From positions 62,001 through 126,000 of the forward strand of contig JAHDBD010000013.1 of NCBI GenBank assembly GCA_020630575.1: a stretch of 64,000 nt of DNA, in the 5' to 3' direction. This DNA comes from Bernardetia sp. Its GTDB lineage: Bacteria; Bacteroidota; Bacteroidia; Cytophagales; Bernardetiaceae. The notes under the pieces were generated by a model. The model saw only the letters and a list, made by a program, of their open reading frames with translations, had not been told where the DNA came from and searched no databases. Positions 1 through 64,000 of the stretch are shown piece by piece (position 1 is the stretch's first letter; each line of letters opens with the position of its first letter). Both the position numbers and the translations under genes were made by a program.

Positions 1-3000
1 CTATCAAAAAACGAGGAAGTGAAAGCTGTCCTGAAAGTGTCAAAAAAGAATTTGTTTGGACGAGAGCTTGACCGTTTTGATTATTTTCTCCATATGCAAT
101 AGCAAGTGTTTTCCAACTTGTAATATCATCTGGATAAGTAACTTCAAAACTTGCTTTTCCATTTTCATCTGTTTTTAAAGTCGGCTGCCAGATTGCATTA
201 TCTGTAAAATAATTTCGGATATTTTTCTTTTTATTTGGTGCAAAATAATCCTCTACATCCAGACTTTTAGTTTCAAGATTTACTATATTTGATAAGGCTA
301 AACTCTTTTTTAAATTCTTCGAACTATTTATGCCACCTGCTGAATTAGTCAAGTAATCACTACTGACTTGAGATATGGAAGTAACCATAGCACGATTTTG
401 TCTTGATGGAGAGTAAGAACTCACTACTACTGATTCAAGAAGTTCTGATGATTCATTCATACTTACATCAAGCCAAATATTGTAATTGGTAGTTACTTTT
501 TCTATTGAACTGTAACCAACATATTGAAAAACTAATATACTACCTACGGGAGTTGTAATAGAATAATTTCCTTCTATATCTGTAATTGTTCCTCTGTTTG
601 TCCCTTTTACTATGACAGTTGCACCTGGTAGAGGTTCTCCAATTTCATTAGTTACTTTTCCCATGTAAGTTCTGACATTTCTAGTAAAATTATCATTTTT
701 GTAATAATTTGTTGGATGATTTTCTAGTTTTTCTAATTCCAGTACATCATTCGAATTGTAAGCGACTTTGACTTTCTTTTTTCCATAGCAATCCATACCT
801 GCTTCTTCAAAATTGATTTGTAGAGGGAGAGAATCAGCATTGTACTCTTCTACTTTTATATCATTTATTCTTGCACATTCTTCATAATGATATTTATAAT
901 AAACTGAAACTTGATACGTTCCAGCAATTATTTTTCCTTTAAATGGAATTAGGTTTTCAAAGAAATATTCTTTTTCAAAATTCTCACTCAAAGAATCGGA
1001 ATTTTTAAAAATCAGTTTGTTCCATTCCTTAGAAATCACTTGAAATTGTGAGGTATTCCACTCATAGAGTGTTTCTTTATATCTTTTTTGTGCGAAATAG
1101 GAATAATCAAAAAATGGTAGTGCATGATTTATAGCTATTGTTTTGGCTGTTTTAGTTAGTTGAACTGATTTATAAGTCGGAAAAAATGTCTTTTTTGGAA
1201 ATGTTTTATTACTACTAATTTTCCCTTTCTCAAATTCATATGTAGAAGTTAGAGTAGTATCTCTTCCATCGCTTAGCGTCAATGTTATGATAGAATCCTT
1301 TTTAACATATTTTCCTTCTTCCATATCATAAGACACAAAAGGTTCAAAATACAAGGTATCCCATTTTATTTCTGTTTCTCGTAGAATCCTAAACTCTCCT
1401 TTATGTAGGAGAGGGTAACGCCATTTATGACGATATATATTTGTTTTCTCATCATAACTAGAGGTAGAATAAACTTGTGTTACATCTCCTTTCCCTTGCT
1501 GAATTTGCATGATTGGATTCCAACCATGGTATCCATACGTAACTCCTACAAAAGTATGAGAACCTAGCATTATTTTCTCTTCATTAGATAACTTTGAGGA
1601 CACTTTTTTAGTATGAACATAACTCGGTAAATTATCCAAATCAAAAGAAAGTATAGTTTCTTTTCCCATTGGAATAGAAATGCTATCAATAGAAATAATA
1701 TTATGTTTCAGACGGATTTCTAGTTTATGAACTCCTTCTGAAAGCACAATTAGATGGTCTTGATGAAAATTTATGGTTGATAAATAAGTCAAACTATCAT
1801 CAATTTTTATCCAAGCGATATCTTCATATCCTTTTTGGGTAAAGAAAAATGGAAATAATGCACCTATATTTAAGTCATGATTTCGTTTAAATTCTTCTTT
1901 CAAATAATTAGTTTGATCCCACCCTGCATTTATATTTTTCAGTTTGGTTTGTAATGAATCGTATATATTTTGATAGGGAATGGAAACTCTAAATCCTTCT
2001 TTTTTGGGAAAAATAAAATTGTAATAAGCAATAGAATCTAACCCAAAACGATTTTGCCAATACGGATAAAGACTCAAATAATCATGTTGGATAGTTTGTT
2101 TTTTGAGTTCAATTTCTGATAATCTTTTCTTTGTCTTAAATCTAAAACGGCTTTCTTGAGAATTTGAAATATTTACTCTTGTATAATCATCAAACTTTCC
2201 ATTGGTTGCCACAACAGTAAGGTCAGCATCTTGGACAGGGCGTTTTTTATAATCAGTAACGGTTACATTTATTTTTTCTTTGAAAGAAGGCGAAGTCAAT
2301 AAGGGTGCGTCAAGTGAGACAAAAAGTTGTTTTCTATTACGTAAAAATGCTTCTTGGTCTTCATAAGTGTTTCCTCCAAAAGTATGTGATGTCTGAAGAA
2401 TATAGACTTTTTTGTATCTGTCTTTGATAGCAATTCGGATAAGGGAAGAAGAGTCTGCTTTCTTTTCTATCAAATTATTTTTACAAAAAAGACTATAACG
2501 AACAAGAGATTTAAAGGGATTTTCGATAATCATAATCAAAGAATCGTGGAGAAAATAACCTTCTATATACAAGCTGTTCGGAACATTGACTCGCTTTGTC
2601 AGAAAGCTATTTTTTTCATACTCATCAGTATTTACTTGAAAGTCAAAATGATTATAGATTGCATTTACTTTTTCTTTGAATGGAAACTCTACACTATCTC
2701 CTTTTAGAGTTTGGTTTTTAAAATTATCCGTAAAATATCTATAAATAAAGCCTTTTTTAGAAACTGTATCTGTTCCTTCCCTATAGGTGGCATATACAAA
2801 ACCATCTTCAAAACGAGCTTCTAAAGTTGGTTTTTTGATAAAATAATTATAATTGATAGATAGTTTCTTTTCTAATCTTTCGTTGTTCGAATTGAGAAGA
2901 ATTGCCTTTACATTATAGAGTAAATCAGCATTAGGAAAAATAGAATCTGGAATATAAATAAGTGTTTCTCCAAAAGGTTCTAATTTTTGCTCGTGTTCCC

Positions 3001-4291
3001 AAATAACTTTTTTGATATTGATAGAAGGCTCATAAGTCGCTTGTATATCAACTGATTCTATCTCTATATTGATTTTTCCATCCAAAATAGTGAGATTATT
3101 AAAATCTTTTGCTTTAATGCGAAGGGCAAAAGGTGTATTTCGATATTGATTTTTATCCGTTGTTTCTACTTTAAAGCTTTTTATTTCTGGCAAAATATAA
3201 TCTTCATACATGACATCTTCTGAAATAAGTATTTTACCTTTTTTATTTTTCAAAACTATTCCAATATAGCCTCCTAATTGCGTTTCTAAAGAATCTACTA
3301 ATACAATTTCACTCTCAAAACCTCCTTTTCGATATGATTTTACAGAATGATTTTTTTTATAAATATATCTATCATTACTAAAAAAAACATCAATTTCATC
3401 ATCTTCAATAGGTATTCCTTTTTTATCTACTAAATAGGTTTTAAAACGCAGCGTATCTAATGGACGGTATTTTAGTTTGTCCATCACGATATAACCACTG
3501 CCCTCTCTATGTTGCCCATCAAAATAAGCATGTTTTGTATAAGATTCATCTTCTTTTGTAAAAAGGTCTACAAAAAAACGAATCACTCCTAAATTTTCAA
3601 CATTTCCATAATCAATAGCTCTGACTACTCTCCTTACTTCACGATATGGCACAATCCAAAAATACTTTATAGGAAAACTATAAACAGCTTTTTTGATAAA
3701 TGAGCCTCTTCTACGATATTTTTTTTGTTTTTTAGCAACCAAGTGCCAAGTTTGCCCTGCATACTCAATTTTAATGGTTACTTCTTTTCTATGATTGGGA
3801 AGAGTATAACTCTTCACTTTTTTATTGTAAGAAAGATTCTGATGATTGAGCTTTACTTTAAGATTTGGAAGTTCATTTCCTAAAGAATCATAGATAATTA
3901 GCCAAGCACGTTTTGCATCACTCTGTAAGACTACATTTAAAGGTGCAATTGTTGTCAGTTTTACTTTTAAGATTTCTTCTTCTGTCCAAACAGTCAGGTA
4001 ATGACCATATCCCATAGAGTCAGAAAAACCAAATGAATTTAATTTATCTGTTTCGACAGAATCGACAAGAGTCATAAAACTAGTCAAGTCAGTTTTATTT
4101 TTATCTAAAACCTCTACAATATCTTTGTTTTTAAATATTTTCTTGCTGTCTTTGAGCTTATAAATAAGTGCAAACTGACTTTCTGTTGAGCTAGTTGGGA
4201 GATAGGTATTTTTTGTAGTTGGATTGTTTTGAGAAAAAGCAGAGGAAACAGAAATAAAAAGGAAAAGCAGTAAGAAGTAGATTTTTTTCAT
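1..4291 (-). CDS. Alpha-2-macroglobulin-like protein with CarboxypepD_reg/plug-like insert (C-terminus outside window)
   Basis: The reading frame opens at ATG 4289-4291 and stays open for 1430 codons to the window edge, so the C-terminus is missing. It begins with a signal peptide (MKKIYFLLLFLFISVSSAFS). Residues ~262-350 hold an MG2-like segment (VMDKLKYRPLDTLRFKTYLV). Residues ~1210-1265 look like a CarboxypepD_reg domain (GEPLPGATVIVKGT), followed by a short stretch like the start of a TonB-receptor plug (LESVVVSSYSPSRQN). Residues ~1358-1400 match the conserved A2M domain (NAIWQPTLKTDENGKASFEV, then PDDITSWKT). Family knowledge: bacterial A2M proteins trap or inhibit proteases in the periplasm or at the surface; the Bacteroidota versions often carry this fusion. 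The thioester region, if present, lies beyond coordinate 1. Function is inferred from the family only. Confidence 0.8.
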   Translation of the reverse strand, partial: MKKIYFLLLFLFISVSSAFSQNNPTTKNTYLPTSSTESQFALIYKLKDSKKIFKNKDIVEVLDKNKTDLTSFMTLVDSVETDKLNSFGFSDSMGYGHYLTVWTEEEILKVKLTTIAPLNVVLQSDAKRAWLIIYDSLGNELPNLKVKLNHQNLSYNKKVKSYTLPNHRKEVTIKIEYAGQTWHLVAKKQKKYRRRGSFIKKAVYSFPIKYFWIVPYREVRRVVRAIDYGNVENLGVIRFFVDLFTKEDESYTKHAYFDGQHREGSGYIVMDKLKYRPLDTLRFKTYLVDKKGIPIEDDEIDVFFSNDRYIYKKNHSVKSYRKGGFESEIVLVDSLETQLGGYIGIVLKNKKGKILISEDVMYEDYILPEIKSFKVETTDKNQYRNTPFALRIKAKDFNNLTILDGKINIEIESVDIQATYEPSINIKKVIWEHEQKLEPFGETLIYIPDSIFPNADLLYNVKAILLNSNNERLEKKLSINYNYFIKKPTLEARFEDGFVYATYREGTDTVSKKGFIYRYFTDNFKNQTLKGDSVEFPFKEKVNAIYNHFDFQVNTDEYEKNSFLTKRVNVPNSLYIEGYFLHDSLIMIIENPFKSLVRYSLFCKNNLIEKKADSSSLIRIAIKDRYKKVYILQTSHTFGGNTYEDQEAFLRNRKQLFVSLDAPLLTSPSFKEKINVTVTDYKKRPVQDADLTVVATNGKFDDYTRVNISNSQESRFRFKTKKRLSEIELKKQTIQHDYLSLYPYWQNRFGLDSIAYYNFIFPKKEGFRVSIPYQNIYDSLQTKLKNINAGWDQTNYLKEEFKRNHDLNIGALFPFFFTQKGYEDIAWIKIDDSLTYLSTINFHQDHLIVLSEGVHKLEIRLKHNIISIDSISIPMGKETILSFDLDNLPSYVHTKKVSSKLSNEEKIMLGSHTFVGVTYGYHGWNPIMQIQQGKGDVTQVYSTSSYDEKTNIYRHKWRYPLLHKGEFRILRETEIKWDTLYFEPFVSYDMEEGKYVKKDSIITLTLSDGRDTTLTSTYEFEKGKISSNKTFPKKTFFPTYKSVQLTKTAKTIAINHALPFFDYSYFAQKRYKETLYEWNTSQFQVISKEWNKLIFKNSDSLSENFEKEYFFENLIPFKGKIIAGTYQVSVYYKYHYEECARINDIKVEEYNADSLPLQINFEEAGMDCYGKKKVKVAYNSNDVLELEKLENHPTNYYKNDNFTRNVRTYMGKVTNEIGEPLPGATVIVKGTNRGTITDIEGNYSITTPVGSILVFQYVGYSSIEKVTTNYNIWLDVSMNESSELLESVVVSSYSPSRQNRAMVTSISQVSSDYLTNSAGGINSSKNLKKSLALSNIVNLETKSLDVEDYFAPNKKKNIRNYFTDNAIWQPTLKTDENGKASFEVTYPDDITSWKTLAIAYGENNQNGQALVQTNSFLTLSGQLSLPRFLI

Positions 4292-4422
4292 GGTCTTTGA
4301 GTAATTTTAACTTTTATTTGAATTACTCTCTATTCGTAAAAAAGTAAGAAAGTGTTGCAAAAAGCTCTAAACTATAAAAAATCAATTTCAAATTCTTGTT
4401 CATTCATGTTTTTATGATTAAA

Positions 4423-5823
4423 CTACTCTTTCAATTCGTAAATTAAAGAGTCTTTGGTAGAATACTTTTCAGATAACAACGGAATACGTTCAAAAAGTGG
4501 TGGAAGTTGTTTTTCATTATCAATAATAAAATGAGGTTTATCTTTTTCGATTTGATTATAGAATAATAAAAGTGCTTGATAGTTATCTAATTCTTCAATT
4601 CTATTTTGTGTCAATTTCCAATCTAAATAAGGCGTAACAGGTTTGTTATCGATATAATAACTATGATTTTCTCCAAAGACCCAAATTTTTTCATTTTTCA
4701 AATCAAAACCAGAAGGTTTTTCTACAATGGCTTTTGTGTAATCTAATGGATAAAAAACGGTTGTGCGAGTAGCCCAAAGTTGTAAAGCTATTCCACCCAA
4801 AACAGACAAAAAGAGAAGTTCAGATATCCATTTTCTTTGAATAGAAAATAGATAATAAGTTCCAAAAAAAGCAAGGGGTGGCAAGAAAAACGCAAACTGA
4901 AAAGGAAGCCAATATTTACATAATAACAAACTAAAACTAGAAGCTACAAGCCAAAAAATCATCATCTGACGACAATAAGATTGATAATTGGTAAGACTAC
5001 GACCAGAAAACATATTCAGAATAGACAATACCAAAAACAGAATAGGAAAAGCCAAGATGATAATAAAATCCTGAATAGAAAGATAAAATTTGGGGGCAAA
5101 AGAAATCGAATTGATATATTGTACTACAAAATCAATCAGACTTTCATTCCAAAAGAAATACAAAGAAAGCAGTAAAATAGGAAATGCAAAACCAAACAAA
5201 ACAAGCAAATGCTGACGAAATGAAGTAGAACGAAAAACTCCCAAACCAACACTTACCCAAAAAAGAAAAATGCTAGAAGGCAAATGAAAAAGAGTGGCTA
5301 TTCCCAAATAAAAACCAATCGTAAAAAGAGTTTGGTCATGTGTATTTTCAGTAAGTGTAAATATTTCACGTAATACGAGAAGCAAAAAAGTAAGCGATAA
5401 CAGTACAGGCGAAATATTCAGATAATCAAAGCTAATCGAACCAAAAAAAACATACAGCATTGCAGGAACATAGCCTCTATCTAACAAAAAATCTCTTCTT
5501 AAAAGTAAAGTATTAAAGATAATTGCCTGTACAAACAAAAGTCCCGTTCCGACAAGCGCATACCCAAAAGTAGAACGACCAAAAAGCAGATCCAAACCTG
5601 CATAAAACCAAGCTGAAAAAGGGGCAATTCCTGCAAAAACTTCTTTATAAATAGCATTTCCATCAGCAACACGCTCACCTATCAACATAAAATCCAAAAT
5701 TGGATTTAATAGTGGAACATCTGTAAAAAAGACATTCAAAAGGAAAGGCAAGCGAAGTGCTAATAAAAAAAGAAGTACCGTCAAAAGACGAAAAGGGTCG
5801 TAAGTACGAAAAAATTGAAGCAC
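4423..5823 (-). CDS. Polytopic inner-membrane protein with C-terminal soluble tail
   Basis: 466 residues with about ten hydrophobic segments spread over residues ~12-345, then a non-hydrophobic tail of ~110 residues (FGENHSYYIDNKPVTPYLDW). The topology (many helices, short acidic loop near the N-terminus with VFAGIAPFSAWFYAG, soluble C-terminal part) resembles GT-C type glycosyltransferases or the DUF6427-like membrane proteins of Bacteroidota, but I see no diagnostic catalytic motif, so no enzymatic function is assigned. It lies 131 bases upstream of the A2M-like gene on the same strand and could be co-transcribed with it. The ATG at 5823 is followed immediately by a basic/aromatic N-terminus, which is a plausible start. 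Confidence 0.6.
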   Translation of the reverse strand: MLQFFRTYDPFRLLTVLLFLLALRLPFLLNVFFTDVPLLNPILDFMLIGERVADGNAIYKEVFAGIAPFSAWFYAGLDLLFGRSTFGYALVGTGLLFVQAIIFNTLLLRRDFLLDRGYVPAMLYVFFGSISFDYLNISPVLLSLTFLLLVLREIFTLTENTHDQTLFTIGFYLGIATLFHLPSSIFLFWVSVGLGVFRSTSFRQHLLVLFGFAFPILLLSLYFFWNESLIDFVVQYINSISFAPKFYLSIQDFIIILAFPILFLVLSILNMFSGRSLTNYQSYCRQMMIFWLVASSFSLLLCKYWLPFQFAFFLPPLAFFGTYYLFSIQRKWISELLFLSVLGGIALQLWATRTTVFYPLDYTKAIVEKPSGFDLKNEKIWVFGENHSYYIDNKPVTPYLDWKLTQNRIEELDNYQALLLFYNQIEKDKPHFIIDNEKQLPPLFERIPLLSEKYSTKDSLIYELKE

Positions 5824-5916
5824 AACTTATAGGGAAAATAGAGATTAGGAAATGGAAAATAGAAATCAGACAGTAGTTTATTGTGTAATTCTGAGTTCTT
5901 AATTCTAAGTTTAACT

Positions 5917-6243
5917 TTACGCTTCTCCTACTGTTCCACCAAAATTTAGAGGAAAGTGATTGGCTTCTTCTTGAACCGAAATTTTGCCTACATTAGCCTC
6001 AAATTTCTCAACACTATCTTTCAAAACGTGTAACAAGCGTTTGGCATGGTCAGGAGTAAGAATAATTCTTGACTGAACCTTTGCTTTTGGCGCACCTGGA
6101 ACAAGTCTTACAAAATCTAAAAAAAACTCACTCTGAGAATGTGCTATCATAACCAAGTTGGCATAAGTTCCCTCTGCCATTTCTTCTGTCAATTCTATAT
6201 TTATCTGTTGTTGTTGATTATTTTTGTTTGTTGGATTATCCAT
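5917..6243 (-). CDS. DUF3467 family protein
   Basis: 108 residues. After a polar Q/N-rich start, the core (INIELTEEMAEGTYANLVMI, then HSQSEFFLDFVRLVPG, then SRIILTPDHAKRLLHVL) matches the DUF3467 family, which is found widely in Bacteroidota and has no established function. It is cytosolic, with no signal peptide or membrane segment. It is divergent from the AraC-type regulator and is separated from it by a 486-base AT-rich region. Length is normal for the family. Confidence 0.85.
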   Translation of the reverse strand: MDNPTNKNNQQQQINIELTEEMAEGTYANLVMIAHSQSEFFLDFVRLVPGAPKAKVQSRIILTPDHAKRLLHVLKDSVEKFEANVGKISVQEEANHFPLNFGGTVGEA

Positions 6244-6729
6244 AATTTTTGAGTTGTTTTAAATAATAGTTTTTTTTTGATATAAATTTTTGATTTGCAA
6301 AATATAAATCTAGCCTAAATGAATTTTTTGATAAAAATACTACTAAATCTACCTAAATCAAAAGTCTCTAAGAAACTTAGACACAAATAGAAAAACCAAG
6401 AGGTTTTGCCAGAACACAAAAAAAACAACTAAACAAAGTACATACTCACAGAAAAATCCAATTTTTAGGCTTAAAATTTGATTATTTACAGAAATATTAT
6501 AGTATATTGCAGTATCAAATTTTGAAAGTTACTGATTTATTCCTATTTTTAAAAAGCAAAATACTATTTTTAGTTAATTAATTAGTTTAAAGTTACTTTA
6601 AATTAGACAACTATATCTTAGCTTTTTTATACATTTAATCAAAGAATTAATTATAATTACATTTTAATCATTTATGTCCAGTTTAGGTTTTCTTATTTAA
6701 CGGACTAACATTTACAAACCTCTTTACTT
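6244..6729. other. 486-base divergent intergenic region
   Basis: Very AT-rich sequence between the divergent DUF3467 and AraC-type genes. It presumably holds both promoters, but I find no perfect TAnnTTTG box with a spaced TTG. A weak interrupted stem lies near 6364-6383. No open reading frame of note and no recognisable RNA gene. Confidence 0.5.
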
Positions 6730-7680
6730 ATGTTAATGGAAGATTATAACAAAATTATCGAATCGCTTAGTATTCGATATGTACGTGCCAAAAAAACGGT
6801 CGCTACAATTCCGATGCGTATCAAGCATTTTTATGATATTGATAATTCATTAATTTTCCTTCATAAAGGAATTATGCGTTTTGGAGCTAAAAATGAGTTA
6901 GTAAAAGAAGGAGAAACACTTTTCTTACCAGCAGGTAATTATACAACAATTACCTTTGGAGAAGCTGAAAAGTATGATATTATTTCTCCAGATGATCTTT
7001 TACAAAAAAATGCTGTTCATCTTCAAACCTATCACAATCAAGAAGGCGAAGCTATTTTTTCTCAAGTTGTTTTAGATGCTCGTGTTTTTGGTTCTGTAAG
7101 TTTTTTTACTTCGCTTGATTTACCTCCTTTTGTATTTAAAAAGGCAACAAAAATCAATGATTTGATTCAAGAAATTGTAGAGGAAGAAATAAAAGAAAAT
7201 ATAGGCAGCTCAAGAATGCTTGTCTTGAATACAGAAAAATTAGTAGTAGAAATGATTCGTTTTGTTTTGACAGAGCGTTTGTTTGTAGAAAAATTAGCTA
7301 CAAATAGCACCTATTTCAAAGATCCTCGTCTTATTCATTTATTTACTTATATCAGAGAAAACTTAGATACAGATCTTTCAAACAAAGTTTTGGCAAGTAT
7401 TGCTAATGTTTCAGAAGATTATGTAGGTCAGTATTTCAAGCTCTTGACAGGAATCAATCCACAAGATTATATCGAATATCAGCGTATGGATAAAGCTGTT
7501 GAGCTTCTTCGTACTTCTAAAAAGAGTGTTCGTAGTATTGGCGTTGAAGTAGGTTATAAAGATACAGCTTATTTCTGTCGTCGTTTCAAAATGATGTTTG
7601 GTATTCCTGCTGGAAAGATGCGTAAACGTGATTCTCTCTTAAACATACAGCAACAAGAAGCAGAACAAGAAGCCTTATAA
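6730..7680 (+). CDS. AraC-family transcriptional regulator
   Basis: 316 residues. Residues ~1-195 form a sensor-like domain not matching a sugar-binding AraC arm closely. Residues ~205-300 are a typical double helix-turn-helix AraC domain: first HTH with LSNKVLASIANVSEDYVGQY, second with RSIGVEVGYKDTAYFCRRF, ending in the usual F..P...R pattern (FGIPAGKMRKR). It is a cytosolic DNA-binding regulator; target and ligand cannot be read from the sequence. Two in-frame ATGs lie at 6730 and 6736, and either may be used. It is monocistronic, with a hairpin terminator at 7717-7753. Confidence 0.88.
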   Translation: MLMEDYNKIIESLSIRYVRAKKTVATIPMRIKHFYDIDNSLIFLHKGIMRFGAKNELVKEGETLFLPAGNYTTITFGEAEKYDIISPDDLLQKNAVHLQTYHNQEGEAIFSQVVLDARVFGSVSFFTSLDLPPFVFKKATKINDLIQEIVEEEIKENIGSSRMLVLNTEKLVVEMIRFVLTERLFVEKLATNSTYFKDPRLIHLFTYIRENLDTDLSNKVLASIANVSEDYVGQYFKLLTGINPQDYIEYQRMDKAVELLRTSKKSVRSIGVEVGYKDTAYFCRRFKMMFGIPAGKMRKRDSLLNIQQQEAEQEAL

Positions 7681-7716
7681 AACATAACTTTTTTAGTAAA
7701 GAATTAGTGTTTAATC

Positions 7717-7753
7717 AAAACCAAATGAAGTTCAATTAATTTCATTTGGTTTT
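7717..7753 (+). terminator. Intrinsic terminator after the AraC-type gene
   Basis: Perfect 13-bp stem AAAACCAAATGAA (7717-7729) / TTCATTTGGTTTT (7741-7753) with an 11-base loop, ending in T-rich sequence. It lies 37 bases after the AraC-type stop codon. Confidence 0.8.
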
Positions 7754-7825
7754 ATCTTTTATAACTATTTTTACAAACCATCAAAAAAATAAATTCTGAA
7801 AAACACTTTTAGTCCAATTTTATGT

Positions 7826-7833
7826 TAATTTTG
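7826..7833 (+). promoter_or_regulatory. Candidate Bacteroidota -7 box
   Basis: TAATTTTG matches the TAnnTTTG consensus of the Bacteroidota primary sigma factor and lies 64 bases upstream of the lipoprotein ATG at 7898. No clear TTG element is seen at the -33 position. Confidence 0.4.
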
Positions 7834-7897
7834 TTTGGAATTTTTTTATTGTTTATTTAAAATAGAACAATTATCAACCCTAAAAAACCTTTAAATT

Positions 7898-8797
7898 ATG
7901 TTTACATCGAATCTTAATAATGTAGTTCTTTGTGCTACACTCTTTTTTAGTGTTCTTTTTATATCCTCATGTGATAAAGGACCTAGTGAAAATGAGAAAA
8001 AATTAGCTATGGAAGTAGAAGACCTACGCCGTGCTAGAGAAAAAGATAGTTTGTATCAAGCTGATTTGCAGCAAGAAATGAATGTTATTTATGTTCGTTT
8101 GGATTCTATGCGTCAAGTAGAAGACAAAATTCGTCGCTTGACTTCAGATATGCGTGGAGGCGACATTGACCCATCAACAGGTGGAATGAGCATCGATCAA
8201 GGAATGCAACAGATTGAGCGTCAGATGCAAGCCAACCGTGCTAAAGTAGCAGAATTAGAACGTAAATTGAAAGAATCAGGGCAACAAAACTCTGCGCTTG
8301 CAAATACTATTGCTATGTTGAAGAGTTCTTTAGAAGATAAAGAGGCTCAAATTACACAAATGAGAGGGCAAATTGCTCAACTTGAAACAGAAGTAGAAGG
8401 ATGGAAGTCTCGTTATTCTGGAAAAATTGATGAGCTTGACTCTACAAATGTTGTTTTGGAAGATACTCGCACAGCTGCAAATACAGCATACTATGTAATT
8501 GGAACTGAAAAAGAACTCAAAAAACAAGATATTATCATAAATGATAAAAAAGGTTTTGAGCCAGATGGACGTACAAAAAGTAAATTTACAGCTATCGACA
8601 TCCGTACTACAAGTTCTATTGTAATTGGAAGTACAAGCGATGTAAAAGTAAAGAATGTAAAACTATTACCTTTACGCCCTTCTGGTTCTTTTAGAGTGGA
8701 AGAAAGAGGTGGAAATGTATATTTAGAAATTACTAATTCTGAGAAGTTTTGGGAAAGTAAATATTTAGCTATTCTTTCTAAAACGAGCTTCTTCTAA
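7898..8797 (+). CDS. Coiled-coil lipoprotein of unknown function
   Basis: 299 residues. A hydrophobic signal segment ends in the lipobox FISSC (lipidated Cys25). Residues ~30-190 are strongly charged with heptad-like spacing (EVEDLRRAREKDSLYQADLQ; IAQLETEVEGWKSRY), predicting a long coiled coil. The C-terminal ~100 residues are a beta-rich globular segment (IIINDKKGFEPDGRTKSKF; FRVEERGGNVYLEITNSEKF). It is probably anchored to a membrane facing the periplasm. Similar lipoproteins, sometimes named Cbp1-like or simply hypothetical, are common in Bacteroidota; I do not know a function. It is monocistronic, with a shared hairpin terminator directly behind it. Confidence 0.75.
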   Translation: MFTSNLNNVVLCATLFFSVLFISSCDKGPSENEKKLAMEVEDLRRAREKDSLYQADLQQEMNVIYVRLDSMRQVEDKIRRLTSDMRGGDIDPSTGGMSIDQGMQQIERQMQANRAKVAELERKLKESGQQNSALANTIAMLKSSLEDKEAQITQMRGQIAQLETEVEGWKSRYSGKIDELDSTNVVLEDTRTAANTAYYVIGTEKELKKQDIIINDKKGFEPDGRTKSKFTAIDIRTTSSIVIGSTSDVKVKNVKLLPLRPSGSFRVEERGGNVYLEITNSEKFWESKYLAILSKTSFF

Positions 8798-8805
8798 TGA
8801 AATTA

Positions 8806-8850
8806 TGAATTATGAATTGTGAAAGAATAAAATTCACAATTCATAATTCA
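8806..8850. terminator. Bidirectional terminator between convergent genes
   Basis: Perfect 18-bp inverted repeat: TGAATTATGAATTGTGAA (8806-8823) / TTCACAATTCATAATTCA (8833-8850), loop of nine bases. It sits between the convergent lipoprotein and AhpD-like genes. The right arm includes the stop codon of the AhpD-like gene (8848-8850). Confidence 0.75.
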
Positions 8851-9447
8851 ATACTTGTGTTTTCCTACATTCCAGCCATCACTTTTTAGATACTGTTCTC
8901 CTGATTCTACTGCTGGACTTTCCATTTCTGTTCCCATAGAATCATTCCAACGATTGAGATAACCAAAGAGAGCAACTACACCTAACATTTCTACAATTTC
9001 GCCCTCGTTCCAATATTTTCTCAAGTTTTCAGCTACTTCATCAGTTACAGCATTTGGAATCTGTGAACTTGCCAAAGCAAAGTCTAAGGCTGCTCTTTCA
9101 GCTTCTGAAAAGGCTTTGTGTGTTCTATAACTCCAAATATTTTCTAGTTGAGCTTGTTCTGCACCATATCTTTCGGCTGCACGAATAGTATGAGCTTGGC
9201 AATAACGACAACCTGCTGCGTGGCTACTGATATAACCAATAAGTCGTTTTAAAGCACTCGTAACTCTGCCTTGATTTTCCATTACAGCTTTATTCATTTC
9301 TATAAAAGCATAAGCAATTCGTGGTCTGATATGCATAGTTTTGACACTGTTGGGGCAAAAACCTAGTGTTTCTTCATAAAATTTGATAAGTTCTTGAAGT
9401 TGTGTATCACCTTCTGATGATTTTGGGTGAACTAACGGTTCTTTCAT
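8848..9447 (-). CDS. AhpD-like / carboxymuconolactone decarboxylase family protein
   Basis: The frame is open to an ATG at 9501, but the internal ATG at 9447 (MKEPLVHPK) is the better start because the 18 extra residues do not resemble the family. The protein has the AhpD-type redox centre CRYC followed by QAHT (C98 and C101 counted from 9501). The surrounding helices (LKRLIGYISSHAAG; YGAEQAQLENIW; AERAALDFALA) fit the alkylhydroperoxidase D-like fold. Such proteins act as cytosolic thiol peroxidase or disulfide-reducing partners. The ~200-residue length fits the peroxidase-related subgroup. It is convergent with the lipoprotein gene and divergent from the DUF1697 gene. Confidence 0.82.
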   Translation of the reverse strand: MKEPLVHPKSSEGDTQLQELIKFYEETLGFCPNSVKTMHIRPRIAYAFIEMNKAVMENQGRVTSALKRLIGYISSHAAGCRYCQAHTIRAAERYGAEQAQLENIWSYRTHKAFSEAERAALDFALASSQIPNAVTDEVAENLRKYWNEGEIVEMLGVVALFGYLNRWNDSMGTEMESPAVESGEQYLKSDGWNVGKHKY

Positions 9448-9545
9448 TTTTAAGTTGTTTTGAGAATTATATTTTGATAAATTGAATTCCAATATAACCA
9501 AAAACGCTTTTACAAAACCATAATTTTAGTCTATTTTTAACACAA

Positions 9546-10109
9546 ATGAAGATGCAGAAGTATATTTCTATTTTGAGAGGAATAAATGTGGGAGGAAAAC
9601 GAAAAATTCTGATGAGTGACTTAAAAGAGTTATATCAGAGTTTGGGATTTGAAGATATTCAAACCTATATTCAGAGTGGAAATGTAATTTTTAATTCAGC
9701 TTTAGATAAAAACGAAATTTCTATACAAATAGAAAAAGCTGTCTTTGAAAAGTATGGCTTTGAAGTTCCTGTAATTATAAGAACTAAAGAAGAATTACAG
9801 AAAATTCAGTCTTCGAATCCATTTGTCGAATCAAAAAATAATAAAGCAGAATTGATTAATAATCTTCACCTGACTTTTTTAGAAGAAGCTCCAACAACTG
9901 AAAATATAGAAAAAGTAAAAGAAATTGAAGCAAAAACAGATGATAAATTTGAGATTGTAGAAAATAATATCTTTGTTTTTTGTGAAGGAAAATACCACAC
10001 TTCAAAGCTGACAAATAATTTCTTTGAGAAAAAATTAAAAACAAAAGCCACAACAAGAAACTGGAAGACAATAGAGAAACTAACTGAATTAATGAGAAGT
10101 GATAAATGA
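9546..10109 (+). CDS. DUF1697 family protein
   Basis: 187 residues. The N-terminus YISILRGINVGGKRKILMSD and the segment QTYIQSGNVIFNS are hallmarks of DUF1697, a family of cytosolic proteins of unknown function. The C-terminal TTRNWKTIEKLTELM is also characteristic, so the gene is complete. Two in-frame ATGs (9546 and 9552) compete as start. Confidence 0.88.
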   Translation: MKMQKYISILRGINVGGKRKILMSDLKELYQSLGFEDIQTYIQSGNVIFNSALDKNEISIQIEKAVFEKYGFEVPVIIRTKEELQKIQSSNPFVESKNNKAELINNLHLTFLEEAPTTENIEKVKEIEAKTDDKFEIVENNIFVFCEGKYHTSKLTNNFFEKKLKTKATTRNWKTIEKLTELMRSDK

Positions 10110-10225
10110 GAAGATGTCATATTCTTTCAATTTTGTCAAAAATCTACTAATTTTACAGTATTCTGTTACTTTTTAGGTTTAAAAGTGTTTTTGTAGTAGA
10201 ATGATTAATTAAAATCCGAAATAGT

Positions 10226-10642
10226 ATGTTCAAAAAATCAGCACGTCTTCCCAAACATAAAAAATTTGAGTTTCAGCCTCGCTTTTATAATCCAGATAAA
10301 GAAGATTTTGAGAAACGCAAACGCTGGACAGAAGCAGAAGAAAGACTAAAAAAATTGGAAAAAGAGGAAGCACAACAAGAAGTAGAAGAATTAAGCAACT
10401 ACAATCAAGAGAATTCTGTATTGAGAGGTTCTTTTGGGAGAGCAAAAGAAAAACGCAAAACACTTTTTGGCAATATGTCAGTAGCTGTTTTGATTGTCTT
10501 GTTAGGTGGAGCAGCTTATATTTTTGCTAATTTAGGAAGTGGAGGAGCTGATTTGGGTTGGCAAGTCTATACAATTCTTTTGTTAGTTCCTATTTATATT
10601 TTCTTTCGTGTTCGTGCTAATTCTAAAATTAAGAAAGACTAA
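10226..10642 (+). CDS. Small membrane protein with charged N-terminal half
   Basis: 138 residues. Residues 1-75 are highly charged and basic/acidic (HKKFEFQPRFYNPDKEDFEK, then RLKKLEKEEAQQEVEEL) and predict a helix or coiled coil. Residues ~88-132 contain two hydrophobic segments (MSVAVLIVLLGGAAYIFANL; YTILLLVPIYIFFRVR). The pattern FxPRFYNPDKE is recurrent in small Bacteroidota membrane proteins, but the function is unknown. It is convergent with the barrel gene, and a bidirectional hairpin separates the two. Confidence 0.65.
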   Translation: MFKKSARLPKHKKFEFQPRFYNPDKEDFEKRKRWTEAEERLKKLEKEEAQQEVEELSNYNQENSVLRGSFGRAKEKRKTLFGNMSVAVLIVLLGGAAYIFANLGSGGADLGWQVYTILLLVPIYIFFRVRANSKIKKD

Positions 10643-10650
10643 ATAAAATA

Positions 10651-10681
10651 TTGAACGGTTAGTTTAGAACAAACCGTTCAA
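10651..10681. terminator. Bidirectional terminator between convergent genes
   Basis: Stem TTGAACGGTT (10651-10660) / AACCGTTCAA (10672-10681), between the stops of the small membrane protein (+) and the outer-membrane barrel gene (-). Confidence 0.7.
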
Positions 10682-10688
10682 TTTATTT

Positions 10689-12422
10689 CTAGAAGATATA
10701 TTTTCCCCCCACAACAACTGTAATTCCGTTATTTGGATAATAAATAAAGCGTTGATAATTCTGTCCAATCAAATTATATCCATTTGCAAAAGCAGAAATT
10801 TGGTCAGTAAATTTATAAGAAACTGAAATACTCAAATCATTTATTGGTTTCAAATCATAAGTTGTTTCAGAAACAGGATTTTGAGTTTTGATTCCAAAAA
10901 GTTGTTGTAATGTAAGCTCTGTTTTAAGTTTTTCTATAAATGTATAGCCCACACTCAAACTTGTTTGAAAACTAGGACGATGATGAGCGACATCCAAATC
11001 AGTAAGTGAATAACCAAAATAATTAGCTGACAGACGAGCATTAAGACTATTTTTTTGATATTCAGATGAAACTCCTAAACGTAAAACATTTACTTTATCA
11101 TACAACAAACCAAATTGTGAAGAATCTGATACAGAAGGTGCAAAAAATGGCATATTATCATACATAGCAAAACCAATTTCTGCATTTGCTTTTACATTTT
11201 TATTAATTTTTGCCTGAATGGCTAAGTTTGCATCAACTTGCGAAAAAGTATGACTAAGTGGTTGAACAGAAGCTAAAAAAGGATTTTGAACGGTTAGCAT
11301 TCGCAAAAATTGAGGTTTTACACCTCCACTTATCTCTCCTAAAACCCAAAGTTTATCTTTAGTAATTTGATAAGAAAAATCAATGTTTGGATAGAAAAAA
11401 AGAGTGTTTCCAGTTGAGTTTTCTAGTAAAGAATCTGAACTATATGCTACTCCAGCTCCTACATTTAATGTCAAATTTTCAACAGAAAAATTATAAGAAG
11501 GCGCAAAACTAACTAGTGTTCTATCATTTGTTAGTTTGATAGTCTGATTGTCTATATTTAGAAAATTACTTTTCTGCCCAGTTTGATGAAATTCTGTTTC
11601 TATTTTTAATTTTGATTTTTCAGAAATAGAATACAAAACTTCACCTAAAATAGGTATTTGCCACTCGCTTATATTATCTCTTGCAGCAAAATAATTAAAT
11701 CCTATAGAAACTTTATAAGCTAATTTATCAGCACTAGAATCTCCAAATTCATCTTTTTTAGGTAGTGATGACATATCAATTTTGGTTTCTAACCTGTGAT
11801 AAGTTTGCCTGATATCTTGTTTATCTGGAGCTTCTATATTTTGGTCATAACCATAGTAATGCACTCTTTCCAAATTATAATTGATAGAAGAAGCTAAGAC
11901 AAATTTGTCTTTTGTATGTTCTGAAAAAAGCAATAGGTTTGTATTTCCATAACCTGAATTTTGACCGTCAACAACGCCATTCATGGACGAAAGATGATGA
12001 GCAAAAACGCCTAATTTATTCCTTTCATTAAAATCACGACTATAAAATCCCTCAAAATAAGGGGTTATATAATTTCCCAAACCAGCTTTTACATAGTTTC
12101 CTAAAAGCTCTTTTGGAATTGTTGGTGCAAGTTCGTTCGGAATTTCTCTAAAAGTAAGTCTATTAAAAGTCATTGTCTCGCTAAAATCAATCTCTGCATC
12201 CTTCGAAACTTGTAGAGTTGGAAGAGGAGTAATTTCAGCATTTGTTTTGATAGGAGGTTTTGCAATCAATTCGAATTCATTGGTTTTACGCACCTCAACA
12301 TTTTCTTCCTCTAGTTCAGCTTGACCTTGAGCCAAAACTTCTTGACCAAAAATCAATGAAAAAACGGTCAGTAAAGGAATAAAAAAGTAAACGGTAAATA
12401 TTTTTGTAGCTGTTTTTTTCAT
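10689..12422 (-). CDS. Outer-membrane beta-barrel protein (TonB-receptor-like barrel without plug)
   Basis: 577 residues with a signal peptide ending near VLAQG. After ~75 residues the chain becomes alternating amphipathic strands typical of a barrel (KAGLGNYITPYFEGFYSRDF; FGVFAHHLSS-like strands; VSVSYKFTDQISAFANGYNL), and it ends with an aromatic terminal strand (GITVVVGGKYIF). No plug domain or TonB box is visible, so it is better described as an outer-membrane barrel than as a complete TonB-dependent receptor. It lies 102 bases downstream of the 987-residue TPR gene on the same strand. In many Bacteroidota a large TPR protein and such a barrel are neighbours, which suggests one transcript and a shared envelope role. 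Confidence 0.72.
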   Translation of the reverse strand: MKKTATKIFTVYFFIPLLTVFSLIFGQEVLAQGQAELEEENVEVRKTNEFELIAKPPIKTNAEITPLPTLQVSKDAEIDFSETMTFNRLTFREIPNELAPTIPKELLGNYVKAGLGNYITPYFEGFYSRDFNERNKLGVFAHHLSSMNGVVDGQNSGYGNTNLLLFSEHTKDKFVLASSINYNLERVHYYGYDQNIEAPDKQDIRQTYHRLETKIDMSSLPKKDEFGDSSADKLAYKVSIGFNYFAARDNISEWQIPILGEVLYSISEKSKLKIETEFHQTGQKSNFLNIDNQTIKLTNDRTLVSFAPSYNFSVENLTLNVGAGVAYSSDSLLENSTGNTLFFYPNIDFSYQITKDKLWVLGEISGGVKPQFLRMLTVQNPFLASVQPLSHTFSQVDANLAIQAKINKNVKANAEIGFAMYDNMPFFAPSVSDSSQFGLLYDKVNVLRLGVSSEYQKNSLNARLSANYFGYSLTDLDVAHHRPSFQTSLSVGYTFIEKLKTELTLQQLFGIKTQNPVSETTYDLKPINDLSISVSYKFTDQISAFANGYNLIGQNYQRFIYYPNNGITVVVGGKYIF

Positions 12423-12524
12423 GCTGGAATTAAGCTATTTTTTGGTTGGGATAGAATTTTCAAGTTAATTTGTTGTTAGTTATACACCAACAACAAATTA
12501 TTTAATTATTATTGTAGGGTATTT

Positions 12525-15488
12525 TTAGTTCAGTAACAAAGCTAGTTTATTTGCTTTCTGTTGTGTTTCTTTCTGTTCTGCAAATTGATTTCTCAAATCT
12601 TTCAAAATTGATTTTGCGCTTTGATTATCTCCAATAGTGTGCATCAGTTTTGCTAGTTCATAGAGAGCTTCAGAAGCATATTTTGGACTTGCTTGCCTAT
12701 CGTTTCCTAACTTTGAAAACCCTTCAATCGCCTCATCTACTTGCTGTTGTCCTGCCAAAATTTTATTTTCATACAAACGAATAAAGTCACCATTTGCATT
12801 TGCTTTTTTATTACGAATAATAGCCAAATAATCATTTGCTGTTGTGTAGTCTTCTTGCATACAATACGTTTTGGTTAGTTTTTCCCATGCCATTACACGC
12901 ATCGCATCAGTAGGAGCTATTTTTGCCAAACTTTTATAATTTGTGATAGCACTATTGTAATTTTCTCTTTCAAACTCAATATCTCCTATATCAGAAAGCG
13001 CACCTGTTTGAAGCTTTCCTCCTACTCGTTGAAAATTACTTATCGCTTGAGGATTATCTCCATATTTTTGGTAACTTTTACCTAAATAATAATAAATACG
13101 ATCATAATAAACCGTTCCTGCAATTTCGTTATTACTAACAATACTTCTAAATTGAGCTATGGCAGCTGATAACTGATTATTTTCATAAAGTTTAAACCCT
13201 ATATCAAACTCTTTCTCAAGGGCAGCAGTAGCATTTGAGTTAGTAGGATTAGAAATACTATTTGTAGTAGTATTAGGATTATAATTGGGATTATGACTTG
13301 CGTAGATATTTCTAAGTTCTTGCAAATTTGCAACTTCAACTCCATAAAACTCTGGAAAATTTCCTAAAGAACTCAAAGCTGAATTTGCATCTTTAGTAGT
13401 GGGATAGTTTGTAATCAATGTTGTATAATCATTAATTGCATTTTTATACCTTTTGAGTTCTGCTTGTGCATTTCCACGGCTAAATAAAGCTTCACTTAAT
13501 TTTTCACTTTGAGGATAACGTTTAATAAAATCGTTTAGAAGAGCTATCACTTCTTCACGCTTTCCTTGGCTTTCATACATTTTAGCCTTCATAATCTGTG
13601 AATATTGGGCATACAAAGAGTTAGGTGTTTGCATTACTTTATCAAACTGATACATTGCTTTTGAATAATCGTTTTGAACAAAATAAATCTGACCTAAAGA
13701 AAAATTAATATACTCTGTTTCAGAATCGCCCAAATTTAGAGCTTTCATAAAATTAATTTCTGCTTCTTTATAATGTTTATTGGCAGCATAAATAGTTGCT
13801 ACACGAGTAAGTGCATCGACAGCTTTTTCTTTTACAATTCCTGTTGGAGTAGACAGATATTCTTCCAACAAAACAAGTGATTGTTGTTTGGCTGCACTAC
13901 TATAACTTGCTTTATTAAAATTGATAACTCCCATTCCATATTTTGCATCAGCATAAAAACGACTTGAAGAAGGAATTTTTTTGTAATAAGATTCAGCTTC
14001 ACTTACTTTTTGAGTATGTAAAAAAGCTTCTGCTGTATAAAAGTCAATAAAGTTTTGAAGAGAATCATTGAGTTGTACCTCATTTTTGAACTGATTCATC
14101 ATTTCATTCATCTCATTATAGGAAGACTGATTGAAAAGTTCTTTGATAGATTGTAAAGCCAAGTGAACATACATTTCTTTAATTTGCTCTTGGTTTACAG
14201 TAGATTTTTTACCTTTCAAGTATGCCATAGCTGCTGTAGAACTCTGCATAACTGCTAAAGCATTAGCTGTAAATAGAACTACTTCTGGCAAATAAATACT
14301 TTGAGAAAATTTATTTTCAAATTTTGCACTTTCTGTAATCAAGAAATCATACTCTTCTGATAAATACAGATTCTTTAGTTTAGAGTAATATGCTTTTTCA
14401 GCATCAGACGGATTGTAGGCAGCTAACTCATCATAAGTAGAAGCTGCTTTTTTATAATTATTTTGTTTCTCATAAATGCTTGCTTTCATAAGTAAAATGG
14501 GCGAATAAAAAGTACCTCCAGCAAGAGAAGAAGTTTGATAATCTAAAAATTCGTCATATTTTTCTGTCTCATAAAGTGTATTGAGATATTGATAAGCCAC
14601 TGAATCTGAAAGCTGTTTGCTATTGCGTTTATAACGTCCAAACCATTCATAAGCTAAGTCAAATTCCTTATTGAGATATGCACATTGAGCAGCATAATAA
14701 AAAAGTTCTATATCATGTTTTTCGTTGGCAATAGAAGAAAGAAAATCACTCAAACCTTGACATTCTTCTAAGCTATAATAAGATTTAGCAATCAGCTTGT
14801 TTGCACTTTCTGTATATTTTGTATCTAATTTTGCTTGATTTAGGTATTTTATAGCTTGTTCAAAACTTCCTAACTCATAGTTTATAAACCCTATATAATA
14901 ACTAGCTTGAGCATAATACTCATTGTTTTTAGATTGTAGAGAAGAAAATGTCTGTAAGGCTTCTCTTTTTCTTCTAATTTTGAAATAAGAATATGCCAAA
15001 CGAAAATTAATTTCTAGTTCTTCTTTTTCAGTAGGACGAGATTTTTCTAAAGGGGCAAAATAATAAACTGCTCGTCGATAATTTCCTTCTTCATAAAAAG
15101 AGTTTGCTAAAGCGAGTTTAAGATTGTCGGCATAAAGTGTTTGTTCATATTGATTGATAAACTCAATACTATTTGCCTCTGAATATGATTTTTTGAGATA
15201 AAGTTCACACAATCGTAAATAATAGATAGCTTCTACTGTTTTAGTAGATTCGGTCTGGGGGACAACAGAAGAATTCTCAGAGGTGAGATAAGACGAAAAA
15301 GCTTTTTGTGCAGCTTCATAATGTTGCTGTTCAAGGAGATTAAGTGCGTTTTGGAAGGTGTTTTCTAGTGGGTTTGAACCGATACCTGTATGATGTTGGG
15401 GAAAAACATACGAACATGGCAAAAAGAATACTAAAAAAAGGGACACACACATTCCTACCACACTTTTTAGTAGGTTTTGGAAAGGCAT
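12525..15488 (-). CDS. Large TPR-repeat protein, exported
   Basis: 987 residues. The N-terminus has a hydrophobic export signal (MCVSLFLVFFLPCSYVFP). The remainder is almost entirely tetratricopeptide repeats, for example YSKAMYQFDKVMQTPNS, RYKNAINDYTTLITNYPTT and YNSAITNYKSLAKIAPTDAM, with a low-complexity Asn/Thr/Ser insertion near residue 740. It is likely periplasmic or anchored to the outer membrane, acting as a protein-interaction scaffold; BamD-like or gliding/secretion accessory roles are possible but not shown. It is transcribed ahead of the barrel gene. The region upstream is a 343-base gene-free stretch. Confidence 0.8.
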   Translation of the reverse strand: MPFQNLLKSVVGMCVSLFLVFFLPCSYVFPQHHTGIGSNPLENTFQNALNLLEQQHYEAAQKAFSSYLTSENSSVVPQTESTKTVEAIYYLRLCELYLKKSYSEANSIEFINQYEQTLYADNLKLALANSFYEEGNYRRAVYYFAPLEKSRPTEKEELEINFRLAYSYFKIRRKREALQTFSSLQSKNNEYYAQASYYIGFINYELGSFEQAIKYLNQAKLDTKYTESANKLIAKSYYSLEECQGLSDFLSSIANEKHDIELFYYAAQCAYLNKEFDLAYEWFGRYKRNSKQLSDSVAYQYLNTLYETEKYDEFLDYQTSSLAGGTFYSPILLMKASIYEKQNNYKKAASTYDELAAYNPSDAEKAYYSKLKNLYLSEEYDFLITESAKFENKFSQSIYLPEVVLFTANALAVMQSSTAAMAYLKGKKSTVNQEQIKEMYVHLALQSIKELFNQSSYNEMNEMMNQFKNEVQLNDSLQNFIDFYTAEAFLHTQKVSEAESYYKKIPSSSRFYADAKYGMGVINFNKASYSSAAKQQSLVLLEEYLSTPTGIVKEKAVDALTRVATIYAANKHYKEAEINFMKALNLGDSETEYINFSLGQIYFVQNDYSKAMYQFDKVMQTPNSLYAQYSQIMKAKMYESQGKREEVIALLNDFIKRYPQSEKLSEALFSRGNAQAELKRYKNAINDYTTLITNYPTTKDANSALSSLGNFPEFYGVEVANLQELRNIYASHNPNYNPNTTTNSISNPTNSNATAALEKEFDIGFKLYENNQLSAAIAQFRSIVSNNEIAGTVYYDRIYYYLGKSYQKYGDNPQAISNFQRVGGKLQTGALSDIGDIEFERENYNSAITNYKSLAKIAPTDAMRVMAWEKLTKTYCMQEDYTTANDYLAIIRNKKANANGDFIRLYENKILAGQQQVDEAIEGFSKLGNDRQASPKYASEALYELAKLMHTIGDNQSAKSILKDLRNQFAEQKETQQKANKLALLLN

Positions 15489-15831
15489 ATTTGAATTATT
15501 ATAAAGTAACAGGAATAGGATATTTTTAAGAATGTCGTATTTCGGACAGTTCTTTATACTGCAAATTCGTCTATTTTTTTAATTTTTGCAAATCTTATTT
15601 ATTTATTTGATGTAGCTAAAATTTTGATTATAAGAATTTTATTATTTAATAAGAATGCTATTTAAATAAATTTAAATATATAAAGGTATTTTTTTATTCA
15701 AATCTAGTTAAGTAATAATAATGTTTTTTTACACGAAATAATGAACAATATTAACCATTAATTTGATGTTAAAATTTATAAATATATTAATAATTAAGAA
15801 AAATAGAAAAAAAAATAAAGTTACTTATCAC
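15489..15831. other. 343-base gene-free region
   Basis: Extremely AT-rich sequence between the TPR gene and maf. It must contain the TPR gene promoter. The nearest -7 match on the minus strand is imperfect (near 15588). No repeat, RNA gene or reading frame stands out. Confidence 0.4.
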
Positions 15832-16440
15832 TTAAGTTAAGAAATCTATCCATTCTTTGTATAGTTTCTGCACAGGTAGACCCATTACATTAAAATAACT
15901 TCCGTTTATTTTTTCTATACCTATCATTCCAAGCCATTCTTGTGCTCCATACGATCCTGCTTTATCAAAAGGTTTGTATTTTTGGATATAATAGTCTATT
16001 TCATTTTGGCTTAATTCTTTAAAAAACACTTCTGTTTCATCCGAAAAGCTATGTAATTTGGATTTTGTACAAATACAGACCCCTGTAATTACTAAATGTT
16101 TTTTTCCTGAAAGAAGATTAAGCATTTCTCTAGCTTCAAGCACATTTTGAGGTTTATTTAAAATTTTGTCTTCAATTACTACAATTGTGTCAGAAGTAAT
16201 TAAGACTTCATTCAAAAAATCTACATCATTTTCTTTTAATTCTTCTTGTTGTGCTACTGCTTTTCGTTCGGCTAGTTTTTGGGCTACTTCTTTTGTCTTC
16301 CAACTGGGTAAAATATCCTCGTTTACGTCTTTTACACGCTGTTCAAACTCTATATCCATAGAAGATAAAAGTTGTTTGCGACGTGGCGACTGCGAACCCA
16401 AAATGACTTTGTAGTGATGTAAAAGATGATTTAGAAGCAT
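15832..16440 (-). CDS. maf: Maf-family nucleotide pyrophosphatase
   Basis: 202 residues. The N-terminal SQSPRRKQLL loop, the SDTIVVIEDKILNKPQN segment and the late FDKAGSYGAQEW motif are the three conserved active-site regions of Maf proteins. These hydrolyse non-canonical or canonical nucleoside triphosphates to the monophosphate and pyrophosphate. The DKAGSYGAQ form is nearer to the dTTP/UTP pyrophosphatase (YhdE) branch than to the YceF branch, though substrate choice is inferred. It is cytosolic and complete. The start ATG at 16440 gives the usual short N-terminus before the first strand (VILGSQSP). Confidence 0.9.
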   Translation of the reverse strand: MLLNHLLHHYKVILGSQSPRRKQLLSSMDIEFEQRVKDVNEDILPSWKTKEVAQKLAERKAVAQQEELKENDVDFLNEVLITSDTIVVIEDKILNKPQNVLEAREMLNLLSGKKHLVITGVCICTKSKLHSFSDETEVFFKELSQNEIDYYIQKYKPFDKAGSYGAQEWLGMIGIEKINGSYFNVMGLPVQKLYKEWIDFLT

Positions 16441-16566
16441 ATTTTTTAAAATAGAATGTTATACTCAAGGAGTTAATCACCTCAAAGGAAATAAATTTTA
16501 GTGAAAATAAAAACTTGAATCTATGAATTTTTGATAGGTTTGTTACCTTTAACCTTAAAAATGGCG

Positions 16567-16574
16567 TACATTTG
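16567..16574 (+). promoter_or_regulatory. Candidate promoter for yjdM
   Basis: TACATTTG, a perfect TAnnTTTG -7 box, 41 bases upstream of the ATG at 16616. A TTTG element at 16539-16542 lies 24 bases before it, slightly longer than the usual spacing. Confidence 0.5.
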
Positions 16575-16615
16575 GGTTTATTAAAAATTAGTTAACTTTT
16601 TAAAAGTCTCAAAAG

Positions 16616-16963
16616 ATGCAAAAATGTCCAAGTTGTGCTTGTCCGTATGGATATGCTGTAAGTGATGATTTATACAACTGTCCTGAATGTTCGTTTGAAT
16701 GGAATCCGAATGATACAGAAACAGCAAAAAACGAAGAAAGTAGTGAAGAAAATATAGTTATCGATGCAAATGGAAATCCTCTACAAGATGGTGATGATGT
16801 TGTCATTGTAAAAGATTTACCCGTGAAGGGCGCACCAAAACCTATAAAAGCTGGTACAAAAGTCAAAAATATCAGAATTACAGATGGCGACCATAATATC
16901 GATTGTAAAATTACAGGATTTGGAAGTATGGCTCTGAAATCTGAATTTGTAAAAAAAGCTTAG
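16616..16963 (+). CDS. yjdM: YjdM/PhnA zinc-ribbon protein
   Basis: 115 residues. The N-terminal zinc ribbon has the Cys pairs C4/C7 and C22/C25 ([19 protein letters not shown]). The C-terminal domain has the family signature [14 protein letters not shown] and ends [14 protein letters not shown]. It belongs to the PhnA/YjdM family, small cytosolic proteins historically linked with phosphonate genes but not shown to be phosphonoacetate hydrolases. No phosphonate genes are nearby. Length is normal. Confidence 0.9.
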
Positions 16964-17072
16964 GTTTTTGAATTATAGTAGAGTAAGATTGGTAAATGAT
17001 TTTTATGATTGATGAAGATAACTTCAAATTTCTTTTTTCTAATTTGTTATTTCATTAGCTAATATCCAATAC

Positions 17073-17489
17073 CTACTTCGTCCAGTTCTCTGTTTTTAAT
17101 TCATCTATTCTACCAAAATGCTTGTTGTTATTGGTTATCAGAACAAAATTTTCAACGATAGCTGTTGCAGCAATCAAAATATCGTTGTGAGCAATACTAT
17201 TTCCTTCACTTCTTAGTTGTGTATAAATTTGTGCTGCTTTCTGTGCTACTTTTTTGCTGATTGGTAGAATGGTATGATTATTCAAAAATGCTTCAATTTC
17301 GACTGTTCGTTCTTTTGTATCTCCAAAATAAAGACCATTCAAAATCTCATAATAGGTAATAATACTGATGTTGATTTTTTGATATTCCTTCAAGTATTCA
17401 TTTACTTTTTGAGTTACTTTTTTTTCATTCTTTTTCTCATTTCTCAAAAAAAAGGACAGTGTATCGGTGTCTAATAAAATAGGTTTCAT
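17073..17489 (-). CDS. VapC-type PIN-domain ribonuclease, no antitoxin seen
   Basis: 138 residues with the acidic PIN-domain set: D7 in ILLDTDTLSFF, E48 in ITYYEILNGL, D103 in AHNDILIAATA and the late polar position in LITNNNKHF. PIN toxins of this type (VapC) cut tRNA or rRNA and are usually preceded by an antitoxin of 60-90 residues. Here the preceding gene is instead a 247-residue lipoprotein whose stop codon directly abuts the VapC start (stop 17490-17492, ATG 17487-17489). No antitoxin-sized frame lies on either side. The toxin may be an orphan, be paired in trans, or have been re-wired. Confidence 0.82.
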   Translation of the reverse strand: MKPILLDTDTLSFFLRNEKKNEKKVTQKVNEYLKEYQKINISIITYYEILNGLYFGDTKERTVEIEAFLNNHTILPISKKVAQKAAQIYTQLRSEGNSIAHNDILIAATAIVENFVLITNNNKHFGRIDELKTENWTK

Positions 17490-18233
17490 CTATTTCTTTA
17501 AATAGTCTTCTGTTGTATAAATTGCATTAATTATAATATTTTTATTTTCGCCTATTACAAACTCACTCAATCCGACATGAGATTTGTTTTTAGGATTCCA
17601 ATCATACGTATAACCGAGCTGTGTCCAAGGATATTTTTCATCTATTCGGCATTGATAATAACGACTAACTCTATTCTCGTTTACCCAACTCATATACGAA
17701 GTATCTGTATTTTCAGGGAAGCATAAATCACATTTATTATCTGTAATTTCACTATCAGGGCAAGGGCGAAATAAATCTTGAGGCTTTACCCAAAGTTCGA
17801 CAAAATAACTATAAGTAGCATTTGGTGGCAATCCTAATAATTGTTTGAGTCTTAGATTCACATTTTTAGTCTTTTCTTTTTTCATTCTCTCTACCAACTC
17901 TGGCGCAGTTGTGACCCATATTGGATAATTTCCAGTATTATAATGAGCAGAATCTAAATATTTTTCATAGTATGAAACATTTTGTTTCCAAGTAACCATT
18001 AAGATATACTCTTCATCATTAATTGTTTTTCGAATCAAATTAGTATTTTGAGGAGTAATAGAAACTAAATTAGTATAGACTTTTTCCACAGAAGGCGACA
18101 TAGAGTTTTCGATTGATTCTTGATACCATCCAAATTCTCTATCATAAGTAATTTTACCATCAACTATTTTGACAGATTGACAAGCTCCCAAAAACAGAAA
18201 TGCAACAAAAAAGAGTAGCTTAAAATTTTTCAT
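17490..18233 (-). CDS. Lipoprotein of unknown function, fused end-to-end with vapC
   Basis: 247 residues with a signal segment and lipobox LGACQ (Cys18). The mature part is soluble, with aromatic and charged residues and a Cys-containing segment (RPCPDSEITDNKCDLCFP). I recognise no domain. It would be membrane-anchored facing the periplasm or surface. Its stop codon abuts the VapC start codon, so the two are almost certainly co-transcribed and probably translationally coupled. No function is proposed. Confidence 0.65.
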   Translation of the reverse strand: MKNFKLLFFVAFLFLGACQSVKIVDGKITYDREFGWYQESIENSMSPSVEKVYTNLVSITPQNTNLIRKTINDEEYILMVTWKQNVSYYEKYLDSAHYNTGNYPIWVTTAPELVERMKKEKTKNVNLRLKQLLGLPPNATYSYFVELWVKPQDLFRPCPDSEITDNKCDLCFPENTDTSYMSWVNENRVSRYYQCRIDEKYPWTQLGYTYDWNPKNKSHVGLSEFVIGENKNIIINAIYTTEDYLKK

Positions 18234-18326
18234 AGTAAGAAAGTTAAGTGTGAATAGATAGCAATCTAATTAGAAAAATAGTTAATTCAAAGTAAGAAAT
18301 CAATCACAATAATTTATAAAAAGAAG

Positions 18327-18356
18327 AAACCTATTCAGATTAATCTAAATAGGTTT
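18327..18356 (-). terminator. Terminator after the M49 peptidase gene
   Basis: Near-perfect dyad AAACCTATTcAGAT... / ...ATCTaAATAGGTTT centred on 18341, with one mismatch, 55 bases downstream of the peptidase stop and followed on the minus strand by T-rich sequence. Confidence 0.6.
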
Positions 18357-18410
18357 TTTGGGTTTACAAAAAATAAATTGCTTCTTATTCTGAAAAATAA
18401 GCTACATTTA

Positions 18411-20570
18411 TTATGGTTTCAAAAAGCTATAATTTTCGCTAAAGTTTATCATTTGTTCTGCAAAAGAAGTGGAATAGCGAATCTTTACATCTGTGATTTC
18501 ATCACCTTCCATGACAGGCTCAAGAACAGGTTGTAAAAATCCAGAATAAGGTGCTAGATCAAACTGTGCATAACGCTCTTTTACTTCTTTAAGCATTGCT
18601 GCATCTACTTTTACGCCATATCCTTCTACTAATTTTTCGGCTGATGCATAATCGCCTTCTGATTTGAGTCGCTGAATTTCTCTCAAAAGCTCTCCAAAAA
18701 TAACACGTAATTTATCATAATCATTGACTAAGAAATAGGTTTTGCCATCGATTACTTTTTTCTCAATTACGTTTTCGGCTTGTCCTTTTTCGAATGCCCA
18801 TTTTGCAACTAATTGACGGTTACGCATGTGGTCTTCTTCAATATCTGCACCTTCATCAAGACGGCGAAGTTGTAGCATCATTCCATTCATGATATAAGAA
18901 TCGTACTCTGCTTTTCCAGCTTCAATAGAAGGCAAAAGACCTAATTCTACTAATTTTGGGTCTAACAAGTAATACAAAGCAACCAAATCAGCACGAGCTT
19001 CTTCTAATGTTGAAGAGTAGTTTTTGAGTGTTTCTTTCGGTGTTCCTACTCCTTTGTTAATTTGTCCAGAAGCGTGTCCGATTACTTCGTGAAGTGCTGT
19101 GTGCATTTTTCCACCTACATCTCCATACTCTTTCTGACGATTTTGCAGTTCTTCGGTTGGATAAAATTCGGCAGTCGTTTTTCCTCCTGATGCGTGATTA
19201 TAAGCATCTTCAATATTTCCTAAAGAAACCGACTTCGAACCATACTGTTTTCTAATCCAGTTTGCATTTGGAAGATTGATTCCGATAGGTGTAGAAGGGG
19301 CAGCATCTCCAGCTTCATTGACAACTGTAATGATTCTATATGTAACACCTTTTACTTCTTTCTTTTTGTGTTCGTCCATTATAGAAGAATTATCTTCAAA
19401 ATACTGTGCATTTTCTGACAAAACAGCCATACGTTTTGAGGCTTCTTTATCATCCATAAAAATTACAGATTCGTAGTTTGCACGATAACCAAGTGGATCT
19501 CCATAGACTTCAATAAATCCATTAATAAAATCAACGTTAGTATCAGTTGTTTCTACCCAAGCCATCGACATTTCATCAAAGGTTTTCAAATCACCTGTTT
19601 TGTAATACTGAACAAGCAAATCAATTACTTTCTTTTGGTTAGCAGATTCGGCAACTGTTGAGGCTTTTTCTAACCAATAGACCATTTTTTCTAATGCTGC
19701 TGCATATTGTCCACGTTTTTCGGCTGTTCCAATTCCATATTTATACTCATAAACGCCATCTTTTTGGAGTCCTACAAGTGCATTATCAGGAGCTGTTCCT
19801 TTTATGAGTTGAGAATTTAGACCATAAGAAATAGGTGTTTCATCGTTCGGATTAGCAAAACTTTTATAGAAATTTTCTACTTCTTTTTGAGTAAGATTTT
19901 CATAGAAATTAGCTGCCGAAGTTTTGACTAAATCTTGTCCTTTCGTTTTGTTTACTTTCTTTCCATCAACGTTTGCATCAAAAATAATAGGCTTCAACAT
20001 GGCTAAAAATGCCGTTGCATCTTGTCCTTCTTGCATTTCAAAACCAGCTTCTTCTGATTTAGTAACTAAATTTTCAAAAAATTCATACGAAAACTCAGGC
20101 ATTAATTTTTTTTCTGAATAATGGTGGTGAATTCCGTTAGAAAACCAAACTCTTTTTAAATATGTTTCGAATTGTTGCCACTCTTCACCAGATTTATCTC
20201 CGTTGTAAGTTTTATAGATATTCTCTAATGTTTTTCTGACCAAAAGGTTGTGTTTGTAATTTTGGTCATACGTAATATCACGTCCACTACGCCCAGCTTC
20301 TGAAAGATAATAAAGAAGTTTCTTTTGAGAAAGAGGAAGCTCATCAAAACCTTTTACTTCGTAACGCAAGATTTTTATATCAGCAAAACGTTCTCCATCG
20401 TAAGGAGGAATTTCTTCTTTTTCAGTAGTTGTTACAACAGAATCTGCTTTTACTTCTGTTGTGTCAGTTGGTTTTTTATCGCCACAAGCAGGTAAAAACA
20501 CTACGCCTGTACAAAAGGCTGCCAAAAGTCCATAATAGGAAATTTTGGATTTTAATTGGACTAAATTCAT
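18411..20570 (-). CDS. Dipeptidyl-peptidase III-like M49 metallopeptidase, lipoprotein
   Basis: 719 residues. A signal segment ends in the lipobox LPACG (Cys29), so the enzyme is probably lipid-anchored outside the cytoplasm. The zinc motif HEVIGH (residues ~494-499) is the six-residue HExxGH form specific to family M49, and the second motif EEARAD follows about 25 residues later. Family M49 removes N-terminal dipeptides from oligopeptides. Length matches bacterial DPP III. It is monocistronic, with a terminator at 18327-18356. Some databases mislabel this group as dihydrofolate reductase. Confidence 0.9.
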   Translation of the reverse strand: MNLVQLKSKISYYGLLAAFCTGVVFLPACGDKKPTDTTEVKADSVVTTTEKEEIPPYDGERFADIKILRYEVKGFDELPLSQKKLLYYLSEAGRSGRDITYDQNYKHNLLVRKTLENIYKTYNGDKSGEEWQQFETYLKRVWFSNGIHHHYSEKKLMPEFSYEFFENLVTKSEEAGFEMQEGQDATAFLAMLKPIIFDANVDGKKVNKTKGQDLVKTSAANFYENLTQKEVENFYKSFANPNDETPISYGLNSQLIKGTAPDNALVGLQKDGVYEYKYGIGTAEKRGQYAAALEKMVYWLEKASTVAESANQKKVIDLLVQYYKTGDLKTFDEMSMAWVETTDTNVDFINGFIEVYGDPLGYRANYESVIFMDDKEASKRMAVLSENAQYFEDNSSIMDEHKKKEVKGVTYRIITVVNEAGDAAPSTPIGINLPNANWIRKQYGSKSVSLGNIEDAYNHASGGKTTAEFYPTEELQNRQKEYGDVGGKMHTALHEVIGHASGQINKGVGTPKETLKNYSSTLEEARADLVALYYLLDPKLVELGLLPSIEAGKAEYDSYIMNGMMLQLRRLDEGADIEEDHMRNRQLVAKWAFEKGQAENVIEKKVIDGKTYFLVNDYDKLRVIFGELLREIQRLKSEGDYASAEKLVEGYGVKVDAAMLKEVKERYAQFDLAPYSGFLQPVLEPVMEGDEITDVKIRYSTSFAEQMINFSENYSFLKP

Positions 20571-20872
20571 TTTTTTATAAGGGTTAGTTTAGCTTCGCTG
20601 AGGGCTAAAGCCGTTGTTGTATAGCTATTTAATAAATCAAATGAGCTTTAAATTTGAGGTAAGTTAGTGTTTTTCTGTATTTTTTGAAAATGAGTGTACT
20701 ACTGTACCAAAATATAATTAGATGTAGAAAATAGTTTTTGAAAAAGCCTTGTATTTAAACCTTAACAGTCTTAAAGAACCTTAGGGTTGCAAAATTTAGT
20801 ATAAAGTCAACAAAAAACGCACAGAATATATATTCTGTGCGTTTTTATCGCTCTTAAATTATCAGTATGAGT
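20571..20872. other. 302-base intergenic region
   Basis: Holds the M49 gene promoter region and the protease terminator (20813-20846). Near 20588-20612 a short palindromic stretch (TTTAGC...GCTAAA) resembles the CAACGAGG-type repeat seen at 42706 and 60765. No reading frame. Confidence 0.45.
20813..20846 (-). terminator. Terminator of the metalloprotease array
   Basis: Perfect 16-bp stem AAAAACGCACAGAATA (20813-20828) / TATTCTGTGCGTTTTT (20831-20846) with a two-base centre, 27 bases downstream of the protease stop. On the minus strand it is followed by further T residues. Confidence 0.85.
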
Positions 20873-23302
20873 CTACTCTTTAATAACGTGAGTAAAAAAT
20901 ACTTCTTCTTTAGTAATGACTTTCAAAACATAATTTCCAACTGGCAATTTAGCAAGATGTAAGTATATGTTTCCATTTATATCTAATGGGATTTGCTTTC
21001 CTTCATAATGCAAACGAATATTTCCAAAACCATCACTTAGAGTAACAATTGTATTCTCATCTAATTGAGGATACAAACTTTCTAACTCTTCTTTTTTACA
21101 CTCTTGACAATCCACTTTGAATATTGCTGTAATATCAGATTCTGCTGGATTGGGATATGCGTTTAATTCTACTTTACCATTGAATCCATCACAATCAATA
21201 ATTCTACCATTCATTTGTACTACTGTATGTACAATAGTTCTTGTTTCAGTCGTACCACAAGCATTTGTAACTCTATAAATTAAGGTAGTAGATTGATGTG
21301 GGAGATTAGGCGCACGCACTTGTCTAAAACCAAAGGCATCAGGAGCATCTATTACAAATGCTGGATTTGTACTTATCCATTCTTGTCTATCAGCAGTAAC
21401 TAAAGGAAAATTAGCTTCATCTAACCTAGCTCTGATTTTGAAAGAAGAATTAGGACAAGTTTCATTTTGTGCATTTAAGCCTGCGGTTTCTACATTTATG
21501 GCTGCTAAAGGCACTTTTCCAATTCGCATTTCTCGTTCCACAGTTACACTACAGCCTGTTCGGTTACTAGTAACTACAGCCTGAAGCGTATAAACACCAC
21601 TGGAAAAAGGAGTAACAAAACTGACTGTAGGTGCTCCTCTTGAAAGCAAAGGAAACAAAGGCAAGCTAGAGCCATTGTCGAAAAGAATACTATAACTCCA
21701 AGAAACAGAAGTATTGGCAGGAACACTAAACAAACTCACTACATTAGATTGATTTGGACAGATAGTTCTAGGAAAATCATCGCCAAAACGAGGAACTGGA
21801 GAAGTAGCCAAAACGGTATAAGTTCCAAACTGATTCAATGCTTGATTTCTACGCACTCGCAAATACAAACGTTCAGCATTGACAATATCACAAGGAATAG
21901 AAATCTGCCATTTGGTTTGATTTGGAACAGCAGACGAAACGATACGAGTTAGTAGTTGTGTTTCAACAGAAAGTCCTCTATCTTCTCCTGCATTAAAAAC
22001 CTCTATATCTTCTATAAAGTTAGCAATAGTAGATTCTACTGTAATTACATAATCATCTATAACTCCATTTGGAGGTGTTTCGATAGGAATCCAATCGGTA
22101 TTATCTATTACTTCATTGTAGATATTTTTATGGAAAGTATGAAGTTGTGGAATATTCAAATGTAATAAATGTTCTTGTTCTAGTCCACGTCTATTTGTAC
22201 TTAATGCTCCACTAACAGTATTATTAGGCTCATAAATATCTACTTGTCTTCCATTCAAATCTATTCGCCACCTTCCAGACCTTCCTCTTGGTGTATGTAA
22301 TAAAGTTGACCACATTACACCTACTTGCGTCTCTGTAAATGTTTTGCGACAACTTCTATTTCCGTATGCCATATAATTATCACCTAGAGGATGAAAACGC
22401 TCTCCCCAATAATCTTTTTTGTTACCTGTATAAGTACAAGTTGCAGTATTTATATTGTCTGTCAGTTTTGGGTCTGCTTCTGTATCACACAAAAAATCTC
22501 CTGTATAAGAACAACGTTTTACAATAGGTAAAAAAAGCAGATTTACAGGAAAAACCAAACAAGCAGGGTCGCCTGTCGCACCACGAGTAACAGGCTCACG
22601 TAAACACCATGTATTTCCTGCTGTAAACTGATGGGTATGAAATAAACCCAAATAATGACCTAGCTCATGTGCCATAGAAGTAGCTGAGTTCCTACTAGCA
22701 TATCTATTACGCTCCAAAACAATAAACTCTTTTGCTAAACCACTAAAATAGGTATCACCTCCAGTAGTAATATATACATTTATCGCTTTGTCATCATAGT
22801 AAGCTGAATTGCCCGAGCCACTTAAAAACAGTAAAATACGTGCAGCAGAAGGAGAAGTATTCTGAAAAACAACCTGCCTTGAACCCTTCATATAAAACTG
22901 AATACCTGAAGGAACTTCTGTACTACGAAAAGCATCATTGGCATCATCTACTAAGCGTTGGAGTTCTAATTCTTGAGGTAAATCATCATCCTCTCCATCT
23001 TTTAACAAGTTTGCAGGGTCAGAATTATTACCAGTAGTAAAAATCCAAAATCGAATTGGAATACGCCATTTAATATGAGGTACAACACGAGAATATTGAG
23101 ACGGAATGCCATCCACAGATCTCACACTATCCATAAAAGAAGGTAAATAATCAGGATTTCCAAACCATGGTAAGTTGGCTGCTTCTTGTATATTTACATT
23201 AGGGGTAGCACAGTCTTGTGCTTTAGTAGTAAAACTACATAGAAATAGAAAAATGAAAAAGCTAGTTTTTACGAATTGTAGCTGCTGGAATTCCTGTATC
23301 AT
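20873..23302 (-). CDS. Secreted M43-type metalloprotease with T9SS sorting domain
   Basis: The frame is open to an ATG at 23353, but ATG 23302 (MIQEFQQLQFVK) gives the best signal peptide, ending TTKAQ, and a protein of 809 residues. Order: signal peptide; ~50-residue propeptide (ATPNVNIQEAANLPWFGNPD); catalytic domain with the zinc motif HELGHYLGLFH (HExxHxxGxxH, ~residue 212 from this start) and Met-turn DNYMAYG, typical of pappalysin-like M43 proteases; Ig/PKD-like region (residues ~500-700); C-terminal sorting domain (LNAYPNPAESDITAIFKV... then GNYVLKVI) typical of type IX secretion cargo. The enzyme is probably exported to the surface or medium. Its start overlaps the upstream lipoprotein by 41 bases. 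This is the only intact protease in the four-cassette array. Confidence 0.88.
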   Translation of the reverse strand: MIQEFQQLQFVKTSFFIFLFLCSFTTKAQDCATPNVNIQEAANLPWFGNPDYLPSFMDSVRSVDGIPSQYSRVVPHIKWRIPIRFWIFTTGNNSDPANLLKDGEDDDLPQELELQRLVDDANDAFRSTEVPSGIQFYMKGSRQVVFQNTSPSAARILLFLSGSGNSAYYDDKAINVYITTGGDTYFSGLAKEFIVLERNRYASRNSATSMAHELGHYLGLFHTHQFTAGNTWCLREPVTRGATGDPACLVFPVNLLFLPIVKRCSYTGDFLCDTEADPKLTDNINTATCTYTGNKKDYWGERFHPLGDNYMAYGNRSCRKTFTETQVGVMWSTLLHTPRGRSGRWRIDLNGRQVDIYEPNNTVSGALSTNRRGLEQEHLLHLNIPQLHTFHKNIYNEVIDNTDWIPIETPPNGVIDDYVITVESTIANFIEDIEVFNAGEDRGLSVETQLLTRIVSSAVPNQTKWQISIPCDIVNAERLYLRVRRNQALNQFGTYTVLATSPVPRFGDDFPRTICPNQSNVVSLFSVPANTSVSWSYSILFDNGSSLPLFPLLSRGAPTVSFVTPFSSGVYTLQAVVTSNRTGCSVTVEREMRIGKVPLAAINVETAGLNAQNETCPNSSFKIRARLDEANFPLVTADRQEWISTNPAFVIDAPDAFGFRQVRAPNLPHQSTTLIYRVTNACGTTETRTIVHTVVQMNGRIIDCDGFNGKVELNAYPNPAESDITAIFKVDCQECKKEELESLYPQLDENTIVTLSDGFGNIRLHYEGKQIPLDINGNIYLHLAKLPVGNYVLKVITKEEVFFTHVIKE

Positions 23303-23747
23303 TAGTTGTTGATTCAATAAGTTTATTATTATAAAAAAAACGTCCATAGTCAAGTAAATATTTACAAGTTTTTTTATTTACTCTATACTCATGACGGATG
23401 GTATCAGTATCTTGAAAGGATAAATAAAGATAATAGGTTTTTGTAATATCCTCTTCTTTAGGGGTGTCTCTTTCTATGTAAACAAGAGAGCATCTACCTC
23501 CTACATCAGCCATAAAATCTTTGACGATATTATAATTCTCGTCATAAAGTTTTACACTGTCTTCATGGATATAACCAAATGCTCCTATTATTGGCTGCCA
23601 ATTATTAGGAGAGCGTTCATAGCGAAGAGAAAAATTTTGCCTTTTTTCTCCATCATCATAATCTCCAAATTCGTCAGGACAGGAACTACTACAGCTAAAA
23701 AAGGACAGCATCGCCATCCAAAAAGCTATTAATTTTAGTTTTTTCAT
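23262..23747 (-). CDS. Array lipoprotein 1 (partner of the intact protease)
   Basis: 161 residues. The signal sequence LIAFWMAMLSFFSC ends in a lipobox (Cys19). The mature part has no family I recognise. It shares with its three paralogues the pattern YYLYLSFQDTDTIR, then a Cys-Lys pair, then YGRFFYNN near the C-terminus. The last 41 bases overlap the start of the intact metalloprotease in another frame, implying translational coupling. A lipoprotein so tightly tied to a secreted protease could be an inhibitor, chaperone or surface receptor for it; that is inference. The middle (residues ~20-100) is the most divergent part among the four copies. Confidence 0.8.
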   Translation of the reverse strand: MKKLKLIAFWMAMLSFFSCSSSCPDEFGDYDDGEKRQNFSLRYERSPNNWQPIIGAFGYIHEDSVKLYDENYNIVKDFMADVGGRCSLVYIERDTPKEEDITKTYYLYLSFQDTDTIRHEYRVNKKTCKYLLDYGRFFYNNKLIESTTNDTGIPAATIRKN

Positions 23748-23784
23748 TTTAATTGGTTTTAGTAATATTAAAAAAATGCAAGTG

Positions 23785-23792
23785 CAAATGTA
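23785..23792 (-). promoter_or_regulatory. -7 box of cassette 1
   Basis: TACATTTG on the minus strand, a perfect TAnnTTTG, 38 bases upstream of the array lipoprotein 1 start. The box and its flanks recur at the same distance in cassettes 2 and 3. Confidence 0.65.
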
Positions 23793-23868
23793 GGTATTTA
23801 TTTCTTATAGTAGATTATTTTATGATAAAATTTATTGTTTTTGTAATAATATAGGCAAAAAAATAAGG

Positions 23869-24153
23869 CTAGATGCCCTCTGTCAAAATCCAAAAACGTA
23901 TAGGAATACGCCAAACGATATTATTTTCTACTCTAGAGTTTGAAATATTATGAATTGTATTGATACTGTCCATAAATGCAGGTAAATAGTTTGGGTTACC
24001 AAACCATGGTAAGTTTGCAGCTTCTTGTATATCGACATCAGGTGTCGCACATTCTTGTGCTTGTACTGAAAAGCAAAAAGTACAGAATAAAAAGGCAATT
24101 AACAGTTTAGTTTTTGTAAGATATTGCAGCAGGGATAAAATCTTCATTTTCAT
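23869..24153 (-). pseudogene. Truncated metalloprotease start, cassette 2
   Basis: An intact short frame encoding a signal peptide (KLLIAFLFCTFCFSVQAQ) and the propeptide (ATPDVDIQEAANLPWFGNPN), ending WRIPIRFWILTEGI then stop, just where the catalytic domain would begin. The start chosen is ATG 24153; the frame is open to 24237. It overlaps lipoprotein 2 by 47 bases. It may be a degraded duplicate, a recombination donor, or a real secreted propeptide of ~55 residues. The frame carries no internal stop or frameshift before the common truncation point. Confidence 0.65.
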
Positions 24154-24598
24154 TTTGAGCAAAGAGTTGATTGTTATAAAAAAATTTACCATAAACCAAA
24201 AGTGGCTTACATTTATTTTCATTGATCTTGTAATCAATGCGTATTGTATCTGTATCTTGATAGCTTAAATACAAATAATAGGTTTGAGATAAATCTTCGC
24301 CACGAGGTGTATTTTCATCTGCATGTTGAAAAGTTACTATGTCTCCACTTAAATAAAAAGTGGGTTCTACTTCATAATTTTCATTGTAAAGTTGTACACT
24401 ATCTTCTTGTATATAACCATAAGGTTGTATTACATTTTGCCAGTTTCCATCAGCTTTTTTATATTTAACTAATACAGACTGATTTAACCCTCCTTCATCG
24501 TCATCTCCTGCTTTGAGCTTATCAGGACAAAGAGATTCAGAGCAGCTAGAAAAGGACAGCATCGCCATCCAAAAAGCTATTAATTTTATTTTTTTCAT
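24107..24598 (-). CDS. Array lipoprotein 2
   Basis: 163 residues, lipobox FSSC (Cys19), then a polar D/G-rich linker (AGDDDEGG). It shares YYLYLSYQDTDTIR, the KCK pair and YGKFFYNNQL with its paralogues. The signal-peptide DNA is almost identical to the other copies while the mature region has diverged strongly. It overlaps the truncated protease frame of its own cassette. Function unknown; see lipoprotein 1 for the inferred link with the protease. Confidence 0.78.
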   Translation of the reverse strand: MKKIKLIAFWMAMLSFSSCSESLCPDKLKAGDDDEGGLNQSVLVKYKKADGNWQNVIQPYGYIQEDSVQLYNENYEVEPTFYLSGDIVTFQHADENTPRGEDLSQTYYLYLSYQDTDTIRIDYKINENKCKPLLVYGKFFYNNQLFAQNENEDFIPAAISYKN

Positions 24599-24635
24599 TT
24601 TAATTGATTTTAGTGATATTGAAAAAATGCAAGTG

Positions 24636-24643
24636 CAAATGTA
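24636..24643 (-). promoter_or_regulatory. -7 box of cassette 2
   Basis: TACATTTG on the minus strand, 38 bases upstream of the lipoprotein 2 start; same spacing as in cassette 1. Confidence 0.65.
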
Positions 24644-24720
24644 AGTATTTATTTCTTATAGCAAAGTATTTTATGATAAAATTTATTGGTTTTGTAATAC
24701 TATAGACAAAAAAAATAAGG

Positions 24721-25002
24721 CTAGATGCCCTCTGTCAAAATCCAAAAACGAATTGGAATGCGCCATACGATATTATTTTCAACTCTAGAATTTGAGATAT
24801 TATGCACCCTATTAATACTATCCATAAAAGAAGGAAGATAATCAGGATTACCGAACCAAGGCAACTGTTTCATTTCTTCAAAAGACAGATCAGGCGTATT
24901 ACAGTCTTGTGCTTTTAAATCTAAAATTACAAAAATTAGAAACAAAATAATAAGTAGGATATTATTTTTTTTCAAACGAGGCAACAGGGATAAAATTTTC
25001 AT
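24721..25002 (-). pseudogene. Truncated metalloprotease start, cassette 3
   Basis: Short frame with signal peptide (LLIILFLIFVILDLKAQ) and a divergent propeptide (NTPDLSFEEMKQLPWFGNPD), ending exactly as cassette 2 (WRIPIRFWILTEGI, stop). Start at ATG 25002 or 25017. It overlaps lipoprotein 3 by 41 bases (56 from the longer start). The propeptide tail (NISNSRVENNIVW) is shared with cassette 2 and differs from the intact gene. Confidence 0.65.
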
Positions 25003-25453
25003 TTTCAGATGATTCAATTAGTTGATTATTATAAAAAAAGCGTCCATAAGCAAGTGTCTTTTTACACTTACTATCATTGATTTTAAATTCAAAACGCATG
25101 GTATCTGTGTCGTGATAAGTAAGGTATAGATAGTATGTTTGTATGATATCTATTCCTCTAGGGGTATGTTTATCAGCATAAGTAAGATAAAAATGATTAC
25201 TATTTGGGTCATATCTATCATATAAATCTCTATTCTCATCATAAATACGAACAGTATCCCACGTATAGATTCCATTTATTCCTATCATAGATTGCCAGTT
25301 TCCAGGGGATATTTCATAGCGTAAAGAGATACCTTGTTCAAGTGTTTGTTCAGTTCCGTCTGTATCTCTAAATGGGTCATCACAAAGAGATTCAGAGCAG
25401 CTAGAAAAGGACAGCATCGCCATCCAAAAAGCTATTAATTTTAGCTTATTCAT
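24962..25453 (-). CDS. Array lipoprotein 3
   Basis: 163 residues, lipobox FSSC (Cys19), closest to lipoprotein 4: both start MNKLKLIAFW and share SESLCDDPF, then GNWQSMIGINGIY. It keeps the family pattern YYLYLTYHDTDTMR, KCKK and YGRFFYNNQLIES. A Cys in SLCDD and the Cys of the KCK pair could form a disulfide. It is preceded by its own promoter box and overlaps the truncated protease frame behind it. Confidence 0.78.
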   Translation of the reverse strand: MNKLKLIAFWMAMLSFSSCSESLCDDPFRDTDGTEQTLEQGISLRYEISPGNWQSMIGINGIYTWDTVRIYDENRDLYDRYDPNSNHFYLTYADKHTPRGIDIIQTYYLYLTYHDTDTMRFEFKINDSKCKKTLAYGRFFYNNQLIESSENENFIPVASFEKK

Positions 25454-25490
25454 TTTAATTGAGTTTTAGTTTATTAAAAAAATGCAAGTG

Positions 25491-25498
25491 CAAATGTA
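25491..25498 (-). promoter_or_regulatory. -7 box of cassette 3
   Basis: TACATTTG on the minus strand, 38 bases upstream of the lipoprotein 3 start. Confidence 0.65.
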
Positions 25499-25588
25499 GG
25501 ATTTTATTTTATAAGTAAAAATATTTTATCATAAAGTTTATTGGTTTTGTAATAATATAGACAAAAAAATAAGGCTAGATGCCCTCTG

Positions 25589-25846
25589 TCAAAATCGAAT
25601 TGGAATGCGCCATTTTATATGGGGTACGATACGAGAATACTGGGAGGGAATGCAATCTACAGCTCTCACACTATCCATAAAGGAAGGTAAATAATCAGGA
25701 TTGCCAAACCATGGTAAGTTCGCAGCCTCTTGTATATCTACATCAGGTGTAGCACATTCTTTGGCTTTTAAATTCAACGAAAACAAGATTAGACAAGCAA
25801 GAATAAAAAAATTAGTTTTTTTCAAATGAAGCATAAGGGATTCCAT
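25589..25846 (-). pseudogene. Truncated metalloprotease start, cassette 4
   Basis: 85-codon frame with signal peptide (FFILACLILFSLNLKAK) and propeptide (ATPDVDIQEAANLPWFGNPD) ending WRIPIRF then stop. It is seven bases shorter at the junction than cassettes 2 and 3: a TTTTG-flanked heptamer is missing, which brings a TGA into frame. Its propeptide tail (PSQYSRIVPHIK) matches the intact protease rather than cassettes 2 and 3. It overlaps lipoprotein 4 by 35 bases. Confidence 0.65.
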
Positions 25847-26303
25847 TTTTATTTGTTATTGATTCGATTAGTTGATTATTATAAAAAAAGCGTCCGTATG
25901 CTAGTCTCTTCTTACAGTTACTATCATTAATTTTATATTCGTGACGCAAAGTATCTGTATCTTGATAAGTAAGGTATAAATAATGAGTTGTTACTAAATC
26001 CACTCCTCTCGGAGAGTCTTTATCGGCAAAGGTAAAATCAATTCCTTGACTATCTGCTGTGCATCTAACACATAGATTTCCATCTTCATCTCTTAATTGA
26101 ACGGAATCTAAGCTATAAATTCCATTTATCCCTATCATAGATTGCCAGTTCCCGAGAGAGACTTCGTAGCGTAAAGATACACCTTGACGAAGAGTGATTT
26201 CAGCACCATCACTAAGACTAAATGGGTCATCACAAAGAGATTCAGAGCAGCTAGAAAAGGACAGCATCGCCATCCAAAAAGCTATTAATTTTAGTTTATT
26301 CAT
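25812..26303 (-). CDS. Array lipoprotein 4
   Basis: 163 residues, lipobox FSSC (Cys19). Most similar to lipoprotein 3 in the N-terminal half, with a distinct Cys-containing segment (GNLCVRCTADSQG) in the middle. It shares HYLYLTYQDTDTLR, NCKK and YGRFFYNNQLIES. It is the most upstream copy, and its -7 box is altered (TACATTTA), so it may be expressed less than the others. Confidence 0.78.
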   Translation of the reverse strand: MNKLKLIAFWMAMLSFSSCSESLCDDPFSLSDGAEITLRQGVSLRYEVSLGNWQSMIGINGIYSLDSVQLRDEDGNLCVRCTADSQGIDFTFADKDSPRGVDLVTTHYLYLTYQDTDTLRHEYKINDSNCKKRLAYGRFFYNNQLIESITNKNGIPYASFEKN

Positions 26304-26340
26304 TTTAATTGAGTTTTATTTTATTGAAAAAATGCAAGTG

Positions 26341-26348
26341 TAAATGTA
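26341..26348 (-). promoter_or_regulatory. Altered -7 box of cassette 4
   Basis: TACATTTA on the minus strand at the position where cassettes 1-3 have TACATTTG. The invariant final G of the consensus is replaced. Confidence 0.5.
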
Positions 26349-26470
26349 GGATTTTATTTTATAAGTAAAACTATTTTATCATAAAGTTTATTGGTTTTGT
26401 AATAATATAGACAAAAAATAAGGCTAGATGTCCTCTGTATAAAATATTCTAATATAACCTTGCAAACAAA

Positions 26471-26502
26471 AAATGCTTCGTTTATTCATAAACGAAGCAT
26501 TT
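26471..26502 (-). terminator. Terminator of the DUF3276 gene, insulating the array
   Basis: Perfect 15-bp stem AAATGCTTCGTTTAT (26471-26485) / ATAAACGAAGCATTT (26488-26502), followed on the minus strand by a T run. It separates the DUF3276 transcript from the downstream cassette array. Confidence 0.88.
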
Positions 26503-26523
26503 CTTATAGAAAAACATGTTTTT

Positions 26524-26931
26524 TTAATCCCACTTCAAATGACTTCTGACTTCGTCATCTTCTGAATTAGTTTTTTTAATAAGATTTTCGTCGTCTTCTT
26601 CTCTATCAAACTGTGTAAAGTCATAATTTGGCATCAAATCGCTTTTTACATGTTCGACCACCTCTGTAAGTCCTGCTATTATTTTATTAAAATCTTCTTT
26701 ATATAAGAAAACTTTATGTTTTTCAAAAAAATGACTTCCATTATTACGGAATACTTTCTTGCTCTCTGTTAGTGTAATATAATAATCTTCTTCCCAACGA
26801 GTAGGCTTTACGTCTATAAAATAAGTACGTTTTCCAGCACGGACTTTTTTTGAAAAAACGGTTTCATTGTGATAGTTAGGCTTGGAATAATCGTTGTGTT
26901 TTTCCTGCTCATCGTCAAAATACTCGCTCAT
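26524..26931 (-). CDS. DUF3276 (PUR-alpha-like) nucleic-acid-binding protein
   Basis: 135 residues. The core TVFSKKVRAGKRTYFIDVKP, then YYITLTESKK and HKVFLYKEDFNKIIAGL, is the conserved DUF3276 fold, which is homologous to eukaryotic PUR-alpha single-stranded DNA/RNA-binding proteins. It is cytosolic. The acidic tail (REEDDENLIKKTNSEDDE) is typical. It is widespread and usually single-copy in Bacteroidota; the cellular role is not established. Monocistronic with its own strong terminator. Confidence 0.88.
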   Translation of the reverse strand: MSEYFDDEQEKHNDYSKPNYHNETVFSKKVRAGKRTYFIDVKPTRWEEDYYITLTESKKVFRNNGSHFFEKHKVFLYKEDFNKIIAGLTEVVEHVKSDLMPNYDFTQFDREEDDENLIKKTNSEDDEVRSHLKWD

Positions 26932-27214
26932 TTTTATTTATTTTTTAAATGGTTATGAAACTCTTTTTGATTAAATCTTTAGAATAGAAATACGCTTTAA
27001 GACTTCAAATATATTAAAAACTATTTCTTTTTGAAAAATCAAGACCTGAAAAATAAGGGTTTAGCAAATCAGAGTTCCATTTTCAAGTAAAGATTTGCTA
27101 TATTTACAACCAAATTTTACATTAGAATAAAGAAGTTGGGATAGCTTTCAAGTTCTTTGTAAAATATTCTCAACTAGAAAATAGCCTAAAAAAACATATA
27201 AATTAAATATAGAC

Positions 27215-27985
27215 TTGGAACAAATAGAAAATCCAGATGGCACACAAAGTTCGGCCAAACTCAAAAATTTAGATTACAATACACAAAGAGATGCTCTTGT
27301 TTTGAAAGAGTATGGAAGAAATATGCAAAATATGGTGCGTCACCTCAAAACCATTGAAGATGTAGAGGAACGTACTCGTGCAGCCGAAACACTCATCAAT
27401 TTGATGAAGCAGCTCAACCCAAGTGTAAGAGAAAATAGTGATAATATCCACCGAATTTGGGATCACTTATATATTATGGCTGATGGAGAAATTGAGTTTA
27501 ATAATGAGTTTTTGCCACAAACAGAAGAAGAACGCACCAAAAAACCTGAACATATTGGTTACACCGAAACTCCTGTTAAGTATCGTCATTATGGTAGAAA
27601 TGTAGAATTAGTAATCGCAAAAGCAGCTGAATTAGAAGATGAGCAAGAAATAATTGATGCTGTCGCTGATATTGGAAAATTAATGAAATCTTTTTACCTC
27701 ACTTGGAATAGAGATAGTGTAGAAGATGAAGTAATTTTGAAAGACATCAAACGCCTTTCTGGTGGAAAAATAGATATTGATATAGAAATCATTAAAGAAG
27801 ATAATCTTTTTGAACTTGGAAGCGCACCACGACAACGTCCTCAAAGACAAAGTTCTAGTGATAATCGTTCTCGCTCTAATCGCAACTCTAACTCTTCACG
27901 TCCTACTGCTTCAAATAATGCAAGCAATAGAAGAAGAACACAAGGAGCAAAGAAAAATAGAAGAAACAAGAAAAGAAGAAAATAA
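27215..27985 (+). CDS. DUF4290 family protein with TTG start
   Basis: 256 residues. The conserved region LDYNTQRDALVLKEYGRNMQ, then LKTIEDVEERTRAAETLINL and MKQLNP, identifies DUF4290, a Bacteroidota family of unknown function. Homology starts before any in-frame ATG, so the TTG at 27215 is the likely start; this is a clear non-ATG case. The C-terminal ~55 residues are basic and Ser/Asn/Arg-rich (NRSRSNRNSNSSRPTASN) and end in Lys/Arg runs, suggesting binding to RNA or another polyanion. Cytosolic. Confidence 0.85.
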   Translation: MEQIENPDGTQSSAKLKNLDYNTQRDALVLKEYGRNMQNMVRHLKTIEDVEERTRAAETLINLMKQLNPSVRENSDNIHRIWDHLYIMADGEIEFNNEFLPQTEEERTKKPEHIGYTETPVKYRHYGRNVELVIAKAAELEDEQEIIDAVADIGKLMKSFYLTWNRDSVEDEVILKDIKRLSGGKIDIDIEIIKEDNLFELGSAPRQRPQRQSSSDNRSRSNRNSNSSRPTASNNASNRRRTQGAKKNRRNKKRRK

Positions 27986-28112
27986 TCTTCTTATCAACTA
28001 TAAATTAAAATCACTATCCAACCTTTATTTTAAATAGTGATTTTATTTTAAAAAATATTAAAAGTAAAGCTATTAAAAAAGTTAGTAAACCTTTTTCAAC
28101 TTTATTAGTTCA

Positions 28113-28120
28113 TAACTTTG
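28113..28120 (+). promoter_or_regulatory. Candidate promoter for the ABC exporter gene
   Basis: TAACTTTG, a perfect -7 box, 70 bases upstream of ATG 28191. The -33 region has only a T-rich stretch. Confidence 0.45.
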
Positions 28121-28190
28121 TCAAAAAATAGCCAATACGTTTTGTAGTTTTATAAGTCTACAAAAAGCCAAAAAGAAATTATCATCACTT

Positions 28191-30407
28191 ATGCAGTACG
28201 AAATAGCTAGAAACATTGTCTTTCAAATCATAAAACGTTGGAAACCAGACGAAGCACACTATAAATTTTCTCCTGTTGCTACATCAGAAGGAATTTCTAG
28301 CAGAAGGGAAATGCGTCAATGGGTCGGACATTTACAAGATGTTGGACGTGAAGCACATTTACATTTCATTGAAAAAGAAATTTCAAGAGAAGAGTTAGAT
28401 GAAGTTCTTTCTGTTACTGCGCTTCCTTTAGTTCTTTTTCAATCTAATGAAGGAAATGCGAACCCTATTTTGGCATGGCATGGAAAAAAAGATACCATCC
28501 ATACTATGCAAGAAGATGGTGAGAACTGGAAAGAAAATGATATTGTCAATCATAATGAACTCATCAGTACGCTTGCTTGTAAAGCTGATTTGTATGGAGA
28601 TAGTGAATTGTGTCAGCCCAACACTATTTATTGTCTTGTTCCGATGCTTATCGATCCTATTGCTACACCAGAAGAGACAAAAGGTAAAGACAGAACTCCT
28701 GCACAGCGTTTATGGCACTTACTCCTGACTGAAAAACGTGATATTTCTTACACCTATATTTATGCAATGATTGTAGGTTTGCTTAGTCTTACCTTACCTT
28801 TAGGTGTGCAAGCTATTATTGGACTTATTTCAGGTGGTCTTATTATCAACTCTATTGTTGTTTTGATTGCCTTTGTGGTAGCAGGTACACTTATTAGTGG
28901 AATCATGCAAATTATGCAGATGAGTATTGTAGAGACACTTCAACAACGACTTTTTACTCGTGCAGCCTTTGAGTTTGCCTATCGCATTCCTCGCATTCGT
29001 TTAGAATCGATTCTCACACAATATGCTCCAGAACTTGCTAACCGTTTTTTTGATATTCTAACACTTCAAAAAGGTTTAGCTAAATTACTTACTAGTGTTA
29101 TTACAGCTCTTTTACAAGTTCTTTTTGGGCTGATGCTTTTGGCTTTTTATCATCCATTTTTTGTATTTTTTGGTTTGTTTTTAGTGGCTGTTTTGGGTCT
29201 GATATTTTACTTTACAGGAAAAAGAGGTTTAGATACAAGTCTTTACGAATCAAAATATAAATATAAAGTAGCGTATTGGTTAGAAGAATTGGGTAGAAAT
29301 CAGAGTGTTTTTAAAATAGCGGGAAATACGCTTCTTCCTTTAAAGAAAATGCAAAAGCTACTTACAGGGTATTTATATAAAAGAAAATCACATTTCCGTA
29401 TTTTAGTAATTCAATATTCAGCTTTTGTAGCCTTTAAAACAATTATTACTGGAGGTGTTTTGATTTTGGGTAGCCTTTTGGTTATCGAAAGAGATATTAC
29501 TTTAGGTCAATTTGTAGCTTCTGAAATTGTAATCATTTCAGTTATTACAGCAGTAGAAAAAATGATTTTGAATTTAGATGTAATTTATGACACACTTACA
29601 GCAGTAGAAAAAATTGGAAATGTAACTGATTTGAAATTAGAAAAAACAAATACGTTTGATAATTTTAATAGAAAAGGTTTTCATATCAAAGCACATGGAG
29701 TTTCTTATACTTATCAAGGAAATGATACTCCAACTCTCAAAAATGTAGATTTAGAAATAAAACCTCAAGAATATGTAGGAATTATTGGAAACGAAGGGGC
29801 TGGAAAATCTACTCTAATGAAAATAGTTACTGGACTTTATGACGAATACAAAGGACATATTACTTTCAATGGTTTTACACTGCGAGATTTAAATATCAAA
29901 AATTTACAAGATTACATTGGAGACAATCTTTCTCATGAAGATGTTTTTGAAGGAACACTTTTAGAAAATATCACAGTAGGAAGAGAAGGTTTTAATATGG
30001 AATATCTCAATCATGTTTTGGATATAGTAGAGCTAATTGACGACATTCAATCTCTTAAAGATGGTCTACAAACACAGATGTTACCTTCTGGACAAGGGTT
30101 TTCTTCTACCTTCCAAAAGAAAGTAGTTTTTGCCAGAAGTATGCTAACACATCCCAACTTAATTGTTTTTGATGATTTTTTCTATAACTTAGAAGGTAGC
30201 TATAAACGTAGAGTTTTAGATAAAATCTTACAAAAAGACAAATATCCTTGGTCTATTTTTGCAGCTAGTCATGATCCTATTTTATTAGAAAAAATGGACA
30301 AGATTTATTTAATGAAAGATGGAACAATTATTAAAGAAGGTACTTTTAATGAACTTTTGAAAGATGAGTATTTTGACGATTTGATTGCAGGTGTTTTTGA
30401 AAAATAA
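28191..30407 (+). CDS. Type I-secretion-like ABC transporter with degenerate ATPase motifs
   Basis: 738 residues. Residues 1-180 form a soluble domain in the position of the C39-like peptidase of bacteriocin exporters, with no catalytic Cys/His pattern. Residues ~184-470 contain about six membrane helices. The nucleotide-binding domain starts near residue 497: Walker A GNEGAGKST (~532) and H-loop AASHD (~692) are good. The signature is SSTFQ instead of LSGGQ, Walker B is FDDFF with Asp in place of the catalytic Glu, and the Q-loop Gln appears to be Ser (IGDNLSHED). This looks like a Bacteroidota subfamily rather than random decay, since the frame is intact. No HlyD or TolC partner is adjacent. 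Substrate unknown. Confidence 0.82.
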   Translation: MQYEIARNIVFQIIKRWKPDEAHYKFSPVATSEGISSRREMRQWVGHLQDVGREAHLHFIEKEISREELDEVLSVTALPLVLFQSNEGNANPILAWHGKKDTIHTMQEDGENWKENDIVNHNELISTLACKADLYGDSELCQPNTIYCLVPMLIDPIATPEETKGKDRTPAQRLWHLLLTEKRDISYTYIYAMIVGLLSLTLPLGVQAIIGLISGGLIINSIVVLIAFVVAGTLISGIMQIMQMSIVETLQQRLFTRAAFEFAYRIPRIRLESILTQYAPELANRFFDILTLQKGLAKLLTSVITALLQVLFGLMLLAFYHPFFVFFGLFLVAVLGLIFYFTGKRGLDTSLYESKYKYKVAYWLEELGRNQSVFKIAGNTLLPLKKMQKLLTGYLYKRKSHFRILVIQYSAFVAFKTIITGGVLILGSLLVIERDITLGQFVASEIVIISVITAVEKMILNLDVIYDTLTAVEKIGNVTDLKLEKTNTFDNFNRKGFHIKAHGVSYTYQGNDTPTLKNVDLEIKPQEYVGIIGNEGAGKSTLMKIVTGLYDEYKGHITFNGFTLRDLNIKNLQDYIGDNLSHEDVFEGTLLENITVGREGFNMEYLNHVLDIVELIDDIQSLKDGLQTQMLPSGQGFSSTFQKKVVFARSMLTHPNLIVFDDFFYNLEGSYKRRVLDKILQKDKYPWSIFAASHDPILLEKMDKIYLMKDGTIIKEGTFNELLKDEYFDDLIAGVFEK

Positions 30408-30537
30408 ATATTCTAATTAATCAGAAAACAAGAAAATAGAGTAGCTTAGAAAGCAATACCACTCTTTTTTTTGTAAAAAATGTTACTAAAAGTGATAATT
30501 AACATTTCTGATAGTAGAATAATTTGTTTTTTTATTG

Positions 30538-30545
30538 TATTTTTG
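30538..30545 (+). promoter_or_regulatory. Candidate -7 box before the SpoIIE sensor gene
   Basis: TATTTTTG matches TAnnTTTG, 103 bases upstream of ATG 30649. No well-spaced -33 TTG was found. Confidence 0.35.
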
Positions 30546-30648
30546 AATCGTAGTGAAAAATATTATCATAGCTAGAAAGCAAAATTCACGATAAATAATT
30601 ACACAAATCAGCAAACCAACAGTAATTTATTAAATCAGCCTCGCATAA

Positions 30649-33600
30649 ATGCAATACAAAATAATAAATGCCTTGTTTAGAGGTTTCTTTTTATCTACTC
30701 TATTCTTACTTTTTATAGTAGGTAATACTGTCTTTGTATTTGCTCAAGAAAATGAAGAACTAAAACTACCTAAGCTAATAGTTGAGCAGCTTAGTATAGA
30801 ACAAGGTCTGTCTCAAAATAGTATAAAAGCTATGTTACAAGATAGTGAAGGTTATTTGTGGATAGGAACTGATGATGGACTTAATCGATACAATGCATAC
30901 GACATTACAACTTTTAGACATAAAAGAGAGGACTCACTTTCTATTATAGATAATCAGATAGAATCTATCTATGAAGATACCAATCATAATATTTGGGTAG
31001 GAACAATAGCAGGTGTCTCCATTTTTGATAGAAAAACTCAAACATTCAAGTCTTTTTATAAAAAAGAAAATAAAAAAAATACATTAGTAGATAATAAGGT
31101 CACAGCCATAAAAGAAGATAAGGAAGGTTTTATTTGGTTAGGTACTGAAAATGGATTGAGTAGGTATGATTACAATAACAATTCATTTACTAACTATGTA
31201 GCATCTGAAAATGATAGTCTTGTATTGGGAAGCAATACTATAAATGCTTTAGAGGTAGATAACAATAATAATTTATGGATAGGCACTACTAAAGGGTTAA
31301 ATAAATGGAATAGCGAACGCAAACCACAGCAATTATATCGTTATTATTATACTTATTATACTGATTCAACCAAATTATTTGGAGACAATATATCAGATAT
31401 ACATGTAACACAAAGTGGAGATGTATGGATAGGTACAGCAGGAGGATTCAATCTCTACAAACCACAAACAGATAACTTTGAACGTTTTATTTATAATAAG
31501 AGACCAATGTACATTGAGTCTCTTACAGAAGGTTCTAATGGCATTTTGTGGGGGGCAGGAAATGACTATGTATATAAATTAGAAGTTGACTCAAAAAATG
31601 TTATTCGTTACAGAACCTCTTTAGATGACTTAGGTCCTATGCCTTCTATTGTCAGAACTAAAGAAGGGGTTATTTGGATATCTTCTCGTAATTTAGGAGC
31701 TTTAAAGTATGATCCTCTTACAAGTCAATTCAAATATTACTATACTGAAGTTGGTAACAAAAACTCTCTTCCTCATAGAAATGTCTGGACTGCCATAAAA
31801 GATGCACAAGGTATTGTATGGGTAGGTACAGATGAAGGACTTTCTCGTATAGATAGAACGGGAGCTATTTCTGAATATTATCATATCAAAAAAGGAGAGG
31901 GTAAATATGATTTTCCAATAGAAAGTGTTACAGAAGTTTTTCAGACAAGAGAAGGAGAATTATGGGTAGCTGGTGGTTATACAATTTCTCGTATGACAAG
32001 TTTCTCAAAAGAAAAAGGAGCTAAATTTGTAAGTTTAAAACCTGATAGTAATGACTCTACTACACTTCAATCTTCTACTTTAAATATATTACAAGATAAA
32101 CAAGGAAGTATTTGGATAGGTACTTTTAGTGGCATCTATAAAATGAACCCTTCTTTTAAAAAAGAATTTGGATATGAAGGAGAACGCTTCCTAAAGGAAG
32201 TTGCAATCTGGACTAGCTATGAAGATAAAAATGGAATTCTTTGGTTAGGATCAAATCAAGGACTCATAAAAGTAACCCGAGATGAAAACAATACCCCTAT
32301 TGATTTTAAATACTATAAAAATGACCCTGAAAATCTAAAATCAGTTAGTCATAATACTATACGAGCTATTACAGAAGATTCTAAAGGTAATTTTTGGGTA
32401 GGAACTACAAATGGTCTGAACTTAATGAATCGTGAAACAGGAGAGTTTGAACATTGGGGAGAAAGAAACGAACTTGCTAATTATGCTATTTATGGAATTT
32501 TGGTAGATGAAAAAGACAACCTTTGGATAAGTACAAACTTTGGACTCATGCGTCTTTTAGGAGATGATAGTATAGATGATTCTAAACGAATGACTAACTA
32601 TAATCCAAAAGATGGCTTACAAAGTAGTGAATTTAATTCAGGAGCATTTTTTAAAGCAGAAGATGGAGAAATGTTTTTTGGAGGTATTCAGGGTTTAAAT
32701 GCTTTTTATCCTCAAGACATCAGACCTAGTATTTATGTTCCACCTGTTGTTATGACAGATTTCAAAATACTTAACCGTTCTGTAGGCATCAAAAATTTGG
32801 GTAATCCAGAATCTCCTTTAACTGTTGATATTTCGCAAACTAAAGAAATTACTCTCACTTACGAAGATAAAGTAATTACTTTTGAGTTTGCTGCAATTAA
32901 TTATAGGAGACCTGAAAAAACTAATTACTCTTATATTTTAGAAGGCTTTGATAAAGAATGGAATGAAGTTGGAAATCGTCGTTTTGCTACCTATAGTAAT
33001 CTTCCAGCAGGAAATTATACATTCAAAGTAAAGGCTTCTAATAGTGATGGAATCGAAAATAATGAAGCCATAACTATAACAATAAAAGTTTTACCTCCTT
33101 GGTGGAAATCTTGGTGGTTTCTGACTATTGCTAGTATATTTGTTGTTGGGGCATCGATAGGCTTCTATACTAATAGAATGAATGTAGTAAAACGCCAAAA
33201 TGATAAACTAGAACGTTTAGTAGGAGAAAGAACTGCTGAAATAGGTCAGCAAAATGTATTACTAGAAAATCAAAAAACAGAAATTGAGCGTTCGTATAGT
33301 AATATTCGTGTGCTTAGTGAAATTGGGCAAAAAATTACTTCTATTCTTGACTTAGATGCTGTTATTAGTGCTGTTTATGAATATGTAAATGAACTTACTG
33401 ATGCAACAGCTTTTGGTATTGGTATTTACAATGCTGAAAAAGAGCGTATAGATTTTAGAGGTTTCATAGAAAATGGTCAGCGTATTCCAGATAGCTTTGA
33501 TGAGATTACAAATGAAAATAAACTATCAGTAGTTTGTCTTACTCGTAATGAAGATATTATCATTAATGATTTTGCAAAAGAACATACTCAATATATTAGT

Positions 33601-34593
33601 GAAGTTTCTTTAGATAGAGTAGGAGATACATATCAATCTATCATTTATTTACCTCTACTTTTAGAAGGAAAAATTGTAGGTGTTCTGACTGTACAAAGTC
33701 ATTCTACAAATGCTTATTCTAGAAATGATCTTACTATTCTTCGCACTTTAGCTTCTTATATTTCTATTGCCTTAGATAATGCTCGTACTTATACACAATT
33801 GGAAGGAGCAAACGATCTTATCAAGACCAAAAATCAAGCTATTATGGATAGTATCCGTTATGGAGAAACTATTCAACATGCTATTCTTCCAGACCCTCAA
33901 GATTTTATTAGAAATTTTGACGATCACTTTATTATCTTTAAGCCTCAAGCAGTAGTTTCAGGAGATTTTTATTGGTCTATTCGTACAGGAAATAAAACCT
34001 TTGTAGCTGTTGTGGATTGTACAGGACATGGTGTTCCAGGTGCATTTATGTCTATGATAGGAAATACAATCTTGAATGAGATTGTTACATTACAAAATGT
34101 AACAGAACCAGCGCAAATCTTAGAAAACTTAAATCAAGGCATTTGGGAAGCACTCCATCAAGAAGATTATCAAAACTTAGATGGAATGGATATTTGTTTG
34201 TGTGTAATACAAGATGCAGACGAACTTAACATGCGTGTAGTAAATTTTGCAGGAGCAAAGAGACCTCTATTTATCCTAAAAAATGATAAACTTATAGAAG
34301 TCAAAGGAAGTAGAAAATCTATTGGAGGAAGACAAAAAACAGATGCAGATTACGAACAACGTCAGCTTTTATTACACCCTGGAGATATTCTTTATCTTAC
34401 CACTGATGGTTATGTTGATCAAAACGACTTTGACCGTGTAAAATATGGTACACTTCGTTTCAAAAAAGTATTAGCTTCTTTTACAGGAATGTCTTTACAC
34501 GACCAAAAAGAAGTGCTATTAGAAGAAATGAGAAATCACATGGGAGAAGAAGAACAGCGTGACGATATAACACTTATTGGTCTTAAAATGTAA
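30649..34593 (+). CDS. Sensor with two-component-type propeller, GAF and SpoIIE phosphatase domains
   Basis: 1314 residues. Order: signal peptide (1-32); two seven-bladed Reg_prop beta-propellers (~40-690) with many IWIGT/LWIGT blade motifs (GYLWIGTDDGLNRY); Y_Y_Y domain (~730-812, YSYILEGFDKEWNEVGNRRF); membrane helix ~815-840; short coiled coil (ERLVGERTAEI); GAF (~888-1047); C-terminal SpoIIE/PP2C phosphatase (~1075-1314) with GDFYW, VVDCTGHGVPGA, DGMDICLC and RDDITLIGLK, the metal-binding Asp positions. The periplasmic propeller probably senses an extracellular ligand. The output is dephosphorylation of a Ser/Thr-phosphorylated protein, perhaps an anti-anti-sigma factor, rather than the usual histidine kinase. 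The target is not in the window. Confidence 0.9.
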   Translation: MQYKIINALFRGFFLSTLFLLFIVGNTVFVFAQENEELKLPKLIVEQLSIEQGLSQNSIKAMLQDSEGYLWIGTDDGLNRYNAYDITTFRHKREDSLSIIDNQIESIYEDTNHNIWVGTIAGVSIFDRKTQTFKSFYKKENKKNTLVDNKVTAIKEDKEGFIWLGTENGLSRYDYNNNSFTNYVASENDSLVLGSNTINALEVDNNNNLWIGTTKGLNKWNSERKPQQLYRYYYTYYTDSTKLFGDNISDIHVTQSGDVWIGTAGGFNLYKPQTDNFERFIYNKRPMYIESLTEGSNGILWGAGNDYVYKLEVDSKNVIRYRTSLDDLGPMPSIVRTKEGVIWISSRNLGALKYDPLTSQFKYYYTEVGNKNSLPHRNVWTAIKDAQGIVWVGTDEGLSRIDRTGAISEYYHIKKGEGKYDFPIESVTEVFQTREGELWVAGGYTISRMTSFSKEKGAKFVSLKPDSNDSTTLQSSTLNILQDKQGSIWIGTFSGIYKMNPSFKKEFGYEGERFLKEVAIWTSYEDKNGILWLGSNQGLIKVTRDENNTPIDFKYYKNDPENLKSVSHNTIRAITEDSKGNFWVGTTNGLNLMNRETGEFEHWGERNELANYAIYGILVDEKDNLWISTNFGLMRLLGDDSIDDSKRMTNYNPKDGLQSSEFNSGAFFKAEDGEMFFGGIQGLNAFYPQDIRPSIYVPPVVMTDFKILNRSVGIKNLGNPESPLTVDISQTKEITLTYEDKVITFEFAAINYRRPEKTNYSYILEGFDKEWNEVGNRRFATYSNLPAGNYTFKVKASNSDGIENNEAITITIKVLPPWWKSWWFLTIASIFVVGASIGFYTNRMNVVKRQNDKLERLVGERTAEIGQQNVLLENQKTEIERSYSNIRVLSEIGQKITSILDLDAVISAVYEYVNELTDATAFGIGIYNAEKERIDFRGFIENGQRIPDSFDEITNENKLSVVCLTRNEDIIINDFAKEHTQYISEVSLDRVGDTYQSIIYLPLLLEGKIVGVLTVQSHSTNAYSRNDLTILRTLASYISIALDNARTYTQLEGANDLIKTKNQAIMDSIRYGETIQHAILPDPQDFIRNFDDHFIIFKPQAVVSGDFYWSIRTGNKTFVAVVDCTGHGVPGAFMSMIGNTILNEIVTLQNVTEPAQILENLNQGIWEALHQEDYQNLDGMDICLCVIQDADELNMRVVNFAGAKRPLFILKNDKLIEVKGSRKSIGGRQKTDADYEQRQLLLHPGDILYLTTDGYVDQNDFDRVKYGTLRFKKVLASFTGMSLHDQKEVLLEEMRNHMGEEEQRDDITLIGLKM

Positions 34594-34756
34594 CTCCTCA
34601 TACTAACGCAAACCAACCAAAGAGAGGTTTTAATTTGTTTTTAATAAATGAGTTGGGTATGTGTAAAATATAAAAATAAGGTGGTGTTACACAAAGCATG
34701 ATTTTTTTAAAGTATTTCAGAATAACAAAATTATGCAACTAAAAACTGCTCAATAA

Positions 34757-34787
34757 ACCGTTGTCGATGTAGGGACATCGACAACAT
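34757..34787. repeat. Family A palindromic repeat, possible terminator
   Basis: Stem GTTGTCGATGT (34760-34770) / ACATCGACAAC (34775-34785). It lies at the 3' end of the TauE/SafE gene between two convergent genes. It belongs with the units at 35188, 38068 and 59841. Confidence 0.7.
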
Positions 34788-34793
34788 CTAAAC

Positions 34794-35618
34794 CTAAAAA
34801 AACAATTCCTTCATCAAAATATAACTTCCCATTATCAGCACAAACCAACCAAAAATAGGTTTGAGTTTTTTTCCATCTATGCGTTTTGAAAGTGCCATTC
34901 CTATAAAAATTCCTAAAATAGACATAGTAGAAAGAATCAAAAGGAGTTTCCAATCGGTTTGCATTTGATTTTGAGAAACCAAAAAACCAAAGAAAGAATT
35001 GAGTGTAATAATAGTAAGCGAAGTACCAATGGCTTCTTTCATTTCCAAACCCAAGAGAAAAACCAAAGCAGGAATAATAATAAATCCACCTCCAGCACCC
35101 ACAAGACCTGTAATAAGACCAACTACCAAACCTTGTAAAATTACCATTGGATAATTGAACGATTTTTTTTCTGCGTCTACATCTAAGCCATTGTCGGTGT
35201 CTCCACCGACGACAGATGTAGAACCCGATTTAATCATTTTGTAAGAAGCCAATATCATCAAAACGGCAAATAAAGCCATCAAGAAAATTCCTTTTGTCAG
35301 TATAAAACTTCCTACATTAAAAATTTCATCAGGAATAGCAGGAACTAAATAATGCCTAGTCAAGAAAACCGAAAAAATAGACGGAATCCCAAAGACCAAA
35401 GCCATTTTCATTCTGACCAAACCTTGTTTGAAATAACTAAACGCACCTACACTACTTGTCAGTCCTACTACAAAAAGTGAGTAAGCCGTTGCCACAACAG
35501 GCTCAACACTAAATAAATAAACCAAAACAGGAACAGTCAAAATACTTCCACCTCCTCCAATAAGTCCAAGTGAAATTCCAATAAAAATGGCAGCGAAATA
35601 ACCTATAAATTCTATCAT
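34794..35618 (-). CDS. TauE/SafE-family membrane exporter
   Basis: 274 residues with about eight membrane helices. Two related halves start with glycine-rich segments (GISLGLIGGGGSILTVPVLV; GLITGLVGAGGGFIIIPALV), the signature of the TauE/SafE family that exports sulfite, sulfoacetate or related anions. The central loop (residues ~131-143, STSVVGGDTDNGL) is encoded by a family A palindromic repeat inserted in frame. A Crp/Fnr regulator lies immediately upstream on the same strand; this pairing suggests regulation, although the substrate is not known. Confidence 0.87.
   Translation of the reverse strand: MIEFIGYFAAIFIGISLGLIGGGGSILTVPVLVYLFSVEPVVATAYSLFVVGLTSSVGAFSYFKQGLVRMKMALVFGIPSIFSVFLTRHYLVPAIPDEIFNVGSFILTKGIFLMALFAVLMILASYKMIKSGSTSVVGGDTDNGLDVDAEKKSFNYPMVILQGLVVGLITGLVGAGGGFIIIPALVFLLGLEMKEAIGTSLTIITLNSFFGFLVSQNQMQTDWKLLLILSTMSILGIFIGMALSKRIDGKKLKPIFGWFVLIMGSYILMKELFF
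35188..35215. repeat. Family A palindromic repeat inside the tauE-like gene
   Basis: TTGTCGGTGTCTCCACCGAC, with the stem GTCGGTG / CACCGAC, is near-identical to the intergenic unit at 38068-38095, but here it lies within the coding frame between two membrane segments and adds about ten residues without breaking the frame. Confidence 0.75.
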
Positions 35619-35694
35619 AATCGTAAGTTAAACTATTTTTTCTTACAAAAATGAGAAATTTAAACTGCCTTATCAGCTACTTTTGTTACAGAAT

Positions 35695-36312
35695 CTAAAG
35701 AATTATAATTTTATTTCTCCCCAACTCTACCATTCCGTTATTTTCAAGTTGTTTTAGAAGTCTTGAAACTACAACTCTAGCCGTAGCGAGTTCGTTGGCT
35801 AGTTGTTCGTGTGTAATAGAAATGGTTTTCGAACCTGTCAGTTCTACTTTTTTTTGTAAAAGATGCAAAAGTCGTTCATCTACTTTCTTAAACGCCATCG
35901 CATTGACAACATCTAAAAGCTCTTCAAAACGCTTGTGATACAATCTAAAAATATAATCCAACCATTCGGGATATTCTTTTATGAAGAGCATTACTTTATC
36001 AATCGGCAAAAACAAAATTTCTGCATCTTCCTCTACTTCAGCACGTACTTTACTAGCTTCATTGTGCATTCCACCCAAAAAAGACATAATACAACTTTCA
36101 CCAGATTTGATGTAATAAAGGAAAATTTCTCTGCCATCTTCCTCTGTTCGAAGAACTCTAATGCTCCCCTTTGCAATAATTGGAATGGAACGAATAGAAG
36201 ATTCTTCTTCCAAAATGACATCACCTGCTTTATAATTTTTGATGATGCTATTATCATAAAGTTTTTGTGTAAGTTCTGGCGAAGTTTTGAATTCTGTGAA
36301 GGTTTGAAGCAT
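35695..36312 (-). CDS. Crp/Fnr-family transcriptional regulator
   Basis: 205 residues. Residues ~10-120 are a cyclic-nucleotide-binding-like beta-roll (AGDVILEEESSIRSIPIIAK; GREIFLYYIKSGESCIMSFL). The C-terminal winged helix contains ITHEQLANELATARVVVSRL as recognition region. There is no N-terminal Cys cluster, so it is not an oxygen-sensing Fnr proper; the cAMP-contacting Arg is also not evident. It lies 76 bases upstream of the tauE-like gene on the same strand and is divergent from ctlX, so it may control either. Confidence 0.87.
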   Translation of the reverse strand: MLQTFTEFKTSPELTQKLYDNSIIKNYKAGDVILEEESSIRSIPIIAKGSIRVLRTEEDGREIFLYYIKSGESCIMSFLGGMHNEASKVRAEVEEDAEILFLPIDKVMLFIKEYPEWLDYIFRLYHKRFEELLDVVNAMAFKKVDERLLHLLQKKVELTGSKTISITHEQLANELATARVVVSRLLKQLENNGMVELGRNKIIIL

Positions 36313-36370
36313 TATTTTTTAATTGATAAATGACAACTATTATTTTGCAAGTAATAAAGTCAAATTCTGT

Positions 36371-36378
36371 TATATTTG
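36371..36378 (+). promoter_or_regulatory. Promoter for ctlX
   Basis: TATATTTG -7 box with a TTTG element at 36344-36347, 23 bases before it: a full Bacteroidota promoter. It ends 32 bases before ATG 36411. Confidence 0.6.
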
Positions 36379-36410
36379 TTTGAAATATGAAAATACTTAA
36401 TTGAAAACGT

Positions 36411-37340
36411 ATGCTTACAAATACACTCCTTTTAATAGAACCCAATCATTTTACAGCAAATCCTGATACGATTGACACAAATTTTTATCAAGAAAAAGTA
36501 ACAGAAAATATTGATACTCAAAAACTTGCAAAACAAGAATTTGATTTATTGGTGAAAAAATTAAAAGAAAATAGTATAAAAACGATTGTACTTACTGCCC
36601 AAAGAAAAGACGGAAAAGAACCCATTACACCAGACGCACTTTTTCCAAATAATTGGATTTCTTTTCATTCCAATTCTGATAAAAAAGCAGTTTTATATCC
36701 AATGTGTGGCGAAAACAGACGTTTAGAACGCAGAAATGATGCTATCGAAGAAGCACAAAAGTTAGGTTTTCAGATTGATGAAATTATAGATTTGACTGAC
36801 TTTGAGAATCAAAATAATTTCTTAGAAGGAACAGGAAGTTTGATTTTGGACAGAAAAAATAAAATGGCGTATGCGTGTCTTTCGCAGCGAACAGATAGAA
36901 AATTGATTGATACTTTTTGTAAAAAAATGAATTATGAAAGCGTAGTTTTTACGTCAGAACAAGAAACAAATGAAGGTTGGAAATTAATTTATCACACCAA
37001 TGTAATGATGTCAGTAGGAGAAAATATAGCTGTTGTTTGTTTAGAATCTATCAGAAATGAATACGAAAGAAATAATTTAGTCAAAAAAATAAAAGAAACA
37101 GGCAAAGAAATTTTGGAAATAAGTCTTGAACAAAAACATCATTTTGCAGGAAATATGTTACAAGTCAAAAATATCCACAATGAAAAATTTTGGGTAATGT
37201 CTGAATCAGCACACAAAATTCTTTCTCAAAGTCAATTAGATATTTTACAAAAAGAAAGTAAAATTATTTATAGTCCTATTCCTACAATAGAAAAATATGG
37301 TGGTGGGAGTGTCCGTTGTATGCTTTGTGAAGTATTTTAA
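36411..37340 (+). CDS. ctlX: CtlX-like guanidino-modifying hydrolase (arginine deiminase superfamily)
   Basis: 309 residues of the arginine deiminase/amidinotransferase fold. Substrate-binding Asp/Asn lie in DALFPNNWISFH, the central acidic motif in FLEGTGSLILD, the catalytic His in YHTNVMMSVG, and the nucleophilic Cys in GGGSVRCMLCEVF at the very C-terminus. This pattern matches citrulline-utilisation hydrolase CtlX and its relatives rather than ArcA. It is cytosolic. The reaction on citrulline or another guanidino/ureido compound is inferred from the family. It is divergent from the Crp/Fnr gene with a strong promoter between them. Confidence 0.87.
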   Translation: MLTNTLLLIEPNHFTANPDTIDTNFYQEKVTENIDTQKLAKQEFDLLVKKLKENSIKTIVLTAQRKDGKEPITPDALFPNNWISFHSNSDKKAVLYPMCGENRRLERRNDAIEEAQKLGFQIDEIIDLTDFENQNNFLEGTGSLILDRKNKMAYACLSQRTDRKLIDTFCKKMNYESVVFTSEQETNEGWKLIYHTNVMMSVGENIAVVCLESIRNEYERNNLVKKIKETGKEILEISLEQKHHFAGNMLQVKNIHNEKFWVMSESAHKILSQSQLDILQKESKIIYSPIPTIEKYGGGSVRCMLCEVF

Positions 37341-37412
37341 TTATTTTGAATTAAACTCTTTCCAAATTAGCCTTTTAAGAAAGTTTATTTGGAAAGATGA
37401 CAACAAATTTCT

Positions 37413-37420
37413 TAACTTTG
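37413..37420 (+). promoter_or_regulatory. Promoter of the metal-efflux operon
   Basis: TAACTTTG -7 box with TTTG at 37388-37391, 21 bases before it: a canonical promoter, 86 bases upstream of the first operon gene (37507). Two small hairpins (37434-37453 and 37481-37498) lie in the predicted leader. Confidence 0.6.
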
Positions 37421-37433
37421 TAGTATTAAGTAC

Positions 37434-37453
37434 CACAGACTTCCTAGTCTGTG
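37434..37453. repeat. CAGACT-type palindromic repeat in the efflux-operon leader
   Basis: CACAGACTTCCTAGTCTGTG, stem of eight pairs with a TCCT loop; a second copy lies at 62462-62479. A related hairpin ACAAACT...AGTTTGT follows at 37481-37498. Confidence 0.65.
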
Positions 37454-37506
37454 AGTCAAAATCAACTTTTCAATACTAACACAAACTAAAAAGTTTGTGA
37501 TACAGA

Positions 37507-37947
37507 ATGAATAATTTTTCCAACATATCGCAAAACCTCAAAACTCGCTTTCCATTTTTTTGGATAGTAATGAGTTTGTTTTTGCTTGTTGGACATTCAT
37601 TTACACCTCATTGTCACCATCAACATGTAGTTTGTCAATCAAACTCAGTTCATACACATAAAGCAACTCCTTCAAACTTTTTTGCTTTGTTGTATTCTCC
37701 TAACATTGGAGAAGAACATTTGCATAATTTTACAGAAGACAATAATTCTGTTTCTAAAGAACTTCAAAAAATAGCCAAACAAGATATACAATCTACGGCT
37801 ATTTTTACAGACTTTTCTACTGCCCAAAGCCACACAAAACAAGCAGTAGTTTCTAGCAAAAATACATATGTATGTTTCTTTTCACATACTATACAAGATA
37901 TTCTTTTTAAGAATATCCCTCTTCGTGCACCTCCAGTTTTAGCATAA
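37507..37947 (+). CDS. Small His-rich exported or membrane protein leading the metal-efflux operon
   Basis: 146 residues. A single hydrophobic segment (FFWIVMSLFLLVGHSF) is followed directly by a His/Cys cluster (TPHCHHQHVVCQ, then HTHKA) suited to binding Cu, Zn or similar ions. The rest is polar. It is the first gene after the promoter and lies ahead of the RND pump, so it may sense or deliver periplasmic metal. No family is recognised with certainty; small His-rich proteins in this position are common in Bacteroidota cation efflux loci. Confidence 0.7.
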   Translation: MNNFSNISQNLKTRFPFFWIVMSLFLLVGHSFTPHCHHQHVVCQSNSVHTHKATPSNFFALLYSPNIGEEHLHNFTEDNNSVSKELQKIAKQDIQSTAIFTDFSTAQSHTKQAVVSSKNTYVCFFSHTIQDILFKNIPLRAPPVLA

Positions 37948-37973
37948 TCTTTCAATTTATTTTTTTCTTCTTG

Positions 37974-38054
37974 TTCAAGCATTCTGCTTGGACACACTTT
38001 TTCGTAAGCATATGCTTACAAAAGAGTTAGCACAAGATAGAATCTTGCGCTAGA
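37974..38054. repeat. Composite three-hairpin repeat, copy 1
   Basis: Three consecutive palindromes: TTCAAGCATTCTGCTTGGA, then GTAAGCATATGCTTAC, then CAAGATAGAATCTTG, in ~81 bases. A second copy with the same order and spacing is at 62284-62366. It lies between the His-rich gene and cusA. Confidence 0.8.
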
Positions 38055-38067
38055 ATAAAACCTTATG

Positions 38068-38095
38068 CCGTTGTTGGTGTCTCCACCAACGACAG
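38068..38095. repeat. Family A palindromic repeat before cusA
   Basis: GTTGTTGGTGTCTCCACCA and the adjoining ACGACAG form a stem around GTTGGTG/CACCAAC. The unit falls inside a 17-codon upstream extension of the cusA frame, which is therefore unlikely to be translated. Confidence 0.75.
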
Positions 38096-38115
38096 TATTA
38101 CAAATCAGAAATTTT

Positions 38116-41100
38116 ATGTTAGACAACCTAATCGGATTTTCTATCCGTAATAAATTCATTGTCTTGATGGGCGTTTTGGCTCTTATTGGTTGGGGAACGT
38201 ATTCTCTTCTCAATTTGCCTTTAGATGCCGTTCCAGACATTACCAACAATCAAGTTCAGATTGTTACACAGTCGCCTACTTTAGCACCACAAGAAATTGA
38301 GCGTTTTATTACTACGCCTATCGAACTGGCTGTTACCAATTTGCCTAAAGTAACCGAAGTGCGTTCTGTTTCTCGTTATGGTCTTTCGGTTATTTCCATT
38401 ATTTTCAAAGAAGATACCGATATTTTGGAAGCTCGGCAGCTTGTTAGCGAACAACTAACGGCTATTTCTTCACAAATTCCTCCTAATTTGGGAACACCTT
38501 CTTTGATGCCTATCACAACAGGATTGGGCGAAGTTTATCAATATACACTTGAAGTAGAAGACAAATTCAAAGACAAGTATTCCATTACTGACCTTCGAAC
38601 AATTCAAGATTGGATTGTAAAAAGACAAATGGCAGGTGTGGAAGGAATTGTAGAAGTGAGTTCTTTTGGAGGAAATCTCAAACAATATGAAGTTTCGGTC
38701 AATCCTTCGACGTTGCAAGGTTTGGGAATTACATTGAATGATATTTATGAAGCCTTAACGACCAATAACGCCAATGGTGGTGGAAGTTATATCGAAAAAA
38801 CACATTATCGATATTATGTCAGAACAGAAGGTTTAATCAATTCTTTAGAGGAAATTAAACAAATTCCTATCAAAGTCAGAAATTCAAAACCTATTTTGAT
38901 TGGAGAAATAGCCGAAGTAAAAGAAGGACACGCACCACGATTGGGCGCAATGACAAAAGATGGAAAAGGCGAAACTGTAGGAGGAATTGTTTTGATGCTC
39001 AAAGGTGCAAACTCACTAGAAGCAATAACCAATATCAAAGAAAGAATCCAAAACATTCAAAAATCTCTGCCTGAAGGTGTTACGATTGTTCCTTATTTAG
39101 ACCGTTCAGATTTGATTGATAGAGCAATTTCTACTGTAAGTACCAATTTAGCAGAAGGCGCATTGATTGTAATTTTTGTTTTGGTGTTGCTTTTGGGGAA
39201 TTTTAGAGCTGGTTTTATTGTCGCTTCGGTTATTCCACTCGCTTTAATGTTTGCTTTTGGAATGATGCACCTTTTTGGAGTTTCGGCAAATTTGATGAGT
39301 TTGGGAGCGATTGATTTTGGACTTATTGTCGATGGTTCGGTTATCATTGTTGAAAATGTTGTCCATCAATTATACAAAAAACACAAAGGTCAAAAACTCA
39401 CTTCGCAGCAAATGGATAATGCCGTTTTGGATTCTTCTCTACAAATTAGACAATCGGCAGCCTTTGGAGAAATTATCATTCTAATCGTTTACTTACCTAT
39501 TTTGGCTCTTACAGGTGTTGAGGGAAAAATGTTTAAACCGATGGCAGAAACTGTTATTTTTGCTATTTTGGGAGCATTTATTTTGTCTTTGACGTATGTT
39601 CCGATGATGTCAGCTTGGCTTTTATCCAAAAATGTAAAAGAAAAACACAGTTTTGCAGAACGAATTTCAAATTCAATTATGCAAGTTGCCGAAAATATTT
39701 ATCAACCTATTCTTGAAAAATCATTACAGTTTGGAAAAAGTATTGTAGTTATTTCAATTCTTTTTTTCGCAATTAGTTTGTATGTTTTTCTACAAATGGG
39801 AGGTGAATTTATGCCTACTTTAGATGAAGGAGATTTTGCCGTAGAAATGGCTTTACCTTCTGGAAGTTCTTTAGAAGAAAGCATAAAAGCAGCAACAGAA
39901 GCCGAAAAAATACTACTCCAAAATTTCCCAGAAGTGCGTGGAGTGGTTGCTAAACTAGGAACGGCAGAAGTTCCTGTCGACCCAATGCCTATTGAAAGAG
40001 GTGATGTAATGGTTTTACTAAAAGACAAAAGTGAATGGGTCAGCGCAGATACCAAGGAAGAACTCATCGAAAAGATGAAAGAAAAACTATCTGTTTTGCC
40101 TAATGCAAGTTTTGATTTTATGCAGCCTATCGAAATGCGTTTTAATGAACTTATTGCAGGCGATAAATCAGATATTGCAGTTCGTCTTTTTGGAGAAAAT
40201 TTGGATACACTCTATAAATATGGACAACAAATAGGCGCACTTTCAGAAAAAATTGAAGGTGTTGGAGATGTGCGAGTAGAGCAGATTGTCGGACTTCCTC
40301 AATATGTTGTTCAGTACGATAGACAAAAACTAGCACAATATGGCGTTACGATTGATGAGGCAAATCGTCTTGTCGAAACGGCTTTTGCAGGTGGTTATGC
40401 AGGTACGATTTACGAAGGCGAAAAGCGTTTTGATTTGGTGGTTCGTCTGTCTGAAAAAGATAGAAATAAACCCGAAACGCTAGAAAATCTATTTATTTCC
40501 ATTCCTTCTACGACAAATGATATAGCTACTATTCAACAAATTCCTTTAAATACAGTTGCTAAAATTAAGCGAATTGAAGGCGCATCACAGATTTCAAGAG
40601 AAAACACACAGCGAAAACTAACCGTCGGAATCAATGTCAGAGGGCGAGATGTAGAATCTTTAGTCAATGAGCTTTCTGAAAAAATTGATACTCAAATTAA
40701 ATTACCCTCTGGCTATTTGGTTATGTATGGAGGACAATTTGAAAATTTACAAGCTGCAAAAGCTCGTCTGATGATTGCTGTTCCTGTTGCGTTGCTTATG
40801 ATTTTTGCCCTTCTTTTTATTACGTTTGGTTCGCTTGAACAGGCTACTTTGATTTTCACGGCTATTCCACTTTCTGCCATTGGTGGCGTTTGGGCGTTGC
40901 ATTTGCGTGATATGCCGTTTAGTATTTCGGCTGGAGTTGGTTTTATTGCTCTTTTTGGTGTAGCTGTTTTGAATGGAATTGTGTTGATTGCTCGTTTTAA
41001 TGACCTTAAAAAAGAAGACCCAACATTACCATTAAAGGAACGAATCATTCAAGGCACAAAAGACCGTCTAAGACCTGTTTTGATGACTGCCCTAACGGCT

Positions 41101-41259
41101 GCATTGGGTTTTTTACCAATGGCAATTTCCACAGCAGCAGGTGCAGAAGTTCAGAAACCTCTTGCAACTGTTGTGATTGGTGGACTTTTGACAGCAACTG
41201 TTTTGACGCTGATTGTACTTCCTATTTTGTATGGATTTTTGGAGGAAAGGAAAAAATAA
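38116..41259 (+). CDS. CusA/CzcA-family heavy-metal RND efflux pump
   Basis: The frame is open from ATG 38065, but the first 17 codons come from a palindromic repeat. ATG 38116 (MLDNLIGFSIRNKF) is the normal N-terminus and gives 1047 residues, the usual length. Features: first helix IVLMGVLALIGWGTYSLLNL; PDITNNQVQIVTQSP typical of CzcA/CusA; proton-relay helix with DFGLIVDGSVIIVENVV; second half GVAVLNGIVLIARFNDL. It is an inner-membrane cation/proton antiporter forming a tripartite complex with the channel and adaptor encoded next. The metal (Cu/Ag versus Zn/Co/Cd) is not decided by motifs I can read. Confidence 0.92.
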   Translation: MLDNLIGFSIRNKFIVLMGVLALIGWGTYSLLNLPLDAVPDITNNQVQIVTQSPTLAPQEIERFITTPIELAVTNLPKVTEVRSVSRYGLSVISIIFKEDTDILEARQLVSEQLTAISSQIPPNLGTPSLMPITTGLGEVYQYTLEVEDKFKDKYSITDLRTIQDWIVKRQMAGVEGIVEVSSFGGNLKQYEVSVNPSTLQGLGITLNDIYEALTTNNANGGGSYIEKTHYRYYVRTEGLINSLEEIKQIPIKVRNSKPILIGEIAEVKEGHAPRLGAMTKDGKGETVGGIVLMLKGANSLEAITNIKERIQNIQKSLPEGVTIVPYLDRSDLIDRAISTVSTNLAEGALIVIFVLVLLLGNFRAGFIVASVIPLALMFAFGMMHLFGVSANLMSLGAIDFGLIVDGSVIIVENVVHQLYKKHKGQKLTSQQMDNAVLDSSLQIRQSAAFGEIIILIVYLPILALTGVEGKMFKPMAETVIFAILGAFILSLTYVPMMSAWLLSKNVKEKHSFAERISNSIMQVAENIYQPILEKSLQFGKSIVVISILFFAISLYVFLQMGGEFMPTLDEGDFAVEMALPSGSSLEESIKAATEAEKILLQNFPEVRGVVAKLGTAEVPVDPMPIERGDVMVLLKDKSEWVSADTKEELIEKMKEKLSVLPNASFDFMQPIEMRFNELIAGDKSDIAVRLFGENLDTLYKYGQQIGALSEKIEGVGDVRVEQIVGLPQYVVQYDRQKLAQYGVTIDEANRLVETAFAGGYAGTIYEGEKRFDLVVRLSEKDRNKPETLENLFISIPSTTNDIATIQQIPLNTVAKIKRIEGASQISRENTQRKLTVGINVRGRDVESLVNELSEKIDTQIKLPSGYLVMYGGQFENLQAAKARLMIAVPVALLMIFALLFITFGSLEQATLIFTAIPLSAIGGVWALHLRDMPFSISAGVGFIALFGVAVLNGIVLIARFNDLKKEDPTLPLKERIIQGTKDRLRPVLMTALTAALGFLPMAISTAAGAEVQKPLATVVIGGLLTATVLTLIVLPILYGFLEERKK

Positions 41260-41357
41260 GTAGCCGACAGTTTCCAACTGTCGTTTATTAAAAACGTCTA
41301 AAATTATTTTATAAAATACGCAATATATACTTCTGACAGTTGGAAACTGTCAGCTAC
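41260..41357. repeat. Pair of inverted palindromic units between cusA and the tolC-like gene
   Basis: GACAGTTTCCAACTGTC (41266-41282) and its reverse copy GACAGTTGGAAACTGTC (41335-41351), each with GTAGC at the outer edge, frame ~50 bases. The first unit begins directly after the cusA stop codon. Confidence 0.75.
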
Positions 41358-41373
41358 ATAAAATATAAATAAA

Positions 41374-42579
41374 ATGAAACCATCAAAAATAATATTACTA
41401 TCATTTTTTCTATTGATTCAGTTTCCTGTTTTTTCACAAACGGATTCTTTAAAAACGTCTTCTTTAGATAAAATCATTGACATTGCCTTTTCAAATAATG
41501 GATTATTACAAAACAATAAACTAGATATTGAAAGCGCAATCAGTCAGCAAAAAGGAGCTTTTTCTGTTCCAAAAACGAATATTTCTCTTCAATATGGAAA
41601 TGTTCAGAGTAGTTATAATCGTGACATAATGGTTACTATTACTCAAAATTTTAATCCTATTGGTTCGATTTCGGCAAACAAAAAAGCCTTTCAAGCACAA
41701 GAAATGAGTGCAGAAGCCAATCTGAATTATCAAAAAAATGTTCTTAAAAATCAGATTAGTCAGTTGTATTACAAACTTGTCTTTCTTTCTCAAAAAAATA
41801 TTCTTTTACAAAAACAAGATAGTTTGTGGAAAACAGTTGAGAGAATCACTTCAGCACAAACACAGGCAGGACAAACCAATAAAATGGAACTTTTGACAGC
41901 ACAAAATCAGCGTTTACAACTTCTAAATTTGAAAACGATTAATGAAAGTGATTTAAAAATGGTTTTTCATGATTTGCAAAAATTAGCTCAAAACGAATTG
42001 TCTTTCCTAAAAATTAAGAATTTAAATCAAGTTATTTCAAACTTAACTATTTCAGATTCTTCTGTTTCTAATTCAATGATTAATTATTTTGAAGTACAAA
42101 CAAATCTAGCTCAAACACAAATTGCAGTCGAACGCAGCAAAGCAATGCCTGAGTTACATCTTGGTTATTCTTCTCCTACTTTTGATGGCGAAGTTGGTAT
42201 TTATAATGCTTTTCAAGCAGGATTTTCTGTGCCTTTGGTTTGGAGAGAATACAATTCAAAAATTCAAGTTGCCAAAATCAAAGAAGTACAAGCTCAAAAT
42301 GAGTTAGCGTATCAAAAAAATGCGATCTCGGAAGAAAAAAAGGCTGTTTTGATGAAATTACAAAACCTTCAAACGATTTTGGAAAGCTATCAAAAGCAGC
42401 AACTTCCACAAGCCAAAGAACTTACTAATTTAGCCCAAATTAGATATAAAGAAGGCGAAATTTCAGTTTTGCAACTTGTTCAAATTCAACAACAGACACT
42501 GCAAACTTCACTTTCTTATCTTGAAACGCAAGAAAATTTCAATAGCACATTAGCGATGTGGGAATTTCTCAATAATTAA
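41374..42579 (+). CDS. TolC-family outer-membrane channel of the metal efflux system
   Basis: 401 residues. Signal peptide (MKPSKIILLSFFLLIQFPVF). Two homologous long-helix halves are visible (AFQAQEMSAEANLNYQKNVL; YKEGEISVLQLVQIQQQTLQ), with the barrel strands ELHLGYSSPTFDGEVGIYNA between them. This is the CzcC/CusC type of trimeric outer-membrane channel that accepts substrate from the RND pump and adaptor. It lies between cusA and the adaptor gene in one operon, with palindromic repeats in both gaps. Confidence 0.85.
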   Translation: MKPSKIILLSFFLLIQFPVFSQTDSLKTSSLDKIIDIAFSNNGLLQNNKLDIESAISQQKGAFSVPKTNISLQYGNVQSSYNRDIMVTITQNFNPIGSISANKKAFQAQEMSAEANLNYQKNVLKNQISQLYYKLVFLSQKNILLQKQDSLWKTVERITSAQTQAGQTNKMELLTAQNQRLQLLNLKTINESDLKMVFHDLQKLAQNELSFLKIKNLNQVISNLTISDSSVSNSMINYFEVQTNLAQTQIAVERSKAMPELHLGYSSPTFDGEVGIYNAFQAGFSVPLVWREYNSKIQVAKIKEVQAQNELAYQKNAISEEKKAVLMKLQNLQTILESYQKQQLPQAKELTNLAQIRYKEGEISVLQLVQIQQQTLQTSLSYLETQENFNSTLAMWEFLNN

Positions 42580-42593
42580 AGCTAATAATAAAA

Positions 42594-42666
42594 ACAGGGT
42601 TAAAACCCTGTCCAATTCATAATTCTAGAAGTATTTTCTTCAATAGAACAGGGTTTTAACCCTGTT
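42594..42666. repeat. Pair of ACAGGGTT palindromes
   Basis: ACAGGGTTAAAACCCTGT (42594-42611) and AACAGGGTTTTAACCCTGTT (42647-42666) flank 35 bases. They lie in the gap between the channel and adaptor genes. Confidence 0.75.
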
Positions 42667-42705
42667 TAGAAAATGCTCTTTAATAATAAAAAAAACCTTA
42701 ACCGT

Positions 42706-42729
42706 CAACGAGGCTAAAGCCCTCGTTGA
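42706..42729. repeat. CAACGAGG palindromic repeat
   Basis: CAACGAGG / CCTCGTTG stem with the GCTAAAGC centre. The related element ACCGTCGTTGAGG...ACCGTCAACGAGG is at 60765-60796. Its right arm supplies an in-frame TTG that extends the adaptor frame artificially. Confidence 0.7.
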
Positions 42730-42749
42730 GGTTTATAAAATATAAAAAA

Positions 42750-43970
42750 ATGAAAACTAAAATCATATATTCAACTTTGCTAATTTGCCTTATCTTCTTA
42801 TTTGGAAGTTGTGAAAAAGATGCGACACATGCACATGAAGATCATAATGAAGACCTACATGGCAACGAAGAAAACGGTAGTGTAAAAGAAGATCAAGAAG
42901 ATGATGATCATGTATTTTTTACAACTGAACAAATTCGAAAATTAGGAATTAAGATAGATACTATTTCTTCAAAGTCAATTCCAAAAATTATTGAAGCAAC
43001 AGGAACAGTTCATTTGCCACCACAAAATAAAGCCTTAGTAGGAAGTGTTTTGGGTGGAAAAATAAAGCAAATTTTGATTCATGAAGGCGATTATGTCAAA
43101 AAAGGACAAGTAATAGCCATTCTTGAAAATCCAGAAGCACTCAAAATGCAACAAGAATATTTGACTGTTTCGGCACGTCTGACAATGTTACAATCCGATT
43201 TGGAACGTCAGAAAAATTTGCAAATGAAAGATGCTACTACTGAAAAAATTGTGCAACAAGCTCAAGCTGAATTAGAGATGGCAAAAGCACAAAAAGAAGG
43301 TTTAGAAGCACAACTCAGACTTATAAATTTAAGCACGAAGTCAAATACTATTTCTGCCTCTTTTCCTGTTCTTGCGCCTATTTCAGGAATGACACATAAT
43401 ATTGTCGGACAGTTGGGAGAATTTGTTGATGCAAACAAATCTATCGTAGAAATTTTGAACGAAGACCATTTACATATCGAAATTTTGGTGTATGAGAAAG
43501 ATGTTGATGCGATAAAAGAAGGACAAAAAGTAAACTTTATTTCTTATAATTCACAAAACTCTACTCCTGTCGAAGCTGTTATTTATTCTATTTCAAATAC
43601 TATTGAACCTATTACAAAAACGGTAAGTCTTCACGCAGAAATAAAGCAAAAACTTTCATTTGTACTTAGAGATGGAACATTAGGAAAAGTAACGATTGAA
43701 AGTAAAGGACAAAATCGTCCTACTTTACCGAAAGATGCCTTAATACAGGAGGGGGGACAGTTTTTTGTATTTGTTCAAAAAGAAAAAAATGAGAAAGGAA
43801 TAGAATTTGAAAAAATTGAAGTAGAAATATATACTCAAAATGAAAATGAATTTCAGTTTTTAATTAAAGATAATTCAATCCAAAAATCAATTTCTGAACT
43901 TCTTTTTGTGAGTAAAGGAGCCTATTATTTGAATGCTTCTTCGGCTGAAACGGCTGAACATGGACATTAA
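42750..43970 (+). CDS. Efflux RND periplasmic adaptor lipoprotein, His-rich N-terminus
   Basis: The frame opens from TTG 42726 within a repeat. ATG 42750 (MKTKIIYSTLLICL) is the real start, giving 406 residues. The lipobox FGSC anchors it. The mature N-terminus is His/Asp/Glu-rich (THAHEDHNEDLHGNEENG), and it ends AETAEHGH, both likely metal-binding. The adaptor core has the lipoyl-like half motif VLGGKIKQILIHEGDYVKKG, a coiled-coil hairpin (residues ~140-200), and the beta-barrel with FPVLAPISGMTHNIVGQLGE. It links the CusA-like pump with the TolC-like channel. Complete, last gene of the operon. Confidence 0.9.
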   Translation: MKTKIIYSTLLICLIFLFGSCEKDATHAHEDHNEDLHGNEENGSVKEDQEDDDHVFFTTEQIRKLGIKIDTISSKSIPKIIEATGTVHLPPQNKALVGSVLGGKIKQILIHEGDYVKKGQVIAILENPEALKMQQEYLTVSARLTMLQSDLERQKNLQMKDATTEKIVQQAQAELEMAKAQKEGLEAQLRLINLSTKSNTISASFPVLAPISGMTHNIVGQLGEFVDANKSIVEILNEDHLHIEILVYEKDVDAIKEGQKVNFISYNSQNSTPVEAVIYSISNTIEPITKTVSLHAEIKQKLSFVLRDGTLGKVTIESKGQNRPTLPKDALIQEGGQFFVFVQKEKNEKGIEFEKIEVEIYTQNENEFQFLIKDNSIQKSISELLFVSKGAYYLNASSAETAEHGH

Positions 43971-44000
43971 TTTGAATCAAGTATAATAAATACAAAATCA

Positions 44001-44034
44001 AAAAATCGTTTAAGTAGTTACTTAAACGATTTTT
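44001..44034. terminator. Bidirectional terminator after the efflux operon
   Basis: Perfect 16-bp stem AAAAATCGTTTAAGTA (44001-44016) / TACTTAAACGATTTTT (44019-44034) with T run, between the convergent adaptor and CDF genes. A near-identical hairpin sits at 60708-60744. Confidence 0.9.
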
Positions 44035-44070
44035 TTATGATAATTTTATCTAAAAATCTCAAAATTTATT

Positions 44071-44952
44071 TCATTCTTTTGCTAGTTCGCAGGTTTCTTC
44101 ATCTAGTTCTATTTCAATAGTAAAATGTTGAAAGTCATAATCTTTAATGTACTCTTTAATTTTGCTTTTTGTATCTATAATTTGAGCAAAAGAATCTATA
44201 TTTTTTAGTTTTACGTGAGTAGTAAAAACGTGGTGTTCTCCCTCCAAAGACCAAATATGAGTATGATGCAAAGAATCAATAGTTTCAATTTTTCTTAATT
44301 CTTGTTCAATTTTTGGCAAATCAATTTCTTTAGGAACTCCTTGTAAAAATACATAGAGTGTTTCTTTGAGTCTTTGAGTAACTCCCCACAATATATAAGC
44401 CGTAATAAGTAAAGAAAGAGCAGGGTCTAAATAATGAATATCCTTAAATTTAAGAATAATAGATACAATCAAAACAGCCACCCAACCCAAAACATCTTCT
44501 AATAAATGCCAAGAAACTACTTTTTCATTAAGCGATTTACCTCCACTCATTTTCCAAGCAGCATATCCATTAACAGCTACTCCAATAATTGCAAAAACTA
44601 TCATTCCATTAGCATCTGAATGTTCAGGTTTCAAAATCCTACCGATAGCTTCATAAATAACATATATAGAACCACCAATTAATACTAAACTATTTACTAA
44701 AGCTCCTAATAATGAGAAACGAGCATAGCCAAAAGAAAATTCTTTGTTTGCTTCTTGTTTTGATTTGTTATCCAAATACCATGCTGTTCCCAAAGAAAGA
44801 CTATCGCCTAAATCGTGAATTGCATCAGAAATAATAGCTATACTGTTTACATAATAGCCTCCTATAAGTTCAAGAATGGTAAACCCAACATTTAGAAAAA
44901 AAGCAAGTTTTAGATTTTTATTAGAATTGGAATGATCATGAGAATGTGCCAT
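44071..44952 (-). CDS. Cation diffusion facilitator (CzcD/ZitB-type)
   Basis: 293 residues. A His-rich start (MAHSHDHSNSN), six membrane helices, and the two metal-site motifs of CDF proteins: HDLGD in helix 2 and HLLED in helix 5 (each HxxxD). The cytosolic C-terminal domain contains HHTHIWSLEGEHHVFTTHV. It exports Zn2+ or similar divalent cations from the cytosol to the periplasm in exchange for protons, where the neighbouring RND system could then take over. Convergent with the efflux operon; complete. Confidence 0.92.
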   Translation of the reverse strand: MAHSHDHSNSNKNLKLAFFLNVGFTILELIGGYYVNSIAIISDAIHDLGDSLSLGTAWYLDNKSKQEANKEFSFGYARFSLLGALVNSLVLIGGSIYVIYEAIGRILKPEHSDANGMIVFAIIGVAVNGYAAWKMSGGKSLNEKVVSWHLLEDVLGWVAVLIVSIILKFKDIHYLDPALSLLITAYILWGVTQRLKETLYVFLQGVPKEIDLPKIEQELRKIETIDSLHHTHIWSLEGEHHVFTTHVKLKNIDSFAQIIDTKSKIKEYIKDYDFQHFTIEIELDEETCELAKE

Positions 44953-45077
44953 AAATGTAAATTTGAAAAATGTATAGTTTAAAGTTTAAAAAATGTTTAG
45001 AAATTTACTTTATAACTTTTATTTTCTGGTATTGTTTATATTTAAGAAAGTTTACACTCACATTAAAAATGTAACCA

Positions 45078-45128
45078 AATTTGATAAATCAAATGGCTAC
45101 AAAACGTAGTAATTTGATTTATCAAATT
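45078..45128 (-). terminator. Palindrome-of-palindromes terminator
   Basis: AATTTGATAAATCAAAT (45078-45094) and ATTTGATTTATCAAATT (45112-45128) are each nearly palindromic and also complementary to each other. CTAC...GTAG closes the inner loop. It lies just behind the acyltransferase stop. Confidence 0.7.
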
Positions 45129-45134
45129 CTATAA

Positions 45135-46001
45135 TTATTCTTTAACTCGCTTCCAACGCTTATGCGTCCAGAGCCAATTTTCAGGAGAATTGCGAACAGC
45201 TTCTTCTATTCTTTGTGAATACTCATCAAGAATAGAAAAGTCTGTTCCACTCTCATCTGGGTTATAAGGAGGTTGTCGCATTAATTCTAAAGAATATAAA
45301 TAATGCCCTCTTTTTGGCTTCGTAATTCTCAAAAAATAAATGGGTAAATTAGATTGAGGCGCAAGACGAGCCACACCCACAAAAAAAGGCACTTCCTTTC
45401 CAAAAAAATTAGTCCAATACTGTCTATTATTTCCTGCTGGTGTTTGATCTCCTACCAAAACATAACCTACCGAAACATCTGTTGGCTTAATAATCTCTCT
45501 ATTTGAAATTCTCATCTCTAGTGGAACTGCTCCAAATTGTGAACGCATTTCATAAATCAATTCATCAATTTTTTTATTGGCTAGTCTTTTATAGATAGGT
45601 TTCACAATCGTTTCCAATTCTACTGAACACGACAAACTGACCCACTCCCAACTCAAATGATGTGTTGCCAAAACGATAATAGATTGTTTGTCTTTAGCAA
45701 CTGTTTTAGCTATTTCTAAAGACTCAGGAGTCGGACGAGTTCGCCTAACAACTTCCTCTTTTGAAATATGAAAAGATTTTAGTGTTTCGATAATAAAATC
45801 ACAAAAATTTCTATAAAAAGCTCGTGCAATTTGTTCTCGCTCTTTCTGTGTTTTTTCAGGAAATGCACGATATAGGTTATCCAAAACTACTTGCTTTCGA
45901 TATAATTTTCCATAATAAACTACCACAAAAAGAATATCTGAAATTCTATATAAAAACCAAAAAGGAAAACGAGCAAGAAATTTTATAAAAAATGGAATCA
46001 T
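45135..46001 (-). CDS. LpxL-type lipid A acyltransferase (lysophospholipid acyltransferase family)
   Basis: 288 residues. N-terminal hydrophobic anchor, then the catalytic motif HHLSWEW (H-x4-E/D) of the LpxL/HtrB family. Further conserved parts are YKRLANKKIDELI, GDQTPAG and the C-terminal PENWLWTHKRWK, all typical of lauroyl/myristoyl transferases acting on Kdo-lipid A at the inner membrane. The exact acyl donor is not determined. It lies ten bases downstream of a lipoprotein gene on the same strand, forming a two-gene operon. Confidence 0.88.
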   Translation of the reverse strand: MIPFFIKFLARFPFWFLYRISDILFVVVYYGKLYRKQVVLDNLYRAFPEKTQKEREQIARAFYRNFCDFIIETLKSFHISKEEVVRRTRPTPESLEIAKTVAKDKQSIIVLATHHLSWEWVSLSCSVELETIVKPIYKRLANKKIDELIYEMRSQFGAVPLEMRISNREIIKPTDVSVGYVLVGDQTPAGNNRQYWTNFFGKEVPFFVGVARLAPQSNLPIYFLRITKPKRGHYLYSLELMRQPPYNPDESGTDFSILDEYSQRIEEAVRNSPENWLWTHKRWKRVKE

Positions 46002-46010
46002 AGTAAATTT

Positions 46011-46703
46011 TTATCTAATTTTCATTTTATTATCCAAATTAGCTCTTCCAGAAAGAAGGTCTGAAAAGCTGTAATTAAGAACTACTTCATTTTTATCATC
46101 AGATGAATATATTGCTTTTTTATTTGAATACTTTTTGATTTTACCTTCTGTTCTGACAATAAAAACATAGTTAGCAGACTCAAAGACATAATCTTGAAAA
46201 CGTTTTGTGGCTTCGTCTTCTGGTGTTTGCTGTCTCTCTTTTGCTCTGTCCAAAAGAGGTTGGAGATAATGTGTATTATTTCTTTCAAAAGTACGCTTAG
46301 AGAATTCAAAAGCAGGTTTTGATGGCGCAGGTTCGGTATTGAGTTGATTAAGTGCAGCCGTAAGTGATTCTACGTTATCAAAATCAAAGCTAAAACCTGT
46401 CAAGTAATTTTCGTAATCTGTTGTATATTCAACGTGTGTAATTCCTCCAATTTCAGAAAAACTCTCACTACTTTTCTGAATTACATTTTCAATATTGGCA
46501 ACAAAGTTTTTTTCTTCTTGTGTGGAATCTGTAAGCGAAGTAGTGATAGCAATTTCTTGTTTGCGTCCACTTAAATCAACAGTAAGTGAGTAAGTTCCTG
46601 AACCATCTTTTTTGATATACACTTCTTCACGAAGCTCAAAACAAGAGGTTAGAGTAAAAACAGAAAGTAGCACCAAAATCAATTGTAGTAGTATTTTTTT
46701 CAT
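46011..46703 (-). CDS. Lipoprotein of unknown function, operon with acyltransferase
   Basis: 230 residues. Lipobox TLTSC (Cys21) after a hydrophobic signal. The mature N-terminus FELREEVYIKKDGSGTYSLT is a pattern recurrent in small Bacteroidota lipoproteins. The rest mixes beta-strand-like and charged segments with no recognised domain; a central helical segment (RAKERQQTPEDEATKRFQD) is notable. Likely periplasmic, outer-membrane anchored. Ten bases separate it from the acyltransferase gene. Confidence 0.7.
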   Translation of the reverse strand: MKKILLQLILVLLSVFTLTSCFELREEVYIKKDGSGTYSLTVDLSGRKQEIAITTSLTDSTQEEKNFVANIENVIQKSSESFSEIGGITHVEYTTDYENYLTGFSFDFDNVESLTAALNQLNTEPAPSKPAFEFSKRTFERNNTHYLQPLLDRAKERQQTPEDEATKRFQDYVFESANYVFIVRTEGKIKKYSNKKAIYSSDDKNEVVLNYSFSDLLSGRANLDNKMKIR

Positions 46704-46950
46704 TATAACTAGTTATTTTTATGGTTTTGCATTGCAAAGATTATCCAAAATTACACAAATACGAGCAGTTTTTTATATTCATTCCTAAATTTTAAAAAAT
46801 GATAAGATTATATACAATCCCTAAAAAACACAAACAATTCAATAAGAAAAGTGTTTTATAATACAGTTTAGGACTTGTTTTATGACTCATAAAATATATT
46901 TTTATCTAAACTATTTTTTAATATTCATTTTTTAAACAACTTATTAGATT

Positions 46951-47646
46951 ATGGCAGAGCAAAAAGAAAAAATTTTATTTGTAGTTACTAGTCATGCAAA
47001 ACTTGGTGACACAGGAAAAGAAACAGGGTATCATTTGAGCGAAGTATCACATCCTTGGAAAGAACTCTACCAAGCAGGATATGAAATGGATTTTGTAAGT
47101 CCAGAAGGAGGAAAAGCTCCAGTAACAGCCTTTGACTTGAGTGATGATATAAACAAAGATTTTTGGGAAAATGCAACCTATAGAGAAAAAATAGAAAATA
47201 CTAAAAAGCCATCAGATATTAAACCATCTGAGTATAAAGCAATATTTTTTGCAGGTGGACATGGAACAGTTTGGGATTTTCCAGAAAACAAAGAACTTCA
47301 AAAAATTGCAGCTACTATTTATGAAAGTGGAGGAATTATTTCTTCAATTTGTCATGGTGCAGCAGCTCTTGTAAATCTAAAATTAAGTGATGGCTCTTAT
47401 TTAGTAGATGGAAAAGATGTCAATTCGTTTACTGATTCAGAAGAAAAAGAACAAGGATTAGAAGATGTAGTTCCATTTTTGGTAGAATCAAAACTTCGTC
47501 AGCGTGGTGCAAAGTTTCATCAGGCTGCAAATGGTGAAGCAAAAGTAGTAGTTGATGGAAGACTGATTACAGGGCAAAATCCAGCTTCAGCAACTCCTCT
47601 TGGACAAACACTAAAAAGAGAACTCAAAGAAGTTGAAGTTGTCTAA
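46951..47646 (+). CDS. DJ-1/PfpI-family (Hsp31-like) protein
   Basis: 231 residues. The nucleophile elbow ISSICHGAAAL holds the reactive Cys134 followed by His, and FAGGHGTVWDFP supplies the second conserved loop. MDFVSPEGGKAPV contains the acidic residue typical of the Hsp31/glyoxalase III branch. These cytosolic enzymes act on methylglyoxal or protect proteins against glycation and stress; the exact activity is inferred. Complete, with its own terminator. Confidence 0.87.
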   Translation: MAEQKEKILFVVTSHAKLGDTGKETGYHLSEVSHPWKELYQAGYEMDFVSPEGGKAPVTAFDLSDDINKDFWENATYREKIENTKKPSDIKPSEYKAIFFAGGHGTVWDFPENKELQKIAATIYESGGIISSICHGAAALVNLKLSDGSYLVDGKDVNSFTDSEEKEQGLEDVVPFLVESKLRQRGAKFHQAANGEAKVVVDGRLITGQNPASATPLGQTLKRELKEVEVV

Positions 47647-47674
47647 GTTATAAAAGATCGTTTAGAGAAAACTA

Positions 47675-47705
47675 AAGGGCAGGGCATTTTGTCCTGCCTT
47701 TTTTC
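47675..47705 (+). terminator. Terminator after the DJ-1/PfpI gene
   Basis: Stem GGGCAGG / CCTGCC with a short loop and a following TTTTTT run; the most GC-rich hairpin in the window. Confidence 0.85.
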
Positions 47706-47872
47706 TTTCAATAAATTATTTGCTGAAGTATTATTTTGTTCATTTACTGTACAAACTACTAAAAAGCTTTTAAGAAAGTCTCTTCATAAAGAGATAATTT
47801 ATCTTACTGAAAATCAAGTGTTTATTATTTTATTTTAAAATTTATAACTTATGTTTTCTGTTATTTTTTGTG

Positions 47873-47880
47873 TAATTTTG
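47873..47880 (+). promoter_or_regulatory. Candidate -7 box for rimO
   Basis: TAATTTTG, 80 bases upstream of ATG 47961. The -33 element is not clear. Confidence 0.4.
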
Positions 47881-47960
47881 CATCCTTATTTCTAAAGAAG
47901 ACAAATCCATTAGCTTTTTTATTTTTGAAAATAAAACTAGCTTCCAAAATATAACAGTAA

Positions 47961-49286
47961 ATGAAAACGGGTACAATCAAAAAAGATAAAGTAAATATAA
48001 TCACATTAGGTTGCTCAAAAAACCTTGTTGATTCTGAAAATATACTTACTCAACTTCGTGCAAATGAAATTGATGCTCATCATCAGTTAGAAACCAAAAA
48101 GAAAGTTGAAGAGCCAAATGTTATTATTATCAATACGTGTGGTTTTATAGAAAAAGCAAAAGAAGAATCTATCAATACAATTTTAGATTACGCAGCAGCA
48201 AAAGGAAGAGGCGAAATTGATAAATTATATGTTATGGGTTGTTTGTCGCATCGTTATAAAGACGAACTTTCTAGCGAAATTGGAGAAGTTGATGATTGGT
48301 TTGGTACGTTAGATATGCCTTTAATCCTCAATAGATTCAATGTCGATTATAAGCATGAACTTTTAGGGCAACGCCTTACCACAACATCTCAGCATTTTGC
48401 TTATCTCAAAATTTCAGAAGGTTGTGATAGAGCATGTTCGTTTTGTGCCATTCCATTGATGCGTGGAAAACATGTTTCTCGTCCGATGGAAGAATTAGTA
48501 CAAGAAGCTAAAAACTTGGCTGCAAGAGGTACAAAAGAAATTATGTTGATTGCACAAGAATTAACCTATTACGGAATTGATATTTATAGAAAAAGAGCTT
48601 TATCTGAGCTTTTAGAAAAATTAGCTGATATTGAAGGAATTGAATGGATTCGTTTGCATTATGCATATCCAACAGGCTTTCCGATAGAAATCATTGATAC
48701 AATGAAAGCGCATGAAAAAATCTGTAATTATTTAGATATTCCTTTGCAAAGTGGTTCGAACAAAGTTTTGAAAGCAATGCGTAGAGGAATTAAAAGAGAA
48801 AAAACAGAGGAGTTAATTGATTCTATCCGTCAGAAATTGCCTGAAATTGCTATTCGTACAACACTTATTGCAGGACACCCCCATGAAGAACAAGAAGACC
48901 ACGAAGAAACATTAGATTTTGTAGAAAAAATGCGTTTTGATAGATTGGGCGTATTTTCTTATTCTCATGAAGAAGACACACATTCGCATTCAATGCCTGA
49001 TACTTTAAGTGAAGAAGAAAAACAAGAACGTGTTGCTGAGATTATGGAAATCCAACAAGGCATTTCTTTAGAACTCAATCAAGAAAAAATAGGCAAGATT
49101 TATAAAACCCTTATTGATAGAAAAGAAGGCAATTATTTTATTGGCAGAACTGAATTTGATTCGCCAGAAGTAGATAATGAGGTTTTGGTAGATGCAAGAA
49201 AAGTATATCTACGAATAGGCGATTTTGCTAATGTTAAGATAGATAAAGTAGAAGAATTTGATTTGTTTGGAGAAGTAGTCAAGTAA
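47961..49286 (+). CDS. rimO: Ribosomal protein S12 methylthiotransferase RimO
   Basis: 441 residues, normal length. N-terminal MTTase domain with the three cluster Cys in TLGCSKNLVDSEN, INTCGF and VMGCLSHRY; radical-SAM motif CDRACSFCAIP (CxxxCxxC); PLQSGSNKVLKAMRRG; C-terminal TRAM-like domain (TLIDRKEGNYFIGRTEFDSP). It adds a methylthio group to Asp of ribosomal protein S12 using two [4Fe-4S] clusters. The DSEN and AQELTYYGID motifs favour RimO over MiaB. tRNA-Cys follows 118 bases later but has its own promoter. Confidence 0.93.
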   Translation: MKTGTIKKDKVNIITLGCSKNLVDSENILTQLRANEIDAHHQLETKKKVEEPNVIIINTCGFIEKAKEESINTILDYAAAKGRGEIDKLYVMGCLSHRYKDELSSEIGEVDDWFGTLDMPLILNRFNVDYKHELLGQRLTTTSQHFAYLKISEGCDRACSFCAIPLMRGKHVSRPMEELVQEAKNLAARGTKEIMLIAQELTYYGIDIYRKRALSELLEKLADIEGIEWIRLHYAYPTGFPIEIIDTMKAHEKICNYLDIPLQSGSNKVLKAMRRGIKREKTEELIDSIRQKLPEIAIRTTLIAGHPHEEQEDHEETLDFVEKMRFDRLGVFSYSHEEDTHSHSMPDTLSEEEKQERVAEIMEIQQGISLELNQEKIGKIYKTLIDRKEGNYFIGRTEFDSPEVDNEVLVDARKVYLRIGDFANVKIDKVEEFDLFGEVVK

Positions 49287-49354
49287 GAAAAAATATTTTT
49301 ATTAGATTTTTTGATAAAAATGAACTTTTACTTTGCAAAATCAATTAAGATTCG

Positions 49355-49362
49355 TAAGTTTG
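49355..49362 (+). promoter_or_regulatory. Promoter for tRNA-Cys
   Basis: TAAGTTTG -7 box with TTTG at 49332-49335 spaced 19 bases: the best canonical Bacteroidota promoter in the window, ending 41 bases before the tRNA 5' end. Confidence 0.7.
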
Positions 49363-49393
49363 CATTCTCTAAAACACAGATTTTAGAGAGTGC
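49362..49393 (+). other. Leader stem-loop of tRNA-Cys
   Basis: GCATTCTCTAAAA (49362-49374) pairs with TTTTAGAGAGTGC (49381-49393), one G-T pair, six-base loop. It occupies the predicted transcript start between the -7 box and the mature tRNA. Confidence 0.6.
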
Positions 49394-49403
49394 AAAATAA
49401 AAA

Positions 49404-49474
49404 GGTTGCGTGGCCGAGTGGCTAGGCAACGCTCTGCAAAAGCGTGTACAGCGGTTCGAATCCGCTCGCAACCT
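49404..49474 (+). tRNA. tRNA-Cys (GCA)
   Basis: Full cloverleaf: acceptor GGTTGCG/CGCAACC, D-arm GCC...GGC, anticodon stem ACGCT/AGCGT with loop CTGCAAA (anticodon GCA), T-arm AGCGG-TTCGAAT-CCGCT, discriminator T. CCA is not encoded. 71 bases. Confidence 0.95.
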
Positions 49475-49486
49475 CATAACACTTGT

Positions 49487-49520
49487 AAAAAAGACTTGTC
49501 AGTTTGGCAAGTCTTTTTTT
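49487..49520. terminator. Bidirectional terminator after tRNA-Cys
   Basis: AAAAAAGACTTG (49487-49498) / CAAGTCTTTTTTT (49508-49520), nine-base loop, T run. It lies between tRNA-Cys and the convergent CoA-ligase gene. Confidence 0.88.
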
Positions 49521-49553
49521 ATGGAAAATATTTTAGTCCTAGAATAGTGAATA

Positions 49554-51095
49554 TTAACTCAATTCTTTCTTTAATATTTTTCCTGTGGCACTCATAGGTA
49601 GTGTTTCCATAAACTCAATAATGCGTGGATATTTGTACGCTGCAATATGCTCTTTAGTATAAGCTATTAGTTCTTCTTCTGAAACTTCTTTTCCTTTATG
49701 CACTACTACACATGCCTTTATCTCTTCTCCTGATTCATCATTTGGCACACCTATTACTGCTACCATTGATACTGCTTGATGTTTCATTATTACCTCTTCA
49801 ACTTCTCTAGGATATACATTTAGTCCCTTGCGAATAATCATTTCTTTTGTCCGATCAACAATAAAGAAAAAGCCATCTTCATCTTTTATTGCAACATCCC
49901 CAGAATATAACCAGCCATTTTTCAGTGTTACTTTATTTTCTTCAGGTCTATTAAAATAACCTTTCATTACATTGTGTCCTCGGTAAATAAGCTCTCCTTT
50001 TTCTCCGATTGGCATTTCGTTATCATTTTCATCTACTATTTTCACTTCCACACCCCAGACAGGAGTACCAACAGAACCAGCTTTTTTACCAACAGTTTTT
50101 TGGTTAAAAGTAACAACTGGAGAACCTTCTGACATTCCATACCCTTCTAATATTGGCACTTCAAATTTTGCCTCAAATTCCTCTAATACATTTACTGGTA
50201 ATGCAGCACCACCAGAAACACATGTTTTGAGATTTTTAGCTATTGCCTTTAAGTCAAAATTAGTATTTTCATAATTGAGTAATCCCCAATACATAGTCGG
50301 AACTCCTGCAAAAACGGTTACAGTATGTTTTTGCATTAATTCTAATACAGTTTCGGCATCAAATCTAGGTAAGAGTACGCTAGTAGCCCCTTTATACAAT
50401 CCAGCATTCATCAATACTGTCATAGCAAAAATGTGGAACAATGGAAGAACAATAAGTTGTTTGTCATCACGATTTAAGTCTGTAATATCTGAAGAAAGCA
50501 TAGCATTATGTATCAGATTGGAGTGCGATAATTCAGCACCTTTGGGCTTTCCAGTAGTACCAGAAGTATAAATAATTAAGGCTGTATCATCTGCTAAAGT
50601 TTGTATATTTTCAAAAATCGGTGACTGATTAGCCATTAATGAACCTAGAGTTTTTGTATTTTCAATAGGAGAAGGAGCAGCTGGATTTCCCGTAATTACA
50701 TAGAATTGTTCACAGCTAGTGGTAGCATCAAATCCTGTTTTACCTTCAACAGCCATAGGTAGCTCAGCAGTGCCTTCAAAACAGAAATAGGCTTTCGCTC
50801 CAGAATCTTTCAAATGATACTCAATTTCATCTCTTTTTAATAACACTGAAAGTGGAACTACAATAGCTCCAGCTTTAAGAATACCAAAATAAGCAATAGG
50901 AAAAAAAGGTAAATTCAAACAACTTAGGGCTACTCTATCGCCTTTTTTTATTCCATTTCTCACCAAACCATTTGCCACTTGATTAGCAGCAGCATTTATT
51001 TGGCTATAACTGAAATGTTTGTCCATAAAAATAAAAGCGTCCTTGTTGGGAAACTTTCTAGCACTATCTTCTAAAATAACAGAAAGGTTAATCAT
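49554..51095 (-). CDS. Long-chain acyl-CoA ligase (AMP-dependent synthetase)
   Basis: 513 residues of the ANL superfamily. The AMP-binding P-loop IYTSGTTGKPKGAEL, the A5-like EGYGMSEGSPV, the YSGDVAIKDEDGFFFIVDR hinge and the catalytic lysine region PMSATGKILKKEL at the C-terminus are all present. Activates a carboxylate, most likely a medium- or long-chain fatty acid, with ATP and CoA. The exact substrate is inferred. Soluble or membrane-associated in the cytoplasm. Monocistronic. The ATG at 51095 is followed by the usual N-terminal INLSVILEDSARKFP. Confidence 0.9.
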   Translation of the reverse strand: MINLSVILEDSARKFPNKDAFIFMDKHFSYSQINAAANQVANGLVRNGIKKGDRVALSCLNLPFFPIAYFGILKAGAIVVPLSVLLKRDEIEYHLKDSGAKAYFCFEGTAELPMAVEGKTGFDATTSCEQFYVITGNPAAPSPIENTKTLGSLMANQSPIFENIQTLADDTALIIYTSGTTGKPKGAELSHSNLIHNAMLSSDITDLNRDDKQLIVLPLFHIFAMTVLMNAGLYKGATSVLLPRFDAETVLELMQKHTVTVFAGVPTMYWGLLNYENTNFDLKAIAKNLKTCVSGGAALPVNVLEEFEAKFEVPILEGYGMSEGSPVVTFNQKTVGKKAGSVGTPVWGVEVKIVDENDNEMPIGEKGELIYRGHNVMKGYFNRPEENKVTLKNGWLYSGDVAIKDEDGFFFIVDRTKEMIIRKGLNVYPREVEEVIMKHQAVSMVAVIGVPNDESGEEIKACVVVHKGKEVSEEELIAYTKEHIAAYKYPRIIEFMETLPMSATGKILKKELS

Positions 51096-51249
51096 AGTTT
51101 ATATATTTAGGTCTTTACGAAACAATGTTGATGTTGTCGAATTAATATTTAATAAAAATATCTTTCAAGATAACAAATACCCCAGACAATAATTTTAACA
51201 ATAATCTCATATTTTATAAAAATAGTATCACAATAAATTGAGAAGATTA

Positions 51250-52740
51250 TCATATATCTTCATTCTCTTCTTCATCTATCCATTCCAAATCTTCATCTAA
51301 ACCTTCATTTTTCTTTTCTTCCTTTTTGATAGCTTTAAATCTACGTTTTATTGTCCTTCTAGTCTTTTTAGATTTATTTGATTTTCTTTTTTTTCTATGG
51401 AATAGTCTTGAGTCTCTACTTAAATCCGAATATGCCAAGAAAAACAAAACTAAAAGCAATGCAAGAGGAATTAGTATCAAATAAAAAGCTGTATAATCTA
51501 CAAAATATTTATACGATTTAGCAGAAAGAGAAGTAAATAAAAGTTTGCCTAACATTGTTACTCCTAATAAAAGCCCAATTACAAGAGGTTGCTGTCTTTC
51601 TGAAGCTTGTGTAATTACTACAGCATAAATCAAAGGCAAAATAGGGGCTAAGAAAAAGGCTGTTGCTGGGAGAAGCAATGAATAAGGTGAAATATCATTG
51701 AAAACAGACGCAGGATAAATAGTCTGACTACTAAAAATATCTCCATTCCAAAGCACCAAACACATAAATCCTACAACACAAAAAACAAAAATCATAAAAC
51801 GTCCTGCTCGTTGTAAAAGAGTTCCAATAAGTAAACGACTAATTGCCATCACTAAGAAAATAATAGCTAAAGCTCCTAAATCATAAAATTGTCTATTTTT
51901 TAAATCTATAAGTTTGACTGCAAAAACATTTGCCCATTCTTCAAAATGAACATAAATAATAGACGCAATAAATACACAAAAAATGGAAAGTAAAAGAATA
52001 GAATTAATTAATAAACCATTCAGTGATTTACGAGCATGACGAAACTCATTTTTCCACGATTCTGGAATAGAACGTAAAGGATAATGATAATGTAAAAACT
52101 GAAAACCAATAGCAATAGCCAAAAAAGGCAAAAGAATCCAATAGGCTTGAGTCCAAGAAGAATCAATATCTTGAATATAAGGTAAAAAGAGAATATAACT
52201 AAGAGCAACTCCCAGTAAGTACATTCCTTCTAAGTGCATTATTCGCCTTGCATGTTGTCCTTTCTTCTTTGATTCTAAACTAAGAAGCCAGTATGCAGCC
52301 AAACGAACAAGCGCAAAAGACCCTCCTGTTAAGAAAAATAAAAATTCAGCTAATGCAAAGTTGTGAGTTTGAAAAGATACAGCAATAGCACAAATTGCCA
52401 TTAATGATAAACAAGCAACAATTATATTACGAGCAGACCAACGAGGAACAATGATAGCTCCTACAATTGTAAAAACAATGTAACTAATATCCCGAATATT
52501 CATTAAAATAGTTGTTTCACTACTACTTCTATCATAAGAAAAGACAGCTCCCAAAACAGCAAATGCAGCAGCATGGTAAAGAATACCGTATATAAGAAAA
52601 GCACTTCCCAAAACAGCTGTAATAGGAAGTTCAGGGCGTTTGTAGATTCTCTTTGAGCCTTGTCCACTTTTCGAAGTGTTCAAATCAATCTTAATCGAAT
52701 CTTCTATTTTTTTTGTTTGTATATCTAAGTTGTTCTCCAA
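51250..52740 (-). CDS. MFS-like polytopic membrane protein with charged C-terminal tail
   Basis: 496 residues with about twelve hydrophobic segments between residues ~38 and ~445 in two halves separated by a loop (~residues 225-240). This fits the major facilitator layout, though I see no clear substrate motif. The C-terminal ~50 residues are first very basic (HRKKRKSNKSKKTRRTIKRR) and then acidic (EGLDEDLEWIDEEENEDI), an unusual soluble tail. Substrate unknown; the MFS assignment is from topology and general appearance. Confidence 0.62.
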   Translation of the reverse strand: MENNLDIQTKKIEDSIKIDLNTSKSGQGSKRIYKRPELPITAVLGSAFLIYGILYHAAAFAVLGAVFSYDRSSSETTILMNIRDISYIVFTIVGAIIVPRWSARNIIVACLSLMAICAIAVSFQTHNFALAEFLFFLTGGSFALVRLAAYWLLSLESKKKGQHARRIMHLEGMYLLGVALSYILFLPYIQDIDSSWTQAYWILLPFLAIAIGFQFLHYHYPLRSIPESWKNEFRHARKSLNGLLINSILLLSIFCVFIASIIYVHFEEWANVFAVKLIDLKNRQFYDLGALAIIFLVMAISRLLIGTLLQRAGRFMIFVFCVVGFMCLVLWNGDIFSSQTIYPASVFNDISPYSLLLPATAFFLAPILPLIYAVVITQASERQQPLVIGLLLGVTMLGKLLFTSLSAKSYKYFVDYTAFYLILIPLALLLVLFFLAYSDLSRDSRLFHRKKRKSNKSKKTRRTIKRRFKAIKKEEKKNEGLDEDLEWIDEEENEDI

Positions 52741-53077
52741 GTGCAGTTGATATAAAGGAAAATAAAATCATTTCCTAAGTGTTGATAGATTTGTAGAAAA
52801 GCCTAATTAAGCACAAAATACATGATTTTGATAGATTCTCAAACCTTGTTTCTCTTCAAAGTGCAGCAAATATAGATGTATTGATATTTTTTTTTGATAA
52901 AGTTTTGATTTTGAACATTTTTTGAAGATAAAAAATGCTTATACGCATATTATTAAAATAAGTTTGGATATATTATCAAAAAAAATGAAATAAAATTTGC
53001 ATACCGTGTTTTTTCTTAATTTATTTGTAGATAGAATAAAGAATAAAAGATACTTTACTCAAAAATAGATAAACTTT
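52741..53077. other. 337-base region between the MFS-like gene and tRNA-Ser
   Basis: Contains a minus-strand TATATTTG at 52867-52874, a candidate -7 box for the MFS-like gene but without a spaced -33 element. The rest is AT-rich with no reading frame. Confidence 0.4.
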
Positions 53078-53165
53078 AGAGAGGTGTCCGAGTGGCTTAA
53101 GGAGCTCGCTTGGAAAGCGAGTATGCCCCAAAAGGGCATCGGGGGTTCGAATCCCTTCCTCTCTG
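53078..53165 (+). tRNA. tRNA-Ser (GGA)
   Basis: Acceptor AGAGAGG/CCTCTCT, anticodon stem CTCGC/GCGAG with loop TTGGAAA (anticodon GGA), long variable arm TGCCC...GGGCA characteristic of tRNA-Ser, T-loop TTCGAAT, discriminator G. No encoded CCA. 88 bases. Confidence 0.95.
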
Positions 53166-53627
53166 CAAAAACAAAAAATCTATAAAATAGATGTATTAGG
53201 AACACTAATTTATGCTTAAATTATTTTTTTTTGATTATCTCAAACTAAAATGTTACTTTTAGGACATAAAATGTATTCTTAATCTACTATTGCTAGTTTC
53301 AATTGTATTTTGTGAAATTACAAAACGCTGAAACATTTGTAGTAATAGAATTTTATAGTTTGTGTTAATTCTAAAATAATTTTTCAGCAAAAATCTTTGT
53401 TGCAACTGAAAACATTATTTTTTTTGATTGAAATTTTATTACTTTGTCAAATATTGTTTTACTTAATAAGTTAAAATTGAATCACTCACTATTCTAAATG
53501 AATAATAAAGTCTATTTAATTTTAGTTTAATTTATTGTCAATTTTAATTTTACACCCTTAGCCCAAACTGCTAAACCTAATATCTTAACCTATAAGATTA
53601 TTTACTCCGTAAATCACTCAGACTAAT
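53166..53627. other. 462-base region upstream of the exb operon
   Basis: AT-rich. It must contain the exb operon promoter, but only imperfect -7 matches (for example TTACTTTG near 53440) are visible. No reading frame, terminator or RNA gene that I can support. Confidence 0.4.
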
Positions 53628-54473
53628 ATGAAAAAATTATTTTCTCTGCTTGCCCTAATCTGCTTTTTCGCTATTGGTACAACGCACGCTCAAGACGACA
53701 GCGAAATGATGGTAAATCAAGACTCTATAGATAGAGTAAATGATTCTATTGCCAACGTACAAAAAATGGAAGAAGAAGCTGCTGCTGCAAAAGTAAAAGC
53801 AGATGCTGACGCTGCTGCTGCTGCACTTGTTCCAGAACAAACAACTCACGAAGCTATCAAAGAAAAGTTTATTGAAGGTGGATGGCAATTTATGTCATTG
53901 GTACTTATCTGTTTAATTATCGGTCTTGCAGTTGCTATTGAACGTATTATTGTTCTTAACCTTGCTAGTACAAATAAAGACAAATTATTGGCTAAAGTAG
54001 AAGATGCTCTCCGTGAAGGTGGTGTTTCTAGAGCGCAAGAAGTTTGTGCTGCTACTCGTGGCCCTATTGCTGATATTTTTGCACAAGGTCTTATGAGTGC
54101 TAATCGTGGTATTGAAATCGTAGAAAAAACAGTTATGTCTTCTGGTTCAGTAGAAATGAGCAAGTTAGAAAAAGGACTTATCTGGATTTCACTCTTTATT
54201 GCTCTTGCTCCAATGCTTGGGTTTATGGGTACAGTAATCGGTATGATTGGTGCATTTGATGCTATCCAAGCAGCAGGTGATATTCAACCTTCATTAGTAG
54301 CAGGTGGTATCAAGGTAGCACTTCTTACAACAGTAGGTGGTCTTATTGTAGCCGTAATTCTTCAAATCTTTTATAATTATTGTGTTTCTAAAATTGACTC
54401 AATCGTTACAGATATGGAAGATGCTTCTATTTCTCTTGTAGATTTGCTTATCAAACATGACCTTTCTAAGTAA
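53628..54473 (+). CDS. exbB: ExbB/TolQ/MotA-family proton channel
   Basis: 281 residues. Signal-like start (SLLALICFFAIGTTHAQ), then an Ala/Glu-rich, probably coiled extracytoplasmic stretch (KMEEEAAAAKVKADADAAAA) not found in short ExbB proteins, then three membrane helices: MSLVLICLIIGLAVAIERI, LIWISLFIALAPMLGFMGTV and VALLTTVGGLIVAVILQIF. GFMGTVIGMIGAF is the family signature. It forms the inner-membrane proton channel with ExbD and powers TonB- or Tol-type machines. First gene of a four-gene operon. Confidence 0.88.
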   Translation: MKKLFSLLALICFFAIGTTHAQDDSEMMVNQDSIDRVNDSIANVQKMEEEAAAAKVKADADAAAAALVPEQTTHEAIKEKFIEGGWQFMSLVLICLIIGLAVAIERIIVLNLASTNKDKLLAKVEDALREGGVSRAQEVCAATRGPIADIFAQGLMSANRGIEIVEKTVMSSGSVEMSKLEKGLIWISLFIALAPMLGFMGTVIGMIGAFDAIQAAGDIQPSLVAGGIKVALLTTVGGLIVAVILQIFYNYCVSKIDSIVTDMEDASISLVDLLIKHDLSK

Positions 54474-54656
54474 TTAGTTAAGAAAGAATTAAAGTAAAAA
54501 TAGGTGTGTTACTATTAGTATATACTCTATACAACTAATACACCTATTCTATTTTAAGGTTTTGTATAAATAGTTTTTAAAACTATCAAATCACTTAGAA
54601 ATCAATTTATTAACAATTTACTAGAATACTCAGATAAAAATTAGATAAAAAGAATT

Positions 54657-55184
54657 ATGCAAAAATATCTTTCTTTAATCATCTACGGTATCGTTGTCGT
54701 TTTATTTGTTGCTTTTGGTGTATATGGCTGTTCGGGCTATCCTGCACAAAAAGAATTAGCAAAGAAGCAAGCTGTAGAAGAAAAAGGTTATACAGACATT
54801 ACTGATGACCTTATGGACAAAGTACAACTACCTACAAAGGTAGAAGAACAAATTACAGGTAATGCAGTTGCAGATTGGTTTATTCCTCTCTCTTATGTAC
54901 TTGTTGGTTTTGCAATGATTGCAGCCATTGTACTTCCTTTAGTTTATACAGTTACTCAAGACCCAAAAGCACTTGTTAAAATTGCTATTTCATTAGGAGT
55001 TTTAGTCGTTGTATTCTTTATTTGTTATGCTTTTGCTGATGCAACAGCCGTAAAAACAACAGATGAAGAAATGAGTGCAGAAGGTGCAAAATATATTGGA
55101 GGCGTACTCATTATGACCTATGTTATGATTGCAGTCGCTTTTGTAGGAGCTATTTTTGGAGAAGTAAGCCGTTCATTTAAATAA
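54657..55184 (+). CDS. Membrane protein encoded between exbB and exbD
   Basis: 175 residues. One helix at the N-terminus (SLIIYGIVVVLFVAFGVYGC), an ~45-residue polar loop, then three more helices (WFIPLSYVLVGFAMIAAIVL; LVKIAISLGVLVVVFFICYA; IGGVLIMTYVMIAVAFVGAI). I know no named function, but the same type of protein is found between exbB and exbD in other Bacteroidota, suggesting a subunit or assembly factor of the motor. It ends 12 bases before exbD. Confidence 0.72.
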   Translation: MQKYLSLIIYGIVVVLFVAFGVYGCSGYPAQKELAKKQAVEEKGYTDITDDLMDKVQLPTKVEEQITGNAVADWFIPLSYVLVGFAMIAAIVLPLVYTVTQDPKALVKIAISLGVLVVVFFICYAFADATAVKTTDEEMSAEGAKYIGGVLIMTYVMIAVAFVGAIFGEVSRSFK

Positions 55185-55196
55185 GAAAATTTTATT

Positions 55197-55778
55197 ATGG
55201 GAAAGAAAAAACGTGACGATGTAGGCGTAAATGCCAGTTCGATGGCAGATATAGCCTTTCTATTACTTATCTTTTTCTTAGTAACTACACGTATTGCTTC
55301 CGAAAAAGGAGTTTATAGAGATTTAGCACCTAAGCCTGAAGGAGAAGTTCCTCCAGTTGAACTCAATAAGCGAAATGTATATAAAGTTATTATTAACTCT
55401 AGCAATGAATTGCTTATTGAAGGAGAAGAAGGTAAAATGAGTCAGATAAAAAAGGAAATAAAAGCACATGTAAATAATTACGGTGTTGATCCTGAACTTT
55501 CTGTAAGTCCAAAAGATGCCATTATTTCAATCAAAACAGACAGAGGTACAGATTATACAACTTACTTAACTGTTTTAGATGAAATTTTACAAGGCTATAA
55601 CGAACTTAGAGCAGAATATTTGACCAAAGAATTAGGTGAAAAAATTACTGTTGAAGATTTCTTAGAAATTTCAAGACAGGATACACAAGTAAATAAAGAC
55701 CGTTATAAATTAGCTAAAGATAAGTATCCTCTAAATGTATCTGATGCAGAGCCAACAGGTAGTGGAGGAGCACAATAA
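55197..55778 (+). CDS. exbD: ExbD/TolR-family protein, first copy
   Basis: 193 residues. Single membrane helix near the N-terminus (SMADIAFLLLIFFLVTTRIA) carrying the essential Asp (Asp18) of ExbD. The periplasmic domain has VYKVIINSSNELLIEGEEG and a longer-than-usual C-terminus (RQDTQVNKDRYKLAKDKYPL). It contributes proton-coupled motion with ExbB. It is the first of two tandem ExbD genes. Confidence 0.9.
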   Translation: MGKKKRDDVGVNASSMADIAFLLLIFFLVTTRIASEKGVYRDLAPKPEGEVPPVELNKRNVYKVIINSSNELLIEGEEGKMSQIKKEIKAHVNNYGVDPELSVSPKDAIISIKTDRGTDYTTYLTVLDEILQGYNELRAEYLTKELGEKITVEDFLEISRQDTQVNKDRYKLAKDKYPLNVSDAEPTGSGGAQ

Positions 55779-55836
55779 CTAGCTTAATAAATAACCAAAG
55801 AATACACAGAAATACCATTTCTAAACTAGAAATAGC

Positions 55837-56292
55837 ATGCCTTTTAAAAAGAAACCGAAACCGAATCCAGAGATACCTACTTCTGCTTTGCCAGACATTA
55901 TCTTTATGTTACTTTTCTTCTTTATGGTTTCGACTGTAATGAGAGAAAATACGCTTAAAGTAAACGTACTTTTGCCACAAGCAAACCAAGTACAGAAAAT
56001 GGAAAAAGCCAATTTGGTAGCTAATATTTATATTGGTAAACCAAAAGAAGCAGATCAATTTGGTACAGCACCTCGTATTCAAGTAAATGATGTATTCATC
56101 AACTTAGATCAAATTCAACAGTTTGCAGTGGAGTCTATGGCAAACGTACCCGAAGTAGATAAAAATCGTTTTCGTGTAGCTATAAAAGGCGATGTTGGTT
56201 TGGATATGGGAGTTGTAATAGATATTCGTGAAGAACTTCGTGAAACAGAAGCTCTCAAAATCTATTATGCAGCCTCTAAAGGAGAAGAATAA
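55837..56292 (+). CDS. exbD: ExbD/TolR-family protein, second copy
   Basis: 151 residues. Basic N-terminus (MPFKKKPKPNPEIPTSALPD), helix with the essential Asp in LPDIIFMLLFFFMVSTVM (Asp20), then a periplasmic domain (VNVLLPQANQVQKMEKANLV; GLDMGVVIDIREELRET). It pairs with the longer ExbD copy; two ExbD subunits per ExbB are common in Bacteroidota. Last gene of the operon, followed by a strong terminator. Confidence 0.9.
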   Translation: MPFKKKPKPNPEIPTSALPDIIFMLLFFFMVSTVMRENTLKVNVLLPQANQVQKMEKANLVANIYIGKPKEADQFGTAPRIQVNDVFINLDQIQQFAVESMANVPEVDKNRFRVAIKGDVGLDMGVVIDIREELRETEALKIYYAASKGEE

Positions 56293-56315
56293 TATCAGAG
56301 AAATTTATACAAAAG

Positions 56316-56351
56316 AAAAAGCCATTTTCAATTTATTGAGAATGGCTTTTT
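56316..56351 (+). terminator. Terminator of the exb operon
   Basis: 17-bp stem AAAAAGCCATTTTCAAT (56316-56332) / ATTGAGAATGGCTTTTT (56335-56351) with one T-G pair, followed by T residues. Confidence 0.9.
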
Positions 56352-56636
56352 TTATATAAAGTATATTATACTGTTATGCTATCTTGCCTGAAAATGTATA
56401 AATATATTTTGAGATAAGAGTTTCACTACAAATTCAATACTCTTATTCATAGTAAGTGACACGATTACAGTTTAGATAATACCAATATTAGATATTTATT
56501 TTTCCTTTTACTAGCATACGATTCTATACTTGTGTCTATCTATTCGCATATCTTGATGAGAAGAAGTGTGCAAGTAAAATTCTTCAATGAGAAATAGTTG
56601 AGGGAAATATTTTTTATTTTAGTATAATTCAAAAAA

Positions 56637-56669
56637 AATACTCTTTCTAAGTGATATAGAAAGAGTATT
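56637..56669 (-). terminator. Terminator of the DUF2147 gene
   Basis: Perfect 13-bp stem AATACTCTTTCTA (56637-56649) / TAGAAAGAGTATT (56657-56669), followed on the minus strand by a run of eight T. Confidence 0.9.
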
Positions 56670-56690
56670 TTGTCTTAGAAAAGAAAAAGG

Positions 56691-57212
56691 TTATTTTCCT
56701 TTCTTAACTAAACGTTTCCATGTATCAGTACGACCAAACATAGAAACACCAATATAACCACGTCCATCAACAAGGTTTGTATTTTTCTTATTCATCGTCA
56801 TTTCAAAGCTGTAATCAGAACCATTTTTAGGATCATAGATATTTCCATTTTCCCAAACTAAATCATCTTTATCACCTACAAATTCCAAATCTCTCATATT
56901 TGTCATTCCTAATATTTTATCAGAATGCTTTGATTCATCTGGATTGTTGATGTCTAAACGAGGTGTTCCGTCTGGATTGTTTTTCTCTATTAGCCATACA
57001 ATACGACCGTAGTATTTATTTACATCTTGTCCTTTACTAGCTTCTCCTTTAGAAATACGAATAACAGAACGTTTATCGCTTGGCTGCCAATCACCTATCA
57101 AAATATCTCCTGGGCTATCTTGTGTAGGAGAGTAAAATTCGGCTGCTGTCCAGCTTGTCAAAACAAATAAAGAAGCAAAAAGAGCTACAAATAAGATATG
57201 AAGTGTTTTCAT
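56691..57212 (-). CDS. DUF2147 exported protein
   Basis: 173 residues. Signal peptide (LFVALFASLFVLTSWTA). The mature domain has the DUF2147 pattern: IGDWQPSDKRSVIRISKG, YYGRIVWLIEKNNPDGTPRL, ILGMTNMRDLEF, GNIYDPKNGSDYSFEM and RGYIGVSMFGRTDTWKR. The family forms a small lipocalin-like beta barrel in the periplasm; its ligand is not established. Monocistronic with its own terminator. Confidence 0.9.
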   Translation of the reverse strand: MKTLHILFVALFASLFVLTSWTAAEFYSPTQDSPGDILIGDWQPSDKRSVIRISKGEASKGQDVNKYYGRIVWLIEKNNPDGTPRLDINNPDESKHSDKILGMTNMRDLEFVGDKDDLVWENGNIYDPKNGSDYSFEMTMNKKNTNLVDGRGYIGVSMFGRTDTWKRLVKKGK

Positions 57213-57399
57213 AATGAAGTTTAAATTAAAGTGTTGTCTGAATAGGTTTTAATAAAATTGCAATTAATCTTTTATATACAAGAGATTGTTTTGCTATTTA
57301 AAGCAATAGTTTTACTATTTATATAGTAAAAATTCAAAAACTATGCCTTTTCGATGAAATATATTTTCAAGAGTTTTTTTGAGTTTAATCATCTAGCAA

Positions 57400-58503
57400 T
57401 TAAGGACTTACAAAATTAAGTCCAATACGAAAATACATTGGCAAACCAAGACTTCCCACAGAAACTTGATTACCATCATTACTACCATCATCTTCTAAAT
57501 CAAAACGATAAGCAGGAGCTACACCAGCTTGAATATTCAAACGAATAAAGCTAGAAAGTGCTTGATTGAGCATAATACGACCACGAATTTCAGATTTTCT
57601 TAGCTCATAATTATTTGTAGCAAAAAGATCATTACCTGGTGAGTTTTGAAGAAGGTAGCTTTGTCCTTCTAGCTCATAGCCAAAATTAATTGAAGATAGT
57701 GCAGAGAAGTTATAACGAAGTCCACCACGAGCAGGCAATAATAGTTCCATTCCCCATTTGTTATTAAATGTTTTGTTCCAAAGGAAAATAGGAATATGAA
57801 GCAAACGACCACCACGATAAGTACGAGTAACTCCGATAGCTATATTTTGATTATCACTTTTCTTCCAACCATAAAGAAGAGAAGCTGTATATTTCATTTT
57901 GCCAAAATCAGGTTCTACTTCTCCAGCATCATACGTTCCTATACTATAATTTCCATTGAGTGAAGTAGCAGCTTGAAATATAAGAAAATGTTTTTCATCA
58001 AGAGGCTTGAAAGCTAAAACTCCTAACGTAGCTGTACGAAGTGGATTGTTATTTAATGAAACAGCCAAAGCATCTCTAGTATCTACTTGATCAAAATTAT
58101 ACTGGCTTTCCCAATATGAAAAAGTAGCGTTCAAGATAATATTACTTTTTGAAACTAAAGGAATATTAGCATCTAAACGAATACCATGATTTAGACTGAT
58201 AGGAGATTTGTAATTAAAAGCAGAAGAATCTTCTGGATTTTGAGATTCTAGTTCTGCCCCAAACATAAAATCATAACTCAAACCTACAAGAGTTGTCGGA
58301 TTTAAGTTATTGATTTTATTATTACAATATTTTTTAATGACTGTATCATCAGCTTCTTCAAAGCCATCCATACTAAATTCTTCTTCTTCATCAGGTGCAA
58401 TGACATCGCCTGTATCTACTTGCGCTTTGGCTAGGAAGAAATTACCAAAAATACAAAAGCAAAATAAAAAGGCAATCGCAAATAAACGGTATCTTTTGTT
58501 CAT
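57400..58503 (-). CDS. Outer-membrane beta-barrel protein (DUF6268-like)
   Basis: 367 residues. Signal peptide (FAIAFLFCFCIFGNFFLAKA), an acidic linker (APDEEEEFSMDGFEEADD), then alternating strands (LNATFSYWESQYNF; TASLLYGWKKSDNQNIAIGV; GMELLLPARGGLRYNFSALS) ending in a Phe-containing last strand (FRIGLNFVSP). These are typical of an outer-membrane barrel; the strand pattern recalls DUF6268 proteins. Function unknown. Divergent from nuoH. Confidence 0.75.
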   Translation of the reverse strand: MNKRYRLFAIAFLFCFCIFGNFFLAKAQVDTGDVIAPDEEEEFSMDGFEEADDTVIKKYCNNKINNLNPTTLVGLSYDFMFGAELESQNPEDSSAFNYKSPISLNHGIRLDANIPLVSKSNIILNATFSYWESQYNFDQVDTRDALAVSLNNNPLRTATLGVLAFKPLDEKHFLIFQAATSLNGNYSIGTYDAGEVEPDFGKMKYTASLLYGWKKSDNQNIAIGVTRTYRGGRLLHIPIFLWNKTFNNKWGMELLLPARGGLRYNFSALSSINFGYELEGQSYLLQNSPGNDLFATNNYELRKSEIRGRIMLNQALSSFIRLNIQAGVAPAYRFDLEDDGSNDGNQVSVGSLGLPMYFRIGLNFVSP

Positions 58504-58734
58504 AAAATAAAAGTTTTTGGAGGTTTGTGTGTAATTTTGTAGTTACTGTAAAATAAGAATTGATAATTTTATAAATGAATCACTAATATATTAACATTTC
58601 TTTAAAAACCTACTAACAAGAATAAAATTCTGATAAACACAGCTTTTTTGAAATAAAGTTTTGATTATATACATTATCACCTAAATATAGATAAATCAAT
58701 TCACTTTCTTTATATTACTATCAAATATAATAGT

Positions 58735-59823
58735 ATGACTATTACTTTCCTAATATTTCTTACACTTTCTCTAATTTTATTTAACACACTTGTTGGTGTG
58801 TATATAGAACGTAAAGTTTCTGCTTTCATACAAGACCGTATTGGTCCTACTGAAACAGGAAAATACGGTCTTTTACAAACGTTTGCTGATGTAATCAAAC
58901 TACTTTTTAAAGAAGATATTATTCCTTCTTCTACAAATAAATTCTTATTCAAATTTGCTCCTGTTCTAGTTTTTATGGCTGTTTTTGCAGGTTTTGCGCT
59001 TGTTCCCTTTACAGCAAATTCTGAGACTGAAATGCCTTTAGGTATTTTGATTTGGCTAGGCATTGTAGCTTTAGATGTCATCGGAATTTTGATGGCTGGT
59101 TGGGCTTCTAGCAATAAATTTTCATTGTATGGATCTGTTCGCTCATTGGCTCAAATGGTTTCGTATGAACTTCCTCTAGGACTTTCTATTTTGTGTGTGG
59201 TCGTTTGGAATGGTTCTTTAGATTTACAAGAAATTAGTCAGATACAAGGAATTTTTGCAGAAAAAACGACCTATTTATTTGGCATTTCATTTTTAAATAT
59301 AGAAACTCAAACTATTGGAGGAATTTTGTCTTGGAATATCATTTCAATGCCATTTTTCTTTATTGTCTTTCTAATTTTCTTTATTTCTGGACTTGCACAA
59401 GCCAATCGAACACCTTTTGACATTCCAGAAGCAGAATCAGAACTTGTAGCAGGTTTTCAAACGGAATATTCAGGAATGCGTTGGGCATTTTTGATGTTGG
59501 CTGAATATGGAATGATGCTTTTGATAGGACTTCTGACAAGTATTTTATTTTTTGGAGGTTGGAATAGTCCTTTTCCTAATATTGGGAATTTTGAGTTAGC
59601 TAATTATACAAGTGGAGAAATTGGACATTTTTCGTCTTATCTATGGTCTTTCTTTTGGCTGATGAGCAAAACTATTATTTTTATGCTTATTCAGATGTGG
59701 ATTCGTTGGAGTTTTCCTCGCCTTCGTGTCGACCAACTAATGACAATGTGTTGGAAATATTTACTTCCTTTTTCTTTAGGTATGCTTGTTTTGACAGCTT
59801 TTTGGAAGGTTTTCTTATCATAA
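58735..59823 (+). CDS. nuoH: NADH-quinone oxidoreductase subunit H, solitary
   Basis: 362 residues with about eight helices. Conserved segments are ERKVSAFIQDRIGPTETGKY (quinone-chamber entry loop), GLLQTFADVIKLLFKEDIIP, EYSGMRWAFLMLAEYG and NRTPFDIPEAESELVAGF, all diagnostic of NuoH/ND1. It is the membrane subunit of complex I forming the quinone site at the junction with the peripheral arm. No other nuo gene is adjacent: the next genes on both sides are on the opposite strand and unrelated. In most bacteria nuoH is in the nuo operon, so this copy has been separated. Confidence 0.93.
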   Translation: MTITFLIFLTLSLILFNTLVGVYIERKVSAFIQDRIGPTETGKYGLLQTFADVIKLLFKEDIIPSSTNKFLFKFAPVLVFMAVFAGFALVPFTANSETEMPLGILIWLGIVALDVIGILMAGWASSNKFSLYGSVRSLAQMVSYELPLGLSILCVVVWNGSLDLQEISQIQGIFAEKTTYLFGISFLNIETQTIGGILSWNIISMPFFFIVFLIFFISGLAQANRTPFDIPEAESELVAGFQTEYSGMRWAFLMLAEYGMMLLIGLLTSILFFGGWNSPFPNIGNFELANYTSGEIGHFSSYLWSFFWLMSKTIIFMLIQMWIRWSFPRLRVDQLMTMCWKYLLPFSLGMLVLTAFWKVFLS

Positions 59824-59840
59824 ATTTCTGTGTGTTGCTC

Positions 59841-59869
59841 TATGTCGTCGATGAGACATCGAAAACGGC
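59841..59869. repeat. Family A palindromic repeat after nuoH
   Basis: The minus strand reads GCCGTTTTCGATGTCTCATC, with the stem TCGATG/CATCGA (59848-59862), the same layout as the units at 34757, 35188 and 38068. Confidence 0.6.
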
Positions 59870-59891
59870 AAGATAATGATAAAAAATAAAA

Positions 59892-60674
59892 TTATTTTAC
59901 AATAGAAAAAAATACATCAATTCCCTCTCCATGATGATTAACAGGTTCTTGATAAACAAACGTTTTAATAAAAGAATAATCAATTTCTTCATTTTTATAT
60001 TCTTTTCTAGGAAGATTTGCTAAGACAGGTAAATTTTCTTCTGTTCCTAAATGAGCAATAATTAATTTTATTTTTTTAGTTTCATAAACTCTAATTGAGC
60101 TAATAGCAAAATAAGGAACAGGATATTCTAAATAACTATCATTGAGATAATAATTTTTCTTGTCTTTAAAAACTGCTAAATTATATTTTTTCTTTTGATA
60201 ATTAAGACTTGTTATTTTTGTAAGGCTATCATGCTGCACATTCAGATAATTACAATCTTTCTGAAAATCACAAAAGGACAGATATTTTACTTCAAAAAGT
60301 TCGATGGTAGGATATTCTTTTAAAATCAATTTTACTGCTTTTTCATAGTTTTCACTCAATTCTTTTACATAACTTCTCCCAACTGAATAAGTAGAATCTA
60401 TGACTTTTGAAGAAATCAGATTTTGATCCAAATCATATACAGATAAACGAATATCTAAGAAAAAACCTTCTCCAAACTTCATGCTATCAGCTATTTTCAA
60501 ATTATATTTTTTACCAATATCTCTAGCAAATGCTTTTGAAACTTCTACATCAACAGAAATAATCATGTTGCTGTAAGTTCCGACAGGAAATAATTTGAGT
60601 TGGTTTGTATATGGACAAGCAGAAGAAGAAACAAACACAAAAAAGAAAACTATAAGCACAAAAATATTTCTCAT
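59892..60674 (-). CDS. Exported protein of unknown function
   Basis: 260 residues with a clear signal segment (IFVLIVFFFVFVSSSAC); the Cys after SSSA may be lipidated although the lipobox is weak. The mature part is beta-rich and polar with no recognised family; two Cys lie in CDFQKDCNYL. Likely periplasmic. No neighbour suggests a role. Confidence 0.6.
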   Translation of the reverse strand: MRNIFVLIVFFFVFVSSSACPYTNQLKLFPVGTYSNMIISVDVEVSKAFARDIGKKYNLKIADSMKFGEGFFLDIRLSVYDLDQNLISSKVIDSTYSVGRSYVKELSENYEKAVKLILKEYPTIELFEVKYLSFCDFQKDCNYLNVQHDSLTKITSLNYQKKKYNLAVFKDKKNYYLNDSYLEYPVPYFAISSIRVYETKKIKLIIAHLGTEENLPVLANLPRKEYKNEEIDYSFIKTFVYQEPVNHHGEGIDVFFSIVK

Positions 60675-60707
60675 TTATTTAGTTTTTTTTTTAGAAAATG
60701 ATAGCAT

Positions 60708-60744
60708 AAAAAAATCGTTCAAGTAATTACTTAAACGATTTTTT
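60708..60744 (-). terminator. Terminator of gatA, repeat of the 44001 hairpin
   Basis: AAAATCGTTcAAGTAA / TTACTTAAACGATTTT with one mismatch; nearly the same hairpin as at 44001-44034 more than 16 kb away. Confidence 0.8.
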
Positions 60745-60764
60745 AGAAATTCTATTATATGTAA

Positions 60765-60796
60765 ACCGTCGTTGAGGTCTGAACCGTCAACGAGGA
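60765..60796. repeat. CGTTGAGG/CAACGAGG palindromic repeat
   Basis: ACCGTCGTTGAGG and ACCGTCAACGAGG lie in tandem, so the unit has both direct (ACCGTC) and inverted (CGTTGA/TCAACG) symmetry. It lies between gatA and its terminator. Related to 42706-42729. Confidence 0.65.
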
Positions 60797-60805
60797 TTTA
60801 TAAAT

Positions 60806-62254
60806 TTACTTCATCATCTCATCAGCAAAAGCCAATAATTTATCTTCTGAAAAATAATCTCCCATTATTTGTAGTCCGATAGGCAAACCTTCTTTGTCTG
60901 TTCCGTTTGGAATAGAAATCGCAGGAATTCCGACCACAGAAGCAGGAACAGTAAATAAATCAGCTAAGTAAAGCTCTACCGTTTCTCCTTCGTATTTTCC
61001 AATTTCAAAAGCTGTTGTAGGTGTTGTTGGAGAGATAATGAAATCATATTTTGTAAATAATTCCTTCATTGCTTCTTGTATTTTACGTCTTACTTTTTGT
61101 GCTTTCGTAAAATAAGCATCGTAATAACTTGCGCTCAAAACAAATGTTCCTAACATAATTCTGCGCTTGACTTCCTTACCAAAACCTTCTGTACGTGTTT
61201 TTTTGTACATAGATTCCAAATCCGTAACATTCGGACTACGGAAACCATAACGAACGCCATCATATCTTGACAAGTTTGTACTTGCTTCTGCCGTAATCAA
61301 AATATAATACGTCGGTAAAGCATATTTTAAAAGAGAAAAATCTACTTCTTCTACTTCGTATCCTTCGCTTTTTAGCTTTTCAATTTTGGCAATCGTTGCA
61401 GCTTTTATTTCTTCGCTTAATCCTTCAGAATGCAAAGTTTCTTTGATATAAGCTATTTTTGGCTTTTTATTACTTTCTGAGTCTTGCTTTAATAATTCTG
61501 AGTATTTTGGCACTTCTCTTTGAGAAACTGTACTGTCATTATCATCTTTTCCAGCAATAACTTCTAGTGTAATAGCAACATCAGCAGCATTATTTGCAAA
61601 AATTCCGATGCTATCAAACGATGATGCAAAGGCAATCAGACCATAACGAGAAATACGTGAATACGTCGGTTTCAGACCAACAATTCCACAAAAAGCAGCA
61701 GGTTGGCGCACCGAACCACCTGTATCAGAACCCAAAGAAACCATACACATTCCTGCCTGAACTGCCACAGCAGAACCTCCAGAACTTCCTCCCGGAACTC
61801 GGTTTTTACCAATTTCATTTTTTACAGCTCCAAAAGCAGAATTTTCATTGGAAGAACCCATCGCAAATTCGTCACAGTTTTGGCGACCAATAACGATAGC
61901 ATCTTCTTTCAAAAGACGTTCTACGGCTGTTCCATCAAACTGAGATTCAAAACCTTCTAGCATTTTTGATGCTGCGCCTAATTTGTGGTCTTTATGACAC
62001 AAAACATCTTTCAATCCGACAATCATTCCAGCTAGTTTTCCTGCTGTTCCGTTTTGGATTTTTTCATCGACAAGTTTTGCCTGTGCTTTAGCTTCTTTAT
62101 CATAAACTTCTAAAAAAGCATTCAAAGAAGGATTTTTTTCGTGGATGACTTTCAAATAATGTTCTACCAATTCTACACAAGTAAGAGTTTTGTTTTGAAT
62201 GGCTTTTTGGACAGAAGCAAAGGAATCTATATGAGTTTCTAATGTAGTATTCAA
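60806..62254 (-). CDS. gatA: Aspartyl/glutamyl-tRNA amidotransferase subunit A
   Basis: Amidase-signature enzyme with the Ser-cisSer-Lys triad: Lys in GLKDVLCHKDHK, Ser in GSSGGSAVAVQ and GSDTGGSVRQPA. FCGIVGLKPTYSRISRYGLI and the C-terminal PTTPTTAFEIG are typical of GatA, which releases ammonia from glutamine for Gln-/Asn-tRNA formation with GatB and GatC. The open frame starts at ATG 62293 (495 codons), but that ATG lies in the composite repeat (62284-62366). Homology starts later, and TTG 62254 is an alternative start, giving 482 residues. gatB and gatC are not adjacent. Confidence 0.9.
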   Translation of the reverse strand: MNTTLETHIDSFASVQKAIQNKTLTCVELVEHYLKVIHEKNPSLNAFLEVYDKEAKAQAKLVDEKIQNGTAGKLAGMIVGLKDVLCHKDHKLGAASKMLEGFESQFDGTAVERLLKEDAIVIGRQNCDEFAMGSSNENSAFGAVKNEIGKNRVPGGSSGGSAVAVQAGMCMVSLGSDTGGSVRQPAAFCGIVGLKPTYSRISRYGLIAFASSFDSIGIFANNAADVAITLEVIAGKDDNDSTVSQREVPKYSELLKQDSESNKKPKIAYIKETLHSEGLSEEIKAATIAKIEKLKSEGYEVEEVDFSLLKYALPTYYILITAEASTNLSRYDGVRYGFRSPNVTDLESMYKKTRTEGFGKEVKRRIMLGTFVLSASYYDAYFTKAQKVRRKIQEAMKELFTKYDFIISPTTPTTAFEIGKYEGETVELYLADLFTVPASVVGIPAISIPNGTDKEGLPIGLQIMGDYFSEDKLLAFADEMMK

Positions 62255-62283
62255 TGGAATTTCTTTAAAAATTAGTATTTCTC

Positions 62284-62366
62284 GTTCAAGCATTTGCTTG
62301 GACGCTATTTTTTGTAAGCATAATGCTTACGAAAGAATAAGTACAAGATAGAATCTTGCACTAGAT
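62284..62366. repeat. Composite three-hairpin repeat, copy 2
   Basis: TTCAAGCATTTGCTTGGA, GTAAGCATAATGCTTAC and CAAGATAGAATCTTG in the same order and spacing as copy 1 (37974-38054). It overlaps the first codons of the gatA frame and provides its only ATG. Confidence 0.8.
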
Positions 62367-62385
62367 AAATCATTTATAAAACAAA

Positions 62386-62438
62386 AATACGAAGGAAAAC
62401 ATAGAATTTACAAAATTCTGCTCGTTTTCTTTCGTATT
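62386..62438 (-). terminator. Terminator after tatA
   Basis: Outer stem AATACGAAGGAAAAC (62386-62400) / GTTTTCTTTCGTATT (62424-62438), one mismatch; inner stem AGAATTT/AAATTCT. A CAGACT-type hairpin (62462-62479) lies between it and the tatA stop. Confidence 0.75.
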
Positions 62439-62461
62439 TATTTATATTCTAATTTTTTGTA

Positions 62462-62479
62462 ACAGACTAGGAAGTCTGT
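62462..62479. repeat. CAGACT-type palindromic repeat, second copy
   Basis: ACAGACTAGGAAGTCTGT, the reverse complement layout of the unit at 37434-37453. Confidence 0.65.
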
Positions 62480-62488
62480 TTTACATTT

Positions 62489-62710
62489 TTATGCATCTTT
62501 TTTCGTTGTAGAAACGTCTTCTTTTTTACTTTCTGATTCTATTGAGTTGCGTACTTCGCTGGTTGCATCTTTGAACTCACGAATTCCACGACCTACTCCA
62601 CGAGCAAGTTCAGGAATGCGCTTTGCGCCAAAGAAGACAAGGACGATAAGCATAATAAGAGCAATTTCCCAAGCTCCAAGTCCACCGATGAAAAGAAGTG
62701 TATTTAACAT
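62489..62710 (-). CDS. tatA: Twin-arginine translocase subunit TatA
   Basis: 73 residues, the usual TatA size. Short N-terminal membrane helix (GAWEIALIMLIVLVFFGAKR), then the FGxxK/RxPEL motif (FFGAKRIPELARGVGRGIRE) and an amphipathic helix, followed by a charged tail. It forms the pore of the Tat export system. tatC is not nearby, which is usual in many Bacteroidota. A -7-like box (minus strand TATTTTTG, 62754-62761) lies 44 bases upstream. Confidence 0.93.
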   Translation of the reverse strand: MLNTLLFIGGLGAWEIALIMLIVLVFFGAKRIPELARGVGRGIREFKDATSEVRNSIESESKKEDVSTTKKDA

Positions 62711-62753
62711 AGTTGATTGATTTAAAAGGTTCTGATAAACAGATTTGATACTG

Positions 62754-62761
62754 CAAAAATA
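62754..62761 (-). promoter_or_regulatory. Candidate -7 box for tatA
   Basis: TATTTTTG on the minus strand, matching TAnnTTTG, 44 bases upstream of the tatA start; no clear -33 TTG. Confidence 0.4.
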
Positions 62762-62834
62762 CAGTTTTTTTGATAAAAAAAGAATTTCTGATGACTTTGA
62801 TACAAATATTTAAGAGAAGTTTTATTTATTTTCT

Positions 62835-63842
62835 CTACTTCTGCCTTTCCTGTATTTGCATCAAAAACTGTTTCAAAAATTGTTTTTGATTTTCATGTCT
62901 GACAGAAAGATTTTCTAAAGTTTGATAAGCCTTCTCAAAATATTCATTCATTTTATCTTCTGTGAACGTTCTTATATTCAGATTGTTATAAATTTGAGTA
63001 ACTGATTTTACTTTTTCGGCTTCATCAAAATCTGTTTTATTAATCCAATTTTGAAGGTCGTTCTTTCCAGCTTCTTTTTCTTTTTGTAAAGCCGTTAGCA
63101 TCAAATAAGTTTTTTTATTTTCTGTAATGTCTCCTCCTACTCGTTTTCCAAATGTTTTTGGGTCTGCATAGACATCCAAAATATCGTCGTGAAGTTGAAA
63201 ACCAATTCCTGCCGAAATGCCTACTTCTCTAAGTTGCTGTGCTTCAAAAGGTTTTGCACCTCCCAAAATTGCTCCTAATTCAAGAGAAAAACCTAACAAA
63301 ACGGCTGTTTTTAGTTTTATCATTTCTAAATACTCTTCTATCTCTACGTCATTACGACTTTCAAATTCCATATCAAATTGCTGTCCTTCACAAACTCCAA
63401 TCGCACACGCATTGAAAAGCTGCAAAACAGAATGAAATTTATCAGAAGGAATAGACTCTCCAAACCATTGATAGGTTTTGATTAGCATCAAATCGCCTGA
63501 CAAAAGAGCTGTGTTTTCATTCCATTTTTCGTGCGCTGTGGGTTGTCCTCTACGAATTGGAGCATTGTCCATAATGTCATCATGTAATAACGTGAAATTA
63601 TGAAAAACCTCTGTTACAATCGCAGGTGCAACGGCATTTTTCCATTCCGAGTCATACAAAGAATATCCCAAAAGAACGAGCAAAGGACGCATTCTTTTTC
63701 CACCCAATGACATAATATATTCGATAGGTGCGTACAAATCGGCTGGTTTGCCTTCTGTGTTTAGGTTTTTGATATGAGTTTCAAGAGCTTTTTGAGCTTC
63801 TTGTAGTGAGAATGTAGGATTGATAGTAGTTTCTTGTGGCAT
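62835..63842 (-). CDS. Polyprenyl (trans-isoprenyl) diphosphate synthase
   Basis: 335 residues. First Asp-rich motif FTLLHDDIMDNAPIRRG (DDxxD without the two-residue insertion of typical bacterial FPP/GGPP synthases) with Phe five residues before it; second motif GFQLHDDILDVYAD; GGKRMRPLLVLLGY near the N-terminus. It condenses allylic diphosphates with IPP. The FARM form (Phe at -5, no insertion) resembles the archaeal-type short-chain GGPP synthase pattern; the actual chain length is not determined. It has a good promoter. Confidence 0.88.
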   Translation of the reverse strand: MPQETTINPTFSLQEAQKALETHIKNLNTEGKPADLYAPIEYIMSLGGKRMRPLLVLLGYSLYDSEWKNAVAPAIVTEVFHNFTLLHDDIMDNAPIRRGQPTAHEKWNENTALLSGDLMLIKTYQWFGESIPSDKFHSVLQLFNACAIGVCEGQQFDMEFESRNDVEIEEYLEMIKLKTAVLLGFSLELGAILGGAKPFEAQQLREVGISAGIGFQLHDDILDVYADPKTFGKRVGGDITENKKTYLMLTALQKEKEAGKNDLQNWINKTDFDEAEKVKSVTQIYNNLNIRTFTEDKMNEYFEKAYQTLENLSVRHENQKQFLKQFLMQIQERQK

Positions 63843-63913
63843 AAATGGTAATTTATTTTGTTGTCAGTGTCGCTACTCTAAAACATCAACAACAGAGGAG
63901 AGTTTTTAATAAC

Positions 63914-63921
63914 CAAATATA
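63914..63921 (-). promoter_or_regulatory. Promoter of the polyprenyl synthase gene
   Basis: Minus-strand TATATTTG (63914-63921) with TTG at 63943-63945, spacing 21 bases: canonical form, 72 bases upstream of the start. A degenerate repeat resembling family A lies between it and the start codon (63860-63895). Confidence 0.55.
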
Positions 63922-64000
63922 GATAAGTAAATTTGAGTTTCCCAATTTTGTAATTATAGACACAAAAAAATAGTATAGAATTTCAAAATAATTGAAATTC

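Follow-up and report, generated by a model that had tools for sequence, protein, structure and literature searches.

The window analysed here, a 64,000-nucleotide stretch of a Bernardetia genome (G000), contains an array in which four different lipoprotein genes accompany a single intact secreted protease. By analogy with described systems, it is somewhat probable that this locus derives from a pair consisting of an M43-type protease and an overlapping, potempin-like lipoprotein inhibitor, anciently duplicated into an immunity-type array with recombining cassettes. The array was compared with a second genome of the same species (G003) and with other species of the genus, including G001 and G005.

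Organization of the Array

On the minus strand, between positions 26440 and 20873, lie four tandem cassettes of about 850 bp each, spaced at 851, 855 and 850 bp. In the list of open reading frames (ORFs), all four consist of a leader, a gene for a lipoprotein of 161–163 residues and an overlapping protease start. The start codons of the downstream frames are located inside the lipoprotein genes, and the overlap is 41 nt for the intact protease. Only the last cassette holds a complete M43-type protease; cassettes 1–3 contain truncated protease starts. The ORFs are as follows:

25812..26303, minus strand: lipoprotein 1, 163 aa
25589..25834, minus strand: truncated protease start 1, with a 7-nt slip at its end
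24962..25453, minus strand: lipoprotein 2, 163 aa
24721..25002, minus strand: truncated protease start 2
24107..24598, minus strand: lipoprotein 3, 163 aa
23869..24153, minus strand: truncated protease start 3 (signal peptide, propeptide and first catalytic-domain residues)
23262..23747, minus strand: lipoprotein 4, 161 aa, adjoining the intact protease; the lone G003 copy is 96% identical
20873..23302, minus strand: complete secreted M43-type metalloprotease, 809 aa, also identified by a profile match

The head-to-tail layout that a sequence-only reading had described is thus borne out by the ORF coordinates, all on the minus strand, as is its observation that only the last cassette reaches the catalytic domain, the other three frames ending at one join. 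Its statement that all frames are open holds in the window but not in every relative, since some frames there are broken. An assembly artefact is ruled out by the divergence of the copies, whose mature lipoprotein DNA is 54–75% identical, and by the one-contig genome G001, in which an array occupies the same site.

The leaders carry a short element and a promoter-like box. The elements were found by an element search and a terminator scan, while the boxes were read from the sequence; we take the TACATTTG-like sequence to be a -7 box on the basis of the Bacteroidota consensus.

26413..26432, minus strand: leader element of cassette 1, GACATCTAGCCTTATTTTTT, not flagged as terminator-like
25564..25583, minus strand: leader hairpin and T-run of cassette 2
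24710..24729, minus strand: leader hairpin and T-run of cassette 3
23858..23877, minus strand: leader hairpin and T-run of cassette 4
26341..26348, minus strand: putative -7 box of cassette 1, TACATTTA
25491..25498, minus strand: putative -7 box of cassette 2, TACATTTG
24636..24643, minus strand: putative -7 box of cassette 3, TACATTTG
23785..23792, minus strand: putative -7 box of cassette 4, TACATTTG

A sigma-70 scan gave 33 sites against 27.4 expected. When seven genomes of the genus were searched for the leader element with two mismatches allowed, all 12 matches lay upstream of one of these lipoprotein genes, which rules out a genome-wide role. A differently worded leader pattern had 0 sites in the window's own genome.

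A Common Join and an Old Duplication

The array began as a tandem duplication, since the three truncated copies have one common join. This join reads TTTTGGATTTTGACAGAGGGCATCTAG in copies 2 and 3; in copy 1, 7 nt of an ATTTTGG/ATTTTGA direct repeat are missing and the stop comes a few codons earlier. The right-hand half, ATTTTATACAGAGGACATCTAG, is also present in the flank above cassette 1 (26445-26424), and the join therefore fuses approximately codon 88 of the protease to the native upstream leader. An old duplication, one breakpoint of which lay in the upstream leader and the other a short way into the catalytic domain, would have multiplied a unit made of leader, promoter, lipoprotein, signal peptide and propeptide, leaving the active enzyme single.

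Recent amplification had been among the options offered earlier. Amplification is indeed the origin, as the single join indicates, but it was not recent: the join recurs in both loci of G005 and, at an identical position, in fragment C of G001, and the lipoprotein classes are orthologous across species of the genus. Within the window, the mature lipoproteins are only 46–51% identical in five of the six pairs and 66% in the sixth.

The Protease

The intact protein has a signal peptide, a propeptide with the sequence QDCATP, an HELGHYLGLFH zinc motif, a DNYMAY Met-turn and a weak type IX secretion (T9SS) C-terminal tail. Its earlier assignment as an M43-type protease is confirmed by the HExxHxxGxxH zinc motif, the Met-turn and a match to Pfam PF05572 (25.4 bits, cut-off 23); the best pappalysin match in the PDB is weak (E 0.11). 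The protease is probably exported by the T9SS. The Por_Secre_tail score is 15.6 bits in the window, below the cut-off of 27, and exceeds it in the G001 ortholog (34.1 bits) and in a paralogue in L108 (66.7 bits). The protein ends in THVIKE, and its G001 ortholog in KHVIKQ; the KLIKK ending is not found.

Every copy with an open frame at that point has the propeptide cysteine (the frame of G005b_f1 is broken there). The residue after it is A, S, N, T or D, and the Cys-Gly of a cysteine switch occurs only in G001_fC and several distant relatives. An AF2 model of the zymogen was unusable (pLDDT 28.5).

The Lipoproteins

The lipoproteins are under purifying selection. Family-1 genes are intact in 12 of 13 cases (5 genomes), and the best grid omega is 0.15 for lipoprotein 4 and its relatives in G003, G001 (G001_D) and G005a (2ΔlnL 132 against omega = 1) and 0.2 for lipoproteins 1 and 2 with G001_B (2ΔlnL 88). 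The three G005 lipoproteins persist although the protease has been lost there (omega 0.4, 2ΔlnL 17).

No Pfam family matched the lipoproteins, a sequence search of the PDB returned nothing better than E 0.9, and Foldseek with an AF2 model (mean pLDDT 74) gave no match below E 0.16 in a library that may or may not include potempin entries. Homology to the potempins is therefore unproven. In 12 genomes there are weaker relatives of the lipoproteins near which a motif search found no such protease; it covered 13 loci, some of them on short contigs.

The Locus in Related Genomes

A comparison among relatives, as the sequence-only reading had proposed, shows that copy number varies. G003 has a single lipoprotein/protease pair, and G001 is the only other genome with both a family-1 array and an intact protease, although its array is partly decayed; G005 has kept its lipoproteins after losing the protease. 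The lipoprotein that adjoins the protease or its remnant belongs to one clade in G000, G003, G001 and G005a (bootstrap 93; both G005b copies included), while in the tree the one beside the interrupted protease of G006 belongs to another class.

The cassette is also present at a paralogous locus, and again in a different family. Altogether, a lipoprotein gene lies directly upstream of an M43-like gene at eight loci in seven genomes, in two families, and the protease frame is interrupted, as assembled, at three of them (G006:C22, G185 and G130). Contig scans of genomes gave one locus, in an uncultured Cytophagales MAG; another such scan found none.

Long G/C tracts are found in relatives, either in the leaders of such proteases or separating their propeptide from the catalytic domain, which suggests phase variation. 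Searches of an open library found no paper on phase variation with T9SS proteases and nothing relevant on phase variation, metalloprotease and Bacteroidetes together.

Similarity to Known Systems

The view that no described system has this layout was too strong, as two kinds of locus come close. According to published accounts, the KLIKK proteases of Tannerella forsythia have potempin lipoprotein genes directly before them, said to encode their inhibitors (PMC7296668, PMC4404884). The same sources, with PMC6949598, describe mirolysin as an M43-type member made as a zymogen with a cysteine-bearing propeptide, and report high, correlated variability of protease and potempin. In the window, too, a short gene for a lipoprotein immediately precedes that of a secreted protease and has the same orientation. 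However, the KLIKK systems have one inhibitor per protease, whereas one protease here goes with as many as four lipoproteins, and with truncated protease starts as well. The C-terminus also differs, and no homology of the lipoproteins was detected.

The second kind comprises the T7SS immunity arrays esaG and tipC, described in PMC9484751 as strings of non-identical paralogues that are gained and lost when conserved blocks recombine. A lipoprotein signal is predicted for TipC, and the related tsaI locus includes one toxin-fragment pseudogene (PMC9484751). Tandem non-identical paralogues, recombination through conserved blocks and copy-number change are all found in the Bernardetia array as well. 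The repeated unit of esaG/tipC is an immunity gene, whereas here it also takes in the start of the gene for an enzyme, in this case a protease secreted by a Gram-negative bacterium.

Gingipain profragments are reportedly inhibitors of their parent protease. The truncated frames would yield a comparable propeptide-type product, but one that is encoded separately in the genome. Open-library searches found no paper on propeptide-like inhibitors with SpeB and Spi, and for tandem or duplicated protease inhibitors only eukaryote papers among the matches listed.

Recombination, Decay and Alternative Explanations

Mosaics show that the cassettes have recombined with one another. Between G000 and G003, the catalytic domains are identical (320/320 aa), but the propeptide DNA is only 86% and the lipoprotein signal-peptide DNA 81% identical. 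Within the propeptide of the intact gene lies a conversion tract (23063..23222, minus strand), which matches G003 in 137 of 160 columns, while the ten 40-column blocks flanking it on either side are 97.5–100% identical. Among the four lipoprotein genes of G000, the signal-peptide DNA is 93–98% alike, far above the mature parts. Matching 5' (promoter and signal peptide) and 3' (propeptide) flanks would let cassettes recombine, which would remove copies, convert the propeptide of the intact gene and perhaps swap the lipoprotein next to the protease. The sequence-only reading had envisaged a donor system for lipoprotein variants. In a dedicated variation system of this sort, the extra cassettes would supply another lipoprotein or propeptide to the single active protease, and the conversion tract between two genomes of one species, the homogenised promoter and signal peptide in G000 and the different lipoprotein class in G006 all suit it. 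We nevertheless regard such a system as very unlikely. Every cassette comes with a promoter-like region and a start of its own, so silence of the copies is not evident; an undirected look through the frames showed no recombinase; and the mature lipoprotein beside the protease is nearly unchanged between G000 and G003 (137/140 aa). Recombination did take place, but ordinary homologous recombination explains the mosaics, and nothing indicates a dedicated switching machine.

That the truncated starts are dead leftovers of a simple duplication, and the extra lipoproteins redundant paralogues being lost, is rather unlikely, although part of the evidence fits. Decay in relatives, named earlier as a sign of mere debris, gives a mixed picture. 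G001 has a frameshift in one lipoprotein gene, a broken fragment B and a fragment C with an early stop. A further broken fragment, that of G005b, brings the number broken or cut short to three of the eight in the genus; the fragment of G005a has no clear signal peptide, and the single pair of G003 points the same way. Against this, fragments 2 and 3 of the window, G001_fA and G005a_f form a fragment-only clade (ultrafast bootstrap 94) that is under purifying selection, with pN/pS of 0.20–0.49 in six pairs (Fisher p 1e-11 to 9e-3) and 2ΔlnL of 63 against omega = 1. The propeptide row of G006 was misaligned by one codon after its stop; its pair values were not used, and the tree repeated without it gave a support of 93. 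In a substitution-only simulation of neutral drift, a 95-codon frame stayed open in just 621 of 5000 runs at 0.15 changes per site and 163 of 5000 at 0.30, and the recurrence of the cassette elsewhere would argue against a single accident. The constraint should be read with some caution, as only two of six pairs are significant in the second half of the fragment, fragment 3 has a mosaic appearance and full genes may have exchanged sequence with the fragments in the past.

Function and Implications

An inhibitor or immunity role, the remaining option of the sequence-only reading, is the best-supported function, through analogy with the Tannerella potempins and the retention of lipoproteins without the protease in G005. 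A zymogenic secreted M43-type protease would be encoded together with a small overlapping lipoprotein, most likely acting as its bound inhibitor and thereby shielding the producer. The extra lipoproteins have diverged and been retained; they plausibly give immunity to variant proteases made by kin or neighbours, and selection may have favoured variety. The lipoproteins might instead be partners of the protease, such as surface anchors, secretion chaperones or substrate receptors. Tight overlap and co-occurrence would suit any partner, and lipoprotein relatives exist without a protease, but we consider this distinctly unlikely, as multiplication without the enzyme and retention after its loss in G005 would fit protection better than assistance.

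A more far-reaching and unlikely idea is that of a Cytophagales contingency system. The propeptide half would always be encoded and the catalytic half be optional, through recombination of truncated cassettes in this genus and, in relatives, through slippage of long G/C tracts, located either in the leader or where propeptide and catalytic domain meet. Propeptides secreted on their own and variable lipoproteins would then provide two layers of switchable protection against the cell's own and its neighbours' proteases. Phase-variable secreted proteolysis in Bacteroidota would become directly testable through the repeated keeping of a bare propeptide and through those protease genes of relatives that carry tracts.

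If the inhibitor and immunity reading is true, the array would connect potempin-like protease–inhibitor pairs with the immunity arrays known from conflict between bacteria. It would also supply naturally matched variants, with several lipoproteins for a single protease, for measuring the specificity of inhibitors.

Organization of the array

The layout proposed by the sequence-only reading, four head-to-tail cassettes of a lipoprotein gene and a protease start with one intact protease, is confirmed, with the whole array on the minus strand:

Genes of the array and its flanks
26931-26524: DUF3276 protein, gene upstream of the array
26303-25812, minus: lipoprotein 1; its paired truncated protease start ends at 25589
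25453-24962, minus: lipoprotein 2; its paired truncated protease start ends at 24721
24598-24107, minus: lipoprotein 3; its paired truncated protease start ends at 23869
23747-23262, minus: lipoprotein 4, paired with the complete protease
23302-20873, minus: complete protease, last cassette
20570-18411: M49 peptidase, gene downstream of the array

The cassettes are spaced by 851, 855 and 850 bp, and the start codons of the downstream frames fall within the lipoprotein genes. Elsewhere in the window, a PIN-like (VapC-type) frame (17073-17489) adjoins a small lipoprotein-like frame (17490-18233), both named by eye.

The protease carries HELGHYLGLFH and a Met-turn, with a weak M43 profile match that is over threshold. 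Its T9SS tail score is below threshold, that of the ortholog in G001, a one-contig genome, above it. The propeptide has a single cysteine, as expected for a cysteine switch. The precedent is mirolysin, in which, according to PMC6949598, the propeptide cysteine is part of a Cys-Gly dipeptide; the array propeptides have the cysteine but do not retain the dipeptide.

The array lipoproteins have a lipobox, recognised by eye. Cys19, Cys23 and Cys128 are invariant, a DTDT...YG...YNN region is conserved, and mean column identity is 66% among 12 genus lipoproteins. Pfam has no family for the window copies, and an NCBIfam match covers only the signal peptide, below the cut-off. An AF2 model built from five sequences has an all-beta fold (mean pLDDT 74) and a best PDB match at E 0.16.

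The sequence GGCATCTAGCCTTATTTTTT lies upstream of 12 of the 13 lipoprotein genes of this type (family 1), not counting a partial remnant in G006:C42; the exception is a frameshifted copy in G001. It occurs nowhere else in seven genus genomes with up to two mismatches. It folds into a 5-bp hairpin whose energy is modest: four examples gave -5.8 to -6 kcal/mol, with z from -1.6 to -3.0. A scan that gave 12 terminator-like sites against 2.6 expected flagged three of the four window copies. The element may insulate the cassettes or belong to a regulatory leader.

Origin and fate of the truncated copies

Truncated copies 2 and 3 terminate in ...TTTTTGGATTTTGACAGAGGGCATCTAG. The native sequence upstream of cassette 1 (26445-26424) is ATTTTATACAGAGGACATCTAG, and the matching stretch in the intact protease is TTTTGGATTTTTACTACTGG. 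By this comparison, the join connects the upstream leader, through a short shared stretch, with a site just within the catalytic domain. Copy 1 subsequently lost 7 nt within a direct repeat. The same join is found in the fragments at both loci of the relative G005 and, at the same position, in G001 fragment C; G001 fragment A ends nearby but with a different sequence. The duplication is thus older than these species, and the recent amplification considered earlier is not borne out.

Family-1 lipoproteins were found in five of the 11 family genomes searched. G003, of the same species, has one lipoprotein/protease pair at the same place. This may be an assembly collapse, but it is best read as a loss of copies because the join present in the window also occurs in G001 and G005. 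G001 has four lipoproteins, one frameshifted, and a full protease; of its fragments, A is open, B broken, and C stops early. G005 has lost the protease and retains one lipoprotein at the array locus and two at another. At both G005 loci (L024 from 6764, L023 from 7803), the same repeat replaces the middle of the protease and is followed by a 28-40-residue C-terminal remnant. In G006, a single family-1 lipoprotein accompanies a protease that is interrupted by a stop codon, reaches the contig end and does not adjoin the M49 gene. Among the window genome, G003, G001 and G005, the M49 neighbour is 91-98% identical, whereas the protease-side lipoproteins are only 62-74% identical between species, showing that the array locus evolves fast.

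It had been suggested that decaying frames in relatives would point to duplicate debris. Three of the eight genus fragments do decay, being broken or stopping early (G001_fB, G001_fC, G005b_f1), but five are open: f1, f2 and f3 of the window and G001_fA from signal peptide through propeptide, and G005a_f without a clear signal peptide. Moreover, a propeptide clade made up solely of fragments (ultrafast bootstrap 94; 93 without a misaligned G006 row) is under constraint. Codon models with omega on a grid rejected omega = 1 for this clade (best omega 0.1, 2dlnL 63), and likewise for lipoprotein 4 with its G003, G001_D and G005a counterparts (0.15, 132), for lipoproteins 1 and 2 with G001_B (0.2, 88) and for the three G005 lipoproteins (0.4, 17). 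The six fragment-only pairs have pN/pS of 0.20-0.49 (Fisher p 1e-11 to 9e-3), with significance in only two when the second fragment half is taken alone; f3 appears mosaic between the two propeptide types. The constraint suggests that the truncated propeptides were functional for part of their history, and the decay in relatives that they were not always so.

Between the window and G003, mature lipoprotein 4 is identical at 137/140 residues and the catalytic domain at 320/320, while identity falls to 137/160 columns in propeptide DNA, 75% in the promoter and 81% in the signal peptide. The four window lipoproteins are 93-98% alike in signal-peptide DNA and 54-75% in their mature parts. These divergent stretches and homogenised signal peptides are read as conversion tracts. 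In the lipoprotein tree, the protease-side copies of the window, G003, G001 and G005 form one clade with the two copies from the second G005 locus (bootstrap 93), and the copy beside the G006 protease pairs with the most upstream G001 copy (bootstrap 100). The latter placement could result, among other possible histories, from cassette loss through propeptide homology.

Relation to known systems

The best reading, by analogy, is a potempin-like protease/inhibitor pair in which multiplication of the inhibitor unit dragged along the start of the protease gene, the multiplied units being retained as a recombining immunity-type array. We infer inhibition of the protease and protection by the lipoproteins from the systems in PMC7296668, PMC4404884 and PMC9484751. 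The closest described systems differ from the window array, where each unit joins an inhibitor-like gene to a piece of the enzyme gene; no array of such units was found described among the open-literature matches listed.

Recurrence in the order

Among 291 genomes of the order, 23 matched a profile of both genus lipoprotein types, which are linked by profile-profile comparison (85% probability, E 6e-6); matches in G178 and G106 were outside the locus inspection. An M43-like gene immediately follows the lipoprotein gene at eight loci in seven genomes (G000, the window genome, G003, G001, G006 twice, G002, G185 and G130), and at three of these (G006:C22, G185, G130), the protease is interrupted as assembled. 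In G185 (L095:7277-9569), the frame breaks right after HEIGHFFG with no long tract, from decay or assembly error. Thirteen loci with a weaker lipoprotein match, in 12 other genomes, have no nearby protease by the motifs used and count against a strict link.

A divergent paralogous locus in G006 has two successive pairs of lipoprotein and truncated start, then a lipoprotein and a complete protease. In the second, divergent array of lipoproteins and truncated starts (L108:7281-11937), the complete protease at the end has a strong T9SS tail. Another place in G001 has lipoprotein, fragment and lipoprotein without a protease, and G111, from another family, has lipoprotein, propeptide fragment and lipoprotein on a 4-kb contig. 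The lipoprotein-fragment-lipoprotein order in another family (L105:1430-2794) precedes frames that by eye are RHS-like.

Homopolymer tracts and possible phase variation

In M43-like genes of G009, G130 and G010, the last at two loci, a long C or G run separates the propeptide from the catalytic domain, and the assemblies put these two parts in different reading frames.

C/G runs of 10-15 at the propeptide/catalytic border
L117:4221-4231
L120:1138-1152
L119:4991-5000
L102:3465-3474

In the eight genomes searched, the border run is the only one of at least 10 in G130; G001 has one run of 10 (L022:10737-10746), inside lipoprotein A of the array and in frame as assembled; G005 has one of at least 10, away from the array; and the window genome, G003 and G006 have none. 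The G005 run (10 C/G, L138:2534-2543) immediately precedes a lipoprotein-like start within an open frame of 576 residues. By raw count, G009 and G010 together hold 14 distinct runs of 10 or more, of which eight (3/5 and 5/9) overlap or abut the leader or propeptide of an HExxH frame; two of these frames, when tested, scored 71 and 77.5 bits for M43. The other six runs, as far as seen, lie elsewhere. Apart from the border runs, L129, L130, L133, L134 and L136, from the same two genomes, have long G tracts in leaders of HExxH proteases.

The genes with border tracts are candidate phase-variable proteases, with homopolymer assembly errors also possible. Out of frame, such a gene would yield a signal peptide and propeptide, like the truncated copies of the window.
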